Shown: piece after piece, positions 1 through 64,000 of the stretch
Layout of the letters: every line of letters begins with the position of its first letter
Numbering within the stretch: position 1 is the stretch's first letter
Assembly: GCA_022822005.1 (NCBI GenBank)
Contig: JAJECO010000026.1
Location: 1-64,000 of the forward strand
DNA length: 64,000 nucleotides
Reading direction: 5' to 3'
Source of the DNA: Candidatus Poribacteria bacterium
GTDB lineage: Bacteria; Poribacteria; WGA-4E; PCPOR2b
The notes under the pieces: generated by a model
What the model saw: the letters and a program-made list of their open reading frames with translations, nothing else
The model's database searches: none
What the model was told of the DNA's origin: nothing
Position numbers and translations under genes: made by a program

Positions 1-190
1 CTTTCATTGCCACAGTTACCTCGTTGTTTACCAGAACCGATACCAAGAACGCGATGCCCAACGTAATGCCTGCGGTTGTGATCACGGATCGGCCGAAACG
101 GATCATCAAGCTCTGAAAACTAATCCTTACGGATTCCATGAATGGAAGCTCAATCTGTTGTCCAATTGTACCTCGTGTCTGTTGTTGCAA
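1..190 (-). CDS. ABC-type (FtsX/MacB-like) permease, N-terminal part only
   Basis: This reading frame runs off the left window edge, so only about 63 N-terminal residues are visible. I start it at a TTG (190-188) because a perfect AGGAGG (204-199) lies 8 bases upstream; an in-frame ATG at 139 is the alternative. The visible protein has a short polar N-terminus, the motif VRISFQSLMIRFGRSVITT and then a hydrophobic segment (AGITLGIAFLVSVLV). That arrangement is typical of the first membrane helix of FtsX/MacB-type permeases. It is likely an inner-membrane subunit of an ABC exporter or lipoprotein-release system. The rest of the gene is outside the window, so the family call is tentative. It lies downstream of the glycosidase-like gene on the same strand. 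Confidence 0.5.
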   Translation of the reverse strand, partial: MQQQTRGTIGQQIELPFMESVRISFQSLMIRFGRSVITTAGITLGIAFLVSVLVNNEVTVAMK

Positions 191-317
191 ACTGTATTCC
201 TCCTGATTTCCAAAATTGCAAGGCTCATTTTATCATGCTGCGAGAATAAAGTCAAGCCTCGCAGAAGGGAATTTAGGGCATTAGAAAACTTTTCAAACCT
301 CCGTAGCAGGGGTGGGT

Positions 318-1775
318 TCAACTATACAATCCCGCCGGATAGGGACCGTATTCGACGAAAATTTCTACATCCTCGACTATGACTCCGCCTACAAATCCAG
401 TAGGGCGTTCTGTCAATGAAACCTCTAACACATTTTTCCCTTGCTGCGGACGTACACGTTCCAGGTGAAACTCCAGCCATTGACCCGCGTACGGGTCTCG
501 CGATCTGATAACCTCGCGTGTGCAGCGTTCCTCCGCTACAGACTGTCCGTTCAACCGGACATCAAATTTGTCTGCGCTTACCAAATTGGTTACACCAAGC
601 CGGAGCCGAATACTTTGTACCCGTTCATTCTGAGTATCATCTGCGATGGAGAAGGGAATTTGATAGCGTGTGTCCCGATCGGCGGCTGGAATTTCTACTG
701 GCAGAAAGGCTTCATAATCGTGACCGTTTGTTGCATCGGAACGGCGGCGCAAGAAGTAGTGTTTATCCGTCTCCTTGATCAGTGCTGGATCTCCTAACTC
801 TGTGAGGGTTCGGTGTTCTGCATCGCCGAGGGGCCAAGGAAGGAACCACGTATAGAGCCCGTCAACTCCAAGCGCCCAAAAGTTGGCGGCAGCCGCCCGC
901 ATCATAGCCGGTGTCGCATCCTCTACCGAGTAGAATCGACGGTTCTCTTCGCTGTAGTAGGGTTGCAGCATGGCATATACCGAAATGTCGTTTTCGTGCG
1001 CTTCCTGTACCAGCCAGCCGATTGGCATGTTTCCATCAAGCACAAAAAACGCATAGACCATCGGAACCACAAAATCGACCAGTCCCTCTCGCAGCCAAGT
1101 CTGTACATCTAATCCTGTTTTCTGGTTCAATTCTACAGTGGGATATATTCGTGCACCGATCTGCCCGGAACCACCCGGTCGATTGCGGACCATCTCAGCG
1201 ACATTCCGAACAAAGTCTGTCATGACTGGAGTATACTCCAGTGCGTCTTCGGGGGTGAGCCAGAAGGGACTGCCACCCGGGGCAGCGGCGAAATCCAATT
1301 CTATCCCTTCTACAGGATACTGTGTGGCGAGTTCTTCCAACACTGCGAACTGATGATCGCGTACTTCGGGGTGAACGAACCCCCGTCCACCGTTTTCCAG
1401 TGCGTGTTGCGGGTCCATACCGCCGTAACCTCCCAGGCGTAGGCTCGCAAAAAAATCCATCCCTTTCTCGTGGGCTCGGTCGATGAGCAGGGTCAGCGGA
1501 TCAATCCCCCGAGCTATCAGACTCTGCATGTTTTCCCAAATGCGCCAGTAGGGAGCACTGTCGAAGGGTTGGATGTCCTCCCCAAACTGCATGCCAACCT
1601 TGGACGGGTAGAATAGCCCATCGGCGCGCGATACCCCATAGATGAAGGTGTCGCAGCTCGTCCCCGCGATCTCGTCTACGGCAGACCATGCCTCTTCCAA
1701 TCGTATCGGTGGTTCAAAGACGAACAGGTAGTAATGGCGTGCATCATTGAAATAGATGGTTCGGTGCTGCCTCAT
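318..1775 (-). CDS. Glycoside-hydrolase-like TIM-barrel protein
   Basis: About 485 residues from the ATG at 1775, which has an AAGGGAT ribosome-site-like sequence upstream. A longer frame reaching 1856 has no comparable site. The N-terminal two thirds read like a TIM barrel of the uncharacterised glycosyl-hydrolase-like (GHL) group: segments such as GIELDFAAAPGG, DFVVPMVYAFF and DGLYTWFLPWPLG resemble successive barrel strands with acidic residues at strand ends. The last 130 residues look like a beta-sandwich, possibly carbohydrate-binding. No signal peptide is visible, so it is probably cytoplasmic. A role in glycoside breakdown is inferred from fold resemblance only; the substrate is unknown. 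It is divergent from the thiO-like gene, with a roughly 150-base intergenic region holding that gene's promoter. Confidence 0.55.
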   Translation of the reverse strand: MRQHRTIYFNDARHYYLFVFEPPIRLEEAWSAVDEIAGTSCDTFIYGVSRADGLFYPSKVGMQFGEDIQPFDSAPYWRIWENMQSLIARGIDPLTLLIDRAHEKGMDFFASLRLGGYGGMDPQHALENGGRGFVHPEVRDHQFAVLEELATQYPVEGIELDFAAAPGGSPFWLTPEDALEYTPVMTDFVRNVAEMVRNRPGGSGQIGARIYPTVELNQKTGLDVQTWLREGLVDFVVPMVYAFFVLDGNMPIGWLVQEAHENDISVYAMLQPYYSEENRRFYSVEDATPAMMRAAAANFWALGVDGLYTWFLPWPLGDAEHRTLTELGDPALIKETDKHYFLRRRSDATNGHDYEAFLPVEIPAADRDTRYQIPFSIADDTQNERVQSIRLRLGVTNLVSADKFDVRLNGQSVAEERCTREVIRSRDPYAGQWLEFHLERVRPQQGKNVLEVSLTERPTGFVGGVIVEDVEIFVEYGPYPAGLYS

Positions 1776-1845
1776 GGCAAATATCCCTTCTTGTCCCTCT
1801 TCTGCAGAGATGGTGGGTTGGTGTTGCTCGCAGTTTTTTTGGATC

Positions 1846-1874
1846 TTGACAACCAATCATTAGCCTATTATAAT
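1846..1874 (+). promoter_or_regulatory. Perfect sigma-70 consensus promoter for the thiO-like gene
   Basis: TTGACA (1846-1851) and TATAAT (1869-1874) are separated by exactly 17 bases, matching the housekeeping promoter consensus at all 12 positions. The predicted start point is near 1881, giving a leader of about 44 bases to the ATG at 1925. Confidence 0.8.
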
Positions 1875-1924
1875 CGAAGGTCAAAACATAGTCACCATAA
1901 TTTTGCATCTCTTTACGCGTTTCT

Positions 1925-3046
1925 ATGAAATCGGATGAAATCATGAATACAGAATCTCCTCGTGCGGACGTGATTATAATTGGTGGTGGGGTAATCGGTT
2001 GCTCAATCGCTTATAACCTTGCCAAAGCACAGGTAAAAACCCTAGTCATTGATAAGGCCGACAGCGTTGGCCGCGAAGCGTCGTGGGCGGGCGCAGGTAT
2101 CTTGGCATCTCACGCATCAACGCACGATCCCTATGCCGAACTCTGCCGGGCGAGCTTGGCACTTTATCCCGCGTTGGCTGAGGCGTTACAAGCCGAAACA
2201 CAGATTGATATTGAGTTTATTCTGTCCGGTTCTATCGCGGTGTTTTTCACCGACGAGGATAGGCAGGGGTTGACTGGTCTGGCTTCACGCCGGTTGGATC
2301 GAGGGTTTTCTGCGGAGGTATTAACACCTGAGCAGGTCTGGGAAGTAGAGCCTGCCATCTCCCAATCGATTGTGGGTGGGGTGCGCTTCCCACACGATGC
2401 ACAGGTCAGAAATCCCGTTTTGGTTCGAGCATTGGCGAAAGGGGCAGCACTACTCGGAACAGAGTTTCTGTTCGGCAATCCGGTGGCTGGGTTTCTACGA
2501 GACGGTGAGCATGTAGTTGGCGTTGAAGTCAACGGCGAATGTCTCTATGCGGACACATTTGTAATTGCATCAGGATGCTGGTCAGGAACGTTGGCTGATC
2601 AACTGGGCGGTGCACTACCGATGGAACCGGTACGCGGACAGATGGTATTAGCGGAAACGATGCCACCAATCTTGCGGCATGTCATCGACGGCCTGGGAGT
2701 TTATCTCGTCCCCCGGTCTGACGGGAAAATCCTGATCGGAGCCACCGTTGAATTTGTTGGCTATGACAAACGAACAACGTTGGACGGTACGCGACAAATG
2801 ATTGAAGCCGGTATCGGGTTGATGCCAAGCCTCGCCGAGAAATCCTTCGTACAGACGTGGGCGGGCTTACGTCCCTACGCCAAGGGTGGTCCATATATTG
2901 GAGAGCTGCCTGGCTTTGACAACGTGCTCGTTGCCACCGGGCACTTCAAAAACGGGATTCTCCTCGCGCCCATTACCGGGACACTGATCAGTGAGTTGAT
3001 TACAACGGGCAATCCATCAATGTCGCTCGCACCCTTTAGCTTGTAA
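1925..3046 (+). CDS. thiO: Glycine oxidase / FAD-dependent D-amino-acid oxidase (ThiO-like)
   Basis: A 373-residue FAD oxidoreductase of the DAO fold. The N-terminus carries the dinucleotide-binding motif DVIIIGGGVIGCSIAYNLA (glycines at about 20-25), followed by an acidic residue after the second strand (VIDKAD). The C-terminal signature GHFKNGILLAP is characteristic of ThiO-type glycine oxidases. These oxidise glycine to the imine used in thiazole synthesis for thiamine. Length matches the family (about 360-380). An in-frame ATG at 1943 is an alternative start; neither has a strong ribosome site. No other thiamine gene sits beside it, so a general secondary-amine or D-amino-acid oxidase role is possible. 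It is transcribed from a consensus promoter. Confidence 0.8.
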   Translation: MKSDEIMNTESPRADVIIIGGGVIGCSIAYNLAKAQVKTLVIDKADSVGREASWAGAGILASHASTHDPYAELCRASLALYPALAEALQAETQIDIEFILSGSIAVFFTDEDRQGLTGLASRRLDRGFSAEVLTPEQVWEVEPAISQSIVGGVRFPHDAQVRNPVLVRALAKGAALLGTEFLFGNPVAGFLRDGEHVVGVEVNGECLYADTFVIASGCWSGTLADQLGGALPMEPVRGQMVLAETMPPILRHVIDGLGVYLVPRSDGKILIGATVEFVGYDKRTTLDGTRQMIEAGIGLMPSLAEKSFVQTWAGLRPYAKGGPYIGELPGFDNVLVATGHFKNGILLAPITGTLISELITTGNPSMSLAPFSL

Positions 3047-3131
3047 TAGATCCGCCGATAAAGTGTGTTTGTTAGGGCAATTCCTGTCTGGTATTATCAG
3101 CACTTCTCCACCGCACTTTACGTTTCACGCA

Positions 3132-4370
3132 TTATGTATGTCTCAGTGCCTCAATCGGTGTGAGTTTCGCCGCCCGGCTTGCCGGGTAATAGCCGAAAAA
3201 TACGCCAACACCCCCGCCAGCAAATACAGCTGTCAGCACAGACTCGATGGTGATGACGGAGGGCCACTCAATGAAATCCTGCATAAACTTACTCACCGCC
3301 CACGCAAAGCCGCTGCCTAACGCTGCCCCGAGCGCGATGCCAATCAGACTACCTATCAGACACAAGATAACGGACTCAATGAGGAACTGTGCCCGTATAT
3401 CCCGGTTCTTCGCCCCAACTGCTTTCCGCAGCCCAATTTCCGGGATGCGCTCGGTGACTGACACCAGCATGATGTTCAGGATGCCGATCCCGCCAACAAC
3501 CAGAGCAACAGAGGCTATAATGACGAGGATCATCTCAATAATCTTGATGATACGGTTCGCAGATTTTAGCTCTTCCTTCATCACCCATGTTTCAAAGAAT
3601 TCCTCGCCATCATGGTTTCGCTTTAGGACAGTCTTGACCTCCTCTACCGCCTGATCAACGGATTGATGGTCTTTGGCTCGGATCAGGATATGTCCCACCT
3701 GATCATTCCCCCAAAAATGGGTCTGGGCAGTGGTAATTGGAATAAATATCTGGTTGTCTTCACTATTCTCCGGGTCCAACCCCTTGCCTCTGGATTCCAT
3801 TACGCCAACAACGGTAAATCGTTGATTGTTGATTTTTATCTCTCTCCCGATTGGATCGAGTTCTGCAAACAGATCCTTCCAGACCTCCTCGCCGATCACG
3901 CACACCTTGCTCCATAAGCTGAGATCATCGTCGGACAAGAACCTGCCATATCCACTATACCACCTCCGTGCGATTTGATACTCTTTGGCGGTGGCTTGCA
4001 TCCGAGAAAATTTCTGCTTCCCTCCAACTGTAACTGTTGCACTGTCTCCAGCTTCTGGGGTTGCTACATCAACGGAAGGGCACTCGGTTTGAATCGCGCG
4101 CACATCCTCCATCTTCAGGTAGTGTTTACTTGGATTGCGCATCCACTTCGCATTCTTGCGGATCCATTCGCGTCTATACACCCCGAACATGCTCGGTCCG
4201 CCGACCTTCTCCACTTCCCACATTAAGAGTTCCTTCGCACCCGCTCCAAAGGACATCATCGCTATGACGCCGGCAATGCCAATCACGATTCCCAACATTG
4301 TCAAAGAGGACCTCACTTTATTCGAGCGCAAAATTGAGAGTGCCGTGATTAAGCCTTCTAACAGTTTCAT
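3132..4370 (-). CDS. MacB-like ABC transporter permease
   Basis: A 412-residue permease of the MacB/FtsX family, without an ATPase domain of its own. One membrane helix lies near the N-terminus (about 22-45), followed by a roughly 240-residue periplasmic domain of the MacB core type. Three C-terminal helices begin at about 283, 333 and 375. The conserved segment ISVTE-like (MLVSVTERIPEIGLRKAVGA) and the C-terminal PASRAAKLTPIEALRH are hallmarks of MacB permeases. The start at 4370 has AAAGGGA upstream. Family members work with a cytoplasmic ATPase and a periplasmic adaptor to export lipoproteins, peptides or macrolides; neither partner is adjacent here. It is convergent with the thiO-like gene. 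Confidence 0.85.
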   Translation of the reverse strand: MKLLEGLITALSILRSNKVRSSLTMLGIVIGIAGVIAMMSFGAGAKELLMWEVEKVGGPSMFGVYRREWIRKNAKWMRNPSKHYLKMEDVRAIQTECPSVDVATPEAGDSATVTVGGKQKFSRMQATAKEYQIARRWYSGYGRFLSDDDLSLWSKVCVIGEEVWKDLFAELDPIGREIKINNQRFTVVGVMESRGKGLDPENSEDNQIFIPITTAQTHFWGNDQVGHILIRAKDHQSVDQAVEEVKTVLKRNHDGEEFFETWVMKEELKSANRIIKIIEMILVIIASVALVVGGIGILNIMLVSVTERIPEIGLRKAVGAKNRDIRAQFLIESVILCLIGSLIGIALGAALGSGFAWAVSKFMQDFIEWPSVITIESVLTAVFAGGGVGVFFGYYPASRAAKLTPIEALRHT

Positions 4371-4543
4371 CTAAGTCCCTTTTCTGGTTTTGCTCAGTTT
4401 TTGTTGACCATGTACAGATAGCATTATGTCCCATTTGAATCTGAATTGTCAAATTGAAAACTCTCGCAACGGCGAGAAAATAGTCCCTCGCTTTTTCGTT
4501 GCGGGGCGAAACCCTGTGTGGTAGAATGCCCAGCAATCCAGTG

Positions 4544-4569
4544 TTTATGGTCATACTTTATGGTCATAC
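4544..4569. repeat. Two adjacent copies of a 13-base repeat
   Basis: TTTATGGTCATAC occurs twice head to tail, at 4544-4556 and 4557-4569, with no mismatch. It could be a replication slip or a tandem protein-binding site between the two divergent genes. Confidence 0.7.
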
Positions 4570-4640
4570 ATGGTGAACCAGAGAAATAAGTAGACATTTA
4601 TCAATAATAATTCCGACCCTTGCGAAGCTGCCAAGGTCCT

Positions 4641-4661
4641 CCTGATAAGGGGAATTTAGGG
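4641..4661. repeat. Dispersed repeat core, copy 1
   Basis: A 21-base stretch including AAGGGGAATTTAGGG is identical to 24948-24968. The sequence after each copy is only loosely similar (both later contain GTGTCTAA and CATAGTTG), suggesting two members of one interspersed family. Confidence 0.55.
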
Positions 4662-4797
4662 GGTTAGTCGTGCATTGGAAGTGTCTAACATTCTAGAATC
4701 GACCATAGTTGGAGCAGCTGGTTTCCGATGTGCCTACTATTCAGACGCTAACGCTCCATCCAATGTTTAGAAGTCAATTTCAGCAAGAGGCTACGAA

Positions 4798-5322
4798 ATG
4801 TCAAAGATAGGTAGAGATAGCCGATGTGTCCTGTTGGATTGGGGCAACACCTTAATGCGGGAATTCCCGGAATATAGCGGTCCGATGGCGGATTGGCCCC
4901 GTGTCGCGACCGTACCCAACGTCGAAGAAGCACTTCTCGAACTTCGTCCACACTGGACACTCGCCCTTGCAACAAATACTGTTGATTCGGATGAGATGGC
5001 AATTTGCAAAGCACTTGATCGGGTCGGACTCCGTTCCTTATTGGATAAGGTGTACTGTTATCAAAGTATCGGACATAGTAAACCGGCCCCTGCTTTTTTC
5101 AACCACATCGTTGAAGATCTTCGGATGGATAGGCGTCGCATCGTTATGGTGGGGGATGGCTTCGAGAAAGATGTGCTCGGAGCAAATGGTGCAGGGATTC
5201 GCAGCATCTGGTATAACGAATTGTCTGATGAGATAAGGAGTGGGAAGATGTACAGGACGATCCGCGATTTTCGATCTTTGCCAGAGACACTTGCCGTGTT
5301 CGACATCGAAGAAGATAGCTAA
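4798..5322 (+). CDS. HAD-superfamily hydrolase, small
   Basis: A 174-residue HAD-fold protein. Motif I is LLDWGNTL, with nucleophile Asp14 but Gly instead of the usual acid/base Asp two residues on. Motif II is the Thr in LATNT (about residue 59). Motif III is the Lys of HSKPAPAFF, and motif IV is MVGDGFEKDVLGANGAG. Length is short, so only a minimal cap is possible. HAD members mostly dephosphorylate small molecules; the missing second Asp means phosphatase activity is not assured. An AGAGG sequence lies about 8 bases before the ATG. It is divergent from the MacB-like gene and 54 bases upstream of the next frame. Confidence 0.75.
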   Translation: MSKIGRDSRCVLLDWGNTLMREFPEYSGPMADWPRVATVPNVEEALLELRPHWTLALATNTVDSDEMAICKALDRVGLRSLLDKVYCYQSIGHSKPAPAFFNHIVEDLRMDRRRIVMVGDGFEKDVLGANGAGIRSIWYNELSDEIRSGKMYRTIRDFRSLPETLAVFDIEEDS

Positions 5323-5376
5323 TACGATCTCCCTTGAACCTCCCTTCCCGCTGTGGAAGATTAGAATGGAAAATTT

Positions 5377-7305
5377 TTGTTGATGAGAGAGAATGTAGAC
5401 AATGGCCAAGCCGCCAATTCACGGAAAGCCCTTGGGACTCCGCCTGCGTTAGATCAGGGCGCTGTGCGGACCCGTGGAGAAGTATTACTCCCATTTCCTC
5501 GCCTCACCACCGGGAAAGAATCTAACGCCCATCGCCTACAGCTGCAACGGTTAAAGCAAGAGCGCATAGCCGCATGGATTCTGCTTGATACCGTAACGGG
5601 TGGGACCCGCTTCTGGCTCAATTTTCTCGAACATACCTTCCATCAAAATGAAGGGAGCGAAGCCATTCAGCACCGGTTTCGAGGATGGGCACACGCTACC
5701 CAGACATTTGACCGGGTTTACCTCCTTGCACAGGAAAACACGGACGCGCCCTGCTATGATATAACGGGTTACATCCAACCTTGCATAGACGGAGATCTCT
5801 CTGTAGCGGACCGGTTGAAGGGGCGAACAATTTTCCGACTACATCAAACAGAGGCGGGCGGGTATGACCTGATGAGCCAACAGGGAGTCGACACGCTTGT
5901 CCATCAACTGTTAGACCGCTATATCCAGGAATTTGGTGATCTTATACACGATCCCGTTCTGGGCTTCTGCTGCGAATTCCCAGCCTTTCTTTCGCCCCTT
6001 AAGGGACCAGAATCGGCCGTGCCATGGAGCAACGCGTTTGCGGAAACTTTGGAACCTGAACTGATCGCACACCTGCCGTTAATTCATTACGAAACCTACG
6101 ATTCTGCATCGATACGCAGCCGCTTCTGGGAACGATTGACCCAACAGTTTGCAGAGGTTTGTGTGGGAGGATTGAGCGACTTTGCTCACCAGCAAGAGCT
6201 CCAATTCGCCGTCAACTTCCCCTCCACAGCGAAAGCACTGGAGGTCGATATTGGCACGGTTCTGAAAGCTGCAGACCGTCCGATTCTTAATGCAAACAAT
6301 TTGGATAAACCTAAACCGTTTATCATTGCAAAGCAGATTGCGAGTCGAAGACAGGCGGAACGGAATCGCTCTGAATCCCCGGAAAGCTCAGAGAAGATCA
6401 GCCTATGCCGATCTATCCCACGCTCAAATCAGTATGTTGCTGATAGTGCTTTGGGATTCAATTCGTGGATGCAAAGCGGGATTCGTAAAGACGATCTGTT
6501 TGTTTCAGAGGGCAATGACACGGGTTACGCGGAGGAGTTCCTATCAATCGGTGTTCCAAAGCGAGCGATTCTTGTCCTCTCTCCAATTCACAGTCTGTGG
6601 ACAAAGCCCGATCCGAAGGGCTGGAACTGGTTGGTGAAAGAGTGGGGCTCGCTGTGCCGAGCGATGTGGCAGCTTGGATACGATTTTGATATAACCTCCG
6701 AGACGGGATTTGCTACTGCTCAAGTTGATAAGTCCGTTCGGGCATTGTGCCTTAATGGAGGATATTATTCAGCCGTTTTGCTTCCACCCTGTTTAGCACT
6801 TCAGGAGAGGACAGTGGAGGTGTTGACTCAGTTTGTGAAGGCGCGGGGCGGGTTAATCGCGGTGGATCCAGTCCCATACTTGCTCAGTGGTCGAATCGGT
6901 TTGGATCCCTACCCACTTGAACGGTTACTCTATCGACGGCGTACCTCCATCCTGCGGGGAACGATGCCTGAAAAGGAGGCAGCCCTTGAACGACTGTTAG
7001 GGAAACAGATTAAGCTGCCGATACAGATATACGCTAAACCGGATAATACGCCAACGTGTGCGGTCATTTTTCAGCACCGTGAAGCAGCGGATCTGAATCT
7101 GTTCTATCTGTTCAATCGCAGCGAACAACCGATCGAAACGCTGATTGAGATTCAGTGGGAATCAACTGTTGAGGAGTGGGACACGACCAACGGTGCGGGG
7201 CATCCCCAATCCCATTGGCACGCAGACGGGAAGACATACACGACGTTGTCCTTTGATACCGGGCAGAGAAGGTTCATTGTTACACGCCCAATCGTCTCGA
7301 AGTGA
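5377..7305 (+). CDS. Large glycoside-hydrolase-like protein (GH106-like layout)
   Basis: A 642-residue protein with no signal peptide. The start could be either of two TTG codons (5377, 5380) or the ATG at 5383; an in-frame stop just upstream limits it. The order of segments recalls large glycosidases of the GH106 (alpha-L-rhamnosidase) type: a barrel with DPVLGFCCEFPAFLSP, then paired catalytic-region segments, then a Rossmann-like GATase-fold region (VLLPPCLALQERTVEVL to GGLIAVDP), and a beta-sandwich C-terminus containing NLFYLFNRSEQPIETLIEI. I cannot assign catalytic residues with confidence. The call rests on overall layout, so hydrolysis of plant- or sponge-derived glycans is inference only. 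No sugar transporter or regulator is adjacent. Confidence 0.45.
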   Translation: MLMRENVDNGQAANSRKALGTPPALDQGAVRTRGEVLLPFPRLTTGKESNAHRLQLQRLKQERIAAWILLDTVTGGTRFWLNFLEHTFHQNEGSEAIQHRFRGWAHATQTFDRVYLLAQENTDAPCYDITGYIQPCIDGDLSVADRLKGRTIFRLHQTEAGGYDLMSQQGVDTLVHQLLDRYIQEFGDLIHDPVLGFCCEFPAFLSPLKGPESAVPWSNAFAETLEPELIAHLPLIHYETYDSASIRSRFWERLTQQFAEVCVGGLSDFAHQQELQFAVNFPSTAKALEVDIGTVLKAADRPILNANNLDKPKPFIIAKQIASRRQAERNRSESPESSEKISLCRSIPRSNQYVADSALGFNSWMQSGIRKDDLFVSEGNDTGYAEEFLSIGVPKRAILVLSPIHSLWTKPDPKGWNWLVKEWGSLCRAMWQLGYDFDITSETGFATAQVDKSVRALCLNGGYYSAVLLPPCLALQERTVEVLTQFVKARGGLIAVDPVPYLLSGRIGLDPYPLERLLYRRRTSILRGTMPEKEAALERLLGKQIKLPIQIYAKPDNTPTCAVIFQHREAADLNLFYLFNRSEQPIETLIEIQWESTVEEWDTTNGAGHPQSHWHADGKTYTTLSFDTGQRRFIVTRPIVSK

Positions 7306-7661
7306 ACCTGCACTCCCACGGCTTGACCGAGTTTCGTGCTTGTGTTTTAACCCGTATAGTGCTATCCTAACCCAAGTTGCTACAAAGTAGCAGGCATACT
7401 CCGTATGCCGTAACCACCGTATGCCATAACCTCTGTCCATTGAGTTGTAGGTTGGGGCGAGCACAAACCGTGAAACCCAACACTATAGGTGCACAGCTAT
7501 TTTCGCTCCAGTTTTGAATCCCGCCTGTCCCGATATATCGGGGATTTATCGGGGCGGAGCGTAATGTATCTAAAGCATTAGTTTAATGAGGCAATGAACT
7601 AACACTGCCCGGTGGAGTCAAGCAGTTTGAGTCAAAATAATCAAACCAAAGGAGTACATTA
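7306..7661. other. Intergenic region rich in short hairpins and repeats
   Basis: A 356-base gap with no plausible gene. It contains a perfect hairpin GGCATAC-TCC-GTATGCC (7393-7409), a second GTATGCC downstream and an interspersed repeat copy at 7512-7558. The ribosome site AAAGGAG of the next gene is at its right end. Confidence 0.6.
7512..7558. repeat. Interspersed palindromic repeat, copy 1
   Basis: Begins with TTTTGAATCCCGCCTGTCCC and continues into short CCCGAT/ATCGGG palindromes. It closely resembles 9269-9315, on the other side of the thiamine-diphosphate enzyme gene. Inverted relatives lie at 9413-9465 and 23662-23718. Confidence 0.65.
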
Positions 7662-9233
7662 ATGACAGGTGGAGAACTTTTTGTCGAATGTTTGAAAGCA
7701 CAAGGCGTTAAGGACATCTTCGGTATACCGGGTGGGCACTTAGACCCGGTGTATGAATCTCTCTACAAGAATCGTGACACAATCCGTTACTATGTGGGTC
7801 GCCACGAGGGTGGATGTGCATTCATGGCGGATGGATATGCGCGATCGACAGGCGAAGTCGGTGTATGTATGACCGTGCCGGGACCGGGGGCAGCCAACGC
7901 TGCGATCGGAATTGGCGAAGCATATACGGCTTGCTCCCCGGTGCTGTTAGTCACCGGGCAAAATCCGTCGCATCTCGCCAAAAAAGATCCGGGGAAGATG
8001 TTTCACGGTTTGGATCAGAAGGCGGCTTTTGCAACGATGACGAAGCACATAGAGATTGTGCACAATATCCGAGAAATCCCCGGTGCCGTCAACAGAGCCT
8101 TCGGGGCACTACGTTCGGGACGACCTCGACCCGCTTTAATTGAACTTGCTACCGATGCGCTGCGTGCCGAGATGGACGATTCTGACGTGTCTATTCCCCC
8201 TATGAACAAAGGGCTGCGACCGGGCGCAAGTCCCGACGAAATTAATGAAGCTATTGAGCTGATTGAGAAAGCGGAGCGTCCGTTCATTTTTGCGGGCGGC
8301 GGGATCTGCCATACACGGGCGACCGAAGAGCTACTTGAGTTTGCACGGTTACTCGACGCGCCTGTCGCAACGAGCGCAAAGGCCAAAGGCGCGATCCCGG
8401 AAGATTCACCATACTCACTGCGTGTTTTCAACAATCCCACCACGCACAGGGCGTTGAAGGAATCTGATCTGTTGATTGCCATCGGTACACGCTTTACCTA
8501 TCGGGACACAGGCAACTGGTCGCTGAAGATTAACCAGCCGCTGCTGCATATCGAAGCTGATCCCGCAGAGATTAATCGGGACTATCCCGCCGCTGTCGGC
8601 ATTAGTGCGAATCCGAAGGTAGTCCTGCAGCAACTGAATGCCGAACTCAAGGAACGATCTGACGGTTGGGGTGAGCAATTGCGCGAATTGCACAGACAGG
8701 CGGCTTATGCGGAGCGTTCACCTATTATTGAACAACTCCGCGCTGCAATGCCTCTTGATGCTATCTTAAGCGTTGATGTGAATATCACCGGGTATGCTGC
8801 GACGCAAGACTTCACAGTTTACGGGCCAGGCATGTATATCTGGTCCGGCATTTCCGTTGCGATGGGAATTGGATTGACAGGGGCAATTGGTGCACAAGTC
8901 GCCCAGCCAGATCGTAAGGTGGTTGCCCTTTGCGGCGATGGCGGTTTCCTGATGAACAGCCCGGAACTGGCTACGGCAGTGAAGTATAATCTCCCAATCG
9001 TCACGATTGTCATGAACGATAACACCTACAGCTCAATTTCACGGACGCAGGTCGATCGGTTTGGGACGGGCATGGGCGTGGATCTAGTCAATCCTGATTT
9101 CGTCAAATTTGCGGAATCGTTCGGTGCTGTCGGTTTTTGCGTCGAAGATGAGGCTGATTTCAAACCGACAGTTGATAAAGCATTGATGCTGGATAAGCCC
9201 TCCCTGATCGAGGTCATTAAGCGTAAACAATAA
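7662..9233 (+). CDS. Thiamine-diphosphate-dependent enzyme, acetolactate-synthase-like
   Basis: A 523-residue ThDP enzyme of the acetolactate synthase/benzoylformate decarboxylase group. The N-terminal Pyr domain has the catalytic Glu49 in YVGRHEGG. The middle domain spans about 190-330. The C-terminal PP domain has the cofactor motif from GDG (425-427) to NDN (452-454). AAAGGAG lies 8 bases before the ATG. Enzymes of this fold condense or decarboxylate 2-oxo acids. The usual FAD-contact features of true acetolactate synthases are not obvious, and no regulatory subunit gene follows, so branched-chain amino-acid synthesis is not established. A related enzyme is encoded at 52179-53807. Similar interspersed repeats flank the gene on both sides. 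Confidence 0.85.
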   Translation: MTGGELFVECLKAQGVKDIFGIPGGHLDPVYESLYKNRDTIRYYVGRHEGGCAFMADGYARSTGEVGVCMTVPGPGAANAAIGIGEAYTACSPVLLVTGQNPSHLAKKDPGKMFHGLDQKAAFATMTKHIEIVHNIREIPGAVNRAFGALRSGRPRPALIELATDALRAEMDDSDVSIPPMNKGLRPGASPDEINEAIELIEKAERPFIFAGGGICHTRATEELLEFARLLDAPVATSAKAKGAIPEDSPYSLRVFNNPTTHRALKESDLLIAIGTRFTYRDTGNWSLKINQPLLHIEADPAEINRDYPAAVGISANPKVVLQQLNAELKERSDGWGEQLRELHRQAAYAERSPIIEQLRAAMPLDAILSVDVNITGYAATQDFTVYGPGMYIWSGISVAMGIGLTGAIGAQVAQPDRKVVALCGDGGFLMNSPELATAVKYNLPIVTIVMNDNTYSSISRTQVDRFGTGMGVDLVNPDFVKFAESFGAVGFCVEDEADFKPTVDKALMLDKPSLIEVIKRKQ

Positions 9234-9268
9234 GTCGTTGCAAAGTAAATAAAGTTGTAGGCATATTG

Positions 9269-9315
9269 CTTTGAATCCCGCTTGTCCCGATTCATCGGGA
9301 ATTTTATCGAGGCTC
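9269..9315. repeat. Interspersed palindromic repeat, copy 2
   Basis: Near-copy of 7512-7558 in the same orientation (TTTGAATCCCGCTTGTCCCG). The sequence just before it (TTGTAGGCATA) also has a counterpart before copy 1, so the unit may be longer than the conserved core. Confidence 0.65.
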
Positions 9316-9412
9316 CGTATCCTTTAACTGTTTTGCAGAGGACGACCCATCGGCGTGCGCATACTACAGCATAGCAATCGGGATTTTTATGATAGGATCT
9401 ACGCAACCAACT

Positions 9413-9465
9413 GTAGGCGGGGCATCCCCGATAAATCGGGATTCAGAGCAACTTGCCCCGCGCAA
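9413..9465. repeat. Interspersed palindromic repeat, inverted copy 3
   Basis: Contains GGCATCCCCGATAAATCGGG followed by ATTCAGAGCAACTTG and a CCCCGCG end, the inverse orientation of copies 1 and 2. It lies inside the 5' extension of the open frame that precedes the likely start of the next gene. Confidence 0.6.
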
Positions 9466-9507
9466 CTGGGTGAAATACGTAAGCACTTGTATGAGTTCAA
9501 CCCCCGC

Positions 9508-10623
9508 ATGAACCAGCCAGATCCCCCACAAGTAATCGGACAGATTGCTGCATACCTCCATGTTTCACCCGACCAAATAACATGCGCCCCGATTCGGCAC
9601 GGCACGCTCGAACGAAACAATGTCTGGCGGCTCACAGCGCTGGGGCGCTCTTTCCTCCTGAAACAACATCTGATAACCCAACCGGTTGGCGAATCTACCT
9701 TTACACCGTTCCAGATCGAAACCGCAGTCCTTTTGAGATTACATCAGGCGGGATGCCGCGTGCCAGAACTTTACTGGTGGTCAGATCCAGCTCGCTGTTT
9801 ACTGATGGAATGGTGCGGGGATACAACGCTTGATGATCTTACGCAGGAAACGCCGGTGGATGAGCTTAGACAAATCGTACGGAACACCGTCCGAGCGTTC
9901 TGTCAACTGGAAGAGGGGTTTGCCAGATCTGCTGATACGCTCAAGCCCTACATATATCCACTCGATTATTCAGTTGGTTTGCGCGAGACGCTGCAGGCTC
10001 TATTGGATCAGGGAAGGAAAACCCTCGACTATTTGGGATCGATGAGAGGAGAGCCAATTTCCTCCGATGAGGGCGCAAGATTGGACGAAATTTGGAGCCG
10101 CTTGGCGGATCGTTTGCATCGCCCAACGCCGGCGTTGGGCACTTTGGACTATAACGCGCGGAACATCGTGGTTGATGGGAATATCCCAACCTTCATTGAT
10201 TTTGCGACCATCGGTTGGGATTGGGGTGAGCGGCGTCTGGTGCAATCACTCAATAGCTTGGGAGCAAATCGCACAAGCGGGAATTTCGTCAGTCTGCTAA
10301 ATCAAGAGATTGTGAGAGAGTATGCCGGGCAAGTTGCTAGCGTTCGAGAGAACTGTTTAGAGACAGATATTGCTGCGCGGGTAGATTCTCATCAGCTGCT
10401 TTTTTACCTGTTGATTGTCCATCGACTCCTGCAATTGACGGCGCAGCCGGAAGCAGCAGAGAGCCAATCCACCTTACGGGCGTGGGGCGATCCACATATG
10501 CGATTCCGACGCGCTTTGACGCTGCTCACTGATTCTCACCTCAGCGAGGAGCCAGATACGGCACAGATCCAAGAAATCATCGCCACTTTTCGAGACGCAT
10601 CAAAACAGAATGATGATTCTTAA
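9508..10623 (+). CDS. APH/choline-kinase-like phosphotransferase
   Basis: A 371-residue protein from the ATG at 9508. The open frame extends upstream to 9355, but that stretch is made of interspersed repeat sequence and is unlikely to be coded. The fold call rests on the kinase-like pattern. The N-lobe includes FLLKQH (a likely ATP-contact Lys). The catalytic-loop equivalent is LGTLDYNARNIVV, with the family's HGD changed to T-L-D but Asp and Asn kept. The metal-binding Asp is in PTFIDFATIGWDWGERR. Such proteins phosphorylate small hydroxylated or aminated compounds. Nothing indicates antibiotic resistance specifically; the substrate is unknown. No strong ribosome site precedes 9508, so the start is uncertain. 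Confidence 0.65.
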   Translation: MNQPDPPQVIGQIAAYLHVSPDQITCAPIRHGTLERNNVWRLTALGRSFLLKQHLITQPVGESTFTPFQIETAVLLRLHQAGCRVPELYWWSDPARCLLMEWCGDTTLDDLTQETPVDELRQIVRNTVRAFCQLEEGFARSADTLKPYIYPLDYSVGLRETLQALLDQGRKTLDYLGSMRGEPISSDEGARLDEIWSRLADRLHRPTPALGTLDYNARNIVVDGNIPTFIDFATIGWDWGERRLVQSLNSLGANRTSGNFVSLLNQEIVREYAGQVASVRENCLETDIAARVDSHQLLFYLLIVHRLLQLTAQPEAAESQSTLRAWGDPHMRFRRALTLLTDSHLSEEPDTAQIQEIIATFRDASKQNDDS

Positions 10624-10706
10624 TCAGGTGCAGCGAACTTACTGGATTCTGCTGACATTTCATCGCAGCCAGACAATCAAGGGAGATGCACAGACGCATG
10701 ATTCTT

Positions 10707-10765
10707 CGTAGGGGTTGGCTCTCTCAACCCGCGTTGGGAGTGGGCGAGGGAACCTCACCCCTACG
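10707..10765. repeat. Inverted repeat in an intergenic gap
   Basis: Arms CGTAGGGGT (10707-10715) and ACCCCTACG (10757-10765) are perfect inverted repeats enclosing about 41 bases. It lies between the convergent APH-like and RraA-like genes and may act as a bidirectional terminator or be another interspersed palindrome. Confidence 0.55.
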
Positions 10766-10823
10766 GTTATGGACCGCTTCACATAAATATCGGTACGCCC
10801 CAGCTATTTGGTTTAGAATCAAC

Positions 10824-11705
10824 CTACCACGTCCGTTCCTTCAATAACTCTTCGATGGCATCTCTCTGCACAGGCAGTTCATCGATATGGTCTTCCAACC
10901 AGTTGGAGAAGTCTTTTTCGATGTCATCTGTCCACCGCGCATCGATCTGGCCCGGCGTGTATTTCCCCTCACTCAAGCGAGTTTTACCGAACTGATCCCT
11001 CAACCGAACAAGCTCCGAAGTTTTCACCACTGTTTCAGCAAGGTGTGGTGGAATAAAAATAACGCCATCCTCTTTTCCGAGCACAACATCACCCGGCATG
11101 ACCGTCGCCTGCCCGATACGTATCGGTGTGTTGACACCCGTCAGCATTATCGTCGGTGAAGCGTAGGTTGGACTCCAGCCCCTGACAAAACTGGTAAAGC
11201 CGGGGATCTCCTTGATACCGTCCAAGTCACGCACAGCGGCATCGTGCACAACACCATTGCCGGATTTGGAGTAGATAGCAGTTGCAAGGTTGTCACCGAT
11301 GACTGGCCCCTCCTCGACCTTGCCGAAAACGTCGGCAACATAGACATCTCCTTGAACCAGCATGTCGATGGGCCAAGAGATCTGGTCTCCGACGCATCCA
11401 CACCGCTCCCCCTTCTCCTCCATCAGCGTCCGCATTACCGGTCGTCGGGGCATATAGACCGCTGTCAACGCTCTGCCAACAAGCACGCCATCCGGGTGTG
11501 TGCATTCCCAATCACCTTCATACTGCCATTGGTATCCGTTACCGCGCAGTGTGCCCCACGCTTGTGTTACCGATACATTTTTCATCCGTTCGATAATGTC
11601 ATCTGAAACCTTGGGACGACCGTCGGAAAAGCGTTCTCCCTTCCATTCATGGGTATATTCAACCAATTCATCTCGTGTCAGATTCAGTGGCGCAAATTTT
11701 TCCAT
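10824..11705 (-). CDS. RraA-family protein (HMG/CHA aldolase-like)
   Basis: A 293-residue member of the RraA/dimethylmenaquinone-methyltransferase-like family. The core signature is present: VIGDNLATAIYSKSGNGVVH, then DAAVRDLDGI with the Arg159-Asp160 pair. In 4-hydroxy-4-methyl-2-oxoglutarate aldolases this pair binds substrate and metal. A second conserved block is VMPGDVVLGKEDGVIFIPP. The chain is longer than the usual 160-230 residues, with extra N- and C-terminal helices, as in larger environmental homologues. The likely reaction is retro-aldol cleavage or decarboxylation of a 2-oxo acid; regulation of RNase E, the role that named RraA, is less likely. A strong ribosome site (GAGGAGA) and a promoter (11746-11774) precede it. 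Confidence 0.8.
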   Translation of the reverse strand: MEKFAPLNLTRDELVEYTHEWKGERFSDGRPKVSDDIIERMKNVSVTQAWGTLRGNGYQWQYEGDWECTHPDGVLVGRALTAVYMPRRPVMRTLMEEKGERCGCVGDQISWPIDMLVQGDVYVADVFGKVEEGPVIGDNLATAIYSKSGNGVVHDAAVRDLDGIKEIPGFTSFVRGWSPTYASPTIMLTGVNTPIRIGQATVMPGDVVLGKEDGVIFIPPHLAETVVKTSELVRLRDQFGKTRLSEGKYTPGQIDARWTDDIEKDFSNWLEDHIDELPVQRDAIEELLKERTW

Positions 11706-11745
11706 CGTTATCTCCTCAAGGAAACTGTAAAGTCAATATATCTGC

Positions 11746-11774
11746 ATTATAGTGGACAATGCCGATAAAATCAA
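11746..11774 (-). promoter_or_regulatory. Sigma-70-type promoter for the RraA-family gene
   Basis: On the minus strand TTGATT (11774-11769) and TATAAT (11751-11746) are separated by 17 bases. The start point would lie about 35 bases upstream of the ATG. Confidence 0.65.
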
Positions 11775-11859
11775 GATGACAATTTATCGCGAATTTCAAG
11801 AGTAAGTAGATACGAACTGTAGGAGGGATCGCCGAATCCCGACAACGCACTGTAGGTGA

Positions 11860-11889
11860 TTGCATAAATTGCTTAAACAGTTGTATAAT
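11860..11889 (+). promoter_or_regulatory. Sigma-70-type promoter for the PD40 cluster
   Basis: TTGCAT (11860-11865) and TATAAT (11884-11889) are separated by 18 bases. It lies about 78 bases upstream of the first propeller gene. Confidence 0.6.
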
Positions 11890-11966
11890 TTTAGTTGGGA
11901 AGGGGCTGCTGATAATAACTGACCTCAATCAAGGAGACCGATTGGAGAACAAAGGAGGCATAGCAG

Positions 11967-12923
11967 ATGCAACGGAGAACTAATCTCGCCCATTTGATTT
12001 TAGCTGTCGTTGTCGTGTTGGTGTTGACACTCCCGATGGTATGCATTGAGGCACAGGCACGGATCGCCTTAATGTCTGATAGGGATTGGAACTGGGAAAT
12101 CTATGTGATAGACAACCATGGGGACAATCAGCGAAATCTCACTAATAATCCTGCTGATGATAGGGACCCCTCATGGTCGCCGGACGGCAAACGGATTGTC
12201 TTCAGTTCTGATAGGAATGGGAACTGGCAAATCTACGTGATGGACGCCGATGGGGAAAATCAGCAAAACCTTTCCAACAATGATTTTGACGACAAGGAAC
12301 CTTCATGGTCGCCGGACGGTAAACAGATTGCCTTTGTGTGGGACTGGCAAATCTACGTGATGGACGCCGATGGGGAGAATCGGCTAAACCTCACCAATAA
12401 TAGGGGACATACGGACAGATCACCCTCATGGTCGCCGGACGGTAGGCGCATTGTCTTTGCTGCCTCTAGGAGGGAGGACGCTGGGAACATAGAAATCTAT
12501 GTGATGGACGCCGATGGGGAGAATCAGCGAAACCTTACTATTAGTGACCGTACTGACGAGGAACCCTCATGGTCTCCTAACGGTAAGCGCATTGCTTTTA
12601 CTTCCACGAAGGATGGGGGAGACCAGGAAATCTATGTGATGGACGCCGATGGACGGAATCAGCGAAACCTCACCAATCACCCCGATAGGGACTATTCACC
12701 CTCATGGTCGCCCGACAGTAAACGGATTGCATTTGTGTCGAATCGGACGAGGGATTTTAATCCAGACATCTATGTGATGGACGCCGATGGAGGCAATCCG
12801 CGAAACCTCACCAATCACCCCGAGGACGAGAAAGCTCCTGCATGGTATAACGCTGTTCTTTCAGTGACTCCCGCCGGTAAGACCCTCACGATGTGGGGAC
12901 AGCTCAAACGGGTTGACCAATAA
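11967..12923 (+). CDS. Exported PD40/TolB-like six-bladed propeller, paralogue 1
   Basis: A 318-residue protein. A signal peptide spans roughly residues 1-30 (basic start, hydrophobic core, ending near CIEAQA). Next come five canonical PD40 blades, each with a W-S-P-[DN]-[GS]-[KR]-[RQ]-I core, a YVMDADG-type loop and an N-L-T element, then a degenerate sixth blade (KAPAWYNAV). This predicts a six-bladed beta-propeller outside the cytoplasm, similar to the TolB C-terminal domain but without TolB's N-terminal domain. The protein ends with KTLTMWGQLKRVDQ, a motif shared with its two paralogues and the LamG protein. AAAGGAGG precedes the ATG. Likely a binding or scaffold protein; the ligand is unknown. 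Confidence 0.85.
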   Translation: MQRRTNLAHLILAVVVVLVLTLPMVCIEAQARIALMSDRDWNWEIYVIDNHGDNQRNLTNNPADDRDPSWSPDGKRIVFSSDRNGNWQIYVMDADGENQQNLSNNDFDDKEPSWSPDGKQIAFVWDWQIYVMDADGENRLNLTNNRGHTDRSPSWSPDGRRIVFAASRREDAGNIEIYVMDADGENQRNLTISDRTDEEPSWSPNGKRIAFTSTKDGGDQEIYVMDADGRNQRNLTNHPDRDYSPSWSPDSKRIAFVSNRTRDFNPDIYVMDADGGNPRNLTNHPEDEKAPAWYNAVLSVTPAGKTLTMWGQLKRVDQ

Positions 12924-12990
12924 CCACCATTATTGAAAAAACGGTGTTTAAGGATAAAAGACCGATTTGACAATAGAGGAGGAATAACGG

Positions 12991-14031
12991 ATGCAACGGA
13001 GATATAATCTCGCCCATTTGGTTTTAGCTAACGTTATAGTCTTGGTGCTGACTCCGATGATGGTAGTCGTTGGGGCACAGGCACGGATTGCCTTCAGCTC
13101 TAATAGGGATGGGGATAGGAACTCTGAAATCTACCTGATGGACGCCAATGGGCGGAATCAGCGAAACCTCACCAATCACCCCGATAGGGACGTAGCACCC
13201 TCATGGTCTCCCGACGGTAAACGGATTGCCTTCTCGTCTGAGAGGGATGGGCACCCTGACAGAAGACCCGGTTGGATTACTTCTGAAATCTATGTGATGG
13301 ATGCCGACGGCGGTAATCAGCAAAACATCACCAATCATCCTAATTCTGACCTCTCTCCCGCATGGTCACCGGACGGCAAACGGATTGTATTCGGGTCTGA
13401 TAGGGATGAGATCCTTGACATACACGGTTTCCCCACCTATGAAATCTACGTGATGGATGCCGATGGGGAGAATCCTCAAAACATCACTAATAATCGCCAT
13501 GATGACTGGGCTCCCTCATGGTCACCGGACGGCAAGCGTATTGTCTTCATATCTTATAGGGAGGGGCACTTTATAGGCGATTTTGAATTACTCACTTCTG
13601 AAATCTACGTGATGGACGCTGATGGCGGGAATCAGCAAAGACTCACTGAAAACCGCAAGAATGATGAGGCACCCTCATGGTCACCCGATGGCACACGCAT
13701 TGTCTTCTCATCCGATAGGAAGGGGGACTTTATAAATAATGAAATCTACCTGATGGACGCCGATGGAAAGAATCAACAAAGACTCACTGAAAATCGCCAT
13801 GAGGATGGGGCTCCCTCATGGTCTCCTGACGGCAAGCGTATTGTCTTCGTGTCTGAAAGGGATGGGAACCCTGAAATCTACGTGATGGATGCCGATGGGG
13901 GGAATCCTCAAAACCTCACCAATAATCCGGGGGGTGATTTTGGTCCTGCATGGTTTGCTCCTGCTTTTGCCATTGCCCCCTCCGGCAAAAAAATTACGAT
14001 GTGGGGACAGCTCAAACGGGTTGACCAATAA
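12991..14031 (+). CDS. Exported PD40/TolB-like propeller, paralogue 2
   Basis: A 346-residue close paralogue of the preceding protein with the same architecture: signal peptide ending near VVGAQA, five canonical W-S-P-D-G blades, a degenerate sixth blade (GPAWFAPAF), and the C-terminal motif KKITMWGQLKRVDQ. It differs by longer loops in blades two to four (for example DRDEILDIHGFPTYEIYVMD). The 67-base gap from paralogue 1 is almost identical to the gap before paralogue 3, and both genes have AGAGGAGGAATAACGG before the ATG. This points to recent tandem duplication of a gene-plus-leader unit. The three genes are probably co-transcribed. Confidence 0.85.
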   Translation: MQRRYNLAHLVLANVIVLVLTPMMVVVGAQARIAFSSNRDGDRNSEIYLMDANGRNQRNLTNHPDRDVAPSWSPDGKRIAFSSERDGHPDRRPGWITSEIYVMDADGGNQQNITNHPNSDLSPAWSPDGKRIVFGSDRDEILDIHGFPTYEIYVMDADGENPQNITNNRHDDWAPSWSPDGKRIVFISYREGHFIGDFELLTSEIYVMDADGGNQQRLTENRKNDEAPSWSPDGTRIVFSSDRKGDFINNEIYLMDADGKNQQRLTENRHEDGAPSWSPDGKRIVFVSERDGNPEIYVMDADGGNPQNLTNNPGGDFGPAWFAPAFAIAPSGKKITMWGQLKRVDQ

Positions 14032-14098
14032 CCGCTATTATTGAAAAAACGGTGTTTAAGGATAAAAGACCGATTTGACAACAGAGGAGGAATAACGG

Positions 14099-15106
14099 AT
14101 GCCACGGAGATATAATCTCGCCCATTTCATTTTAGCTAGCGTTATAGTCTTGGTGCTGACTCCGATGATGTTAGTCGTTGGGGCACAGGCACGGATTGCC
14201 TTCGTGTCTGATAGGGATAGGAACTCTGAAATCTACCTGATGGACGATGATGGAAAAAATCAGCGAAACCTCACCAATCATCCCGATAGGGACTTAGCAC
14301 CCTCATGGTCGCCCGATGGCACACGCATTGCCTTCATGTCGGAGAGGGATGGGAACGGTGAAATCTACATGATGGATGCCGACGGGGGCAATCAGCAAAA
14401 CCTCACTAACAATCGCGCTGGTGACTGGAATCCCTCATGGTCACCGGACGGCAAACGGATTGCATTCGTGTCTGATAGGGATGGGATCCTTGACATACAC
14501 GGTTTCCCCACTTCTGAAATCTACGTGATGGATGCCGATGGGAAGAATCCGCAAAACCTCACTAACAATCGCGCTGGTGACTGGTCTCCCGAATGGTCCC
14601 CTGACGGTAAACGCATTGTGTTCATGTCTTATAGGGAGGGGCACTTTATAGGCGATTTTGAAGACACCACTTCTGAAATCTATGTGATGGACAACGATGG
14701 GGGTGATGAACAGAGACTCACTGAAAATCGCAAGAATGACAGGGGGCCCTCATGGTCCCCTGACGGTAAACGGATTGCCTTTTCCTCTGATAGGAAGGGG
14801 GACTGGCTAAATTATGAAATCTATGTGATGGACGACGATGGCGGTAATCTACAAAAACTCACTGAAAATCGCAAGAATGACGGGGGACCCTCATGGTCCC
14901 CTGACGGTAAACGGATTGCCTTTTCCTCTGATAGGGGTGGGAACCGGCAAATCTACGTGATGGACACCGACGGGGGAAATCAGCAACAACTCACCAATCA
15001 TCCGAGGAATAATATTGGTCCTGCATGGTTTGTTCCTGCTTTTGCCGTTGCCCCCGCGGGCAAAAAGTTTACCATGTGGGGACGGCTCAAACAGGTTGAC
15101 CGATAA
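14099..15106 (+). CDS. Exported PD40/TolB-like propeller, paralogue 3
   Basis: A 335-residue third copy: signal peptide ending near VVGAQA, five W-S-P-D-G blades, degenerate sixth blade (GPAWFVPAF) and C-terminal motif KKFTMWGRLKQVDR. It is closer to paralogue 2 than to 1, sharing the long loops in the middle blades (HGFPTSEIYVMD; GHFIGDFE) and the leader sequence. Some loop positions change Asp-Ala-Asp to Asp-Asp-Asp or Asp-Asn-Asp, which could alter ligand or calcium contacts. It is the last gene of the set, and a small hairpin overlaps its stop codon. Confidence 0.85.
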   Translation: MPRRYNLAHFILASVIVLVLTPMMLVVGAQARIAFVSDRDRNSEIYLMDDDGKNQRNLTNHPDRDLAPSWSPDGTRIAFMSERDGNGEIYMMDADGGNQQNLTNNRAGDWNPSWSPDGKRIAFVSDRDGILDIHGFPTSEIYVMDADGKNPQNLTNNRAGDWSPEWSPDGKRIVFMSYREGHFIGDFEDTTSEIYVMDNDGGDEQRLTENRKNDRGPSWSPDGKRIAFSSDRKGDWLNYEIYVMDDDGGNLQKLTENRKNDGGPSWSPDGKRIAFSSDRGGNRQIYVMDTDGGNQQQLTNHPRNNIGPAWFVPAFAVAPAGKKFTMWGRLKQVDR

Positions 15107-15119
15107 CATCAATTATCGG
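15100..15119 (+). terminator. Small hairpin at the end of the PD40 cluster
   Basis: CCGATAA (15100-15106) and TTATCGG (15113-15119) form a 7-base stem with a 6-base loop, followed by CTGTTTCTCC. The stem includes the stop codon. The tract after it is only partly T-rich, so termination is plausible but not certain. Confidence 0.4.
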
Positions 15120-15367
15120 CTGTTTCTCCTCTGCATCGGTGCGGCTTTTGAAAATAAACGCCGTGTAGATCCGATCGTTTCAATACGACCCCTTGAATCT
15201 GATGTTCTTTGAGATAATCTGTTACCGCCGTCCGACAGCCGGGTCCATCTCCAATAATCATCCAATACAACAAACCCGCCTTCAACCACCTTATCATATA
15301 AAGTTTCTAAAACTATCTTGACCAACGCACACCAGTCTGCGTCAATGTGCAAAATAGCGATGGTTCG
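15109..15367 (-). pseudogene. Broken TylF-like O-methyltransferase remnant
   Basis: Read on the minus strand, the first part after an in-frame TGA (15370-15368) encodes TIAILHIDADW, then KIVLETLYDKVVEGG and FVVLDDYWRW. The sequence then continues one frame over as PGCRTAVTDYLKEHQ and ends RSDLHGVYFQK. Joined, these match the C-terminal third of TylF/macrocin O-methyltransferases, which have LHID-D-Y, a GG...DDY segment, a W-GC-AV-Y segment and a terminal RIDYTG-type ending. A single extra base just after the WRW codons explains the shift. The N-terminal SAM-binding half is missing. It is a decayed fragment, possibly left from an insertion or rearrangement. Confidence 0.65.
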
Positions 15368-15598
15368 TCAGAGGGCTTGTGGGCAACCAACGAGAACAAC
15401 CGATTCATCTTCCCCGCTGCAATAATAAAATACCAGCCAACCTTGAATGGATACCAGATCTCCATTTCCAAATCATCCCTATATTTCCGCTTTGCACAAC
15501 TGCACCATGTCGGTTATAATAACCACTGGACAGAGGGCAAAATTTTCGTCTGCGTTTTGCGAGTTTGTAAAAAAACTCCCCACAGAAAGGACAAAGGG
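15368..15598. other. Leader region of the enolase-superfamily cassette
   Basis: Between the methyltransferase remnant and the ATG at 15599 I see only a promoter (15492-15520) and the ribosome site AGAAAGGACAAAGGG. The open frame extending left from 15599 to 15347 is antisense to the remnant, begins upstream of the promoter and is unlikely to be coding. Confidence 0.5.
15492..15520 (+). promoter_or_regulatory. Sigma-70-type promoter of the three-gene cassette
   Basis: TTGCAC (15492-15497) and TATAAT (15515-15520) are separated by 17 bases. A transcript starting near 15527 would carry about 72 bases of leader, which supports 15599 rather than an earlier codon as the start of the first gene. 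Confidence 0.65.
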
Positions 15599-16675
15599 AT
15601 GAAAATCACAAAAATCGAGACATTTCAAATCGAAACACCACGTTATACCGGTCAGATATCGGGGCATGTCATTGTCAAGGTGCATGTAGACGACGGCCCA
15701 ATAGGTCTTGGAGAAGCTTCAGATAGTAGAGCCGATGATCTCGGCGCGATAACCCAACGCTACAACGAGTTATTGGTGGGACGCGATGCCACCCGTATTA
15801 CGGAGATCAACGAATTCCTACGGACGCAAGATTTCGGCAGCACCGTTACCAACCTACACCTCGCCTCCGCCATCGACTTGGCACTCTACGACCTTAATGG
15901 CAAGGTACAAGGAGTGCCCCTCTACCAGATGCTGGGCGGCAAAATGCGTGATAGCGTCTACTGTTGTTATCCAACCTGGGGTGTACAGGTGCGGGAAGAC
16001 TTTGAGAGGACCGCAGGCTACCTGCAACGGTTGGTGGATTTGGGACATCATCTCTTCCGTTACTACGTGTCGGGCGACAGCACGTTGGATAACGAATTCC
16101 TGACCGAGATGAAGGCGAGATTTGGAGATCAGATTCGACTCAAGCAACTTGATTTCTCCGGTCGCTTCAACGACTGGGAGACCGCGCTGCGTTACGCCGA
16201 TGTGATACGACATCACAACCCGTTCCATTTTGAGCAACCCTCACGCGACCTGCGGGTATGCGCGGAATTCACCAAACGGATGGATTTGCCGGTGAGTCTG
16301 CACATCAACGACTTGGCACTCGGCTACGAAGCAGCAGAACGCGGTGCCTGCACGGTCTTCAATGTGGCATGTGTATCAGGGGGACCGACCCATATCCGTC
16401 GTTTATTCGCCTTGGCAGAATCGGCGGGACTCAGATGTTTAATTGGCACGGATCAGGAATCAACGCTTGGAACGTCTGCACAAATCCAACTGGGAGTTTC
16501 GATGCCGAATCTCACATTCCCTTGTGATCCAATGGGACCCGTACTCTACACGGCGTCACCGGCGAAGGAGCGTATCCGTGCTGAAGGCAGCCATCTCTAT
16601 CCTCCCGAAGGACCAGGGCTGGGCGTCGAATTAGATCCAGACAAACTGAATGAATTGACCGTCGCATCGGCGTGA
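15599..16675 (+). CDS. Enolase-superfamily protein (mandelate racemase/muconate lactonizing type), atypical active site
   Basis: 358 residues, the usual length for the family. The N-terminal capping domain (MKITKIETFQIETPRYTG) and the ASAIDLALYDLNGKVQGVPL helix are typical. In the barrel, the first two metal-ligand positions look conserved (Asp in KQLDFSGRF, Glu in FHFEQPSRD). The K-x-K base motif is replaced by R-Y-Y in HLFRYYVSGD, and the usual third Glu ligand is not obvious (VSLHINDLAL). The conserved DQESTLGTSAQIQLG follows near the C-terminus. The enzyme may therefore use another base or have a different reaction; an acid-sugar dehydratase or racemase role is only a default guess. It heads a tight operon, with 36 bases to the next gene. 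Confidence 0.75.
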   Translation: MKITKIETFQIETPRYTGQISGHVIVKVHVDDGPIGLGEASDSRADDLGAITQRYNELLVGRDATRITEINEFLRTQDFGSTVTNLHLASAIDLALYDLNGKVQGVPLYQMLGGKMRDSVYCCYPTWGVQVREDFERTAGYLQRLVDLGHHLFRYYVSGDSTLDNEFLTEMKARFGDQIRLKQLDFSGRFNDWETALRYADVIRHHNPFHFEQPSRDLRVCAEFTKRMDLPVSLHINDLALGYEAAERGACTVFNVACVSGGPTHIRRLFALAESAGLRCLIGTDQESTLGTSAQIQLGVSMPNLTFPCDPMGPVLYTASPAKERIRAEGSHLYPPEGPGLGVELDPDKLNELTVASA

Positions 16676-16711
16676 GATTAGCGGTAGACCAGACGTGAGG
16701 AGGATATTGGG

Positions 16712-17809
16712 ATGAAGACAGGACAAGTTGCTATTTTTACAGAGCCACAGGCACCGATGGAATTCCGGGAGTATCCTGTTCCATCGACGCAGCCAGATGA
16801 CCTCTTGGTCAAGATAAGCATGGCGAATATCTGTGGATCAGACCTGCACTTTTGGCGCGGACACGGTCCCAAAATTGCCAGCGGCATACCACAAGTGTTG
16901 GGACATGAGATGGTCGGTACTATTGAGGAACTGGGGAAAAATATCCAGCACGATAGCATGGGGCAACCCTTGGAAGAGGGAGACCGAATCACCTATTCCT
17001 ACTTCAAGCCGTGTAACCACTGTTGGACCTGCCTCAACGGCAAGCCGGGATGTCCCAACCGTTATCGGGACTGGCTCGGTGTGCCGAGCGACCAATCCCC
17101 ACATTTTCACGGTGCCTACGGCGAATATTACTACATGAAACCGGGCCACTGGATCTTCAAGGTGCCCGATGAGTTGCCCGACGAATATGTGTCACCGGTC
17201 AACTGCGCCCTATCAGAGGTCATCTACGGCCTTAACCAGATCGGTATTACGCTTGGTGATACGGTTGTGATTCAGGGGGCTGGTGGACTTGGGCTTTATG
17301 CCACGGCTGTGGCGAAGGAGATGGGTGCCGGACAGGTCATAGTCTTGGATCGGTTGCCGACGCGATTGGAGCTTGCCCGTGAATTTGGTGCTGACCACCT
17401 CATCAATGTCGATGAACTTTCAGTGAAAGACCGCGTTGAATACGTGCTCGACCACACACGAGGGGTTGGAGCGGACCTAGTCGCCGAGTTTGTAGGATCA
17501 CCGCGTGTCCTGTCCGAAGGGGTTGAAATGCTCCGTTGGGGCGGACGTTACCTCTGGATAGGGAACATCAATCTCGGTATGCCCACCGAAATTGATCCCG
17601 GCAGTATTGTACGGTGCAGCAGGACGATCCGAGGGGTTATCGTTTATGAAGGTTGGGTCATTGCCCGAGCGCTGGATTTTCTGAAACGAACACAGGAAAA
17701 ATATCCGTTCCACAAAATCATGTCCCACACCTTTCCCTTCGATCAGATTAACGAAGCGTTTGAGTTCGCCGAGGAGGGCGGAGCGATTCGTGTCGGGTTG
17801 ACGTTCTAA
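16712..17809 (+). CDS. Zinc-dependent medium-chain alcohol/polyol dehydrogenase
   Basis: A 365-residue MDR enzyme of the threonine/sorbitol dehydrogenase type. Catalytic zinc ligands are visible as Cys41 (NICGSD) and His65-Glu66 (LGHEMVG). Four cysteines (101, 104, 107, 114) in CNHCWTCLNGKPGC form the structural zinc site. The Rossmann segment IQGAGGLGLYATAVAKEMGA binds NAD(P), with an Asp (VLDRLP) suggesting NAD preference. The predicted reaction is oxidation of a secondary hydroxyl on a polyol, sugar acid or amino alcohol. It sits 36 bases after the enolase-superfamily gene and 15 before the DRL-like gene, so the three probably act on one substrate. GAGGAT precedes the ATG. Confidence 0.85.
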   Translation: MKTGQVAIFTEPQAPMEFREYPVPSTQPDDLLVKISMANICGSDLHFWRGHGPKIASGIPQVLGHEMVGTIEELGKNIQHDSMGQPLEEGDRITYSYFKPCNHCWTCLNGKPGCPNRYRDWLGVPSDQSPHFHGAYGEYYYMKPGHWIFKVPDELPDEYVSPVNCALSEVIYGLNQIGITLGDTVVIQGAGGLGLYATAVAKEMGAGQVIVLDRLPTRLELAREFGADHLINVDELSVKDRVEYVLDHTRGVGADLVAEFVGSPRVLSEGVEMLRWGGRYLWIGNINLGMPTEIDPGSIVRCSRTIRGVIVYEGWVIARALDFLKRTQEKYPFHKIMSHTFPFDQINEAFEFAEEGGAIRVGLTF

Positions 17810-17824
17810 TATAAAGGCACAAAT

Positions 17825-19219
17825 ATGATCTACCACCATCTGTTTGACCAAGTCAAGGAGAAGCGAACTGTTCGTGCCGGACTAATTGGTAGCGGACGCT
17901 ACGGCACCGCCGTCATCACCCAGGCGCGTGATATACCGCTGCTCGAAATTCCGATTATTGCAGACCTTGATCCGCAAACCGCGCGGATGGCGTATCATCA
18001 CGCTGGAATCTCCGACGAGGATATTTCTATATCCGATAACTGTTCAGATGCAATGCGCGCGATGGAAGCCGGGAAATTTGTAATTACGGAAGATCCGATG
18101 CTCCTGATGGATATACCGATAGATGTCGTTATTGAATCTACCGGCGTCCCGGAGGCTGGTGCCCGTCATGCCTACGAAGCCATCCAACACGGAAAGCATG
18201 TAGCCATGATTAACAAGGAGACCGATGCCGTTATCGGACCAATTCTCAAACACTTGGCGGACAGTGCTGGGGTTGTCTATACACCCGTAGATGGCGATCA
18301 ACACGGCCTGTTAATCGGTCTGGTTCTGTGGGCGCGGAGTTTAGGGTTGGAGGTGCTCTGTGGTGGCAAGGCGCGTAACGCGGAGTGTATCTATGATCCT
18401 GAAGCGCGCACAGTTTCTTGTGGGAGGGATACCGTTGCTATAAGGGAATCAGACGCATGGGCACTAAATCGCATTCCCAATGGTGAGGCAAAGCGGTACA
18501 TCGCCGCCCGCCGTGAGATATTAGCCTCCTTTCCGAGAACCTCTAACTCTGATTTGGGCGAAATGACGGTCGCAGCGAATGCCACCGGGTTGATGCCCGA
18601 TACTCCCCCACTACATCTGCCCGTCGTTCGGATCTCCGAGATCCCCGAGGTACTCTGCCCGGTCGAGGAAGGCGGTATCCTACAAACACGAGGTGTTATC
18701 GACATCGTTACCTGCTTGAGGGGTGCCGACGATGCCGGTTTGGGCGGTGGAGTATTCGTTGTAGTTTCTTGCGAAAACGACTACTCTCGCATGATTCTAA
18801 CGACCAAAGGATTAATTCCGAACAGCCGTGGCTCAACAGCCGTGATTTATCGCCCTTACCACCTGTGTGGCGTGGAAACCCCAATCTCCATCCTTTCCGC
18901 TGCACTGCTGAATGTTCCTACCGGTGCATCCACAATACAGCCACATGTGGATCTCGTTGCTAAATCTAACTGTGAACTCAGCGCAGGTACAATCTTAGGC
19001 GGCGGTCATACCAATGATATCGACGCAGCTATCCTCCCTGCGTCTCCCACTATCGGAGCCAATCCTCTGCCGTTCTATCTCTTGACTGGGGTTCGTTTGT
19101 CCAAGGACGTAGCAACCGAAACACTGATCACTCAAGAAATGGTTATCCCACCATCCGATTCGCTGCTATGGTCACTAAGACGAGAACAGGATGCCTATTT
19201 CGGAGTCGAGGAAACTTAA
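17825..19219 (+). CDS. COG4091/DRL-type NAD(P) oxidoreductase with SAF domain
   Basis: A 464-residue protein with an N-terminal Rossmann domain (VRAGLIGSGRYGTAVITQA, with Asp in IIADLD) and a homoserine-dehydrogenase-like middle (STGVPEAGARHAYEAI; HVAMINKETD; YTPVDGDQHG). A C-terminal SAF-like domain of about 100 residues follows. This matches COG4091. One branch, the DRL enzymes of Brucella, carries out the DXP-reductoisomerase step of isoprenoid synthesis; others are uncharacterised. The context with a polyol-type dehydrogenase argues for carbon-source metabolism rather than isoprenoids here, but this is inference. It is the last gene of a three-gene operon, and the upstream gap is only 15 bases. 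Confidence 0.8.
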   Translation: MIYHHLFDQVKEKRTVRAGLIGSGRYGTAVITQARDIPLLEIPIIADLDPQTARMAYHHAGISDEDISISDNCSDAMRAMEAGKFVITEDPMLLMDIPIDVVIESTGVPEAGARHAYEAIQHGKHVAMINKETDAVIGPILKHLADSAGVVYTPVDGDQHGLLIGLVLWARSLGLEVLCGGKARNAECIYDPEARTVSCGRDTVAIRESDAWALNRIPNGEAKRYIAARREILASFPRTSNSDLGEMTVAANATGLMPDTPPLHLPVVRISEIPEVLCPVEEGGILQTRGVIDIVTCLRGADDAGLGGGVFVVVSCENDYSRMILTTKGLIPNSRGSTAVIYRPYHLCGVETPISILSAALLNVPTGASTIQPHVDLVAKSNCELSAGTILGGGHTNDIDAAILPASPTIGANPLPFYLLTGVRLSKDVATETLITQEMVIPPSDSLLWSLRREQDAYFGVEET

Positions 19220-19363
19220 CATCGGTTCATTTCATCACTAAAAGGTTCACAACCCCCACTTCCCCTTGATTTCGATTTGGCTTGGTGTTACACTCAAAGG
19301 CGTATACAGTTGAAGGTTTCGATCTTCTCATAAACGAACATGTGCGATTACCAGGGGCTATAG

Positions 19364-20443
19364 GTGACACCAGATATGGGCAATAACCATCCTCAAATCC
19401 AAATTCCCTCGACGATGAATGCCGCCGTATATCGTGAGTTTGGGGGACCAGAGGTCCTACGCTATGAGGCGATGCGGACGCCGGAGCCTGCAGAAGGCGA
19501 GGCGCTTGTCAAGGTGCGCGCCGTTGCCATCGATTACATCCAACTCCATATACGCCACGGCGGCAGCGGTCGAATCGGATCGTCTCAAGAAGCGCAATAC
19601 GGGGTTGAAGATCCGCCACACATTCCCGGTGGCATGGCTTGTGTGGAAGTGGTGGCGCTTGGACCGAACACCACGGGTGTTGAAGTTGGCGGGTGCCATC
19701 TGGTGGGTGGGGTGCGACCGGGCTCATATGTCGAATATGGCGTGGTGGATGCAGAAGATCTACAACCCCGCTCAGACAGAAGACCTGGGCCAACCGCTTA
19801 CCCACAGTCATTTATGCCGGAGCAGGCAGCCGCCTTTGACTACGCCCCGGTTGCTTATCACACGCTTAGGATTGCCGCTGGACTACAGGCGGGTGAGACC
19901 GTTCTCATTCACGCTGCGGCAGGCGGCACCGGTGTCCTTGCTGTTCAACTGGCGAAACACTTTGGCGCACGGGTTATTGCAACGGCGGGAAGCGAAGCAA
20001 AACTCCAACTCGCGCGCGAACTTGGTGCCGATGTAACAATAAACTACCGAACGGAGGACTTTGTGCCGGAGACGTTAGAAGCCACAGATGGACGCGGAGC
20101 GGATGTTGTATGGGAGTCGATCGGCGGTGAGGTTTTCACGCGAAACCTCGATTGTATGGCGGAAGGCGGCCGAATGGTCAGTTTCGGATCAAACTCTTTT
20201 ACGGGAACAGGACACATCGATTTCTTGCCCTTTTGGGTAAAAAACTTGAAGCTCATCGGGTGGGGTGGCATTAGCAACGCCCAGTCACGTACTCCTGAGA
20301 TTATGGAGGAGTTAATTGCCCTTGCCGAAGGTGGCAAACTCAAGCCTGTAGTGCGGCATGTCTACCCGTTCGCAGAAGCATCTAAGGCGCACCGCCTGAT
20401 TGAAGAACGGCAATCAATTGGAAAAGTGGTGCTAACGCCGTGA
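19364..20443 (+). CDS. Zinc-free quinone oxidoreductase-like MDR protein
   Basis: About 359 residues if started at GTG 19364, which has AGGGG 6 bases upstream; the ATG codons at 19376 and 19415 are alternatives. The fold is the NADPH:quinone reductase branch of the MDR family: N-terminal MNAAVYREFGGPEVLRYE, no zinc-binding cysteines, then the nucleotide motif IHAAAGGTGVLAVQLAKHFG and ELGADVTINYRTEDF. The last strand block GKVVLTP is typical. It probably reduces an activated double bond or quinone with NADPH. An unusual loop before the Rossmann domain contains LQPRSDRRPGPTAYPQSF. No operon partner is evident; the next gene is 57 bases away. Confidence 0.8.
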   Translation: MTPDMGNNHPQIQIPSTMNAAVYREFGGPEVLRYEAMRTPEPAEGEALVKVRAVAIDYIQLHIRHGGSGRIGSSQEAQYGVEDPPHIPGGMACVEVVALGPNTTGVEVGGCHLVGGVRPGSYVEYGVVDAEDLQPRSDRRPGPTAYPQSFMPEQAAAFDYAPVAYHTLRIAAGLQAGETVLIHAAAGGTGVLAVQLAKHFGARVIATAGSEAKLQLARELGADVTINYRTEDFVPETLEATDGRGADVVWESIGGEVFTRNLDCMAEGGRMVSFGSNSFTGTGHIDFLPFWVKNLKLIGWGGISNAQSRTPEIMEELIALAEGGKLKPVVRHVYPFAEASKAHRLIEERQSIGKVVLTP

Positions 20444-20500
20444 GATTCATGATTCACGCGAGATAGAAAGGGGACAGTTTCAGAGAGGGCGGGCTTCATT

Positions 20501-21175
20501 ATGAAAAAACTGGCAGCAACGGTTACAACGCTCCTGTTGGTAGTTGCATTGGTGGAAACACACGCCCAACTTTATGAACATCCCTTTAATCTCCGTCAAT
20601 TAAACGTGAGACAGGCAAGCATCGCGGTGGGGGCAGAAGTTGTCAACGAGAGAGTCGCAGCGGTCGGCAGCCTTGAGTATGGTGTACTGCCTGAGATTGA
20701 AGGGTTTTTGAAGGCGGGGCAACTCTATTTTGACGACAAGCGTTCACCCACGCTGTCGCCGATTTCGTTCTTTTATTCCGGTATCAGTTCGATTCAACCG
20801 CTCGTCAGAAGTGATTGGGAGTGTCTGGCAAGCGGAAGTTTCTTTGGTAGTTTTGCGGATGAAAGAACGGGTGTCGAGAACAGTACACTCGGTTTTTCCG
20901 TCGGGTTCGGTCTTTTCCACCGATTAATAGGTGACTCGTCGCTCACCGTTGCTCCATACGCCCTCGCGTTCTATGACATGAGTTGGTGGACGCTTGGGGG
21001 GGAAACCTCGCGTGGCGGTGCATTTACAGGGCAGATTGGCTTAGAAGTTGACCTATCACCCAATATGAGCTTGCTTGGGAGCGTCATCTATCCCCTAAAA
21101 GCTGATCGGAGTACCCTGTTTGGCGTTTTCTTGTCCATCCATCCAGCCGTTCCGCACAGCGCAACGGTTCCGTGA
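20501..21175 (+). CDS. Exported protein of unknown function, outer-membrane-barrel-like
   Basis: A 224-residue protein I do not recognise. Residues 1-22 form a clear signal peptide ending at ETHAQL. The mature part alternates short hydrophobic/aromatic stretches with turns (AAVGSLEYGVLPEIEGFLKAG; TLGFSVGFGLFHRLIG; FTGQIGLEVDL; MSLLGSVIYPL). That is the amphipathic beta-strand pattern of a small outer-membrane barrel, with roughly eight strands. It ends PHSATVP rather than in an aromatic residue, which is unusual for a BAM substrate, and it lacks the W-G-x-L-K tag of other exported proteins in this window. It overlaps no real gene, and the following reductase starts 85 bases later. Confidence 0.55.
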   Translation: MKKLAATVTTLLLVVALVETHAQLYEHPFNLRQLNVRQASIAVGAEVVNERVAAVGSLEYGVLPEIEGFLKAGQLYFDDKRSPTLSPISFFYSGISSIQPLVRSDWECLASGSFFGSFADERTGVENSTLGFSVGFGLFHRLIGDSSLTVAPYALAFYDMSWWTLGGETSRGGAFTGQIGLEVDLSPNMSLLGSVIYPLKADRSTLFGVFLSIHPAVPHSATVP

Positions 21176-21260
21176 GCGGCTAATTCAACAACGCAAGGAT
21201 TGGGTTTTCCCGGCTAAATCGCTGTCATGTTTCATAGATATTATACAGAATGAGGATCGA

Positions 21261-22253
21261 ATGAAAAAAGTAATAAAGGTTATCTGTCATCACGAGTATG
21301 GAGTGCCCGAGGAAGTCGCCCGGGTTGAGTCGAGAGAGCTACCGGCTATTGCAGCTGACCAAGTATTGGTGGAGATGAAAGCCTCCCCTATTAATCCCGC
21401 TGACATCAACAGACTTGAGGGAAAGTATCCGATTCGCTCACCTTTACCGGCGATTGCCGGAAACGAAGGTGCCGGTATCATCGCGCAAACCGGGGGTGCC
21501 GTCTCTAACCTACGTGTAGGACAACCGGTTTTTTCGCTGGATTGGGTGGGCAACTGGTGCGAGGCGTATGTAGCGGATGCCAACAGCCTGATTCCCTTGC
21601 CAGACGATATGCCACTGGAACAAGCAGCAATGCTATCAGTCAACCCGCCGACCGCTTGGCGGATGCTCGAAACATTCGTTGACCTTCATCCTGGTGACTG
21701 GGTAATCCAAAACGCTGCCAATTCTGGAGTCGGTCGCGCAGTTATTCAGATTGCGCGTCTCCGCGGGTTGAAAACCGTAAACATCGTGCGCAGAAAGGAT
21801 CTGATTCCTGAACTTGAAGCAGAAGGCGCGGATGTTGTCATCACCGATGAGATACCGCTATCAAAGCAGATACGGGACTTGACTGGAAACGGCACTGCGC
21901 CGCTCGGATTGAATGCTGTGGGAGGGGAAAGCGCGCGGGAGATAGCTAAATCGCTCAGCGACCACGGTACATTGGTCACTTACGGTGCGATGGGGCTCCA
22001 GCCGCTGCAAATGAGCAATAGCCTGCTGATTTTCAAAGACCTCTGCTTCCGCGGCTTCTGGATTAATGCGTGGTATAAACGCGCCGAGGTTTCGGAGATT
22101 CGTGAGATGTTTGATCATTTAATTCCGCTCCTAACATCAGGAACATTGAAGGTGCCGATTGAGAAAACATACCCACTCACCAATGTCAAGGATGCCCTGA
22201 TCCATGCGTGTCAGAGCAGTCGCACAGGGAAAATTCTGTTCGTCATGAATTGA
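21261..22253 (+). CDS. MDR family 2-enoyl reductase-like (MECR/ETR type)
   Basis: 330 residues from the ATG at 21261, preceded by GAGG; a longer frame starting at 21120 overlaps the exported-protein gene and is rejected. The sequence resembles the MECR/ETR branch of MDR enzymes: ASPINPADINRLEGKYP, GNEGAGIIAQTGGAVSNL, and NAANSGVGRAVIQIARLRGL in place of the usual GxGxxG-like loop, with an adjacent KTVNIVRR that suits NADPH. The C-terminal block FRGFWINAWYKRA is characteristic of MECR-type proteins. In that family the reaction is NADPH-dependent reduction of trans-2-enoyl-thioesters in fatty-acid synthesis. A quinone or crotonyl-type substrate cannot be excluded. Confidence 0.8.
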   Translation: MKKVIKVICHHEYGVPEEVARVESRELPAIAADQVLVEMKASPINPADINRLEGKYPIRSPLPAIAGNEGAGIIAQTGGAVSNLRVGQPVFSLDWVGNWCEAYVADANSLIPLPDDMPLEQAAMLSVNPPTAWRMLETFVDLHPGDWVIQNAANSGVGRAVIQIARLRGLKTVNIVRRKDLIPELEAEGADVVITDEIPLSKQIRDLTGNGTAPLGLNAVGGESAREIAKSLSDHGTLVTYGAMGLQPLQMSNSLLIFKDLCFRGFWINAWYKRAEVSEIREMFDHLIPLLTSGTLKVPIEKTYPLTNVKDALIHACQSSRTGKILFVMN

Positions 22254-22299
22254 TTTGCAAATTGTTTCCCTAACGAGTGGGAAGGTTGTTCTATAATAA

Positions 22300-23610
22300 A
22301 TGGAAGTATCACGCAGCCGTCTTGTCAGTAAATCGCCAATCTTCTACGGCTGGATCATCATGTTCATCGCGACTTTAGGGATGATTATGACCAGTCCCGG
22401 TCAGACCTACGTGGTCTCGATCTTTATTGAGAGTTTCATCACGGACCTGGGGATAAGCCGGTCACTTGTCAGTACGCTCTATACGCTCGGTACACTCGTT
22501 GGCGGTTTTGTGTTACCTCTTGTTGGATACCAAATTGACAGGCGCGGAACGCGAATAATGGTACTGCTCATCACCGCGCTCTTCGGTCTCTCATGCGTCT
22601 ACATGGGCTACGTGCAGAACGCCATCATGCTCGGCATAGGTTTCATCGCTCTCCGCCTGCTCGGTCAAGGTAGTTTGGGCATGGTCTGTACGAACGTAAT
22701 TAACCAGTGGTGGGTCCGTCGGCGGGGCACGGTGATGGGTATCTCCGGCATGGCGGGGTCCCTCATCAGTTTGGGCGGTTTTCCAAACCTTATCAACTGG
22801 CTACTCCCCATCGGTGGCTGGCGGTCTACCTACATGCTGCTTGGGATTATATTGGCGTTTGTGATGGCACCGCTGGCGTTTATATTTGTTCGCAACCATC
22901 CAGAGGATTATGGGCTCCAACCTGATGGAGGAGAATCAAGAACATTCAGATCTCGCAAACGAAAAGCGGTACCTGTCGGGTGGACAGAGGCGCACTGGAC
23001 ATTACGGGAGGCAATGCACACCCCTGCCTTCTGGATTTTACTGACGAGCTTGGCTGCCATCAGTATGCTGTCCACTGGGTTGTTTTTCCATATAGTCAGT
23101 ATCTTCACCGATAGCGGATTGACACCCAGTCTCGCCGCAGCTGTCTTCGTACCCATCGCTCTGACCACTGCTATTGTTAATTGCGGTAGTGGTATTCTCG
23201 TGGATCGAGTGCCGGTGCGCATACTGCTCGCAAGTGGGTTGTTCTTCCAAGCGTTGTCACTGCTGATGGCGCGCTCACTATCTGGGACCACATTTGCGCT
23301 GGTGTTCGGCGTTGTTCTCGGCGTTTCCAGTGGACTCATTCGTATTTTGGGAAGTGTCGTCTGGGCGATGTACTTCGGGCGGCGCCATCTGGGTAGTATC
23401 ACCGGTTTCACCACAATGATTACGATTGCTGGCTCTGCACTGGGACCGATGCCGTTGGGGATTATCCGAGATCTCTTGGGAAGCTATAATCTTGCGCTGA
23501 TAATTTCGGCGTTCATTCCTATCCTGCTGGGAATTGTCGCTTTCTTTATAGACAACCCCGTGCGTTTAGCGGAACAAACGCAAGAACACGAACAAGATGC
23601 AGACGGATAA
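22300..23610 (+). CDS. MFS transporter, monocarboxylate/oxalate-formate-type
   Basis: A 436-residue major facilitator with 12 predicted membrane helices in two six-helix halves and a hydrophilic central loop (about 205-235, rich in Arg/Lys). The loop motif between helices 2 and 3 reads VGYQIDRRGTRIMV, a clear variant of the family's G-x-x-x-D-R-x-G-R signature. The WWVRRRGTVMGISGMAGSL segment is typical of the monocarboxylate/oxalate-formate antiporter branch. It probably moves a small carboxylate with protons. Only an AAGG lies at some distance upstream, and TATAAT sits immediately before the ATG, so initiation is unclear. It follows the enoyl-reductase-like gene by 46 bases and may be co-transcribed with it. 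Confidence 0.85.
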   Translation: MEVSRSRLVSKSPIFYGWIIMFIATLGMIMTSPGQTYVVSIFIESFITDLGISRSLVSTLYTLGTLVGGFVLPLVGYQIDRRGTRIMVLLITALFGLSCVYMGYVQNAIMLGIGFIALRLLGQGSLGMVCTNVINQWWVRRRGTVMGISGMAGSLISLGGFPNLINWLLPIGGWRSTYMLLGIILAFVMAPLAFIFVRNHPEDYGLQPDGGESRTFRSRKRKAVPVGWTEAHWTLREAMHTPAFWILLTSLAAISMLSTGLFFHIVSIFTDSGLTPSLAAAVFVPIALTTAIVNCGSGILVDRVPVRILLASGLFFQALSLLMARSLSGTTFALVFGVVLGVSSGLIRILGSVVWAMYFGRRHLGSITGFTTMITIAGSALGPMPLGIIRDLLGSYNLALIISAFIPILLGIVAFFIDNPVRLAEQTQEHEQDADG

Positions 23611-23910
23611 ACCAAATAAAAGTGCTTTGGTGTTTGGGCATGAATATAGACTTCATCCCCTTCGTGGGGGAGGCATCCCCCACGGGTCGGGATTCGGAGC
23701 AACTTGACCCGCACTGGGAATAGACCATTGAATTACCACGTCTCATCGTTCATGGGCGGAAGTCCGACAAATTCTGAAGATTCCTGGACTGTCCGTCAAA
23801 ACTGAAGTATTTTGTCTTTTGCTATTTCCATAGTGCAATAAATTGGCTCTAAGAGTACACTAAGACCCTGTGAAGGGTGCAATATTTTCAACATAAAGGG
23901 AGCAAGCCGC
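23611..23910. other. Intergenic region with an interspersed repeat
   Basis: 300 bases without a convincing frame. An inverted copy of the CGGGATTC...GAGCAACTTG repeat occupies 23662-23718. The remainder is A/T-rich and ends with the ribosome site AAAGGGAG of the next gene. Confidence 0.6.
23662..23718. repeat. Interspersed palindromic repeat, inverted copy 4
   Basis: Contains GTGGGGGAGGCATCCCCCAC (a strong hairpin) followed by GGGTCGGGATTC and GAGCAACTTGACCCGC. It matches the arrangement of 9413-9465. Confidence 0.6.
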
Positions 23911-24885
23911 ATGTCAACAGAAACTTCAGACCGAGTAAGAATCGTCGTTCCCGGTGACAATCCACCGCAGATACAGGGTTCACCACATCTGGAGCGCCTT
24001 GAACCTTACGGCGATGTCACGTTGTATACCGATCGTCCAGAATCATTTGAGGAACAGATTGATCGCACAAAGGATGCGGATATCATCATGAACACGCGTG
24101 GCATTGTGACTTGGTACGCCGAAGCCCTGAAGCAAGTGCCGAAACTACGCATGATTGCTACGTGCTCCATCGGCACAGACATGCTCGATCTGGATGCCGC
24201 AAGGGAGCTTGGTGTTGTTATCTGTAATCAGCCCGGTCGGACAGCCCCGGTCGTCGCTGAACACGGGTTTGGGCTAATGTTCGCCGCAGCCAAACGATCT
24301 GCCTATATGACGGCGGAAGTGAAGAGTGGTGGCTGGCCCCGCATGGACAACATCTACCTGCAAGGCAAAACATTGGGGATCATCGGGACGGGTCACATCG
24401 GAGCGGAGATGGCGAGGCTTGGTCGCGCTGTCGGCATGAATGTGATTGCTTGGACTTTCAATCCTTCATCGGAACGAGCCGCACAATTGGGAGTCGAGTA
24501 CGTCGAACTGGATCAGCTGTTGCAAACGGCAGATGTTGTCAGTCTCCATGTCAAACTGACCGATGACAGTCGCGAAATGATCGGAAAACAGGAACTTGAA
24601 CTGATGAAGCCCAACGCTCTGCTGATTAATGTTGCACGTGGAGATATAGTAGATACAGACGCGCTCGTTGGTGCACTAAATTCTGGACATCTTGGCGGTG
24701 CCGGAATTGATGTTTTCGATGAGGAACCACCGCCCGCTGACCACCCACTTCTTGCTTGCGAGCAAGTTGTTCTTTCGCCCCACTGTGCGGACATGACGCC
24801 AGAGGGTGTTGACCTGCTAAACGAAGGGGTGGTCGACAACGTTATTGCCTTCTTGGAGGGCAGACCGCAAAATGTTGTCCCTTAA
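23911..24885 (+). CDS. D-isomer-specific 2-hydroxyacid dehydrogenase
   Basis: A 324-residue NAD-dependent dehydrogenase. The nucleotide-binding motif is LGIIGTGHIGAEMARLGRAV (about 150-169). Catalytic residues are recognisable: Arg in INVARGDIVD, Glu in DVFDEEPP and His in LSPHCADMT. The Q-P-G-R-T-A-P-V-V-A-E-H block is typical of the phosphoglycerate/glyoxylate reductase-like members. The reaction is reversible reduction of a 2-oxo acid to a D-2-hydroxy acid; the exact acid is not evident. There is no ACT domain, so it is not the regulated SerA of serine synthesis. It stands alone between repeat-bearing gaps. Confidence 0.85.
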   Translation: MSTETSDRVRIVVPGDNPPQIQGSPHLERLEPYGDVTLYTDRPESFEEQIDRTKDADIIMNTRGIVTWYAEALKQVPKLRMIATCSIGTDMLDLDAARELGVVICNQPGRTAPVVAEHGFGLMFAAAKRSAYMTAEVKSGGWPRMDNIYLQGKTLGIIGTGHIGAEMARLGRAVGMNVIAWTFNPSSERAAQLGVEYVELDQLLQTADVVSLHVKLTDDSREMIGKQELELMKPNALLINVARGDIVDTDALVGALNSGHLGGAGIDVFDEEPPPADHPLLACEQVVLSPHCADMTPEGVDLLNEGVVDNVIAFLEGRPQNVVP

Positions 24886-24947
24886 GTGTTAAGGTTGTCA
24901 AAAGTGAAGCAAAACAGGATACGGATCGTCTGTATCTCAGCAGTCTC

Positions 24948-24968
24948 CCTGATAAGGGGAATTTAGGG
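24948..24968. repeat. Dispersed repeat core, copy 2
   Basis: Identical over 21 bases to 4641-4661. It lies in the 170-base gap between the 2-hydroxyacid dehydrogenase and uvrC. Confidence 0.55.
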
Positions 24969-25055
24969 AGTTCGATGGATCGCGACCAGAATTGGCTGTC
25001 TATTGGGCGTGTCTAAGTAAGTCTTAAATCTGTCATAGTTGACCTGTGATTAGCC

Positions 25056-26897
25056 ATGAATCAGCAAATCAGAGATAAATTCTCAAACATGCCCACCGGT
25101 CCCGGTGTCTATATGATGAAAGATGTCGCTGGAAAGATACTATACGTCGGCAAGGCGGCTTCCCTGCGTCAACGGGTTAGATCCTATTTCCAAGATTCCG
25201 CTACGCCACACGCTCTGACCAAGCCGATGCTACGCTATGTCCATGATATTGACACTATCCTCACTGCGAGCGATGTTGATGCGTTAATCCTGGAAAACAA
25301 CCTTATTAAAGAACATCAGCCTCGTTATAATATTAGACTCAAGGACGACAAACGCTATCCGTATCTAAAGGTGACGGTCAACGAGCCGTTTCCGGGACTC
25401 TATATCACCCGTCAAATAGAAAATGATGGGGCGAAATATTTTGGTCCCTTTGTGCATACACGTGCGACGCGGCAGACCATCAAAGAACTGACAAAAGTCT
25501 TCCCTATCCGCACCTGTAGTTTGGAACTGAAGGCATCAGGCAATCAACACCGTGTCTGCTTAGACTATCATATTCAACGCTGTCCAGGTCCTTGTGCGGA
25601 TCTCACCAGTACCGAAGACTACGATCAGATTGTCAAGAATGTTCGCCAATTTTTGGGTGGGGATAAGGCGGAGGTCTTGAAAGATCTAGTCGCAAAGATG
25701 GAGGCCGCCGCAGCCGCACTCGATTTTGAGGTCGCGGCAAAATATCGAGACCAGATCGAAAATGTCAAAGAAGCAATCGCCAAACAGAACCTTGATAACC
25801 CGACGGCGGAGAATGAGGACGTGATTGGCATGGCGCAAGTGGGCGATGAGGCGTGTGTACAGGTGCTGATGATACGCGATGGAAAGCTTATTGAGCGCGA
25901 ACACTACTTCCTCAGAAACTCGTCTGACTCTACAGTCGAAACGCTGACTGCGTTTGTTCAGCAGTACTATCAAGATGCGTCGTTCATCCCGAAAATCATC
26001 CTGATGCCTGACAACATTGACATGCCGGAAGCCATCCAGCATTGGTTGTCTGAGAAGCGTGGAAGCGGGGTAACACTATATATTCCACAGAGAGGTCGCA
26101 AACGCCAACTGGTAGAAATGGCAGCGAAGAATGCAAGCATCATTCTTGAACAGAAGGAGCAACACGTCGTCTTCAAATCTGACGATAACCCCGCTCTGAT
26201 AGAGTTACAGGAGTTGTTAGACCTTCCGCATCCACCAATCCGAATCGAAGGGTTCGATATTTCCAATTTGGGCGATCGATTTCCGGTTGCCTCGATGGTG
26301 GTGATGGAGGATGCGGAACCCGCCAAATCCGAGTATCGACGTTTCAAGATTCGCACAGTTGAAGGACAGAACGACTATGCAATGATGCAGGAGGTGGTTA
26401 CGCGTCGATTTCGTCGTGCTATTGATGAAAACCGTTTCCCAGATCTCATCTTGATCGATGGAGGTAAGGGACAATTGAGTGCTGCGTGTGAAGTGTTGGA
26501 AACGCTTGATTTGAGCCACCTGCCGATTATCGGACTTGCCAAACGATTCGAGCACATCTTCCTCCCCGGCAGATCAGATCCAATTGTGCTCCGACGCGAT
26601 AATCCAACACTTCATCTCATCCAGCGATTGCGCGACGAAGCCCATCGGTTCGCTATCACTTATCACCGAAAACGCCGCAGCCGAGCGCTCAGTCACTCAG
26701 TTCTTGATGAAATTCCGAATATTGGTATCAAGCGAAAACAAGCGTTGCTTCAACACTTTGGGGCAATTGAAAAGATACGTCATGCCAGTCTTGATGAACT
26801 GCTCGCCGTAAAAGGAATACCCCACGGTGTTGCGGCAGCAATTCACAAACACTTGAGGGAACAGGAGGGTCAAACTAGAGACATATCACGACAATAA
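25056..26897 (+). CDS. uvrC: Excinuclease ABC subunit C
   Basis: A 613-residue complete UvrC, the nuclease that makes both incisions in nucleotide-excision repair after UvrA/UvrB damage recognition. Residues 12-95 are the GIY-YIG 3'-incision domain (GPGVYMMKD, KILYVGKAASL). A cysteine-containing segment follows (CSLELKASGNQHRVCLDYH...RCPGPC) that resembles the iron-sulfur cysteines reported in UvrC. The UVR motif for UvrB contact lies near 205-240 (AAAALDFEVAAKYRDQIENV). The RNase-H-like 5'-incision domain has Asp residues in IEGFDISN and LILIDGGKGQ. The C-terminus has helix-hairpin-helix motifs (LDEIPNIGIKRKQALLQHFG; LAVKGIPHGVAAAI). Nothing appears broken. No repair gene is adjacent. Confidence 0.97.
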   Translation: MNQQIRDKFSNMPTGPGVYMMKDVAGKILYVGKAASLRQRVRSYFQDSATPHALTKPMLRYVHDIDTILTASDVDALILENNLIKEHQPRYNIRLKDDKRYPYLKVTVNEPFPGLYITRQIENDGAKYFGPFVHTRATRQTIKELTKVFPIRTCSLELKASGNQHRVCLDYHIQRCPGPCADLTSTEDYDQIVKNVRQFLGGDKAEVLKDLVAKMEAAAAALDFEVAAKYRDQIENVKEAIAKQNLDNPTAENEDVIGMAQVGDEACVQVLMIRDGKLIEREHYFLRNSSDSTVETLTAFVQQYYQDASFIPKIILMPDNIDMPEAIQHWLSEKRGSGVTLYIPQRGRKRQLVEMAAKNASIILEQKEQHVVFKSDDNPALIELQELLDLPHPPIRIEGFDISNLGDRFPVASMVVMEDAEPAKSEYRRFKIRTVEGQNDYAMMQEVVTRRFRRAIDENRFPDLILIDGGKGQLSAACEVLETLDLSHLPIIGLAKRFEHIFLPGRSDPIVLRRDNPTLHLIQRLRDEAHRFAITYHRKRRSRALSHSVLDEIPNIGIKRKQALLQHFGAIEKIRHASLDELLAVKGIPHGVAAAIHKHLREQEGQTRDISRQ

Positions 26898-27307
26898 ATC
26901 ATAAAACGCAGAATAGCAAACATTTAACTCTGTCGATCTGCTATCAGGTAGGACTTACGCAGTTGAACACTCAAAGCTTTGTAGTTCGGCGATTCATCGC
27001 CGCAGCGCACCCTTTCCAATGTCCGATGAATCGGACAACTACAGTAGGGGCTTAGGTTTGTAGTAGGGCGATTTATCGCCCTACTACAAACTGAACTGCG
27101 TAACTCCTAATCAGGTATGAAAATTGCGCTTATGTGAGTGTGTCCTTAACTTGGCAGGAGCGATTGCCCGTCAATTGGGGAAAAGATTCAGCTCCCACCC
27201 GTTGCACTTTGCTCTGCCGCACCGAGATGGGCATTCAAAGTGTACCAAGTGTACCAAGTCGTGCAATCCTCATATAGCAAGGCAAACCGAGTGAGAAGGG
27301 GGAAATC
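26898..27307. other. Intergenic region carrying a MITE-like element
   Basis: 410 bases without a gene. The left part (26949-27109) is a short inverted-repeat element with a target duplication. The right part has two adjacent GTGTACCAA copies (about 27240-27258) and the leader of the LamG gene. Confidence 0.6.
26949..27109. mobile_element. 161-base MITE-like element with terminal inverted repeats
   Basis: The left end TAGGACTTACGCAGTT (26949-26964) and the inverse of the right end (27094-27109, TAGGAGTTACGCAGTT) match at 15 of 16 positions. ATCAGG flanks both sides (26943-26948 and 27110-27115) as an apparent 6-base target duplication. Inside is a perfect hairpin with 16-base arms (27057-27072 and 27075-27090) and smaller GCGAT/ATCGC palindromes. 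No coding capacity is present, so it would need a transposase supplied elsewhere. The GGACTTACGCA end resembles termini I associate with bacterial IS elements, but I cannot name the parent. Confidence 0.75.
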
Positions 27308-28093
27308 ATGTGCATTAGTTTTATTTCGCGTATTGCTGTATATGGGTTGCCAATTGTATTGCTGGGCATAGTATGCCTACCCTTTCAAGGCATCGCTGAA
27401 GAACCACCAGCAGGCGTTTTCAGTCCTCGCCCCGGCGAATTTCTTTCTGCAGACAATCCACAGGTTTTTGATCGCAATTTCGCAGATGGATTCACGATTG
27501 AAATCTGGTTATTTCTCGCTGGCAAAGCAGATGTCCAAGAGGATTGGGTGCTGTTTAGCAAAAAAGGAAGCTACTGGGCTGAAATTAGAAGCACAGGGCC
27601 ATCATGGGGCGCGCAAATAGATGTCTATCATAAAGGGCCAGACGGCAGCTCGCATCTCCGCGGGGGGTTCAAATCCAAAAAGTTGAATCAGTGGTTTCAC
27701 ATCGCACTACAAAATCAGGGGGAGGCATCCTCCGTGTTTTTTGATGGAAATGAGAGGTTTGGTAGCGGCGCTGAACCCAATCTAGGAAAACTTGTCCGCA
27801 CAGGAAACCCGTTAATCATCGGTTGGAGGCAAAGGCCGGATAATTCGCCGCAGGAAATGTGGATCGATCAGGTGCGTGTTTCGAGAACGCTCCGTTACCC
27901 CGGCAAGCCTTCAAGACCATTACTGGTAGATAAGGAAACACTCGCGCTATGGAATTTTGATGAAGGACTAGGAGCACGTCGCTACGCGGAGGCTTCAGGT
28001 AAGAGGTATACACTCAACAGACATAGTCCTCTTGCCGTTGATAAAAAAGAAAAGCTGACGACAGTATGGGCGGAAATCAAGAAAAACGAATAA
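27308..28093 (+). CDS. Exported LamG/concanavalin-like domain protein
   Basis: 261 residues. A signal peptide covers about 1-31 (hydrophobic core IVLLGIVCLPFQGIAEE). The rest is one LamG-like jelly-roll: FTIEIWLFLAG, NQWFHIALQNQG, SVFFDGNERFGSG, NPLIIGWRQRP, MWIDQVRVSRTLRYP and a terminal LALWNFDEG are the recurring elements of this fold. Such domains usually bind carbohydrate or protein outside the cell. The chain ends EKLTTVWAEIKKNE, which lines up with the C-terminal motif of the three PD40 proteins. It is 59 bases upstream of the YibE/F-like gene and may be in the same transcript. Confidence 0.75.
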   Translation: MCISFISRIAVYGLPIVLLGIVCLPFQGIAEEPPAGVFSPRPGEFLSADNPQVFDRNFADGFTIEIWLFLAGKADVQEDWVLFSKKGSYWAEIRSTGPSWGAQIDVYHKGPDGSSHLRGGFKSKKLNQWFHIALQNQGEASSVFFDGNERFGSGAEPNLGKLVRTGNPLIIGWRQRPDNSPQEMWIDQVRVSRTLRYPGKPSRPLLVDKETLALWNFDEGLGARRYAEASGKRYTLNRHSPLAVDKKEKLTTVWAEIKKNE

Positions 28094-28152
28094 ACTTTCT
28101 ATTTTTTTTTACGTTGTAGACATTACATTATAATCATGGAGAGACAAGTTGA

Positions 28153-30762
28153 ATGAGTGGAAGAAACCTAAAAATCCTCGGAGTACTGGCAATTCTCATT
28201 ATCGTCTTGGTGCTACACATTAAACTGTTCCAATTCAATGAGATTGTCCAACATGGAGCCTTGAAAACCTTAGTTTGCCTCGGACGGGTGACCAGAGTGG
28301 ATACGACCGAAGAGGTCGACCAAATTATAACCTTCCGCGTTATTTCGGGAAAATTCCGGGGTGAAACCGTTCAGGTCAACAATATCTGGACGGGACGGGC
28401 ATTCGGCGATCGTATCATAAGAAAAAAAGATGTGCTATTCCTTGAAATGCCCCTCAGACGCCAAGATGACACAACTCTGAATGAAATACGTGACGATGTG
28501 CGAATGCTCGAATATTTCCGAACACCTTTCCTACTCTATCTTGCAGGAATATTGGGAATTTTAATAATTCTGGTCGCCGGTATGAAAGGCATACGCGCCA
28601 TCTTGACGCTGTTCGTTACTGCTTTTGGGATTCTATACATCCTTGTCCCTTTAACGCTCAAGGGCTTCAACCCGATTGCGGCTGCCCTGTTCGTCGCAGC
28701 TTTGCTGACCGTTACAACCTTTGTGCTGATTGCTGGATTCAGTTTTAAAGTGGTTTCTGGGGTGCTGGGCACCCTCGGAGGATTGATCGCTGTCGGCATC
28801 TTGTCTGTCATAAGTCAAAAGGCGATGCTCTTGACTGGATTGGCGCAAGAATTTGGATTTCTTGAACTCGGTATTGCCCTTTGGAGAACGCCCCTTTCTC
28901 ACACTTGGGATTTCAAAGGGATCCTCGCAGCGGGGATGATCTTGGGAGCTGTTGGTGCGATGATGGATGTCGGTATGTCTATCTCATCCTCTGTTTATGA
29001 AGTCAAGCAGGTCAACCCGAATATCACCGTGCGGCAAGCTATTCGCGCCGGGTTGAATGTGGGACGAGACATCATGGGCACAATGGCAGATACCCTTATT
29101 TTTGCCTATCTTGGCGCATATATGATCACGATGCTACTTCCCCGTATCGAATTTCCTGAAGTCGGCTACCTTTACCCGTTCCTCCGTCTGGCAAACGATG
29201 AAACGACGGCAGTCGCTATCACACAAGCAATCGTCGGGACTATCGGGCTAGTTTTGACCGTTCCAATCGCTGCGGTCATTGCGGGTGCCCTGACCAAGTA
29301 CCGGAAAGTTACACCTTCCGAGACTGATGAAGACCTGCCATCGGCAGAGGAACTTGAGGAACTTTTCCGCACCGACGACCCAAAAAGCAAAGCACGTCTG
29401 GCGGTGCCAATTGCATTAATTGTTGTGCTTGTGGGCACACAATACTTTTACCATCGGATCAACCATGCGTCAGCTGTAATTGTCGAGCATCGTGACGCGA
29501 ATGGCAATCTCAGCACTAGATCAGAATACGCCAAAGGCAAGGTCATCAGTCTCTTAGAATCGAATGCACCTCTCCTATTTAGCGTAGATACTACAGAGAA
29601 AGATAATCTGGATCGGCGTCAGATTTCGGAAAATTTTCGACGAGCGTTTGAGAATCATAACGTGCCTGTGTCACAAAACCTCTCCGTTTCAATAAAAGAA
29701 TGGAGGGATACCAAATGGGTCATTAGGGATGAGGAACACCAGGCCACGTTTTCTGTTGGCGAGGTGGAAGGCAAGCTCAACGTTTACGACGCCACGACAG
29801 AACATCACATCCTGAAAATCGAAATGCTTTCAGGGCTCTACGCAGGACAAACAGTTATCATGCGGAACATCCTCAATCATAAAGTAGATCTGCTGAGTAT
29901 CCCCGCTGAACCGGGAGATATTGTCTTATGCCGCATGGGAGGAACACCGGATCAGGTCAGTCTGGTCAATCTCGTTCAAGAGTATGGTCGAGATCGATTC
30001 CTAATTTGGATGTTTGGACTGATGTTGGTGGCGATTATCATTGTGGGCCGAAACGAGGGGGTCCGTACCGCCTGTGCGATGATTGGTTCAGGGCTGATCC
30101 TTTACTTCTTCATGATTCCATTGATCTCACGCGGCGAGAACGCTGTTTTCATTGTCACCCTGACCTCCGGCATGATTGCTTTTGTGTCCCTCGTATTCGT
30201 GATTGGTCCCAGTCCAAAAACCTTTTCAGCTGTGCTCGGCACGATGGGCGGGATACTTGTCGCTGGACTGATTGTCATGTTTGCCCAAAACTATCTCCAT
30301 TTTTCAGGCTTAGAAAATGCGGTCTCTGCGGACATCATAGAAGCCACTCGCGCGCCGCCTTTCGATTTTCGACAGGTGCTGCTCGCGGGAATGTTAATGG
30401 GGGTGCTCGGGGTAGCCGTTGATGGTGCGATTGAGGTCGCCTCCTCTATGGAGGAAATTCGGCGGGCAAATCCGAACATGCCGACCTGGAAATTAATCAC
30501 GTCTGGGATGAACGTCGGCACCGATATCCTTGGGACCATGGTTAATACATTGGTGTTTGCTTATCTGGGTGTGGAATTTCTGTTCATCATGGCAGTCGCG
30601 ACACCCAATCTTGACCTCTTCCAATCCCCAACAGTAGAGCTCTTGAGTGTCGGAATTGCGTCCTCCGAAATCGTACGTCTGCTCGCTGGTACACTTGGAT
30701 TGGTCCTAACCATTCCCATGACTGCCACAATTTCAGCCTTCTGGCATCGACGGAAGCAGTAA
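28153..30762 (+). CDS. Double-length YibE/F-family membrane protein
   Basis: 869 residues containing two consecutive YibE/F-like modules. Module 1 (about 1-395) and module 2 (about 410-869) each have one N-terminal helix and a small beta-rich extracytoplasmic domain (GKFRGETVQVNNIWTG; GLYAGQTVIMRNILNH). Each then has about seven helices with matching blocks: KGILAAGMILGAVGAMMDVG versus RQVLLAGMLMGVLGVAVDG, and GRDIMGTMADTLIFAYLGAY versus GTDILGTMVNTLVFAYLGVE. A normal YibE/F protein is about 350-400 residues, so this is an internal duplication or fusion. Family function is not well defined; it is an integral membrane protein, possibly a transporter. It is preceded by the LamG gene. Confidence 0.85.
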   Translation: MSGRNLKILGVLAILIIVLVLHIKLFQFNEIVQHGALKTLVCLGRVTRVDTTEEVDQIITFRVISGKFRGETVQVNNIWTGRAFGDRIIRKKDVLFLEMPLRRQDDTTLNEIRDDVRMLEYFRTPFLLYLAGILGILIILVAGMKGIRAILTLFVTAFGILYILVPLTLKGFNPIAAALFVAALLTVTTFVLIAGFSFKVVSGVLGTLGGLIAVGILSVISQKAMLLTGLAQEFGFLELGIALWRTPLSHTWDFKGILAAGMILGAVGAMMDVGMSISSSVYEVKQVNPNITVRQAIRAGLNVGRDIMGTMADTLIFAYLGAYMITMLLPRIEFPEVGYLYPFLRLANDETTAVAITQAIVGTIGLVLTVPIAAVIAGALTKYRKVTPSETDEDLPSAEELEELFRTDDPKSKARLAVPIALIVVLVGTQYFYHRINHASAVIVEHRDANGNLSTRSEYAKGKVISLLESNAPLLFSVDTTEKDNLDRRQISENFRRAFENHNVPVSQNLSVSIKEWRDTKWVIRDEEHQATFSVGEVEGKLNVYDATTEHHILKIEMLSGLYAGQTVIMRNILNHKVDLLSIPAEPGDIVLCRMGGTPDQVSLVNLVQEYGRDRFLIWMFGLMLVAIIIVGRNEGVRTACAMIGSGLILYFFMIPLISRGENAVFIVTLTSGMIAFVSLVFVIGPSPKTFSAVLGTMGGILVAGLIVMFAQNYLHFSGLENAVSADIIEATRAPPFDFRQVLLAGMLMGVLGVAVDGAIEVASSMEEIRRANPNMPTWKLITSGMNVGTDILGTMVNTLVFAYLGVEFLFIMAVATPNLDLFQSPTVELLSVGIASSEIVRLLAGTLGLVLTIPMTATISAFWHRRKQ

Positions 30763-30808
30763 AGGCAGCTCGGGCATTCTGGCTTGATGCTAAGAAACCC
30801 CAGTTGTA

Positions 30809-31654
30809 CTAGTACTCAACCCGTGGGCGGACGACCGTTTCTCCATCTTCTTCAAGCAATGGGCGATTGTAAATGTATGGCGGCTCCAACAGCGCGCGCT
30901 GTGCTTCGGTTAGCTCATCCGCCCATTCCGGAAATGTCACATCGTAGTAACCGCCAGCGTAGTGCAAATACTTCGGCGAATAACGGACCAGCAATGATCG
31001 GCGTTCACGCTCGTGGTTTGTCCACGGAAGTGTCCCGTGAATCGTTGCCTCATTGAAGATGATCATATCGCCTGCTTTGGCAGGAACATTATAGACAACT
31101 TCTTCATTTGCCTGCCATTCCCTAATCTCCTGTGGGCAGGGGAAGTTTGCCTTGTGGCTTCCCGGAACGACACAGAGTCCTCCGTCCCCTTCCTCCACAT
31201 CTGCTAGTTGATACTGAAGTACGACCATGCCGCAGCGCATCTGCCCGTTGGTGTAAATATAGTATGCCGCACCAAAAAATTGATGGTTGCTGGCACCGTG
31301 CAGAAGCAAACCCTCGGTGCCAGGGTCGGAGGTAAGGATAAATGGAGAGTGGTCCAACCGCCAGCCTCTGCCGTGGATAGCATCTAAATAGGGGATCGCC
31401 TTCTTGTGGACGATAATGTCTCGAAATGGTTGGCACCACGGCTTGGGCCACGACAACATACCAGTAAACATACCGCGCTTGTGGGTGCCGGCAAGCGTTT
31501 TGGATTCACCGACAGCAGAGTTGTCATCGTCTACCTGCTTATCGAGATTCGCGTCAACAGCGGCGTTCAGATCGTCAACTTCCCCCGACGTCAGGACATC
31601 TTTCACCACAAGAAAACCTTGTAGGTCAAACAAGAACTTTTCGCGTTCGTTCAT
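30809..31654 (-). CDS. Phytanoyl-CoA dioxygenase-family protein with HGA in place of HxD
   Basis: 281 residues from the ATG at 31654, which has AAGGAGA upstream. The longer frame to 31774 begins upstream of the gene's own promoter and is rejected. The fold is the PhyH double-stranded beta-helix: conserved GDGGLCVVPGSHKANFP and AGDMIIFNEATIHGTLPW. The distal iron ligand is His206, and Arg residues in RRSLLVRYSP suit 2-oxoglutarate binding. The proximal motif is His119-Gly-Ala121 where PhyH has His-x-Asp; the 87-residue spacing to His206 fits the family (175 to 264 in human PhyH). A missing Asp is known from Fe/2OG halogenases, so the chemistry is open. The neighbouring Gfo/Idh gene is divergent. 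Confidence 0.8.
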   Translation of the reverse strand: MNEREKFLFDLQGFLVVKDVLTSGEVDDLNAAVDANLDKQVDDDNSAVGESKTLAGTHKRGMFTGMLSWPKPWCQPFRDIIVHKKAIPYLDAIHGRGWRLDHSPFILTSDPGTEGLLLHGASNHQFFGAAYYIYTNGQMRCGMVVLQYQLADVEEGDGGLCVVPGSHKANFPCPQEIREWQANEEVVYNVPAKAGDMIIFNEATIHGTLPWTNHERERRSLLVRYSPKYLHYAGGYYDVTFPEWADELTEAQRALLEPPYIYNRPLLEEDGETVVRPRVEY

Positions 31655-31730
31655 CTGTTCTCCTTTCAATATTGAACATAATTGTAACTTAAGTGTGGGT
31701 AATAATAACGGGCATTTTGCCCTTGTCGCC

Positions 31731-31759
31731 ATCATACTAAAGTGCACTTTATCTGTCAA
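31731..31759 (-). promoter_or_regulatory. Strong promoter for the HGA dioxygenase-family gene
   Basis: On the minus strand TTGACA (31759-31754) and TATGAT (31736-31731) are separated by 17 bases. Transcription would start near 31724, and a GGGCA-AAA-TGCCC hairpin (31722-31710) would lie at the very 5' end of the mRNA. Confidence 0.7.
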
Positions 31760-31790
31760 ATCCTTTTTGGACACGGTTGGAAAAAAGGCG

Positions 31791-31819
31791 TTGACGCACC
31801 TGCCAATCTGATGTAGAAT
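31791..31819 (+). promoter_or_regulatory. Promoter for the Gfo/Idh/MocA gene
   Basis: TTGACG (31791-31796) and TAGAAT (31814-31819) are separated by 17 bases. It is back to back with the minus-strand promoter at 31731-31759, with 31 bases between the two -35 boxes. Confidence 0.65.
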
Positions 31820-31901
31820 GGGGCAGTGGATTATCCATTGATTTAGTTCTGTTTATTTCAAAAGGCGGGGCTACCTCGCCACACTACACAGGAGCGTATA
31901 G

Positions 31902-32933
31902 ATGAGCAACGATACAATTCGCGTAGGTGTTGTCGGTGCTGGCGCGAATACAAGAACACACCATATTCCAAAACTCCAAGCCATTGACGGTGTCGAAGTT
32001 ATCAGTGTCTGCAACCGCAGCCGCGAATCTTCTGAACGGGTCGCGCAGGAATTCGGTATCCCAACAATCTATGAAAACTGGCAGGAGTTGGTTGCCGCCT
32101 CGGATACCAATGCGATCGTTATCGGTACGTGGCCCTACATGCACTGCCGTGTTACATTGGCAGGGTTAGCGGCAAACAAGCATGTGATGTGTGAAGCGCG
32201 AATGGCGATGAACGCAGGGGAAGCCCATGCGATGCGCAGCGCCTCCCGCGAAAATACGCATCTGATCACACAGATCGTTCCCTCACCTTTTTCCCTGCGA
32301 GTGGACAACACTATCAAACGCCTCATCGCTGATGGTTATATTGGCGACGTTTTGGCGGTTGAAGTCCGTGCTGGCGGCACATTCTTGGACCCGGACGCTC
32401 CCATGCACTGGCGCGACGACTTTAACCTGAGTGGGTTCAATATCATGAGTATGGGAATCTGGTACGAGGCGTTGTTACGTTGGGTTGGCGAGGCAACATC
32501 GGTCATGGCAATGGGAAAAACTTATGTCAGAATGCGCAAGGACGCAGACGGCGTGATGCGCCCTATTCGGATTCCGCAGCATATCGACATTGTGGCAGAC
32601 ATGTCGATTGGCGCACAGTTGCACTTACAGGTTTCCACTGTCGCCGGCCTAGTTGATGGTCCCGAAGCGTTCATATTTGGCAGCGAAGGTACCTTGCGGT
32701 TTGCCAACAACAGTCTCTACGGTGGACAGAAGGATGACGATACCCTTACTGAAATTCCCATTCCCGCTGAGGAAGAAGGTGGTTGGCGCGTGGAAGAGGA
32801 GTTTGTCAGTGCAATCCGCGGGAACGAAGCAATTACCCATACCAACTTTGAAGATGGTGTGAAGTATATGGAGTTCACCGAAGCCGTTACGCGCAGCATG
32901 ACAACCGGTAAAGCGATTCCACTGCCGCTGTGA
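31902..32933 (+). CDS. Gfo/Idh/MocA-family oxidoreductase with altered EKP motif
   Basis: A 343-residue protein. The N-terminal Rossmann domain has VGVVGAGANTRTHHIPKLQ and an acidic-free VCNRSRES that would suit NADP. The usual E-K-P motif, whose Lys takes part in catalysis, reads E98-A99-R100 (VMCEARMAMNAGEAHAM). The C-terminal alpha/beta domain includes MHWRDDFNLSGFNIMSMGIW, where a His-type catalytic residue is not plainly conserved. The family oxidises or reduces sugar ring hydroxyls. With the Lys replaced by Ala-Arg, the activity may be changed or the Arg may substitute. AGGAG lies 8 bases before the ATG. The next gene (a PhyH-type dioxygenase) is 77 bases downstream on the same strand. 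Confidence 0.8.
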   Translation: MSNDTIRVGVVGAGANTRTHHIPKLQAIDGVEVISVCNRSRESSERVAQEFGIPTIYENWQELVAASDTNAIVIGTWPYMHCRVTLAGLAANKHVMCEARMAMNAGEAHAMRSASRENTHLITQIVPSPFSLRVDNTIKRLIADGYIGDVLAVEVRAGGTFLDPDAPMHWRDDFNLSGFNIMSMGIWYEALLRWVGEATSVMAMGKTYVRMRKDADGVMRPIRIPQHIDIVADMSIGAQLHLQVSTVAGLVDGPEAFIFGSEGTLRFANNSLYGGQKDDDTLTEIPIPAEEEGGWRVEEEFVSAIRGNEAITHTNFEDGVKYMEFTEAVTRSMTTGKAIPLPL

Positions 32934-33010
32934 TTTGAAGTCAAGAGAAACATCAAACCGATCACTACTGTTAGGTAATTGGTGAAACACCGTTTGGAGA
33001 GGGGGCACCG

Positions 33011-33853
33011 ATGAATCTCGTCACAACTGATTGGCGGGCACTGTCACTGCCCGAACAGATCCGTCACCTTGAAGTTGAAGGCTATGTGGTGCTCCCTAAT
33101 GCGCTTACACCGGAGCAACTTGACCAACTGCGTGCAGAAACCGCGCAGCTTCCCACCGAGCACAGCAGCTACCATGACCGGCAAGGCAACGCTACCTGTC
33201 AACCCCAGTGGCATGGACAGGCTCTGGGCGAACTTATTGCCAATCCGCCGGTCATCGAGTTTCTGGAGCATGTGATTGGGACCGACATCATCTTCTTCAG
33301 CGGTGGCTACCGATACTATGAACCGGGCGCGATTGGTGTCGCTCTGCACACCGATGGCTATCCTTACGGTTCAAATCTCGGCGGTTACCTCTGGACGGCT
33401 CCTATCATAGTCCGGGTTTCATATTATCTGGACGACCTCACCGTCGAAAATGGTCCCTTCCGCATCATTCCGCGTTCTCACCTCTGTCTTCACCCTGATG
33501 CACAGCCATATATCCGATACGATACTCATCCGGAGGAGGTTGCCCTCCCAGCGAAGGCTGGAGATGCGGTGCTTTTTGGTGCCCGTATCTTCCACGGTGC
33601 GCATGCGTATACAGGAACAACCGGGATACGCCGGGTCCTTCTTTACGGCTATCGTCCTGCATGGGCGCCGCCCGTTCAACCTGTGGACGAATGGGATTCC
33701 GCGGATTTGGCGAAAGCACCCAATGGCGCGCGTCGTTTTCTCCAACCTCTTAACACCAAAGGTTGGAGTTGGGAGCTCAATCACCGTCCAGAGGACATGT
33801 ATGGACGAGAAGGTGCCGGCGTGAATCCAAGCCGTTGGGATGAGATGGACTAA
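33011..33853 (+). CDS. Phytanoyl-CoA dioxygenase-family Fe(II)/2-oxoglutarate oxygenase
   Basis: 280 residues with a complete facial triad: His113-x-Asp115 in VALHTDGYPYG and His195 in ARIFHGAHAY. Arg residues follow in GIRRVLLYGYRPAW, where 2-oxoglutarate normally binds. Conserved core elements include DDLTVENGPFRIIPRSH and LPAKAGDAVLFG. The family hydroxylates or otherwise oxidises small organic substrates using Fe(II), O2 and 2-oxoglutarate; the substrate cannot be read from sequence. GAGAGGGGG lies just before the ATG. It follows the Gfo/Idh gene on the same strand, suggesting a shared pathway. Unlike the paralogue at 30809-31654, its metal ligands are intact. Confidence 0.88.
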   Translation: MNLVTTDWRALSLPEQIRHLEVEGYVVLPNALTPEQLDQLRAETAQLPTEHSSYHDRQGNATCQPQWHGQALGELIANPPVIEFLEHVIGTDIIFFSGGYRYYEPGAIGVALHTDGYPYGSNLGGYLWTAPIIVRVSYYLDDLTVENGPFRIIPRSHLCLHPDAQPYIRYDTHPEEVALPAKAGDAVLFGARIFHGAHAYTGTTGIRRVLLYGYRPAWAPPVQPVDEWDSADLAKAPNGARRFLQPLNTKGWSWELNHRPEDMYGREGAGVNPSRWDEMD

Positions 33854-33901
33854 TTCGCCTGTGTGTTCCTATGTGAAACTGATCCAGAAAGAGAGTAGCA
33901 C

Positions 33902-35932
33902 ATGAAACCCATTCGGTGTAAGCCTCTGAACGTGAATTGGACGAGTAATGCTCCTCGTGCAACTCTGCCTACGCTGTTCCTGAACTTCAAAATACTCCCT
34001 GTACTTCTCTTTATAGGAATTACACAACCTTCCTGCCTAGTAACAAATACCTACAAACTAGCCGAACAGCGTGCCCAAGAGGGAGACTACCAAGGCGCGA
34101 TTGATATGTACCAGGCAGTGATCCGCGAAAAGCCGGAAACTTCGGCAGCGCGGAAGGCGCAATTGGCAGTCGGTAGATTACATATCGATAAAATGAATCG
34201 ACCAGAAAACGGGGTTAGCATGTACCAGGAGCTGATTGCTACCGCCCCTGACAGTGAGGAGACGGCTGAGGCGTACTATCGTTTGGGGTTTTACTATTTT
34301 AAGTCAGCCGACTATGTGTCGGCACAGAAATCTTTTGACACTGTTGTCAACCGATTCCCACACCTTGAGCGTAGCCATAACGCGCAGCTCATGCTTGCAA
34401 AGACCTATGAGAATGCTCAAAACTTTGAGAAAGCCATAGAAGTCTACGATAATGTTTCAAATCGCCATCCGGATGGGAAGCGTGCGGGTCAGGCGCTCAT
34501 CAATAAAGCTCGTATTCAGAAGCAATTTCTTAAAGACAAAAAAGAAGCAGAACGAACCTATCAACTCCTTGTCAAACGCTACGGCAGAATTGAAGGTGCC
34601 GAAAGAACAATTGAGGAAGCAAAGCGAGAGCTTCAATTGATGGGAATTAATATCCCCGAACCAGATCCACTCTTCACATCGCAGCGCGATCGTATGTTGC
34701 AACGGCAAAAAGAGCGCCGGGAACGAGATCGTCCGAGGGACGGGGTTGATTTGAGTCCGGGGATGGCTGATTTAGACTTAGCTGCGGTTTCCGGTTTCGA
34801 CGTGAACACTCAGGAACTCATGAGCGCCTTCGGACCAATTCGGCTGGATGCTCAAGGTACTTTTTTTAATAGCATGCTGATGGTTGCCAACGGCATGTTC
34901 CAAAGCGAGAATTATCGGATGGCTGGAGCATTGTACTATCGAGCCACTGAACTCGCAGAGGGGGTTGAGTCAGAGGTAGACCCGTATCACTATCTGCGCT
35001 TGTCCGTCTGTTATCGCAAGATCGGCCTGCATCAACGTGCGCGTGACGTGTTGAAAAAAGCGCTGAAAAAGGACAGAAGCATCCTTGACTCTATTATCAC
35101 TTCCGGCACCACCCAATATATTGATGGAGACTACAAAAAAGCGATTGAAACCTATAACTCTGTTCTAGGACTGAGTCCCACCAAAATACCCGAGCTCTAC
35201 TGGAGACTTGGGTTGGTCTACAAAAGAATGGGGGAGCCGGAAAAGGAGCGGGAATACTTTGAACGCGCCATCGCTGCCGACACAGACTACACCGACGCGC
35301 TCCAAAGCCTCGCCGAAGTACTTCATTATCGACTGAACGATACACTGAGTGCCGAGATATTCCAAGATCTTGTTGATCTACAAAGCAATAAGGCCATATC
35401 CGATCAAAGAACCTATGCCGGCGAAAAAGCACTGGCCGATATCTGTTACAGGTATGGCAACTACCCCCGCGCAAAAACAAAATACGAAGCTGCTGCGCGT
35501 ATCGCACAACGCGAAAAAAGCGACCCTACCAACGAATTCAAAGCGCGGATCCTCAATGACCAGAGGATCTACGCGACGGTTCATGCCGCGATGGCTTCCT
35601 ACAACAGTGGCATGAAAAATGAAGCACAAGCAGCTATAAACACGCTCGCTGTCGAGTATCCCGACCACTCCTTGACGCTATACGGCCGTGGTCAACTGGC
35701 TCTGCTCAGCGGGGAAGAGGATGCCGGACTTGCTGCTTTTGCAGCATCTATGGAGAAGAACCCTTATTCCGATACGGTGCCGCTTGCGCTCGGTGAATAC
35801 TACCTGTCACGAGGATTTACAGATGAGGCGGTCGGGGTATGGGAGGAATTCATCAAAGTCAACCCGCATCGGAATCGGCACTATCGTGTGCAACAACGCC
35901 TTGAAACGGTCAAGGATCGGCTAACACATTAA
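33902..35932 (+). CDS. TPR-repeat protein, exported, possible lipoprotein
   Basis: 676 residues. A hydrophobic segment near 28-44 (LNFKILPVLLFIGITQPSC) precedes Cys45; the sequence before the Cys is not a classical lipobox (Q-P-S-C), so lipid attachment is uncertain. The rest is mostly tetratricopeptide-type helix pairs, in two blocks: about 50-240 (for example AEQRAQEGDYQGAIDMYQAVIREKP) and about 325-660 (YIDGDYKKAIETYNSVLGLSP; YWRLGLVYKRMGEPEKEREYFERA). A charged linker rich in Arg and Glu (about 265-285) joins them. The first block resembles YbgF/BamD-type repeats. It is likely a periplasmic scaffold; the partner is unknown. It is convergent with the flavin protein gene. Confidence 0.75.
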   Translation: MKPIRCKPLNVNWTSNAPRATLPTLFLNFKILPVLLFIGITQPSCLVTNTYKLAEQRAQEGDYQGAIDMYQAVIREKPETSAARKAQLAVGRLHIDKMNRPENGVSMYQELIATAPDSEETAEAYYRLGFYYFKSADYVSAQKSFDTVVNRFPHLERSHNAQLMLAKTYENAQNFEKAIEVYDNVSNRHPDGKRAGQALINKARIQKQFLKDKKEAERTYQLLVKRYGRIEGAERTIEEAKRELQLMGINIPEPDPLFTSQRDRMLQRQKERRERDRPRDGVDLSPGMADLDLAAVSGFDVNTQELMSAFGPIRLDAQGTFFNSMLMVANGMFQSENYRMAGALYYRATELAEGVESEVDPYHYLRLSVCYRKIGLHQRARDVLKKALKKDRSILDSIITSGTTQYIDGDYKKAIETYNSVLGLSPTKIPELYWRLGLVYKRMGEPEKEREYFERAIAADTDYTDALQSLAEVLHYRLNDTLSAEIFQDLVDLQSNKAISDQRTYAGEKALADICYRYGNYPRAKTKYEAAARIAQREKSDPTNEFKARILNDQRIYATVHAAMASYNSGMKNEAQAAINTLAVEYPDHSLTLYGRGQLALLSGEEDAGLAAFAASMEKNPYSDTVPLALGEYYLSRGFTDEAVGVWEEFIKVNPHRNRHYRVQQRLETVKDRLTH

Positions 35933-35962
35933 ATCCCAATTCGATTCTTTACGCATTACGTA

Positions 35963-37237
35963 CTACAAGCGCATATCCTCCGGTAGACTACACATCTCCG
36001 CCATCGGACCGAAAATTCCGGTTACATCCGTCCGATATACATTGCCGCTCAGAATGTCAACAATCCCCTGCTGACAGTCTGGGAAACGCTGCAAGAATCT
36101 TCCAAAACTGAAGTCCTTTGTATAGAACGCGTACACCAGTTTGCGGATTGCCTCCATCCCTGCGACAAAGTCTGGTCCAAATCTCCCCAACTGTTCCGCC
36201 GAAAAATCTTCTTTTTCCAAGGCCTGATTGATGGTATCCGCAGCCATCTCACCGGATTTAAGCGCGAGAAATAAGCCGGACGAATAGACCGGATCCAGGA
36301 ATCCGAACGCATCCCCCACCAATACCCAACCGTCTCCCGCGACGCGATTGGCGCGATACGAGAAGTCCTTTGTAACCTTGACCGGGAACAGTTGCTTGGC
36401 ATCGGTAAGACGTGGCTGCAGAGCAGGACACTTCGCGAGTTCTTCGTCAAAAATTTCTTGGTGCGAGAGGGTGCCATCACTCTTCCTTCGATCTTGCAAC
36501 AGATAGTCTAGATCGCCCACGACCCCTACACTCACTCGGTCGTAAGGAAGCGGAATAGACCAGAACCACGAATCCTTGCTTTCCGTGTGAAGAATTAATG
36601 TCGCTCCTTCATCGATCCCCTCGTCTCGAATTCCGCCCTCAAAATGAGTGAAGATCGATGCTTTTTTCAGTTTTTGTTCCGTGGTGTTGAGCCTCAATCT
36701 CCGCGAAATCAAAGCACTCTGACCTGTCGAATCCACAACTACTTTTCCCATGAATTCCCCTATCCGTCCGTCCGCACATCTTCCTCTGACTCCAACAGCC
36801 TTATCTCCGTCAAATAACACCTCGTGGACGCTCACACCACGCTGGACCTCTGCTCCTTTTTCCTGTGCGTTATCAAGTAGCATCTGATCAAATTCACTGC
36901 GTAATACCTGCCAAGTCATGGAGGATTCGTGGGGGTCGTTACGGTAAAAATAGAAGGGGGCAGACGCTTTGCCAGAACTGGAATAAAATTGGACACTATA
37001 CTTTTTGGGAAAGTGACTATCTTTCAGTTTGTCTATAACGCCCAATCGTTGAAACGTCCAGTAGGTCGCTGGCATCAGCGATTCACCTATTTTGAATTGA
37101 GGCGATTGATCGCGTTCCAATAGCAGTACTCGGTGTCCTCTTTCCGCAATCAATGCCGCTGTGGTGCTTCCCCCAGGTCCCCCGCCAATGACGATGACGT
37201 CGTAACTTTCGTTTTGAATTGAGTCTGTTTCTTGCAT
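35963..37237 (-). CDS. FAD-dependent halogenase-like oxidoreductase
   Basis: 424 residues. The FAD motif is VIVIGGGPGGSTTAALIAERG (glycines 18-23). The second flavin motif is DGWVLVGDAFGFLDPVYSSG. A W-F-W-S-I-P segment (224-229) matches the W-x-W-x-I-P signature used to recognise flavin-dependent halogenases. A lysine pair at 78-79 in FPKKYSVQF lies where the catalytic Lys of tryptophan halogenases is found. The overall length suits the phenol/pyrrole halogenase-like branch, but related geranylgeranyl-reductase and monooxygenase-type flavoproteins share the fold and sometimes the WxWxIP segment. Halogenation is therefore possible but unproven. No strong ribosome site precedes the ATG. Confidence 0.7.
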   Translation of the reverse strand: MQETDSIQNESYDVIVIGGGPGGSTTAALIAERGHRVLLLERDQSPQFKIGESLMPATYWTFQRLGVIDKLKDSHFPKKYSVQFYSSSGKASAPFYFYRNDPHESSMTWQVLRSEFDQMLLDNAQEKGAEVQRGVSVHEVLFDGDKAVGVRGRCADGRIGEFMGKVVVDSTGQSALISRRLRLNTTEQKLKKASIFTHFEGGIRDEGIDEGATLILHTESKDSWFWSIPLPYDRVSVGVVGDLDYLLQDRRKSDGTLSHQEIFDEELAKCPALQPRLTDAKQLFPVKVTKDFSYRANRVAGDGWVLVGDAFGFLDPVYSSGLFLALKSGEMAADTINQALEKEDFSAEQLGRFGPDFVAGMEAIRKLVYAFYTKDFSFGRFLQRFPDCQQGIVDILSGNVYRTDVTGIFGPMAEMCSLPEDMRL

Positions 37238-37293
37238 AGTTCAATAGTTGTTAAATCCGATAATTTTCAACGTGAGTCATCTTCTCTATTCAA

Positions 37294-37572
37294 TTATTTT
37301 GCCGTATAAGGGTTATGATTATAGTTCCAGCCACCGAGTCGTTCTAACTCAGCGTCGGAGACCTGTTCATAATTATTGACAACGATGTTCTCAGCAGTCT
37401 CCGGATCAGATAAACAGATTGTAAAGGAGCCGCCGCTTGTGCTACTCCCTTGGGTTACTTGGGTCGTGCGAAATGTATATCGACGACCATATTTTACACG
37501 AAAATCACGACCATCAGGAAGTTTAACAAGGTTCCAGTCGGGATCACTATGCCCTATATCCACGAGATACAT
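37294..37572 (-). CDS. Small protein of unknown function
   Basis: A 92-residue frame just upstream of the flavin protein gene on the same strand (56-base gap). I do not recognise it. It begins MYLVDIGHSDPDWNLVKLPD, has a Ser/Thr/Gly-rich middle (TTQVTQGSSTSGGSFTICL) and ends NYNHNPYTAK. There is no signal peptide or membrane helix. A weak GGTGGG sequence precedes the ATG. The residue mix is credible for a folded small protein, but no motif supports it and it could be a chance frame. Confidence 0.4.
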   Translation of the reverse strand: MYLVDIGHSDPDWNLVKLPDGRDFRVKYGRRYTFRTTQVTQGSSTSGGSFTICLSDPETAENIVVNNYEQVSDAELERLGGWNYNHNPYTAK

Positions 37573-37710
37573 ATGTGCCCACCGCCCATCTCTACCTTTT
37601 GTGCGTGAAATGCACGGCTTTGCTCCGCCTTTCGTGTTCTAAATACATAAGATGCAGAACGATAAATAATAAATGAAAGAGCGGATTAACGATGGGGAGT
37701 GAAAGCCGTA

Positions 37711-40700
37711 CTATTTCTCCGGTGGCTGTTTTCCGTTTTCTTGATTCTGCTGACCGTTTAAGCGCCACTCCTCAGATTGTCGCTCGAGTCTCCCGTAATC
37801 TTCCGGATTCTGAATATCAATGATATGTGGCGTGATAATGATGACAACTTCAGAGTTTTCTGCTACGGTTTCCGTCTTTTTGAAGATACCACCGATAAAG
37901 GGAAGGTCCCCAAGAATCGGCAGCTTGCTCTCAATCTGCTGCCGTTTTTCCTTAATCATGCCGCCTACCACGATCTGTTGACCATCCTCTACATCAATAA
38001 ATGCGCTAATTGAGCTGTCCTCCGTAATGGGCGCGTTGAAGTCGGTGAATTCCACAAAATTGCTCAAAGTAATTTGAGAGATGTCTAAACCGATAGTCCG
38101 CTTTTCGCTATCCCGCGTTTGTGATTTTGCGATGTGTGGAGTAATCGTGATGGTAACGCCAACCGGTGGGTCAATGAAATCGTAGTTGAAGAGCGGCTGC
38201 GTCAGATTATCAGCCAAGCTTGTAACATCGGCGCTTTGCAGATATGGTACGCGTCTGCCGGAACTCCAAGTGGCTTCTCGGTTATCGCGTGTGAGAAGGG
38301 CCGGCGTCGATATAGTCTGCACCTTATTTTCGCGTATCAGTGTGTGAAGCAACGCCATATATTCTTTGGTTGCCAAGTTGATATTGAAGCCACTGATTTC
38401 CTGTCCCAATCCAAGTTCCGCTCCGAATTGCCCGACTAGTGGGTTGCCTTTGCGGATTTCTGCACCGAACAAGCCACGTTCCCGCGCCGTCAACTCCACG
38501 CCGAGTTTCGTGCTTTCATCAAGGGTTACTTCAAGGATCTGTATATCAATCCAAACCTGTCCCCGCACGAAGTCGAGTTCACGAATCATGGATTCTACCT
38601 GTACCATGTAACGTTGTGCTGTTGTCACGAGTACGGAGTTGGTCTGGTTATCGGCTTCTACTTGGACTTGGCCCCGCAGTGAATTGATGTCATTCTGCTC
38701 AGGCGTCCCCCCGCGCGCTAGGAAACGCCCCCAGTTGAAGTCATCACCACCGCGCTCGCTATTTTCACCCCATACATCTTCGAGCAAATCTTCGACATCT
38801 TCTGCGTTTGCGTATTCAAGGCGGATCAATTTGGTAATCTCTCGCTGTCCGTCGGGAGTCGGTCTATCGAGTTCCTCAACGAACTGTGTGATAAGTGTAA
38901 AATTCCGTTGCGTTGCGGTGGAGATAATCACGGCGTTCAGTGTCGGATAAGGTTCGGCGGTCACATTTCCTGCCAGAGATCCCTGGTTCTGATTTCGTCC
39001 CCGGCCGGGGACAAAAAAGAAGAACCCGCCACTTCTGTTATTTGAGCCTTGATAGACGTTGTTGATAATGGTGGCGACATTCTCTGCGTCCGCATATTCT
39101 AGTTTATAGATACGAGTGCCCCACTCCTGATCAGGCATGTTGACGTCAAGACGCTTAATTAAACTATCAATTGTCTCAAAGTTCTGGGAGGCCGTTGAGA
39201 CTAAGAGAGCATTCAAGCGGGTATCTGGTACGAGATGAACCTCCCCTTGGACGCCAAACCCACCTTCGCTTCCTCCCCGGTCCTCGTCCCGACGACGCCA
39301 CCACCACGGCAGATCCTCATCCCTACCGGAATCGCCGCCTTCAAAGAGATCGCGTAAGTTGTCAGATAAGCTTTGTGATTCAGCAAATTGTAGGAAGTAG
39401 ATCCGGATCTCCTCCTGCGGATCTGCCTGATCCAGTTGTGCAATGATTTTCTCGATAATTGGGAAGTTGCGTGGATCAGACGAGACAAGCACAGCGTTCA
39501 AGCGGTCGCTTGATGAAATGTTCACAGCCCCAACGATACTCTGATACTCCCCTCCATCTTCGGCTCGCCGCCGCATCAGATCGCGTCGCGTCCGTTCCCA
39601 TTCACGTCGCTCCCACCATTCCGCATTTCTGCCCGGTCGCCTGCCAGCGCTCACGCCTGTGATTAACTCTTCCAGAGTCTGTGCGACATCTTCCGCGATA
39701 GCATAATTCAACCGAAAAACCCGAATCTCCGTTTGAATACTCGGTGCTGTGTCAAGTTGTCGAATCAGGTCTCTCAACACAACGAGGTTGGCTTCGGAGG
39801 CTTTGACAACCAACGAGTTTGAGCTTTCGTCAGCGGAAATCTGGATCCGCCCACGGAGCATATCAATGCCTCCGCCTTCCTCTCTAGCGCGCTCCATCAT
39901 CTCCTTCATCTTTTCAGGTTCATTTGTTGAACTCATCTTTCGCAAGAGGTTCGCAACTTCGCCTTCCTGTTCGAAAACATTATTCAGGGTTTGAGCGAGT
40001 GACGCTGCCGTCGCATTATGCAGGGGAATGATTTCTACTTTGAGCGGCGTTTCCGGTGTCTCGTCCGCTACTTGTAGGATGGTTGTAATTCGGTGAATAT
40101 TGGACGCAACGTCGGTAATGATTAGTGAGTTACTGTTACTATCCGCGAAAATAATTGCTGCTTTGCTCAACAGTGGTTTCAAACTATTCACCAGCTCCGA
40201 GGCAGCGGCACTACTCAATTGAATTATATATGTCTGGATCTCATCGGTCTGTTCAATCAGACTTGGATCTGCCATGATTCGTCTCACTGGCACTTTCATC
40301 CTGACTGCCTTTTCAAACGTCGTAATCAGCAAAGTATTGTTCGTGCGGATCATGGTCAAGTCATATTGAGCCAGAACTGTTTTAATCTCTTCGAGTGTTT
40401 CGTCAATTGTCACGTTCTTGAGATTGGTCAGGGCAAATTTCTTGTCCTTGATGTCGTTTTCGGAGGCGATAATCGTCAGGTTCGTTTCCGCGCTGATGAA
40501 TTTAATGAGGCTTTGCAGATTACCGCTTGGAAAGTCAAAGTTAAATCGAATCGCTTGACCAGCTGCGTCACGCTCCGTGACCTCCATCCCTCTCTGATTA
40601 TTTTCCTGCGCTAACACTGATGCGGTAAAAGGCCCAACGATACAGCCTATAGATATCGACAGTATGAGGACAAGCAGCGGCAACCCTTCTGGTTGCCCGT

Positions 40701-40863
40701 TTTGATCAGGCGCAAAACCTGCGCTTGCGTCTTGGTGTCTCCGATCCGATTGAAAGCTCACCTTACGCAGGACGCCGAAATTTCTAGTCAGGTACTTATA
40801 AAATCTGGATTGTTGAAAGTACATTGTCCCCACTCCTACTCTGAATTGGACTTTGAGACGCAA
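37711..40863 (-). CDS. gspD: Type II secretion secretin with expanded periplasmic region
   Basis: 1050 residues, against about 650-700 for usual GspD. The signal peptide hydrophobic core is at about 61-85, so the first 60 residues may not be translated; the true start is uncertain. An N0-like domain (about 103-185) is followed by about six N1-type KH-like modules, each beginning with a strand and an A-x-x-V/L helix: starts near 208, 275, 380, 485, 583 and 676. The secretin barrel spans 766-1035, with VPYLQSADVTS, SISAFIDVEDGQQIVVGGMI and LPILGDLPFIGGIFK. It forms the outer-membrane channel for folded exoproteins. Inserts between modules are rich in Trp/Arg/Gly (about 407-438, 508-536). It is the last gene of the operon, 28 bases after gspM. 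Confidence 0.92.
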   Translation of the reverse strand: MRLKVQFRVGVGTMYFQQSRFYKYLTRNFGVLRKVSFQSDRRHQDASAGFAPDQNGQPEGLPLLVLILSISIGCIVGPFTASVLAQENNQRGMEVTERDAAGQAIRFNFDFPSGNLQSLIKFISAETNLTIIASENDIKDKKFALTNLKNVTIDETLEEIKTVLAQYDLTMIRTNNTLLITTFEKAVRMKVPVRRIMADPSLIEQTDEIQTYIIQLSSAAASELVNSLKPLLSKAAIIFADSNSNSLIITDVASNIHRITTILQVADETPETPLKVEIIPLHNATAASLAQTLNNVFEQEGEVANLLRKMSSTNEPEKMKEMMERAREEGGGIDMLRGRIQISADESSNSLVVKASEANLVVLRDLIRQLDTAPSIQTEIRVFRLNYAIAEDVAQTLEELITGVSAGRRPGRNAEWWERREWERTRRDLMRRRAEDGGEYQSIVGAVNISSSDRLNAVLVSSDPRNFPIIEKIIAQLDQADPQEEIRIYFLQFAESQSLSDNLRDLFEGGDSGRDEDLPWWWRRRDEDRGGSEGGFGVQGEVHLVPDTRLNALLVSTASQNFETIDSLIKRLDVNMPDQEWGTRIYKLEYADAENVATIINNVYQGSNNRSGGFFFFVPGRGRNQNQGSLAGNVTAEPYPTLNAVIISTATQRNFTLITQFVEELDRPTPDGQREITKLIRLEYANAEDVEDLLEDVWGENSERGGDDFNWGRFLARGGTPEQNDINSLRGQVQVEADNQTNSVLVTTAQRYMVQVESMIRELDFVRGQVWIDIQILEVTLDESTKLGVELTARERGLFGAEIRKGNPLVGQFGAELGLGQEISGFNINLATKEYMALLHTLIRENKVQTISTPALLTRDNREATWSSGRRVPYLQSADVTSLADNLTQPLFNYDFIDPPVGVTITITPHIAKSQTRDSEKRTIGLDISQITLSNFVEFTDFNAPITEDSSISAFIDVEDGQQIVVGGMIKEKRQQIESKLPILGDLPFIGGIFKKTETVAENSEVVIIITPHIIDIQNPEDYGRLERQSEEWRLNGQQNQENGKQPPEK

Positions 40864-40891
40864 TTTAGCCGTCTTGTAGCTTTATTTGATT

Positions 40892-42322
40892 TCAGAGAAC
40901 TCTCGCGATCATTGCGAGAGTTGCGCTGATGGTCGTTTCCTTTTTGTCCGCTATGGTGATTTGCAAATCCCTGACCTGCAACCATTTCGAGCTTGATTCG
41001 ATCGCGTAAATTAACCTCACAATTTTCTCAATACTATTGTTGAAGCGCATGTCAACGATGTACGCCTCGGGCTGATGGACAGTGGGGACCGTTGTAAGCC
41101 AATCGTGAAGTTCGTTTTCCTGTTCCAGAATCTGATCAACGTACGCCGTGAGTGCACGGATTTGCTGATTATAATCCAATGGCTTCTCGGTCTCGTTTCC
41201 GTCAGTCGTTTCATAGCGGTTGATTAAAGATTCGAACCTCGACAACAATACGCTATTAGGCTTGAACTTAATAGCTGTTGTCTGCCTTTCATGACCGATC
41301 CCGAAAAATCCAGCCTTTACTTCATCAGTTTCTAAAGCGATTTGGTCCGCGAAGAATCCTCTCCTAAATTCAACCACTCCAGCCAGCTGTTGTTTCAGGT
41401 TTGCTTGGAAAAATTCTAGCAGTTCTATTCGTAGTGCTAGAGGGATGACGTCTGGCAACGATACAAATTGACGGTTAACTTCCCGCTGAAGGAGTTTCGT
41501 GGTTGGCGGCGTCTCCTTCGTTGGCGCGGCCCTGACTTCCGAATCTAATTCTTCAGTTGACTGCGTTTTGGATTTTACTACCTTGTCTTTTCCGTCATCT
41601 TCGGCCTCATCTTTTTCCAACCAGGCATCGAACATCGCCTCCATCGCTGCTTCTTCAGTTTCGACCTGCCGCTCCTCCTCTGCTTCTTCGATGGCACTCT
41701 GCTGTGATTGCAACTGCTGGAGCTCGTTTGATAGTTCGCCCAAGTAGAGATGGTACACCAGATTTTTCTTCGTTTGCGGCGGAAGTTGTTCGGACTTCGT
41801 CCCCGGCATCGGTCTAATATTGAGTTGATAGTTCGGACGCAGCCCCGATCTTCGCGCAAGATCGGAGATTCGTCGCGAAATTACTGCCTGTGCCTGCTCC
41901 CCCTCAAAGATAGGTCCCCGTATCTTCTTTAGCTCTTCCATGTCTCCAAACTCACCGTGCTGTTGCTTATAAGCAAGAAGTGAATCTGCCTTATTCTCAA
42001 GGGCAGGGTGTAATCCTGCTAGTGAGGAGGCGCGTCGTGCTCGGTTGAGAGCTTCTAAATCCACTCGGCTTTCAATTTCATCAAACAGAGAATCAGAGAT
42101 AATCTGCCCTTCTAAACCGACTTGCGCTTGAATCTTCCCGTCAATTCGCTGGGTAATTTGAGCGAGCTGGACCAGATTCTGTGCTGTTTGAAGTTGCTCT
42201 CGTTTAGTAGAAAGCTCTTTGCCTGGGAACCCCTGTCGGATTATAGGTTCAATGAGGAGAATCAAGACCACAAGGGCAACAATCGTGAGTAAAATGATCT
42301 CACGCCGTGTAAGTTTTCTCAT
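40892..42322 (-). CDS. gspM: GspM-like inner-membrane type II secretion protein, enlarged
   Basis: 476 residues. One N-terminal membrane helix (about 8-25, REIILLTIVALVVLILLIEP) follows a short cytoplasmic start, and the rest is periplasmic. The periplasmic part has two related-looking halves separated by a very acidic coiled-coil-like linker (about 205-280, rich in Glu, Gln, Ala). The C-terminal block PEAYIVDMRFNNSIEKIVRLI and LQVRDLQITIADKKETTISATL resembles the ferredoxin-like fold of GspM/PilO. A normal GspM is about 160 residues, so this is a much larger version, and orthology is by position as well as fold. It overlaps the upstream gspL-like gene by four bases (ATGA), which implies translational coupling. 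Confidence 0.65.
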   Translation of the reverse strand: MRKLTRREIILLTIVALVVLILLIEPIIRQGFPGKELSTKREQLQTAQNLVQLAQITQRIDGKIQAQVGLEGQIISDSLFDEIESRVDLEALNRARRASSLAGLHPALENKADSLLAYKQQHGEFGDMEELKKIRGPIFEGEQAQAVISRRISDLARRSGLRPNYQLNIRPMPGTKSEQLPPQTKKNLVYHLYLGELSNELQQLQSQQSAIEEAEEERQVETEEAAMEAMFDAWLEKDEAEDDGKDKVVKSKTQSTEELDSEVRAAPTKETPPTTKLLQREVNRQFVSLPDVIPLALRIELLEFFQANLKQQLAGVVEFRRGFFADQIALETDEVKAGFFGIGHERQTTAIKFKPNSVLLSRFESLINRYETTDGNETEKPLDYNQQIRALTAYVDQILEQENELHDWLTTVPTVHQPEAYIVDMRFNNSIEKIVRLIYAIESSSKWLQVRDLQITIADKKETTISATLAMIARVL

Positions 42323-44022
42323 TTGTCAGTCTTCTTTCGTTCCGGGGCATCTCTTTCTTGCTCGCTACTTTCAGATTTCAAAGGCCGAATTGGATTCAGA
42401 TGACGGGCTTGGGCAAACGTCTGTATTGCGTCTTTCGCCAGATTACATGTGATTTGTGCTTGGAAAATGGGTTTCTTATCGCGTTCAATACTTGTGACCT
42501 GGCCGGATTTGATGTGCGTAAATGCACCTGATTGTGCCATAATACTGATTGCTTGGCTCACGTCTTGATGCGATTGCGCTTCGATGTTGAAAGTAATCTT
42601 TGCCCTCTCGGGGTCATCTAGTCTGGTAATGTTGAGTGTCGTCCAAGCAATCTTTGTACGGTCGGCGAATCGGACGCTCAACTCACGCACTATGTCAAGC
42701 GGAGAAGCGCGCGCCGTTAAGAGGTTCACCATCGCTAAATCTTTGACTAGTATCTCTTTCGCCTTGGATTCAGCTTGGCGGATGTTTCTAATCGCTCCTT
42801 CCAGAGCAACAATTTTCGCTTGATGGATTCTGCTCCACGTCAGTCCGCCTAGGCCGAGGCCGATTAGTAACGCCGAGCCAGCTGCGACAGCCATGAACGT
42901 CCGCTTCCGCTGCTGCCCCTGTGTGAGCTTAACCTTCTCTTCAGCGGGGAGCAGGTCCAAGGAGATTCGCGTGGTCAACGCATTGACACCCAACCCCAAT
43001 GCGACGGCAAGTGTGTCGCTGAAACCATCAACAGATTGGATATTGGAGCGTTGTTCATCCCAAATTTCCTTAAAGGCATCACTCGGATTCCAATGTCGAG
43101 CTGGTACTTCCAATTGATTGGCGATATAGTCTGTTAGTCCTGAAATCCGAGATCCTCCACCACACAACCAGATTTCTCTAACGATCCGATCTTCAGTCAG
43201 GTTGAGTTCCCGCTTTGCGCCACTGATCGAGCGCTGTAACTCCGCGACAAACCCATCCGCCCATTCATACGACGGATTAGCAGCTTGAAGGTCCCGATTC
43301 AGCGCAGCCTCAATCATTTTTAGACGCTCAGCGACCTCAAAATCGCTCCCTATGTCTTGCTGATATAGATCCGTTAGATGGTTTCCTCCAATAGGAAAAC
43401 TCCGTGAAAACCTTAGGGCATTTCCAGCTAGCAAGCACAGGTCGGTCCGTCCCGCGCCAATATCCACGACCATTGTCATTTCAGTTGATGAATTGTCCTC
43501 ATGATTTACTATTCCTGCCAAAACACTCGTCGCCAAGGTCGAAGGCATCACGCCTTTAGGTGCAAGACCGATCGGTTTCAGAAAATCAATCTGTTGTTGT
43601 ACCGTCTCACGCTTTGCCGCGATCAATTCAACGGAGATAGAATCCTCCGAGCGGTGCACGTCGTGGTAATCGTAGATAGCGTCTTCTACCCGGAAGGGAA
43701 GCTCCGTTTCTGCTTGCATAGCGACTAAGTTCGTGAGCTGGTCCCCTGTTGCGGCAGCAGGCAGGTTTGTTAATCGACGCGACGTAACTGACAAACGCGG
43801 AATTGATAACACCACCGAACTGCTACGTGCACCCACACGCCCCCACAAACGCTGCAAGGTTTCGGTAATCACTTCCGTTGAAATTTCCGTCGTAGGGTTC
43901 GTATAGGGATACGTTTCTATCCCTGCGTTCACGAGACAAATTCCAGACGCAGTCTGTTCCAGCTGCACCAACTTGACTGCGCTTGTCCCAATATCGATGG
44001 CTGCGATTTGGTTCTTTGCCAT
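42319..44022 (-). CDS. gspL: GspL-like assembly protein (PilM + PilN-like fusion)
   Basis: 567 residues. The cytoplasmic half (1-345) is a PilM-type actin-like ATPase fold: IAAIDIGTSAVKLVQLE, MVVDIGAGRTDLCLLAGN and the segment EIWLCGGGSRISGLTDYIANQL. A membrane helix lies at about 378-400 (FMAVAAGSALLIGLGLGGLTW), followed by a PilN/GspL-type periplasmic domain. The chain thus merges what are PilM and PilN in type IV pilus systems, giving the layout of GspL, which recruits GspE to the inner membrane. The sequence looks more PilM-like than proteobacterial GspL. It sits between gspK and gspM with a four-base overlap to the latter. Confidence 0.8.
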   Translation of the reverse strand: MAKNQIAAIDIGTSAVKLVQLEQTASGICLVNAGIETYPYTNPTTEISTEVITETLQRLWGRVGARSSSVVLSIPRLSVTSRRLTNLPAAATGDQLTNLVAMQAETELPFRVEDAIYDYHDVHRSEDSISVELIAAKRETVQQQIDFLKPIGLAPKGVMPSTLATSVLAGIVNHEDNSSTEMTMVVDIGAGRTDLCLLAGNALRFSRSFPIGGNHLTDLYQQDIGSDFEVAERLKMIEAALNRDLQAANPSYEWADGFVAELQRSISGAKRELNLTEDRIVREIWLCGGGSRISGLTDYIANQLEVPARHWNPSDAFKEIWDEQRSNIQSVDGFSDTLAVALGLGVNALTTRISLDLLPAEEKVKLTQGQQRKRTFMAVAAGSALLIGLGLGGLTWSRIHQAKIVALEGAIRNIRQAESKAKEILVKDLAMVNLLTARASPLDIVRELSVRFADRTKIAWTTLNITRLDDPERAKITFNIEAQSHQDVSQAISIMAQSGAFTHIKSGQVTSIERDKKPIFQAQITCNLAKDAIQTFAQARHLNPIRPLKSESSEQERDAPERKKTDK

Positions 44023-44065
44023 GTTTCCCCCTACGCTATATTAGAGTGTCTAACCGCTCTGCGAG

Positions 44066-45532
44066 CTAGTTCTGTCTCCAAGACTTAGTTACAATCTGTT
44101 CTCCAGTACGATCAAGAACTCCGACACAAGAGGCGATTGATTTGCCGAGGTTATCAACACCGTCAACTTCAATCAGAAAACCGTGTGAGCGATAGGTGAC
44201 CAACTCGGCTATCTGGCGGAAGATTTCCATGTCAATCCCTTCTACATCAAGGAGTTGGCTGATGTTCTCAAAAGGATTGCCCTCAACCCCGGCTTCTGCC
44301 AATGCATCGGCGCGCTCACTGTCTTCTGGTTCCGATTCGCGACGGTTGATAATTGCTTGAGCCTTTTCTTCATCCATCCCCGGTAAGAGTTGTAATACCT
44401 CTTGGGGGGCTGTGTTGATATTGATGAACCCACTGACTGTTGTGTCGTCCTTTGTGGTAATCTTATCGACTATGCTACGAAACTCTTGCTCCGTTATCAG
44501 TTTTACCTCTTTGAGCTGATCGATGTTTTGGAAGTTGCCTTGACTATTGCGGTGGTCGATGATCCGTTCGGCCATGCCCTCATCAATACCGTCTAACGTC
44601 TGTAACCCTCCAGCATCAGTGGTGTTGATATTAACTGTATCCTCCTCTTCGTCATTGCTTTCCACACTAATCCGGTCACGAATGTTGTTAAAAACCTGCT
44701 CCGTGACCGCTGTTGCATCAATCAGATCGCCGATACTATCGAACTCACGCTGTTGGACCAATGCGTCCTTTTCCCCTTGGGAGAAAACTGGCTGATTGTT
44801 GTTCCCTTGGATCTGCGTCAGTTGTTGTCCGTCCGCGTTGTTAATGTTGACACGCGCATTCCCGCTTGCATCCGTATTTCTGTCAATCGAATATATCGTT
44901 ACCAAATCGACCAATCCAGGAACATTCTGCTGCGTTGCTCCATCAATCCCCGTACCTACGGTTGCATCCGTATCTAATGATGCCTGTCGACCATAGAGCA
45001 GGTATGGTGTCATGCCTGGGACTCGCGCTAAGTCTCGCACCGTGCGGTAGGGTCTTCCTTCCTCGATTGCTTGAGGAAGTGGTTGTTCCGTTATTTCCGT
45101 TTCTTCATAACCCATGAGAGTCAATAATCCTTGAATCATACTTGCATCAGCGGTGTTGATGTTGACCTTAGCACCTTCATCTGTGATTTTAATACGGTAA
45201 GTGAGAGCGCTTCCGGATTCGATACCGTCGCCAATCTGTTCCTCCAGCCCCGCTGACCAATCTTCGCCAAGCGAATCGTAAGGAGTCTCATCCCCACGCA
45301 GCATGACGATTGACCGCTCGAAGCCAGCCTTTGCAGCATAGTGATACTTTGTTCGATCTGCGAAGTTTGCCTGTGCGCGCTGCTCAAGACGGATCGAATA
45401 CAGGAAATGAGTTGCAAGGACGGAGAGGATTGTCAACAGCCAGAGCGTCGAGATAAGCGAAAGTCCACAGTCACAGTTGTATACGGACCACCTGCAACTG
45501 AAATGAAATAGTGAACCTTTTCTTCCATCCAT
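44066..45532 (-). CDS. gspK: GspK-like minor pseudopilin with four helix-hairpin-helix motifs
   Basis: 488 residues. The prepilin-like N-terminus CG-LSLISTLWLLTILSVLA has cleavage expected after Gly23 and lacks Glu5, as is normal for GspK. Four segments of the ComEA-type pattern V-N-I-N-[TN]-A-D-x occur near 123, 228, 300 and 370, two of them with clear L-x-G-I/M hairpins (LQTLDGIDEGMAERII; VLQLLPGMDEEKAQAII). A usual GspK is about 300-330 residues with a helical insert of this type once or twice. It caps the pseudopilus tip together with GspI and GspJ. An AAGG sequence precedes the ATG, 11 bases after gspJ. Confidence 0.85.
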   Translation of the reverse strand: MDGRKGSLFHFSCRWSVYNCDCGLSLISTLWLLTILSVLATHFLYSIRLEQRAQANFADRTKYHYAAKAGFERSIVMLRGDETPYDSLGEDWSAGLEEQIGDGIESGSALTYRIKITDEGAKVNINTADASMIQGLLTLMGYEETEITEQPLPQAIEEGRPYRTVRDLARVPGMTPYLLYGRQASLDTDATVGTGIDGATQQNVPGLVDLVTIYSIDRNTDASGNARVNINNADGQQLTQIQGNNNQPVFSQGEKDALVQQREFDSIGDLIDATAVTEQVFNNIRDRISVESNDEEEDTVNINTTDAGGLQTLDGIDEGMAERIIDHRNSQGNFQNIDQLKEVKLITEQEFRSIVDKITTKDDTTVSGFININTAPQEVLQLLPGMDEEKAQAIINRRESEPEDSERADALAEAGVEGNPFENISQLLDVEGIDMEIFRQIAELVTYRSHGFLIEVDGVDNLGKSIASCVGVLDRTGEQIVTKSWRQN

Positions 45533-45543
45533 TCTTTATGCCT

Positions 45544-46449
45544 TCATCCTCCCGGTCCAGCAGCAGGTCCACCGGACGGTTCTTCGCTGAAATTTGCACT
45601 CATTGGCAGATAAACCATGGTTGATTGGGTTATGGAATTCGCACCGGTGTTCTGCCCCGGTCGACTGTTTTCGCTGACGACTGTTATCCAGACGACAACG
45701 GAGGTCGGAATCAATTCGGTATTTTCCCACGACTCATACCACTCTTCGCCATCGTAATATCTCACATCAAAGGAGGTAATCTGATCGATGATTGGAACAA
45801 CATTTATATGAATTGGATTGCCTGCTTCATCCTCTGTGGGAAGCGTTTCCGCTTCAAGTAGGGGTTGGATAACCGTTTCTACATCCAAGGCTGTCGTTGA
45901 AAGTCGGTAGAGAGCTAATCTTCCCTCCGCTTCGCTGTCTCCTGTCAATAGTTCTCCGCTCGTTTGCATCTGAGCCTCTTGAGTGTCCTCAAGTTGTCGA
46001 GCGACATCCTCTCCAATGTAGTAAGCAATTCGCTGGACATCGCTCACAAGTTCGTCTGGATTTCCCTCCCCATCTGCTACGACTGTTTGGGTTGCCGAAT
46101 TCAATTCGGCGAGGAACGGGTCGGGATCGGTATGAATTAAGGTTACGAAACTGATTAAATCTCGGCTAATCCCTTCTTCAATTGGATCATCCTGTGACAC
46201 GATGACGAGAGATTCGTCGCCTTGTACAGCTTGCAGATTGTTCAGATCCGTAGCAACGCGCTCTAACGCGATGCGACATTTTTGTGTCATGACAATCCGC
46301 GATTCAGATCTCTGATAAACATCGAGTGCAACATTGAACGCCGTGTAAGAGGCACCCCCAATAATGACCAGAATACTGACAGCGACGAGTAATTCGAGGA
46401 GGGTAAAACCGTAGGAGTTGAGCATAAGCCGTGAAGTGCGCGATCTCAT
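45544..46449 (-). CDS. gspJ: GspJ-like minor pseudopilin
   Basis: About 301 residues from the ATG at 46449, which overlaps the gspI stop codon in an ATGA arrangement. An upstream extension to 46560 lies inside gspI and is rejected. The class III prepilin signal is NSYG-FTLLELLVAVSILVII, with Glu5 present and cleavage after Gly. The globular domain is large (GspJ is usually about 200) and ends in a Pro/Gly-rich tail. GspJ joins GspI and GspK in the tip complex that starts the pseudopilus. Identification rests on the operon order H-I-J-K and on length. Confidence 0.8.
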   Translation of the reverse strand: MRSRTSRLMLNSYGFTLLELLVAVSILVIIGGASYTAFNVALDVYQRSESRIVMTQKCRIALERVATDLNNLQAVQGDESLVIVSQDDPIEEGISRDLISFVTLIHTDPDPFLAELNSATQTVVADGEGNPDELVSDVQRIAYYIGEDVARQLEDTQEAQMQTSGELLTGDSEAEGRLALYRLSTTALDVETVIQPLLEAETLPTEDEAGNPIHINVVPIIDQITSFDVRYYDGEEWYESWENTELIPTSVVVWITVVSENSRPGQNTGANSITQSTMVYLPMSANFSEEPSGGPAAGPGG

Positions 46450-46910
46450 CCGCCACCCCCTTGTCCCTGTTGACTGCCCTGTGTTTGTTCCTGTGGCATC
46501 TGACGGTCTGCGAGATACGTGCTCGTTGAAAGTAGCCTTTCTTCTCCACGCTCTTGCCACGTAACGGTAACAGTGATTAAGCGCAGCCCTTCAATCTCCT
46601 CCGATTCAACATCCTGAACATCCGAGTGCCAACGGAACCGCGAATCCTCTCCAAATTCGCCATCCTCCTCGCCAATATCCGGATAACCTTCAGCCTCAAT
46701 TGCCGCCATCCGAAATTTAAGGAGATACAGGGCGGTGGTTCTGTTTTCTGCCAACGCTTGCCCTTTTGCTGCTTCTGTAAAGGAACGGAGGAGCGTCGGT
46801 AGGGCTAATGACAGAATGGCTAATGCGACAACAATTTCGATCAGAGTAAAGCCGTTTTCATCGTCCGCTGATCCGCGGAAAAATGAGATTAGATTATTCA
46901 GAGGATTCAT
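46446..46910 (-). CDS. gspI: GspI-like minor pseudopilin
   Basis: 154 residues. The prepilin peptidase motif is ENG-FTLIEIVVALAILSLALPTLL, with Glu5. It is followed by the segment NRTTALYLLKFRMAAIEAEG, comparable with the conserved A-x-x-L-A-x-N-x-L region of GspI. The small beta domain ends in a Gln/Gly-rich tail. GspI nucleates the tip complex with GspJ and GspK. The gene overlaps gspH by 17 bases at its 5' end and gspJ by 4 at its 3' end. Confidence 0.85.
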   Translation of the reverse strand: MNPLNNLISFFRGSADDENGFTLIEIVVALAILSLALPTLLRSFTEAAKGQALAENRTTALYLLKFRMAAIEAEGYPDIGEEDGEFGEDSRFRWHSDVQDVESEEIEGLRLITVTVTWQERGEERLLSTSTYLADRQMPQEQTQGSQQGQGGGG

Positions 46911-47598
46911 GCGCCAATCCCAACGCCTCGATCTGCTGCGAGTTGATTTGCTGAAGACGAATCCGTCCTGTTGCGTTTTCGACCATTATGGACATCGTTT
47001 GACCCCGCTGATCCTGAAGATACAGAACGGTATCCTCTGACGAACCCGTCGGAGAGAAGTAGACATAATCCACACCGCTGTCTATCTGCATAGTCTGGAA
47101 GTTATGATTCGTTATCATGCTGGCTAAACTGACATTATATCCCGGTTTTTGGGGTATGCCAAGGATCGCATTTGTTCGTGAAGGGTGCGTTCCCTGCAAT
47201 GCGGTAGTGCCTTCTGTGGTTGGCTGGGCAGATTGAACACTTACGGAGTTCGTGATTACGGGAGTGGACGGGTCTGCAAGGTTGAAGGTTTCGCTGGAGG
47301 CAAGCCAGTAACGATTCGCCGTCAAATCAAATACAACGAGGTAGCTTGTCCGCTCAGTGATTGCCAGATCACGCGCGAAATTGAGCATATCTCGGATAGC
47401 ATGGGCGGTGGATTTCAAGCGTGTGGCTGCAGCGAATCCACGTAGGGAGGGCATTGCAATAGAAGAGAGAATTGCGATTAGCGCAAGCACAATCAGGATT
47501 TCAATCAGCGTAAAGCCTCTCGAGGCGAGCGGATGCCAATCCCGTTTGCCAAGCAACTCCCTTTCTCTTGAACGCAAAATCCGTTTGGGCGAGTGCAT
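46894..47598 (-). CDS. gspH: GspH-like minor pseudopilin
   Basis: 234 residues. The leader is long and basic (about 28 residues, many Arg), followed by RG-FTLIEILIVLALIAILSSI, a clear prepilin-peptidase site with Glu5. The middle matches the GspH/FimT pattern: LRGFAAATRLKSTAHAIRDMLNFARDLAITERTSY-type helix then beta-rich C-terminus. GspH bridges the tip complex and the GspG shaft. It is somewhat longer than typical GspH (about 170-200). It overlaps gspI by 17 bases. Confidence 0.85.
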   Translation of the reverse strand: MHSPKRILRSRERELLGKRDWHPLASRGFTLIEILIVLALIAILSSIAMPSLRGFAAATRLKSTAHAIRDMLNFARDLAITERTSYLVVFDLTANRYWLASSETFNLADPSTPVITNSVSVQSAQPTTEGTTALQGTHPSRTNAILGIPQKPGYNVSLASMITNHNFQTMQIDSGVDYVYFSPTGSSEDTVLYLQDQRGQTMSIMVENATGRIRLQQINSQQIEALGLAHESSE

Positions 47599-47663
47599 GT
47601 CCTTACCTTAGGAGTGAGACAATCTTTGATCATAATAAAAACAATAGTGTGCCTCAATTTATC

Positions 47664-48113
47664 TCACTGATCTATCCCCTGTACCCAGTTTGTGATGTCA
47701 GCATCGAAGTCTGTACCTCCTTCCTTCCCATCCTTGCCGAAGGAGTAGAGATCGTAATTGTAACCTTCGTGAAGACCGGGATAGACATAGATGTAATTGT
47801 TGCCCCATGGATCCGTGAAAACGGGTTTGTTAATATAGGGTCCGCTCCAGTTTTCAGGTTGCGGATTTGGTACTTGCCACAGTGCCTGTAAATTTTGTTC
47901 CACCGTCGGATAGTCCCCGACTTCGATCGCATACATCTCTAACGCGTTTTCCAAAGCACTAATCTCCAACTTCGCTTTGGCGACCTTTGCTTTATCCGGC
48001 GCATTTAAGACACGCGGTGCAATAAAACTCGCTAAGAGACCGAGAATGACAATGACAATCGTAATCTCAATAAGGGTCAACCCCGATTCATCTGATTTTA
48101 ATTGTTTGAGCAT
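47664..48113 (-). CDS. gspG: Major pseudopilin GspG
   Basis: 149 residues, the usual length. The prepilin site is ESG-LTLIEITIVIVILGLLAS; the residue after cleavage is Leu instead of the common Phe, while Glu5 is kept. The conserved major-pseudopilin features follow: AKLEISALENALEMYAIEVGDYPT, then the WGNNYIYVYPG block and an acidic C-terminus (KEGGTDFDADITNW) with the Asp residues that bind calcium in GspG. It polymerises into the pseudopilus that pushes substrates through the secretin. It lies 36 bases after gspF. Confidence 0.93.
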   Translation of the reverse strand: MLKQLKSDESGLTLIEITIVIVILGLLASFIAPRVLNAPDKAKVAKAKLEISALENALEMYAIEVGDYPTVEQNLQALWQVPNPQPENWSGPYINKPVFTDPWGNNYIYVYPGLHEGYNYDLYSFGKDGKEGGTDFDADITNWVQGIDQ

Positions 48114-48149
48114 ATCTTACCTCCTATACTACTAATGAAACGATAATGA

Positions 48150-49373
48150 CTATCCGCTAAGTGATGTGCTAGCCTCAAAGATTGGAAGTATCATCGCAAC
48201 AGCGATAAATCCAATCAGCAAACCCATAAATAAAATTACCAGCGGTCCAATTGAGTTAGTAAGCCGTTCGAGATTTTTCTTAATTTCCAGATCGTAATAT
48301 ACCGATAATTTCGTCAACATCTGTTCAGGATCGCCGGACTCTTCGCCAATCGCGACCATGTGAGTCAGTAGGGGTGGGAAGACAGCGCCCCTCTCTAACT
48401 CTCGCGACAAAGTTGAACCTCGCTCGATTTCCTGTTCCGCATTTGCAACTGCGTTTCCGTAAACGGAATTTCCAATGGTATCCTTGACAACCCGAAGCGC
48501 TGGCAGCAATATAACGCCATTTTCAAGCAGCGTTGCCATGGTGCGTGTAAACCGCACCAGCGCAAAGTTGCTAAAGATGACTCCAATAATCGGGAGCTTG
48601 ATCTTCACTCGATCAAAAGTCAAGCGTCCACTTTCAGTGCTAATATAGTGTCTGGCCGCTATGACACTGCCAATCCCGGCAATTAAAATTATCCACCAGT
48701 AAACGCTCAAGAAATTGGTAATACCAATAAGAAACCGCGTCGGACCCGGCAATGCGACGTCTAACTCAGCAAACATGCCGGTGAATTTAGGAATAACAAA
48801 GGTCATCAAGACTGCCACCGCACCGATGCTTAACACCAGTAGAATTGCAGGATAAAACAGTGCAGAGGTCACTTCTGTTTTTAGAAGTCGCTGTCTCTCG
48901 GCAAACTCAGCGAGACGTTCCAACACCACCCCAAGAACACCGCCTGCTTCCCCCGCCTTTACCATGTTGACATATAGATCGGAAAATACTCTCGGATGCT
49001 GCGCGAGCGCATCGTTAAGCGGTGAGCCGTGCTCAACATCGTATTTGATCTGTTCAACCACCCGCCTAAGTTCAACGTTCGTGATCTGCTCAAGAGTTAT
49101 CCCCAAAGCACGGGATAGCGGGACATAGGCGTTAATCAGCGTTGCCATCTGATATGTGAAAAACTCCACCTCTGCCCCCTTAATCCGAGTGGGCAAGAAT
49201 GGGATCTGAATCCCTTTTCGATCTTGGGTTTCTGCGGTATCTTCAACGATGTTTGTGGGCCAATATCCCATCACCTTTAATTTTGACACAAGTTCAGCTT
49301 TGCTGCTTGCTTCTTGTGTGTTGTTAACCACCGTTCCAGTACTGGTCAGGGCTTCGTAACGGAATCTTGGCAT
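48150..49373 (-). CDS. gspF: Type II secretion inner-membrane platform protein
   Basis: 407 residues with the standard GspF/PilC layout: N-terminal cytoplasmic start MPRFRYEALTSTGTVVNNTQ, then two homologous T2SSF helical domains (about 70-195 and 272-395) and three membrane helices near 170-190, 220-240 and 380-400. The conserved MVKAGEAGGVLGVVLERLAEF and MVAIGEESGDPEQMLTKLSV are the paired G-E-x-G/S-G motifs of the two domains. It anchors the GspE ATPase and pseudopilus assembly in the inner membrane. It is 59 bases downstream of gspE. Confidence 0.95.
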   Translation of the reverse strand: MPRFRYEALTSTGTVVNNTQEASSKAELVSKLKVMGYWPTNIVEDTAETQDRKGIQIPFLPTRIKGAEVEFFTYQMATLINAYVPLSRALGITLEQITNVELRRVVEQIKYDVEHGSPLNDALAQHPRVFSDLYVNMVKAGEAGGVLGVVLERLAEFAERQRLLKTEVTSALFYPAILLVLSIGAVAVLMTFVIPKFTGMFAELDVALPGPTRFLIGITNFLSVYWWIILIAGIGSVIAARHYISTESGRLTFDRVKIKLPIIGVIFSNFALVRFTRTMATLLENGVILLPALRVVKDTIGNSVYGNAVANAEQEIERGSTLSRELERGAVFPPLLTHMVAIGEESGDPEQMLTKLSVYYDLEIKKNLERLTNSIGPLVILFMGLLIGFIAVAMILPIFEASTSLSG

Positions 49374-49432
49374 CAGACACTCTCTCCTACAATGCGTAAA
49401 ACACTCACGTATTACGTCTCACGTTTCAATCT

Positions 49433-51178
49433 TCATACTACTTCGCCAATATCAAACTCATCCTCTTGTGTGAGTCGCACAATTTCCTCTACCGTTGTGT
49501 AACCAGCGACCACTTTTCTCCAACCATCCTCCCGCAACGTCTTCATTCCCAGCCGCATTGCGACGCGTTTCAGTTGGCTCGCAGATGCTCTTTGGATCGT
49601 CATCTCGCGCAGCTCCTCACTCATCAGGATAACCTCGAAGAGACCAATCCGCCCCTTATATCCACGACCGCGGCACTCTTTACATCCGACCGCACGCGGG
49701 ATAAGCAGATCGGAGGTGATTACTCCCGTCTGGCTTCCGAGTAGGTCTTGGACTCGCTCTGGTTCCGGCGTGTACATCTCATAGCAATGCGGACAAACCC
49801 GACGTGCAAGCCGTTGGGCAATAATACCCTCCAGCGTTGAGGCAACTAAATACGGTTCTATTCCCATATCTACTAACCGAGTAACTGCACTCGCTGCATC
49901 ATTTGTGTGCAGTGAACTAAAGACAAGGTGACCTGTCAAGGAGGTGTGGATCCCCATCTCCGCCGTTTCATGGTCCCGAATTTCACCGACTAACACCTTG
50001 TCTGGATCTTGACGCAAGATATGTCTTAACCCCGCTGCAAAGGTCACATTTATCTCCGGATTCACCTGAATTTGGTTTATCCCTTCCAATTCGTACTCAA
50101 CCGGATCTTCAATTGTGATAATCTTGACGTCCGGAGTGTTAATTTCCTTCAAACAGGCATAGAGCGTTGTTGTTTTACCGCTACCCGTGGGTCCTGTCGC
50201 CAAGATAATGCCGTGTGGTTTCTGAATCATGCGGAAGAACTGGTCTAAATTCTCCTCCAACAAGCCGAGCTGCTCCAAGCCGAATGAGATGGATTGTTTG
50301 TCAAGGATCCGGAGGACCACGCTTTCGCCGTGCACTGTGGGTACGGTCGAGACACGCAGATCAATCTGACGATTGCCAACGCTCTGAACCGTGACGCCGA
50401 TCTTGCCATCTAAGGGGCGACGCCGTTCTGCCACGTTCATGCTCGCCATAATCTTGACCCGGGAAGTAATTGCGGACTGGAGATGGGGAGGCGGGTTAGG
50501 TTGGTCTTCCAAAACACCGTCGATTCGATAACGGATTTTGAGTTCACCGGGGAAGGGTTCAATATGGATGTCACTGGCACCCAATCGGACGGCGTCTATG
50601 ATAATCTGATCGACGGCATTCACAACTGTCGGGTCTTGGCTCAGGTCTTGCTCGCTAATACCGAAGTCGTCAATCGTTTCACGTTCAAGCGTGGCAACTG
50701 CCCCAACAGGTCCCTTAATGCCTTCGTTCAGAATGGCGGCGGCGGTCTTTCCGTAGGCACGGATAATGGCTGCTTCTATGTCCTCTTCAGCCGCAAGAAC
50801 GACTTTAATCTCGCAGTCGGTGACCAGCCGCATCTCATCGATTAGCCGGATATCCAATGTATCCGCCATCGCGACAGTGAGCGTTCCTTCGTTCGAGCGA
50901 ACTGGCAAAACCTTGTTCCGGTAGGCAAAGCTCGCTGAAACTCGCTCAGTTGCCTCATTCTCTGGAACAACATCCTCAAGTAGAATGCACGATACCCCGT
51001 GCTCAAAAGCCTGCTTGGCGAGCGTGAGCGACTTGGAGTCTACAAACTTTGAGAGTGCCTGTGTGTAGGTAACACCTGTTTGTTTGGCTTCCTCCAGAAC
51101 CTGCTGATACTCATCTTCGGAGATTAGATTCGAATCTAGTATCAGTTGTACTAAGGATTGCCCCACCGCATTCTGCAT
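49433..51178 (-). CDS. gspE: Type II secretion ATPase
   Basis: 581 residues. An N-terminal T2SSE_N-type domain (about 55-160) precedes the ATPase. Walker A is GPTGSGKTTT (about 329-338), followed by the Asp box ITIEDPVEYEL, a Walker B region (LVGEIRDHETAEMGI) and the His box SLHTNDAASAVTRL. Near 470-520 two Cys pairs, CPHC and CKEC, form the zinc site typical of GspE/PilB. The hexamer powers pseudopilus assembly. GGGGGAT precedes the ATG. As first gene of the operon it probably carries the main promoter in the 138 bases to its right, where I see no clear consensus. Confidence 0.96.
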   Translation of the reverse strand: MQNAVGQSLVQLILDSNLISEDEYQQVLEEAKQTGVTYTQALSKFVDSKSLTLAKQAFEHGVSCILLEDVVPENEATERVSASFAYRNKVLPVRSNEGTLTVAMADTLDIRLIDEMRLVTDCEIKVVLAAEEDIEAAIIRAYGKTAAAILNEGIKGPVGAVATLERETIDDFGISEQDLSQDPTVVNAVDQIIIDAVRLGASDIHIEPFPGELKIRYRIDGVLEDQPNPPPHLQSAITSRVKIMASMNVAERRRPLDGKIGVTVQSVGNRQIDLRVSTVPTVHGESVVLRILDKQSISFGLEQLGLLEENLDQFFRMIQKPHGIILATGPTGSGKTTTLYACLKEINTPDVKIITIEDPVEYELEGINQIQVNPEINVTFAAGLRHILRQDPDKVLVGEIRDHETAEMGIHTSLTGHLVFSSLHTNDAASAVTRLVDMGIEPYLVASTLEGIIAQRLARRVCPHCYEMYTPEPERVQDLLGSQTGVITSDLLIPRAVGCKECRGRGYKGRIGLFEVILMSEELREMTIQRASASQLKRVAMRLGMKTLREDGWRKVVAGYTTVEEIVRLTQEDEFDIGEVV

Positions 51179-51316
51179 TTCTTGATCCCCCTCTATCTTC
51201 CAATCTTTTACTTGAGATTCGTTTCATGCATAGGTAGACGCAGAAGGGTAGGTGAGGTTTAGACAGCCGATAGCAGGTGATTTCTCTTAACAGAATGTTA
51301 ATAAAAGTTCAATTTC

Positions 51317-52015
51317 TCATATTCCATTCTCCGATTCCAAAAACCCCTGGAGTTCCTGAAGTGTTGTCAGTTCAACATCGACGAGTGATGCATCGGGGCA
51401 CTCCTTGTCTTCCTCTCCCACTAACCAAGCAGTCCACATTCCCACGCCCTTTGCGCCGACCACATCGTCCGAATACGTATCTCCAGCATAAACTGATACC
51501 TCAGGGGAGACGCTTAATCCCGTCAACGCTGCGTGGAATATCCCCGCATCTGGTTTCGATATGCCAACAACAGTTGAATCGATTACTATATCCAGCAAGG
51601 GTGAGAGGTTGTATTCGTCGCACCAACCTTGTGTGTTTCCAAAGTTGTTGCTGATGACACCGAGTTGATATCGATCGCGAAGGGTTATAAGCCACCGACG
51701 GTTACGCTCAAGGCTTACCTGCGCCCCTTCACAGAAAAAATTTACATACCGGTCTTTAATGTCCGAATCTAAACCCAGTCCTTCGTAAATGCCAGTCGCA
51801 ATGATATCCATCGTTTCACGCAGTGTAAGTTTGGGACCTTTTCCACTGCCGATAAGGCCGTCAACAGCGGCACGATCCACCCGATCGAATGTCTCTCGGT
51901 CAACCTCTGGATACATCTTCTGGAGGAAGTTGTATGTTCGGTCTCGCCAATGAATTCCATTTCCATCGAGCGTACCACCAAAGTCGAACAACAATGCCCG
52001 AATTCCAATCATCAA
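51317..52015 (-). CDS. HAD-superfamily hydrolase
   Basis: 232 residues. Motif I is ALLFDFGGTLDG with nucleophile Asp11 and Gly at the +2 position. An alpha-helical C1 cap occupies about 22-100. Motif II is in LGVISNNFGN, motif III the Lys of GISKPDAGIF, and motif IV is VYAGDTYSDDVVGAKGVGM. The arrangement suits phosphoglycolate-phosphatase-like or related HAD members, but Gly at +2 lacks the usual acid/base Asp. A substrate cannot be assigned. It lies between the type II secretion operon and a ThDP enzyme gene, all on the minus strand, with about 140-160 bases on either side. Confidence 0.8.
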   Translation of the reverse strand: MMIGIRALLFDFGGTLDGNGIHWRDRTYNFLQKMYPEVDRETFDRVDRAAVDGLIGSGKGPKLTLRETMDIIATGIYEGLGLDSDIKDRYVNFFCEGAQVSLERNRRWLITLRDRYQLGVISNNFGNTQGWCDEYNLSPLLDIVIDSTVVGISKPDAGIFHAALTGLSVSPEVSVYAGDTYSDDVVGAKGVGMWTAWLVGEEDKECPDASLVDVELTTLQELQGFLESENGI

Positions 52016-52116
52016 TCAAATCCTCATAAGGGTAAGAGTAGTGTATATTCCCTAGAATATGAACCCAAGATTTCTCTCTTTAAGGTTTGACCTTTCACAC
52101 CTAATCCGATACAGAA

Positions 52117-52149
52117 AGAAGCCGAGCTATTGACGATAACTCGGCTTCT
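52117..52149 (-). terminator. Rho-independent terminator after the second ThDP enzyme gene
   Basis: AGAAGCCGAG (52117-52126) and CTCGGCTTCT (52140-52149) pair perfectly over 10 bases with a 13-base loop. On the minus strand the stem is followed by TTTCTG. It lies 30 bases past the gene's stop codon. Confidence 0.7.
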
Positions 52150-52178
52150 GTTGCGCGGTCCTTAACTTAATGTGGGTT

Positions 52179-53807
52179 TCAGCCTCTTCGCAGTGGATCC
52201 GTTTGCAACCACCCAATCATACCGATGACCTCTTCCTGTTTATCTTGCATTGACACCTCAATGAGCGCAGGCCGGTCCACAGCGAGTGCGTCTTGTAGCA
52301 CACCTTTGAAGTCCGCTATCTCATCAACCCGTACCGCGTAAGCACCAAAGGATTTGGCAAACTCAATGAAATCCGGGTTGCTCAAGTCCGTATCAATGGT
52401 GCGTCCGTTGCATCCCTTTTGCTGAGATCCTTTGATCGCGCTCAATGCACCGTCGTTCACAACAATCGTTACAACATTGATGCCATACATCATTGCAGTG
52501 GCTAATTCAGGAGAGCCCATCATGAACCCGCCATCACCACTGAAGCACACGACCGGTTTGTCCGGATGCGCGACTTTTGCGCCGAGAGCAGCAGGAAAAG
52601 CATATCCGAGCGCGACACCGATGTTCGGATAAAGGAAGGTTTGCGGATCCAACACTGGGTATTCAGCAAACGAGGCGTAGCCGATACCATGAACATCAAC
52701 GGCGAGAATACCATCATCTGGAAGTACTTCTCTTATCTCCGGCAAAAGGGGCAGGGGAGGTTGCGCAGCAAATCGCTCGCGAATCCGCTCCAATGGTCGT
52801 GTCCATGAGTCCTTGCATCCATCGATTTCCTCGATTAATGCCTGTAGGGTCAATTTAAGGTTGCCAACTACCCCAACGTCGCATGGATACTCTCTGCCGA
52901 TTTCTTTCTCGTCCTCATCGAGTTGGATTAATGGGCGCGGTGGCTGGAAAGTCCAAGTCCGCGTATCAATTGATGTGAAACGAGGACCGATAGCCAGTGT
53001 GCAATCGGCCATCTGCATTGCCTGATAGCCCGGATAACCGTAGACAATCTGCAACGCCAGTGGGTGGTCTTCAGGTAAGGCGCCCTTTGCACATCGCGCT
53101 ACAGCAACCGGGGCATTGAGTTTCTCCGCAAGCAGCTGCAATTCTTCACGGGCGTCGGAGTGGATGACCGCTGATCCCGCAAACAGGACTGGCCTCTCCG
53201 CATTTCTTAGCGCTTCCGCTGCGGATTGGAGGTCAGCAGAGTTGGGTGGAGCGGCTGGCTGTCTTTCCACGCGCGGTGGAATAGATACTTCACCTTCGCC
53301 AGTGACCACATCCATTGGAAATTCCAACACTACAGGTCCCGGACGGCCTGATCGCATGGCGCGGAACGCATTTTCGACGACCTTGGGGATGTCCTCTATC
53401 GTCTGTGCGATCGCACAGTACTTTGTGACAGATTCAAAGAAACTCATCTGATCCAAGCCGTGAAACATCTTGCTCGGATCTCTTGCGTAAAATTCGGAGT
53501 CGCTCTGTCCCGTGATTAGCAAGACAGGCACACAATCTGTGAATGCTTCCACAATTCCTGTCGATGCGTTGCTCGCACCGGGACCCGGGACCGTTAGTGC
53601 GACACCAACGTCTCCGGTAGAACGTGCGTAACCGTCAGCCATCTGTGTTGAAGCATATTCATGGCGGACGAGATAGTGATCAATGACGCCCACCCCATGA
53701 CGAAGGAGCGAGTCATATATCTGTATGTTCTGTGTTCCCGGCATACCGAAAACGCAACGTACTCCCTGAGCTTTCAAACACTCAATAAGAATATCTCCAC
53801 CTTTCAT
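52179..53807 (-). CDS. Thiamine-diphosphate-dependent enzyme, acetolactate-synthase-like (second copy)
   Basis: 542 residues, the same architecture as the enzyme at 7662-9233 and recognisably homologous along its length (ILIECLKAQGV; KMFHGLDQ; GDGGFMMGSPELATAM). The catalytic Glu50 is in YLVRHEYAS. The cofactor motif runs from GDG (about 443) to VVNDG. Differences include a Pro/Ala-rich linker after the Pyr domain and a 25-residue C-terminal extension (EEVIGMIGWLQTDPLRRG). It likely decarboxylates or ligates a 2-oxo acid; the two copies may have different substrates. AAGGAGA precedes the ATG, and a clear terminator follows the gene, so it is a single-gene transcript. Confidence 0.85.
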   Translation of the reverse strand: MKGGDILIECLKAQGVRCVFGMPGTQNIQIYDSLLRHGVGVIDHYLVRHEYASTQMADGYARSTGDVGVALTVPGPGASNASTGIVEAFTDCVPVLLITGQSDSEFYARDPSKMFHGLDQMSFFESVTKYCAIAQTIEDIPKVVENAFRAMRSGRPGPVVLEFPMDVVTGEGEVSIPPRVERQPAAPPNSADLQSAAEALRNAERPVLFAGSAVIHSDAREELQLLAEKLNAPVAVARCAKGALPEDHPLALQIVYGYPGYQAMQMADCTLAIGPRFTSIDTRTWTFQPPRPLIQLDEDEKEIGREYPCDVGVVGNLKLTLQALIEEIDGCKDSWTRPLERIRERFAAQPPLPLLPEIREVLPDDGILAVDVHGIGYASFAEYPVLDPQTFLYPNIGVALGYAFPAALGAKVAHPDKPVVCFSGDGGFMMGSPELATAMMYGINVVTIVVNDGALSAIKGSQQKGCNGRTIDTDLSNPDFIEFAKSFGAYAVRVDEIADFKGVLQDALAVDRPALIEVSMQDKQEEVIGMIGWLQTDPLRRG

Positions 53808-54376
53808 AAGTATGTTCTCCTTAGTGTTAATATAAGTTAGTAGCAGCTTGCAATGCTTACCTTTTTAATTTATGACTTCAGAAGTTGCTATTATAACCTA
53901 TCTTTAAAAAGAAATCTATTCTTTCGTTAGAAAATCCTCACGCCTAGAAAACATGCCATAACTCTCACTTTGGTTGTCAGAATTGGTTTTCTTAGTAAAC
54001 GCTTAAGGTTGCGTTCATGTAATCAAGGGGCGATGGGCATGAACTGACTCAATCAGGTTACGGAATTCCGTGACTGTTCCAAAATTAGAAATAGGCAATT
54101 GATCGGTCTGTTCTGTTCGAATCCAGTGTTGGTGCGGGATTGCGCGGAAAAGAACTGTGGCCTTCGTAGGTGTCCGTCTGTCAGATTTTTTGTTGCAAAT
54201 AATCTGGATCTGATATATAATTATGATTTGAATGCGGATCGTTGAACTACATAGTTGCCCAGTTTCAGGCCTTCTTAGCTCTCAGTTTGTGAGAAATTTC
54301 ACAACCCACCTCGAAAGGACAAGGCAAATTTTCGGTTGAATATATAAAGCTACGCACCGACGCGAAGGTTTACCTT
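53808..54376. other. Intergenic region between divergent ThDP enzyme and nuo genes
   Basis: 569 bases. I see no credible gene. It carries the leader of the ThDP enzyme gene at the left and a promoter for the nuo operon at 54193-54221. A TTCGAAT at about 54117 recalls a tRNA T-loop, but no cloverleaf forms around it. Confidence 0.6.
54193..54221 (+). promoter_or_regulatory. Sigma-70-type promoter of the nuo operon
   Basis: TTGCAA (54193-54198) and TATAAT (54216-54221) are separated by 17 bases. The leader to nuoA would be about 150 bases long. Confidence 0.65.
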
Positions 54377-54778
54377 GTGGAACAAATGCTCTTTAATTTT
54401 GCAAATGTGTTACTCTTTCTGGTTGTAGGATGCTTGTTTGTTACGCTTAACCTTGTCGTCTCTCGCCTGCTTCAAACCCGACTTTTCACCGACGAAAAGT
54501 ATATGCCCTATGAGTGTGGTGAGGATCCGATTGGTGATACTCGTATCAAGTTTAACGCGCGCTTCTATGTCATCGCGTTAATTTTCCTGATCTTTGATGT
54601 TGAAATTGTGTTTCTCTTTCCGTGGGGTGTGGTGTTCCGTGAGATTGGGGTTCTCGCATTTGTTGAGATGCTTATTTTCATCTTTATGCTGTTGGTCGGT
54701 CTCGCCTATATCTGGGTGAAAGGAGATCTCCAATGGATCCGTTCGATTCAGTCTGTAAGGGAGGAAGTTGAACAATGA
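54377..54778 (+). CDS. nuoA: NADH-quinone oxidoreductase subunit A
   Basis: 133 residues, three membrane helices. The family signature is present: [19 protein letters not shown] between helices 1 and 2, then [22 protein letters not shown]. NuoA is part of the membrane arm near the quinone channel. The start is GTG at 54377 with AAGG upstream; an ATG three codons on is possible. The gene overlaps nuoB by four bases (ATGA), so the two are translationally coupled. Confidence 0.95.
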
Positions 54779-55425
54779 TAATTGAGGAGAAGCTGGACAA
54801 GAATATCATCGTTACCTCTATTGATGCCGTCGCCAACTGGGCGCGAGCCTCCTCTTTGTGGCCCATGACCTTTGGACTGGCATGTTGTGCCATTGAGTTT
54901 ATGGCGACCGCAGCCTCAAATTATGACTTAGATCGTTTTGGTGCGGGGGTTCCACGCGCGACGCCTCGTCAATCCGATCTCATTATCGTGTCAGGAACAG
55001 TAACACTGAAAATGGCGACTCGGATTAAGCGCCTATACGAACAAATGCCCGAACCGAAATATGTTATTTCTATGGGAAGTTGTGCCACAAGCGGCGGTCC
55101 TTACTGGCAGCACGGATATCATGTCCTCAAGGGCGTAGATCGAATTATTCCGGTTGATGTTTATGTTCCCGGTTGCCCTCCCCGACCCGAAGCGGTGCTT
55201 GAAGGCTTGATGAAGCTGCAGGAAAAGATTAAAACACAGACTGTTGCAAAACGAACAAGTGTGCCTTTCTTGAAGAAACTCTTCACTAAGACGGACCTGG
55301 AAAATAATGCAGAGGCGATGGCTGCAGCGCAGGCTGAAGCAGAAGAACACTCGGCAGCACAAGAGGGCCAGGAGGATCAAGTTGCTCAAAATTCCGAAGG
55401 AGCCGGGGAAGAAGCTGCCGGTTAA
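54775..55425 (+). CDS. nuoB: NADH-quinone oxidoreductase subunit B with long acidic tail
   Basis: 216 residues. The cysteines that hold the N2 [4Fe-4S] cluster are all visible: Cys37-Cys38 ([10 protein letters not shown]), Cys103 ([11 protein letters not shown]) and Cys134 (VPGCPPRPE). N2 passes electrons to quinone. After about residue 165 there is an extra tail rich in Glu, Ala and Gln (for example [16 protein letters not shown]) that ordinary NuoB of about 160-180 residues lacks. The tail is probably disordered and solvent-exposed. It overlaps nuoA by four bases. Confidence 0.95.
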
Positions 55426-55445
55426 AATATCGGCGGAGGATTTGA

Positions 55446-55595
55446 ATGGCAGAGAGCGAATACCGACTTCCCGTAACTGCCTATAGGATGGATTCTACGC
55501 AACGTATTTTCACATATTCCTTAGCGCCCTGTCAAAGGAGCAAAATCTTAGAAGGGAGAATTACAGCGCTGTGGATAACTCTCCAAAAGCGTTGA
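55446..55595 (+). CDS. Possible 49-residue small ORF between nuoB and nuoC
   Basis: A short frame starting ATG GCA GAG with a strong GGAGG six bases upstream, ending 9 bases before nuoC. The predicted peptide begins MAESEYRLPVTAYRMDST and has no recognisable motif or membrane helix. The ribosome site is the only positive evidence. It could be a coupling leader for nuoC, whose own GTG start has no strong site, or a chance frame. Confidence 0.3.
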   Translation: MAESEYRLPVTAYRMDSTQRIFTYSLAPCQRSKILEGRITALWITLQKR

Positions 55596-55604
55596 TGCCT
55601 TTCC

Positions 55605-56090
55605 GTGACACCACAAGAAATTTACGAAAACCTAAAAGATAAATTTGGAGAATCAATCGTCTCGTTTGAAGAGGACATTGCGGATCCCTTTGTTACCGTT
55701 GCAGCTGAATCCCTCGCCGATGTCGCACAGTATCTCGCCCAAGATGAAGCACTCGCTTTCGATTTCTTAATGTGTTTGAGTGGGGTGGATCTCGGTGCGA
55801 AAGATCCCAACTATTACGTTGTATATCACCTCTACTCAATGCCCCGCCGTCACAAACTGGTACTGAAAATTGTTCTTCCCAAAGAAGAAGACCCCCACGT
55901 TTCCACGGTTGAACATATCTGGAGAACCGCCAACTGGCATGAGCGAGAGACGTACGATCTGTACGGGATTATCTTCGATGGTCACAGTGATTTACGGAGA
56001 ATCCTGCTTCCAGACGATTGGGAAGGCTACCCGATGCGCAAGGATTATACAGAGCCTGAGTTTTATCGAGGGATGCGAGTGCCGTATTGA
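55605..56090 (+). CDS. nuoC: NADH-quinone oxidoreductase subunit C
   Basis: 161 residues, starting at GTG 55605. The diagnostic 30-kDa-subunit signature is near residues 106-125: VEHIWRTANWHERETYDLYG followed by GIIFDGHSDLRRILLPDDWEGYPMRKDY. It forms part of the connecting arm next to NuoD and is not fused to NuoD here, as it is in some bacteria. The start has no strong ribosome site, so translation may be coupled to the short frame just upstream. Confidence 0.93.
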   Translation: MTPQEIYENLKDKFGESIVSFEEDIADPFVTVAAESLADVAQYLAQDEALAFDFLMCLSGVDLGAKDPNYYVVYHLYSMPRRHKLVLKIVLPKEEDPHVSTVEHIWRTANWHERETYDLYGIIFDGHSDLRRILLPDDWEGYPMRKDYTEPEFYRGMRVPY

Positions 56091-56124
56091 TGCGCGGCCT
56101 TCTATGAAAGACTAGGAGGAAAAT

Positions 56125-56547
56125 ATGACTAATAACTGGAGCATAGAAAATCGATCCGAAGCATCAAACAGATTTTGGAAAGCAGGAATGGCTGTGATGC
56201 GCCTACTCCTGTATGGCTGTGCGGCGTGTGCATTGATGGTTTTAGCATGGAGAATAAATATTGGAGACTCCTTAATTGGGATCCCTTTTGGTATTCTAAT
56301 CTTGGTTCTTTATGCTTTTCGTGGTGCAACAGCATTGAGCACGTCAGGGACGTTGGAGAAACAATTTCATAAATGGCTGCGCATAGGTGCGCGCAGCGCA
56401 GGAGTTTGTTTTGTAATAACCATGATTGCGCTTTGGCTCGTCGCACTGCCTTTGTCGATCATCGCGCCGATACTAGTGGGTCTGCTTGAAGGTATGGCAC
56501 TCATACTTGAGTGGATCGGAAGACGTTATGTGAATAACTCCGTTTGA
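56125..56547 (+). CDS. Four-helix membrane protein of unknown function inside the nuo operon
   Basis: 140 residues with an excellent AGGAGG ribosome site five bases before the ATG. Four hydrophobic segments are visible (about 23-42, 46-66, 92-114 and 116-136) with a charged loop in the middle (TSGTLEKQFHKWLRIGARS). The last segment is followed by a basic end (EWIGRRYVNNSV). I know of no complex I subunit with this pattern. Its place between nuoC and nuoD, in the same direction and with small gaps, suggests it is co-expressed with complex I. It might be an assembly or accessory factor, or an unrelated passenger. Confidence 0.75.
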   Translation: MTNNWSIENRSEASNRFWKAGMAVMRLLLYGCAACALMVLAWRINIGDSLIGIPFGILILVLYAFRGATALSTSGTLEKQFHKWLRIGARSAGVCFVITMIALWLVALPLSIIAPILVGLLEGMALILEWIGRRYVNNSV

Positions 56548-56681
56548 TGGAAAACAGGTCCGCTTGGATGAGCCGGATGATGATGTGAAGCATGGTTAAA
56601 TCTATCGGTTCAAGGCTTAGAAGACGGGTACTAAAGATGAGCCAGAGTATTCTACTGACTTGATTAAGAAGGAAATCTATC

Positions 56682-57860
56682 ATGGCAGCACCACAGCCGG
56701 AAAGTAAAATTATTGAACTGAAGCCATTCACAGACGAAATGATCGTGAGCATGGGACCTCAGCATCCAAGCACCCATGGCGTGTTAAGGCTGGAGTTGAA
56801 ACTGGATGGCGAAGTTGTTCGGGACGCAATTCCCCATATCGGTTACCTGCACCGCTGCTTTGAAAAACATTCTGAAAACCTCAATTATCAGCAGATTATT
56901 CCGTTTACCGACCGAATGGATTATATCGCAGCCATGAATATGAACTGGGGATTCTGTTTGGCTGTTGAGCAGTTAATGGCGAAAGAAGAGGGTAAATTCC
57001 CCGGGGTGCCTGAGCGAGGCGAATACCTTCGAATCCTCATCGGTGAACTCAACCGAATCGGAAGTCATCTCCTGTCATTCGGTACTTACGGTATGGACAT
57101 TGGTGCCTTTACCCCCTTCCTGTACGCCTTTAGAGATCGCGAGAAGATTCTCCTGCTTTTTGAAAAAATCTGTGGTGCCCGGTTGACCTACAACTATATC
57201 CGTGTCGGTGGGGTTTCAAGGGATACACCTCCCGGATTTATGGATGAGGTTAAAGAGTTTATCGACTACTTCGAGCCGCAGATTGATGTATACAACTCGC
57301 TACTGACCGCCAATCGTATCTTTATTGAGCGCACAGCGAACGTCGCGGTCATGGACGCAGAAATGGCGATTAACTACGGTATTACCGGTCCCAACCTCCG
57401 TGGAGCAGGATTACAATGGGATCTGCGCAAGGATGAAACTTACTCCATCTATGATCGATTTGACTTTGATGTTCCAGTTGGCAGAGACATTCCGGAGCTT
57501 GGCGTGGTCTCTGGAGATTGTTGGAATCGTTATAAAGTCCGGATGGATGAAATGAAAGAATCCGTCCGCATTATTCGACAGATCCTTGAATCCGGTCTTC
57601 CTGATGGTCCCGTTCAGGCAGAGCTCAAAGCAGTGAGACCGCCCAAGGGCGAAATCTTCTCTCGAAGTGAAGCTCCGCGAGGCGAACTCGGCTTCTATAT
57701 CGTGAGCGATGGGACGCCGAAGCCAGTACGGGTGAAAGCCAAGTCCCCCTGCTTTACCGCGCTAAGTGCGTTGCAGGAGTTGAGTCGAGGATTAATGGTT
57801 GCGGACATTATCGCGATCATCGGAAGTATTGATATTGTCATGGGAGAGGTTGATCGCTGA
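56682..57860 (+). CDS. nuoD: NADH-quinone oxidoreductase subunit D
   Basis: 392 residues, the standard 49-kDa-subunit length. Signatures include MGPQHPSTHGVLRLELKLDG at the quinone site (with its conserved His), HIGYLHRCFEK, ELNRIGSHLL and, at the C-terminus, the motif ending IIGSIDIVMGEVDR. It forms the quinone-binding pocket together with NuoB. AAGGAAA precedes the ATG. It is directly followed by nuoH, where other operons would have nuoE, F and G. Confidence 0.97.
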   Translation: MAAPQPESKIIELKPFTDEMIVSMGPQHPSTHGVLRLELKLDGEVVRDAIPHIGYLHRCFEKHSENLNYQQIIPFTDRMDYIAAMNMNWGFCLAVEQLMAKEEGKFPGVPERGEYLRILIGELNRIGSHLLSFGTYGMDIGAFTPFLYAFRDREKILLLFEKICGARLTYNYIRVGGVSRDTPPGFMDEVKEFIDYFEPQIDVYNSLLTANRIFIERTANVAVMDAEMAINYGITGPNLRGAGLQWDLRKDETYSIYDRFDFDVPVGRDIPELGVVSGDCWNRYKVRMDEMKESVRIIRQILESGLPDGPVQAELKAVRPPKGEIFSRSEAPRGELGFYIVSDGTPKPVRVKAKSPCFTALSALQELSRGLMVADIIAIIGSIDIVMGEVDR

Positions 57861-57908
57861 GTTCTGATGCTATCTTTGCGAGTCACCCTTTACAGATAAG
57901 GAGTTTGA

Positions 57909-59213
57909 ATGCCAGTAGGTCTACAATCTGCTTTGAATCCCGATGCTATGGGGTTTGAAAACTTACATCAATTTTTCGTCCAAGCCTCCGAAAATTGGGC
58001 ACAAAGGTTTGCCCAAGAGCACGCGCCATTCTTGGCCCATCTCCCTGCTCCCCTGGGCGAATTGGCAATTATGCTTGCATGCTGTGTCATTTTTGTCGCC
58101 GTAGTTCCGCTGCTGCCGCTCGGACTCGTTTTAGCAGAACGGAAGGTTTCCGCACATATCCAAGATCGCGTTGGACCGATGAGAGTGGGACCGCACGGTA
58201 TCCTTCAAACCTTGGCAGATGGCGTCAAGCTCATTTTCAAGGAAGATCACATCCCACGCGAGGGGGACAAGTTCCTCTTTGTGGTTTCTCCATACATTAT
58301 CTTTGCCTGTTCCTTTGCCGTGTTTGCCGCAATTCCATTCGGTCAATCTATATTGGTCAGCAACCTAAATATTGGCATTTTTTATATCATGGCAATCTCT
58401 TCCGTCGTTGTGATGGGCGTGATTATGGCGGGTTGGGCTTCCAATAGCAAATGGTCGCTCCTTGGTGCGATGCGATCAGCCGCACAGCTTGTTAGCTATG
58501 AGATCCCGATCGGCCTTGGCATTTTGACGGTTGTCATGCTGGTTCAGACGCTGAATATGCAGGATATTGTCAAGGGGCAAGACGGAATAGCAAACTGGAT
58601 CGTTTTTCGGACGCCATTCACCTTTATTGCTTTCTTTGTTTTCTTCATATCAGCGATTGCTGAGGTCAACCGAACTCCTTTTGACCTACCGGAAGCAGAA
58701 TCTGAATTGGTCGCTGGTTTTCATACTGAGTATAGTGGGATGCGCTTTGCGCTGTTCTTTATTGCGGAGTATGCGAATATGTTTGCCGTCAGCGCGATCG
58801 CGGCCACACTGTTCCTCGGCGGCTGGCACGGCATTGTACCCGCAGAGATGTTGCCCCAAGGTGGCATCCTCGGCTTTGTTCTGAGGGCAATTACGCTCGG
58901 TGGACTCATCGGTGTCGTTATCAAAACGCTGCTCTTAGTGTTTGTTATGATGTGGCTGCGATGGACGTTGCCACGGCTCCGAGTAGATCAATTAATGAAC
59001 CTGTGTTGGAAATATTTTATTCCAATTTCATTCTTTAATATTTTGGGCGTTGGAATCTGGGGACTGATTTTCCCGACAGATACGCTGCTAAGCATTGTTA
59101 TCAGCGTTATTGTTATTATACTTGGACTTATTTTTACGTTCGGCGTGCTTGGTAAGAGTTTATCTAAGGGACCGTCCAATTCGGCGGAGAGGCGAATTTC
59201 TGCTACGACCTAA
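57909..59213 (+). CDS. nuoH: NADH-quinone oxidoreductase subunit H
   Basis: 434 residues, with about eight or nine membrane helices. Core signatures: ERKVSAHIQDRVGPMRVGPHG, QTLADGVKLIFKED, and the conserved acidic loop FFISAIAEVNRTPFDLPEAESELVAG at the quinone-channel mouth. The N-terminus has about 45 extra residues before the first helix (LNPDAMGFENLHQFFVQASE), which most NuoH proteins lack. AAGGAG precedes the ATG. NuoH links the peripheral and membrane arms. Confidence 0.96.
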   Translation: MPVGLQSALNPDAMGFENLHQFFVQASENWAQRFAQEHAPFLAHLPAPLGELAIMLACCVIFVAVVPLLPLGLVLAERKVSAHIQDRVGPMRVGPHGILQTLADGVKLIFKEDHIPREGDKFLFVVSPYIIFACSFAVFAAIPFGQSILVSNLNIGIFYIMAISSVVVMGVIMAGWASNSKWSLLGAMRSAAQLVSYEIPIGLGILTVVMLVQTLNMQDIVKGQDGIANWIVFRTPFTFIAFFVFFISAIAEVNRTPFDLPEAESELVAGFHTEYSGMRFALFFIAEYANMFAVSAIAATLFLGGWHGIVPAEMLPQGGILGFVLRAITLGGLIGVVIKTLLLVFVMMWLRWTLPRLRVDQLMNLCWKYFIPISFFNILGVGIWGLIFPTDTLLSIVISVIVIILGLIFTFGVLGKSLSKGPSNSAERRISATT

Positions 59214-59255
59214 AAACCCAAAGGTGCACAAATTTACCTCTAAGGAGGTTTCATC

Positions 59256-59927
59256 ATGCGTCACTATCTGTCAAATATCTATTTGGGGGTTTATACAGCC
59301 CTCGTCGGTATGCGTATTACCTTCAAACAGCTGCTAAAACCCTCGGTCACCCACCAATATCCTTACGATCGTCCCTTTGAGCAGAAGAAGAATGTACGCG
59401 ATATCCCAAAAGGCTATCGTGGAAAGTTACACAACCGCATTGAGGACTGTATCGGTTGCAAAAAATGCGAGATGATCTGTCCCGTCGATTGCATTACCAT
59501 TACCACCCAAAAGTTGCCCAAAGGCGAACGCCTCTGGGATAGCATGAACGTGGTTCATCTAAAAGATAGGACAGAAATCATCGGTAATATTGAGGGTGAC
59601 GAAAAACCAGCCCCCAATACAACTGTTACGATCAATACACAGGACAATGGTGCCGTCACTGTCTCAAGTGAAGAAATTGCTAATGTCGTCGAGCGGAAAC
59701 CTGTGATTTTCTACCTTGACCAGTTTGACATCGACATGTCGCTTTGTATGTACTGCGGTCTTTGCACCGAGGTTTGTCCAACAGAGTGTCTGATCATGTT
59801 CGATAATCTTGGCGACGGGATTGAGTACTCCACTTTTGATCGAACCGACCTTATTTACGAATTTGCAAAGCCAGAAATGTATGAAAAACCGGGCGATGAA
59901 TCCATGGAGGCAGAAGCCGCAGATTAA
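59256..59927 (+). CDS. nuoI: NADH-quinone oxidoreductase subunit I with enlarged cluster spacing
   Basis: 223 residues. Two ferredoxin-type [4Fe-4S] motifs hold clusters N6a and N6b: Cys65, 68, 71, 75 (CIGCKKCEMICP) and Cys164, 167, 170, 174 (CMYCGLCTEVCP). Between them lie 88 residues, whereas usual NuoI has about 35. The extra stretch (about 85-150) contains a predicted beta-rich segment with NTTVTINTQDNGAVTVSSEE. An ideal TAAGGAGG precedes the ATG. Both clusters look intact, so electron transfer should work, but the insert would protrude from the peripheral arm. Confidence 0.95.
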   Translation: MRHYLSNIYLGVYTALVGMRITFKQLLKPSVTHQYPYDRPFEQKKNVRDIPKGYRGKLHNRIEDCIGCKKCEMICPVDCITITTQKLPKGERLWDSMNVVHLKDRTEIIGNIEGDEKPAPNTTVTINTQDNGAVTVSSEEIANVVERKPVIFYLDQFDIDMSLCMYCGLCTEVCPTECLIMFDNLGDGIEYSTFDRTDLIYEFAKPEMYEKPGDESMEAEAAD

Positions 59928-59989
59928 TCTGAACCTAAGCAACTCTGGCAGAGTATCTTGGAACTAAAACTGACTAACTGAGTTTACTT

Positions 59990-60508
59990 ATGGAATTGAA
60001 TCCACAACAATTGGTTTTTTACCTTTTTGCCCTGCTGACCATTGGATCAGCGGTAGTCGTTGTTACGATCAGGAATATCGTCTACGCTGCCTTTTCACTA
60101 ATGGTTACCCTCTTTAGCATCGCAGGGCTTTATGTTTTCTTACAAGCAGATTTCCTTGCCGCTACCCAAGTAATAGTCTATGTCGGTGGCATTTTGGTGC
60201 TGATCCTATTCGGAGTCATGATGACAAGTGGGAGTTTGGACCTGAAGTTAAAACTTGAACGCGGACAGCTTTTTTGGGGCGGTGTCGTATCGCTGACTAT
60301 CTTCGGCTTACTCCTCAGTGTCATCACGAACACCCCGCAATGGGAAAACGTCGATATAGGGGCATCCCAAGAACCGACAACGCGAAAGATTGGCGAGATG
60401 ATTATGAAGGAAGAGTATCTGCTGCCGTTTGAGATTGCCTCGATACTGCTGCTGGTTGCACTGATCGGTGCAGCACTTATCTCTCGCAAGGAGGTCAGGG
60501 ACGAATGA
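59990..60508 (+). CDS. nuoJ: NADH-quinone oxidoreductase subunit J
   Basis: 172 residues, five membrane helices. Typical features are NIVYAAFSLMVTLFSIAGLYVFLQADFLAATQVIVYVGGILVLILFGVM-type helices 2 and 3 (with the conserved Y-V-G-G pi-bulge region) and a C-terminal helix LPFEIASILLLVALIGA. A soluble loop lies between helices 4 and 5. The start has no strong ribosome site; it overlaps nuoK by four bases. Confidence 0.94.
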   Translation: MELNPQQLVFYLFALLTIGSAVVVVTIRNIVYAAFSLMVTLFSIAGLYVFLQADFLAATQVIVYVGGILVLILFGVMMTSGSLDLKLKLERGQLFWGGVVSLTIFGLLLSVITNTPQWENVDIGASQEPTTRKIGEMIMKEEYLLPFEIASILLLVALIGAALISRKEVRDE

Positions 60509-60813
60509 GCCTACAAAGTTATCTTGTCATCAGCATTATACTGTTCAGTCTTGGAATTTTCTGTGTGCTGACACGTAGGAACGCTATTAGCATCCTGATG
60601 GGAATCGAACTAATTCTCAACTCATGTAACCTCAACTTTGCTGCCTTTTCCCGCTACGTGACTCCGCCTGATGACATAAGTGGTCAGATTATCGCACTTT
60701 TTGGAATTGTCCTTGCTGCCGCTGAAGCCGCCGTTTTCTTGGCAATTATCTTGGCAATCTATAGAGAGTTCAGCACCATCAGTCCCGACGAGACTGATAC
60801 TTTGAAGGGATAA
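60505..60813 (+). CDS. nuoK: NADH-quinone oxidoreductase subunit K
   Basis: 102 residues, three membrane helices, normal length. The conserved Glu residues in the middle of helices 2 and 3 are seen in MGIELILNSCNLNF and AAAEAAVFLAIILAIYR. These acidic residues are part of the proton path. GGAGG precedes the ATG, and the start codon overlaps the nuoJ stop codon. Confidence 0.96.
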   Translation: MSLQSYLVISIILFSLGIFCVLTRRNAISILMGIELILNSCNLNFAAFSRYVTPPDDISGQIIALFGIVLAAAEAAVFLAIILAIYREFSTISPDETDTLKG

Positions 60814-60833
60814 GAAAAGTAGGAGATTATTGT

Positions 60834-63068
60834 ATGCCTGTTGTACCGCTGATTAGTATCATTTTACTTGCCCCCCTTGCAGCCTTCGCGTTTTTTGGTC
60901 TCCTATCGCTGACCGGACGTAACTATGCCCGCCAGGATCTCGTTTCAACCGCAGCAATGCTCGTGGCATTTGTCTGTGCTGTCCTCCTGTTCACGAATGT
61001 TGTCGCGGATCCAGATAAGTATTCGCATGATGGTGCGGAGATACATTCGCTTACTTGGCTCCCGTTGGGCTCCGTCAACTTTTCTATGGGATTCCTGTTT
61101 GACAGTGTGACCTCGGTCATGCTCCTTGTCGTCACCATTGTCAGCAGCCTTGTGCATATCTTCTCAATCGGATACATGCATGGTGATCCTCGCTATCCGC
61201 GATTCTTTGCTTTCCTGTCGTTATTCTCTTTCTCTATGCTTTTCTTGGTTGTCTCTGACAACCTGCTCGGCATCTACATCGGTTGGGAACTTGTCGGTGT
61301 CTGCTCCTATCTCCTAATCGGTTTTTGGTTTGAACAGGACGCTCCCGCAAATGCCTGTAAAAAGGCGTTCATGACGACCCGCGTTGGTGACGTTGGGATG
61401 TTCATCGGCATGATGATGCTTTTCACCAAGTTCCGCACGCTATCGCTCTACGGGGCTGACGGTATTTTCGCACTCGCCAGCAACTTGACAACTGCTGACA
61501 TGACTTGGCTATCAATCGCGGGGGTGCTGATCTTCTGTGGCGCTGTCGGTAAATCTGCCCAAATCCCCTTGCACACATGGCTGCCGGATGCGATGGAAGG
61601 TCCTACACCCGTCAGCGCACTGATTCACGCTGCAACAATGGTCGCCGCAGGGGTCTATCTGACCGCACGAATGTTCCCGATCCTAACCGCGGATTCATCG
61701 TTGTTCATTGCCTATGTCGGGGCGATCACGGCACTGGTCGCAGCGACCATTGCCATTGTACGATTTGATATTAAACGAGTCCTTGCCTATTCAACTATCA
61801 GCCAACTGGGGTATATGATGTTGGCTATTGGTGCAGGAAGTTACGTCGCAGGACTCTTCCATCTCACAACACACGCATTTTTCAAGGCGCTGCTCTTTCT
61901 CGGATCCGGTAGTGTGATCCACGCATTCCATGCTGCGCATCATGCTCACGACCACGATCATGACCATGACCACGCGTACGATGATGACCATGCACACGGG
62001 GATGACCACGCCGCCGCCTTCGATAGTTTTGGCATTGATCCAGCGCAGGATATGCGCCACATGGGAGGACTTAGGCATAAGATGCCCATCACCTTCGTGA
62101 CGATGCTGATTGCAACACTGTCAATCGCTGGTGTGCCTTATATCTTCTCAGGGTTCTGGAGCAAAGATGCTGTTCTCGTTGAGGTTCTCTACAGGGCAAT
62201 CTCTTGGAATTCGGTGCATCACTATATTCTGTTTGCCATGGCCGCGCTCGCTGCTGTTATCACCGCATTTTATATGTTCCGCCTTATCTTTATGACCTTT
62301 ACCGGAGAACCTCGAAATCAGGAAATGCATGACGGGGCGCACGAATCACCTTGGAAGATGGCAATACCGCTGGTTATCTTAGCCGTCCTTAGTTTTCCAA
62401 TCGTCAATAAGTGGTCGTTTGAAAAATATGTAAAGCAACCCGCGCAACCCCATGTTCACGCGCCAAAGCATGCGACATACGATACAAGTCAAGATGTCTT
62501 GCACGCACAACTCGGACTTTCCGACGCTCACGCTGCAGAAGATGCACACAGTGAAGACGCACATCACGACGATGCAGCGGGGCATCATAATCCAGATCAC
62601 GATAAGGCGCATAACATTGTAGTGCCACTATCTTTTGTTATCGTCATTGTTGGCATTGGACTATCCGCACTTTTCTACTACTGGAGAAAATTCTCTCCTG
62701 ATGCTGTTGCAGCAAGACTACGCCCAATTTACACGTTGCTGTGGAACAAATACTACTTTGATGAATTGTACGATGGCGTGCTTGTTGCGCTGACTGTCGC
62801 TGGTTCAAAGGTCCTCGGACTATTCGATCTGCGGTTCATTGATGGAATTGTTAACGGGGTCGGTATCGTTGTACAGGCAGGCTGTGCGCGAATTGCAGGG
62901 TGGTTCGATAACACTTTTGTTGATGGATTGGTCAATTTGGTCGCCCGAATCACTTGGTCAATCGGTGGCAGAGTCAGAAGGGTGCAAACGGGCATGATCC
63001 AAAACTATCTGCTGGCGGTCGTAGGTGGCGTTGTGCTTCTTATCCTAATTTTCCGTGCGCTCTTCTAG
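60834..63068 (+). CDS. nuoL: NADH-quinone oxidoreductase subunit L with His-rich loops
   Basis: 744 residues, against about 610-660 usual. The antiporter-like core is normal: NLLGIYIGWELVGVCSYLLIGFW, AQIPLHTWLPDAMEGPTPVSALIHAATMVAAGVYL and LAYSTISQLGYMMLAIGAG, with the conserved Lys and Glu residues. Two insertions are rich in His and Asp. One spans about 364-392, in the loop just before QDMRHMGGL. The other is at about 538-590, before the last helices. The C-terminal region has an amphipathic repeat (FDLRFIDGIVNGVGIVV; FDNTFVDGLVNLVARI) that fits the lateral helix. It pumps protons at the far end of the membrane arm. AGGAG precedes the ATG. Confidence 0.95.
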   Translation: MPVVPLISIILLAPLAAFAFFGLLSLTGRNYARQDLVSTAAMLVAFVCAVLLFTNVVADPDKYSHDGAEIHSLTWLPLGSVNFSMGFLFDSVTSVMLLVVTIVSSLVHIFSIGYMHGDPRYPRFFAFLSLFSFSMLFLVVSDNLLGIYIGWELVGVCSYLLIGFWFEQDAPANACKKAFMTTRVGDVGMFIGMMMLFTKFRTLSLYGADGIFALASNLTTADMTWLSIAGVLIFCGAVGKSAQIPLHTWLPDAMEGPTPVSALIHAATMVAAGVYLTARMFPILTADSSLFIAYVGAITALVAATIAIVRFDIKRVLAYSTISQLGYMMLAIGAGSYVAGLFHLTTHAFFKALLFLGSGSVIHAFHAAHHAHDHDHDHDHAYDDDHAHGDDHAAAFDSFGIDPAQDMRHMGGLRHKMPITFVTMLIATLSIAGVPYIFSGFWSKDAVLVEVLYRAISWNSVHHYILFAMAALAAVITAFYMFRLIFMTFTGEPRNQEMHDGAHESPWKMAIPLVILAVLSFPIVNKWSFEKYVKQPAQPHVHAPKHATYDTSQDVLHAQLGLSDAHAAEDAHSEDAHHDDAAGHHNPDHDKAHNIVVPLSFVIVIVGIGLSALFYYWRKFSPDAVAARLRPIYTLLWNKYYFDELYDGVLVALTVAGSKVLGLFDLRFIDGIVNGVGIVVQAGCARIAGWFDNTFVDGLVNLVARITWSIGGRVRRVQTGMIQNYLLAVVGGVVLLILIFRALF

Positions 63069-63158
63069 GCTAAACGACCGGTCGAACCAATCGGTTCATC
63101 AGGAATACAGGTGCTGAAGAAATAAATCTCGAATCAACTTTTAGGAGGATTTCGCTGG

Positions 63159-64000
63159 ATGTTATCGTTGATGATTTTTATCCCCTTGCTAGGGATGCTG
63201 GTGGTTCTGTTTGCTATTCGGCGAGAACAGGAGGAACTCGCTAAGCGTGTGACGTTTATTATCACGCTGATCCCGCTGCTGATTGCAGTGTTTCTTTTTA
63301 TCGATTATGACCGATCCGCGTCGGGGCATCAGTATGAAGAAGACATGATGTGGATTGAAGCATTCAATATCCGCTACCATGTGGGGATTGATGGACTAAG
63401 CGTTACACTGGTGCTTTTGACAGCATTGTTAGGACCGATATGCGTGCTCGCATCGTGGAAGATAGACAAAGGGATCAAAGCATACCTCGCCCTGTTTCTG
63501 CTCTTGGAAACTGGGATGATCGGTTTCTTCTGCGCCCTGGATATGTTCCTATTTTACGTCTTCTTTGAGCTAACGCTGCTCCCCATGTACTTCCTGATCG
63601 GGATATGGGGTGGAGAGAGACGCGAGTATGCAGCAATTAAGTTTTTCCTCTATACACTCTTCGGCAGCGTGCTGATGCTCATCGCTATGATCGCTGTTTA
63701 TCTCAAGAGCGGTACGGATGATGTAGCTCGCACCTTTGATATCCCTACGCTGATTAACCTTGCGAAAACTCCCGGACACGCACTTGCAGACCCCACGTTC
63801 CAAATATGGGCGTTTCTCGGTTTCTTCATCGGTTTCGCAGTAAAAGTCCCAATCTTTCCCTTCCATACTTGGCTGCCCGACGCTCACGTCGAAGCGCCAA
63901 CCGCGATTAGCGTCATCCTTGCCGGTATCCTTTTGAAGATGGGAACTTATGGACTGGTTCGTGTGAACTTTGCGATGTTGCCTGAAGGGATGGACTTCTT
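63159..64000 (+). CDS. nuoM: NADH-quinone oxidoreductase subunit M, 5' part
   Basis: The frame opens at ATG 63159 with AGGAGG 10 bases upstream and runs off the right edge, giving about 280 residues. It begins MLSLMIFIPLLGMLVVLFAI and contains YHVGIDGLSVTLVLLTALL, LFYVFFELTLLPMYFLIGIWGG (with the key Glu), the KFFLYTLFGSVLML segment and VKVPIFPFHTWLPDAHVEAP with the conserved Lys. This is the second antiporter-like subunit of complex I. nuoN is expected beyond the window. Confidence 0.95.
   Translation, partial: MLSLMIFIPLLGMLVVLFAIRREQEELAKRVTFIITLIPLLIAVFLFIDYDRSASGHQYEEDMMWIEAFNIRYHVGIDGLSVTLVLLTALLGPICVLASWKIDKGIKAYLALFLLLETGMIGFFCALDMFLFYVFFELTLLPMYFLIGIWGGERREYAAIKFFLYTLFGSVLMLIAMIAVYLKSGTDDVARTFDIPTLINLAKTPGHALADPTFQIWAFLGFFIGFAVKVPIFPFHTWLPDAHVEAPTAISVILAGILLKMGTYGLVRVNFAMLPEGMDF

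Follow-up and report, generated by a model that had tools for sequence, protein, structure and literature searches.

An Intact MITE with the Ends of a Short IS701-like Insertion Sequence Downstream of uvrC in a Candidatus Poribacteria Genome

Anatomy of the Element

The window, i.e., the whole stretch of 64,000 nucleotides of Candidatus Poribacteria DNA that was analysed, contains a short sequence with inverted ends located 51 bp past the stop codon of uvrC, which raises the question of whether it is a mobile element and, if so, how and when it came to this site. A sequence-only reading had described it as a complete MITE-like element with 16-base inverted ends, and these ends were reproduced at the positions given in Table 1, the left (TAGGACTTACGCAGTT) and the right one (AACTGCGTAACTCCTA) being inverted repeats that agree at 15 of 16 positions. 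The ATCAGG said to flank both sides directly was likewise recovered, while for the inner hairpin the perfect arms and the 2-base loop were borne out and only the arm length needed correction, from 16 bp to 17 bp. Smaller palindromes are nested within the imperfect inverted repeat. A search for the same layout, with a 6-bp direct repeat around inverted ends that agree at 15 of 16 positions and lie 80–400 bp apart, returned a single case in the window, whereas 20 mononucleotide-shuffled windows gave none, and the end pattern, with up to three mismatches, occurs within the window only at the two ends of the MITE.

Table 1. Features of the MITE and of its target site, in window positions.
Feature	Position	Strand	Supporting observation
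Complete MITE, 161 bp, 48% GC, without an ORF ≥60 aa	26949..27109	.	Family copies; empty site
Left target site duplication copy, 6 bp, ATCAGG	26943..26948	.	Single ATCAGG at the G004/G005 empty site
Left terminal inverted repeat TAGGACTTACGCAGTT, C-type end	26949..26964	+	Family copies begin exactly here
Imperfect 20-bp inverted repeat, arms 26980-26999 and 27024-27043	26980..27043	.	Conserved in sibling copies
Perfect hairpin, 17-bp arms, 2-base loop	27056..27091	.	36-nt single-hairpin form of the 60-nt double-hairpin module
Right terminal inverted repeat TAGGAGTTACGCAGTT (minus-strand reading), G-type end	27094..27109	-	Identical to the end of the G002 parent IS
Right target site duplication copy, 6 bp, ATCAGG	27110..27115	.	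Direct repeat; empty site

The element has the properties by which MITEs are recognized, since it is short (about 50–600 bp being the usual range), carries no transposase gene, is bounded by terminal inverted repeats and a target duplication, has many dispersed copies, and shares its ends with transposase-bearing insertion sequences (L107, L108, L109 and L136–L143), which come from congeners and from other phyla, the own genome holding only remnants. AT-richness is a usual, non-defining MITE trait, and it was not found here, with a GC content of 48.4% for the element against 49.7% for the window. The MITE-like reading was supported by the empty sites, the many copies and the matching IS ends described below, and the element was confirmed as a genuine MITE, complete and belonging to a short IS701-like insertion sequence.

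Copy Number and Target Duplications

A total of 62 matches to the MITE were obtained from its own assembly (6.0 Mb in 97 contigs), many of which begin or end exactly at the two ends of the element, with the best match covering the full length at 91% identity. The end pattern TAGGASTTACGCA, with at most one mismatch, gave 230 matches in this assembly against 26 for the reversed control, and the longer end pattern TAGGASTTACGCAGTT gave 114 against one. Each of the five other members of the genus had 47–131 matches to this longer pattern, and most of the order had fewer. The genome-wide copy search, which had been proposed as a check on the element, thus uncovered a whole family.

The copy statistics are based on retrieved stretches rather than on the entire assembly, and from these stretches 45 distinct copies with two good ends were obtained, ranging from 89 to 364 bp in length. 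Exact target duplications were observed in 26 of the 45 copies (20 with 5 bp and six with 6 bp), and the number of duplications ≥5 bp expected when right flanks were shuffled among the copies (2000 shuffles) had a mean of 0.85 and a largest value of 5. The 6-bp duplications are true 6-bp registers, since a 5-bp duplication extended by a chance match would have passed the 5-bp comparison, and these copies fail it. The 6-base duplication claimed earlier is right for the window copy, although family-wide the length is either 5 or 6 bp and not a fixed 6. All six 6-bp duplications were seen in copies that pair a C-type with a G-type end, and all nine scored duplications in copies with two C-type ends were 5 bp, both being small numbers.

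Two long end-bounded elements were also found in the own genome, one of 1062 bp at C35:101764-102825 (L051:3765-4826) and one of 752 bp at C22:159116-159867 (L052:2117-2868), which share their outer sequence and an internal region where TGTCACAAAATGTCACATA repeats abound. They were rejected as autonomous copies and look like larger non-autonomous forms, because neither contains a transposase-sized reading frame.

Empty Sites and Time of Insertion

The region around uvrC was examined in eight relatives. Two congeners (G004 and G005), which align at 83–84% over the stretch, carry TGTTATCAGGTATGAAAATTGCGC with one ATCAGG and without the element, and the window minus the element and minus one ATCAGG has this same order. 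Since both congeners hold the empty site with a single ATCAGG, the insertion and its 6-bp target duplication are established, and the empty site that had been named as the confirming observation was found twice. The site of G001 is likewise empty, with AGCAGG in place of ATCAGG, and no element was seen in the more diverged spacer after uvrC in G002 and G003, the latter being the closest relative (92% identical over uvrC). The MITE is absent from the uvrC site in all five other genomes of the genus, so the insertion is, among the genomes compared, confined to the lineage of the window, barring precise loss elsewhere. A lack of further copies or of matching IS ends, or fixation of the element in distant relatives, would have spoken against the sequence-only reading, and none of these was encountered.

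The same reading had suggested recent or ongoing movement. "Recent" holds only in the sense that none of the other five congeneric genomes has the insertion. The closest match in the own genome is 91% identical, and ongoing movement is unsupported because of this 91% and because the assembly contains only broken transposase remnants. It is possible that repeat copies are missing from this fragmented assembly.

Directly past the insertion site, the spacer GGTATGAAAATTGCGCTTATGTGAGTGTGTCC (window 27112-27165), which precedes a gene at 27308, occurs only once in the window. It is strongly conserved at the corresponding position in G001, G004 and G005 and might act as a leader or regulatory region.

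The Parent Insertion Sequence and Its Classification

A decayed piece of a DDE transposase was found in the own genome at C77:4506-5045, with internal stop codons and its 5′ part missing, and the frame of this remnant stops inside an exact copy of the MITE end. Better copies were obtained by searching the order with this piece, its stops written as X. The insertion sequence of G002 (L107) is 1047 bp long, has TAGGAGTTACGCAGTT at both ends and a duplication of ATCAGC, and encodes a transposase of 333 aa; that of G003 (L108) is 1039 bp long, with one base of the end changed (TAGGAGTTATGCAGTT) and a duplication of TACTT; and that of G006, from another genus (L109), is 1044 bp long, with a duplication of AAAGGC and a transposase frame split in two. 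Open DDE transposase frames in insertion sequences of ~1.04 kb were observed in two congeners, G002 and G003. In addition, L136 in the Candidatus Poribacteria record JAJEAL010000107.1 has the length, ends and duplication of the G002 copy and an identical transposase, and the same 16-base end was found in relatives from Electronema, Pyrinomonadaceae, Armatimonadetes, Thermoflexus and Thermus records. The proposed search for an IS with the same ends hence succeeded with L107, L108 and L109, and the congener copies, with matching ends and open frames, support the proposal that the transposase is encoded elsewhere. The own assembly contains no intact transposase of the parent kind, only broken remnants, and other PF01609 transposases of this genome whose flanks were scanned (C49, C95, C54 and C1) had no convincing copy of the end nearby. 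In L107, the insertion sequence adjoins a gene resembling the repeat array at window 11935-15029, a long array of diverged repeats of ~132–159 nt that reads ...EIYVMDADG.N..NLTN..., like TolB/WD40-type propeller repeats.

The parent transposase matched NF049921 (NCBIfam IS701_2, IS701 family transposase) with 397 bits, above the cut-off of 250, and the main IS701 model NF033540 with 99 bits, below the cut-off of 150. Its likeness to the IS701 family (PMC2266710; NF049921) lies in the NF049921 match, which places the transposase among the kin of that family, and in the matches to Pfam DDE models. Classic IS701 elements, however, are 1400–1550 bp long with 4-bp duplications (PMC2266710), whereas the parent differs in both respects, with 1039–1047 bp and 5–6 bp. 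Because of its ~1.04 kb and its 5–6 bp duplications, the parent is called IS701-like by its protein and not classic IS701. The IS1634 family (1500–2000 bp, 5–6 bp duplication) fits by its duplication and was rejected on length and on the lack of any IS1634 model among the profile matches. ISAba11 is an element of ~1.1 kb placed in an IS701 branch. Its duplications are 5 bp (PMC7885321), in keeping with the 5–6 bp of the parent, and the likeness, drawn from its description, serves as a lead only.

The Inner Hairpin and Its Module

Sibling copies carry a 60-nt module, GTTTGTAGTA-GGGCGATTTATCGCCC-GTCCGGAC-GCGCAATGAATTGCGC-TACTACAAAC, which forms a double hairpin inside an outer stem, and the 36-nt single hairpin was observed only in the window element and its 91% relative, each retaining a different hairpin. 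The double form minus 24 bp gives exactly the window hairpin sequence, which makes the perfect hairpin a probable deletion product, and the order of events would have run from the double to the single hairpin by this 24-bp loss. On both strands, the MITE folds much more stably than shuffled sequences do (z about −9). No promoter-like or terminator-like signals are attached to the MITE, and no Rfam families were found in the window.

A 28-base search for further perfect hairpins returned only the window copy, and the module was therefore searched by its half. Its pattern consists of GTTYGTAGTAG, small hairpins with ATTYAT loops, and CTACTACRAAC. Searching with the half-module gave 94 matches in the own genome and 181 in G050, which belongs to a distant genus in the same order, whereas the reversed controls gave no match. 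Fifteen of 30 own-genome loci lie between two MITE ends, eight near one and seven near none, and none of 30 G050 loci lies between two ends; this comparison was centred on the middle of each locus, with loci cut by a contig end possibly misplaced. The module was also found inside elements with other ends in other genomes, such as TAGTAGTCTGTCC (L083) and ATTAATTCGGTAAT (L082), which lack convincing target duplications and therefore provide a lead only. Overall, the module is dispersed across the order, including outside the MITE family (L079, L082, L083, L088–L090, L204 and L210). We tentatively consider that the module might itself be a mobile or selected palindrome, common to MITE families with unrelated ends.

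Mechanism of Movement and Alternative Explanations

From these comparisons of sequences, the MITE was very probably mobilised in trans by the DDE transposase of an IS701-like insertion sequence of ~1.04 kb and inserted behind uvrC. The 16-bp ends would be the putative binding and cleavage sites of this transposase, which, supplied in trans, would have moved the MITE to its site 51 bp past the uvrC stop, with a staggered cut at insertion duplicating ATCAGG, after the lineage of the window had split from the sampled members of the genus. We infer the IS701-like transposase as the mover, and its source copy in this lineage has presumably decayed or is missing from the assembly; the perfect inner hairpin would be dispensable for movement. 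This mechanism in trans is supported by the anatomy of the MITE, its multi-copy family, the empty site, the near-identical ends and the same duplication lengths. No sequence common to the MITE and the parent beyond the ends is evident, and descent by simple internal deletion is unsupported.

Also counting against the mechanism are the lack of an intact transposase copy in the own assembly and the left end of the MITE, which carries C at a position where both ends of the G002 insertion sequence carry G. A second IS701-like lineage, whose ends are C-type (CAGGACTTACGCA) and which G019 exemplifies with ~1.09 kb and a 5-bp duplication, might instead have moved the MITE, alone or in turn with the first. 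Many family copies carry C-type ends, as does the left end in the window, and G019 holds about two dozen such IS copies, the one examined having a duplication of CATAT. However, the same-genus insertion sequence with G-type ends matches both the longer shared end TAGGASTTACGCAGTT and the 6-bp duplication, the G019 end (CAGGACTTACGCATTTTT) has a different base after GCA, and no insertion sequence of the C-type lineage was recovered from the own assembly, which leaves a C-type mover unlikely. It is far less probable that the MITE has been retained because its hairpin stabilises or terminates transcripts behind uvrC; its strong folding on both strands and its location so close after the uvrC stop would suit such a role, but inverted repeats by themselves yield strong folding, the other five genomes of the genus lack the MITE at this site, and neither a terminator-like site nor an Rfam match was found. 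A chance arrangement of unrelated short repeats, for which it can only be said that each repeat is short on its own, has a negligible probability given the shuffled windows and the multi-copy family, and was already refuted by the empty sites. Movement in trans by the ~1.04-kb IS701-like transposase thus stands as the best explanation.

Significance and Comparison with Known Systems

The MITE is an ordinary hitch-hiking transposable element, whose only somewhat unusual aspect is the occurrence of its module beyond the family. A high-copy MITE family is hereby documented, together with its parent insertion sequence, in uncultured Poribacteria-related genomes, along with a clean empty site and a bracket on the time of insertion. 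The end TAGGAGTTACGCAGTT, retained across several phyla, offers a handle for finding the short IS701-like branch and its MITEs, and the module in elements with other ends offers a testable lead on the origin of MITE interiors. Our literature search returned no paper on MITEs in Poribacteria, and the MITE end sequence was found in none of the papers searched.

The known system compared here is MITEAba12 of Acinetobacter, an AT-rich (78%) element with 9-bp duplications that was caught moving (PMC6382973). Both elements are short and gene-less with 16-bp inverted ends that differ by one base, and in both the duplication length equals that of the parent, which is ~1 kb long and resembles its MITE only at the ends. 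They differ in base composition and duplication length, with 78% AT and 9 bp for MITEAba12 against 48% GC and 5–6 bp for the window MITE. The window MITE also carries internal hairpin modules, and it is known from its sequence alone, whereas the movement of MITEAba12 was observed directly.
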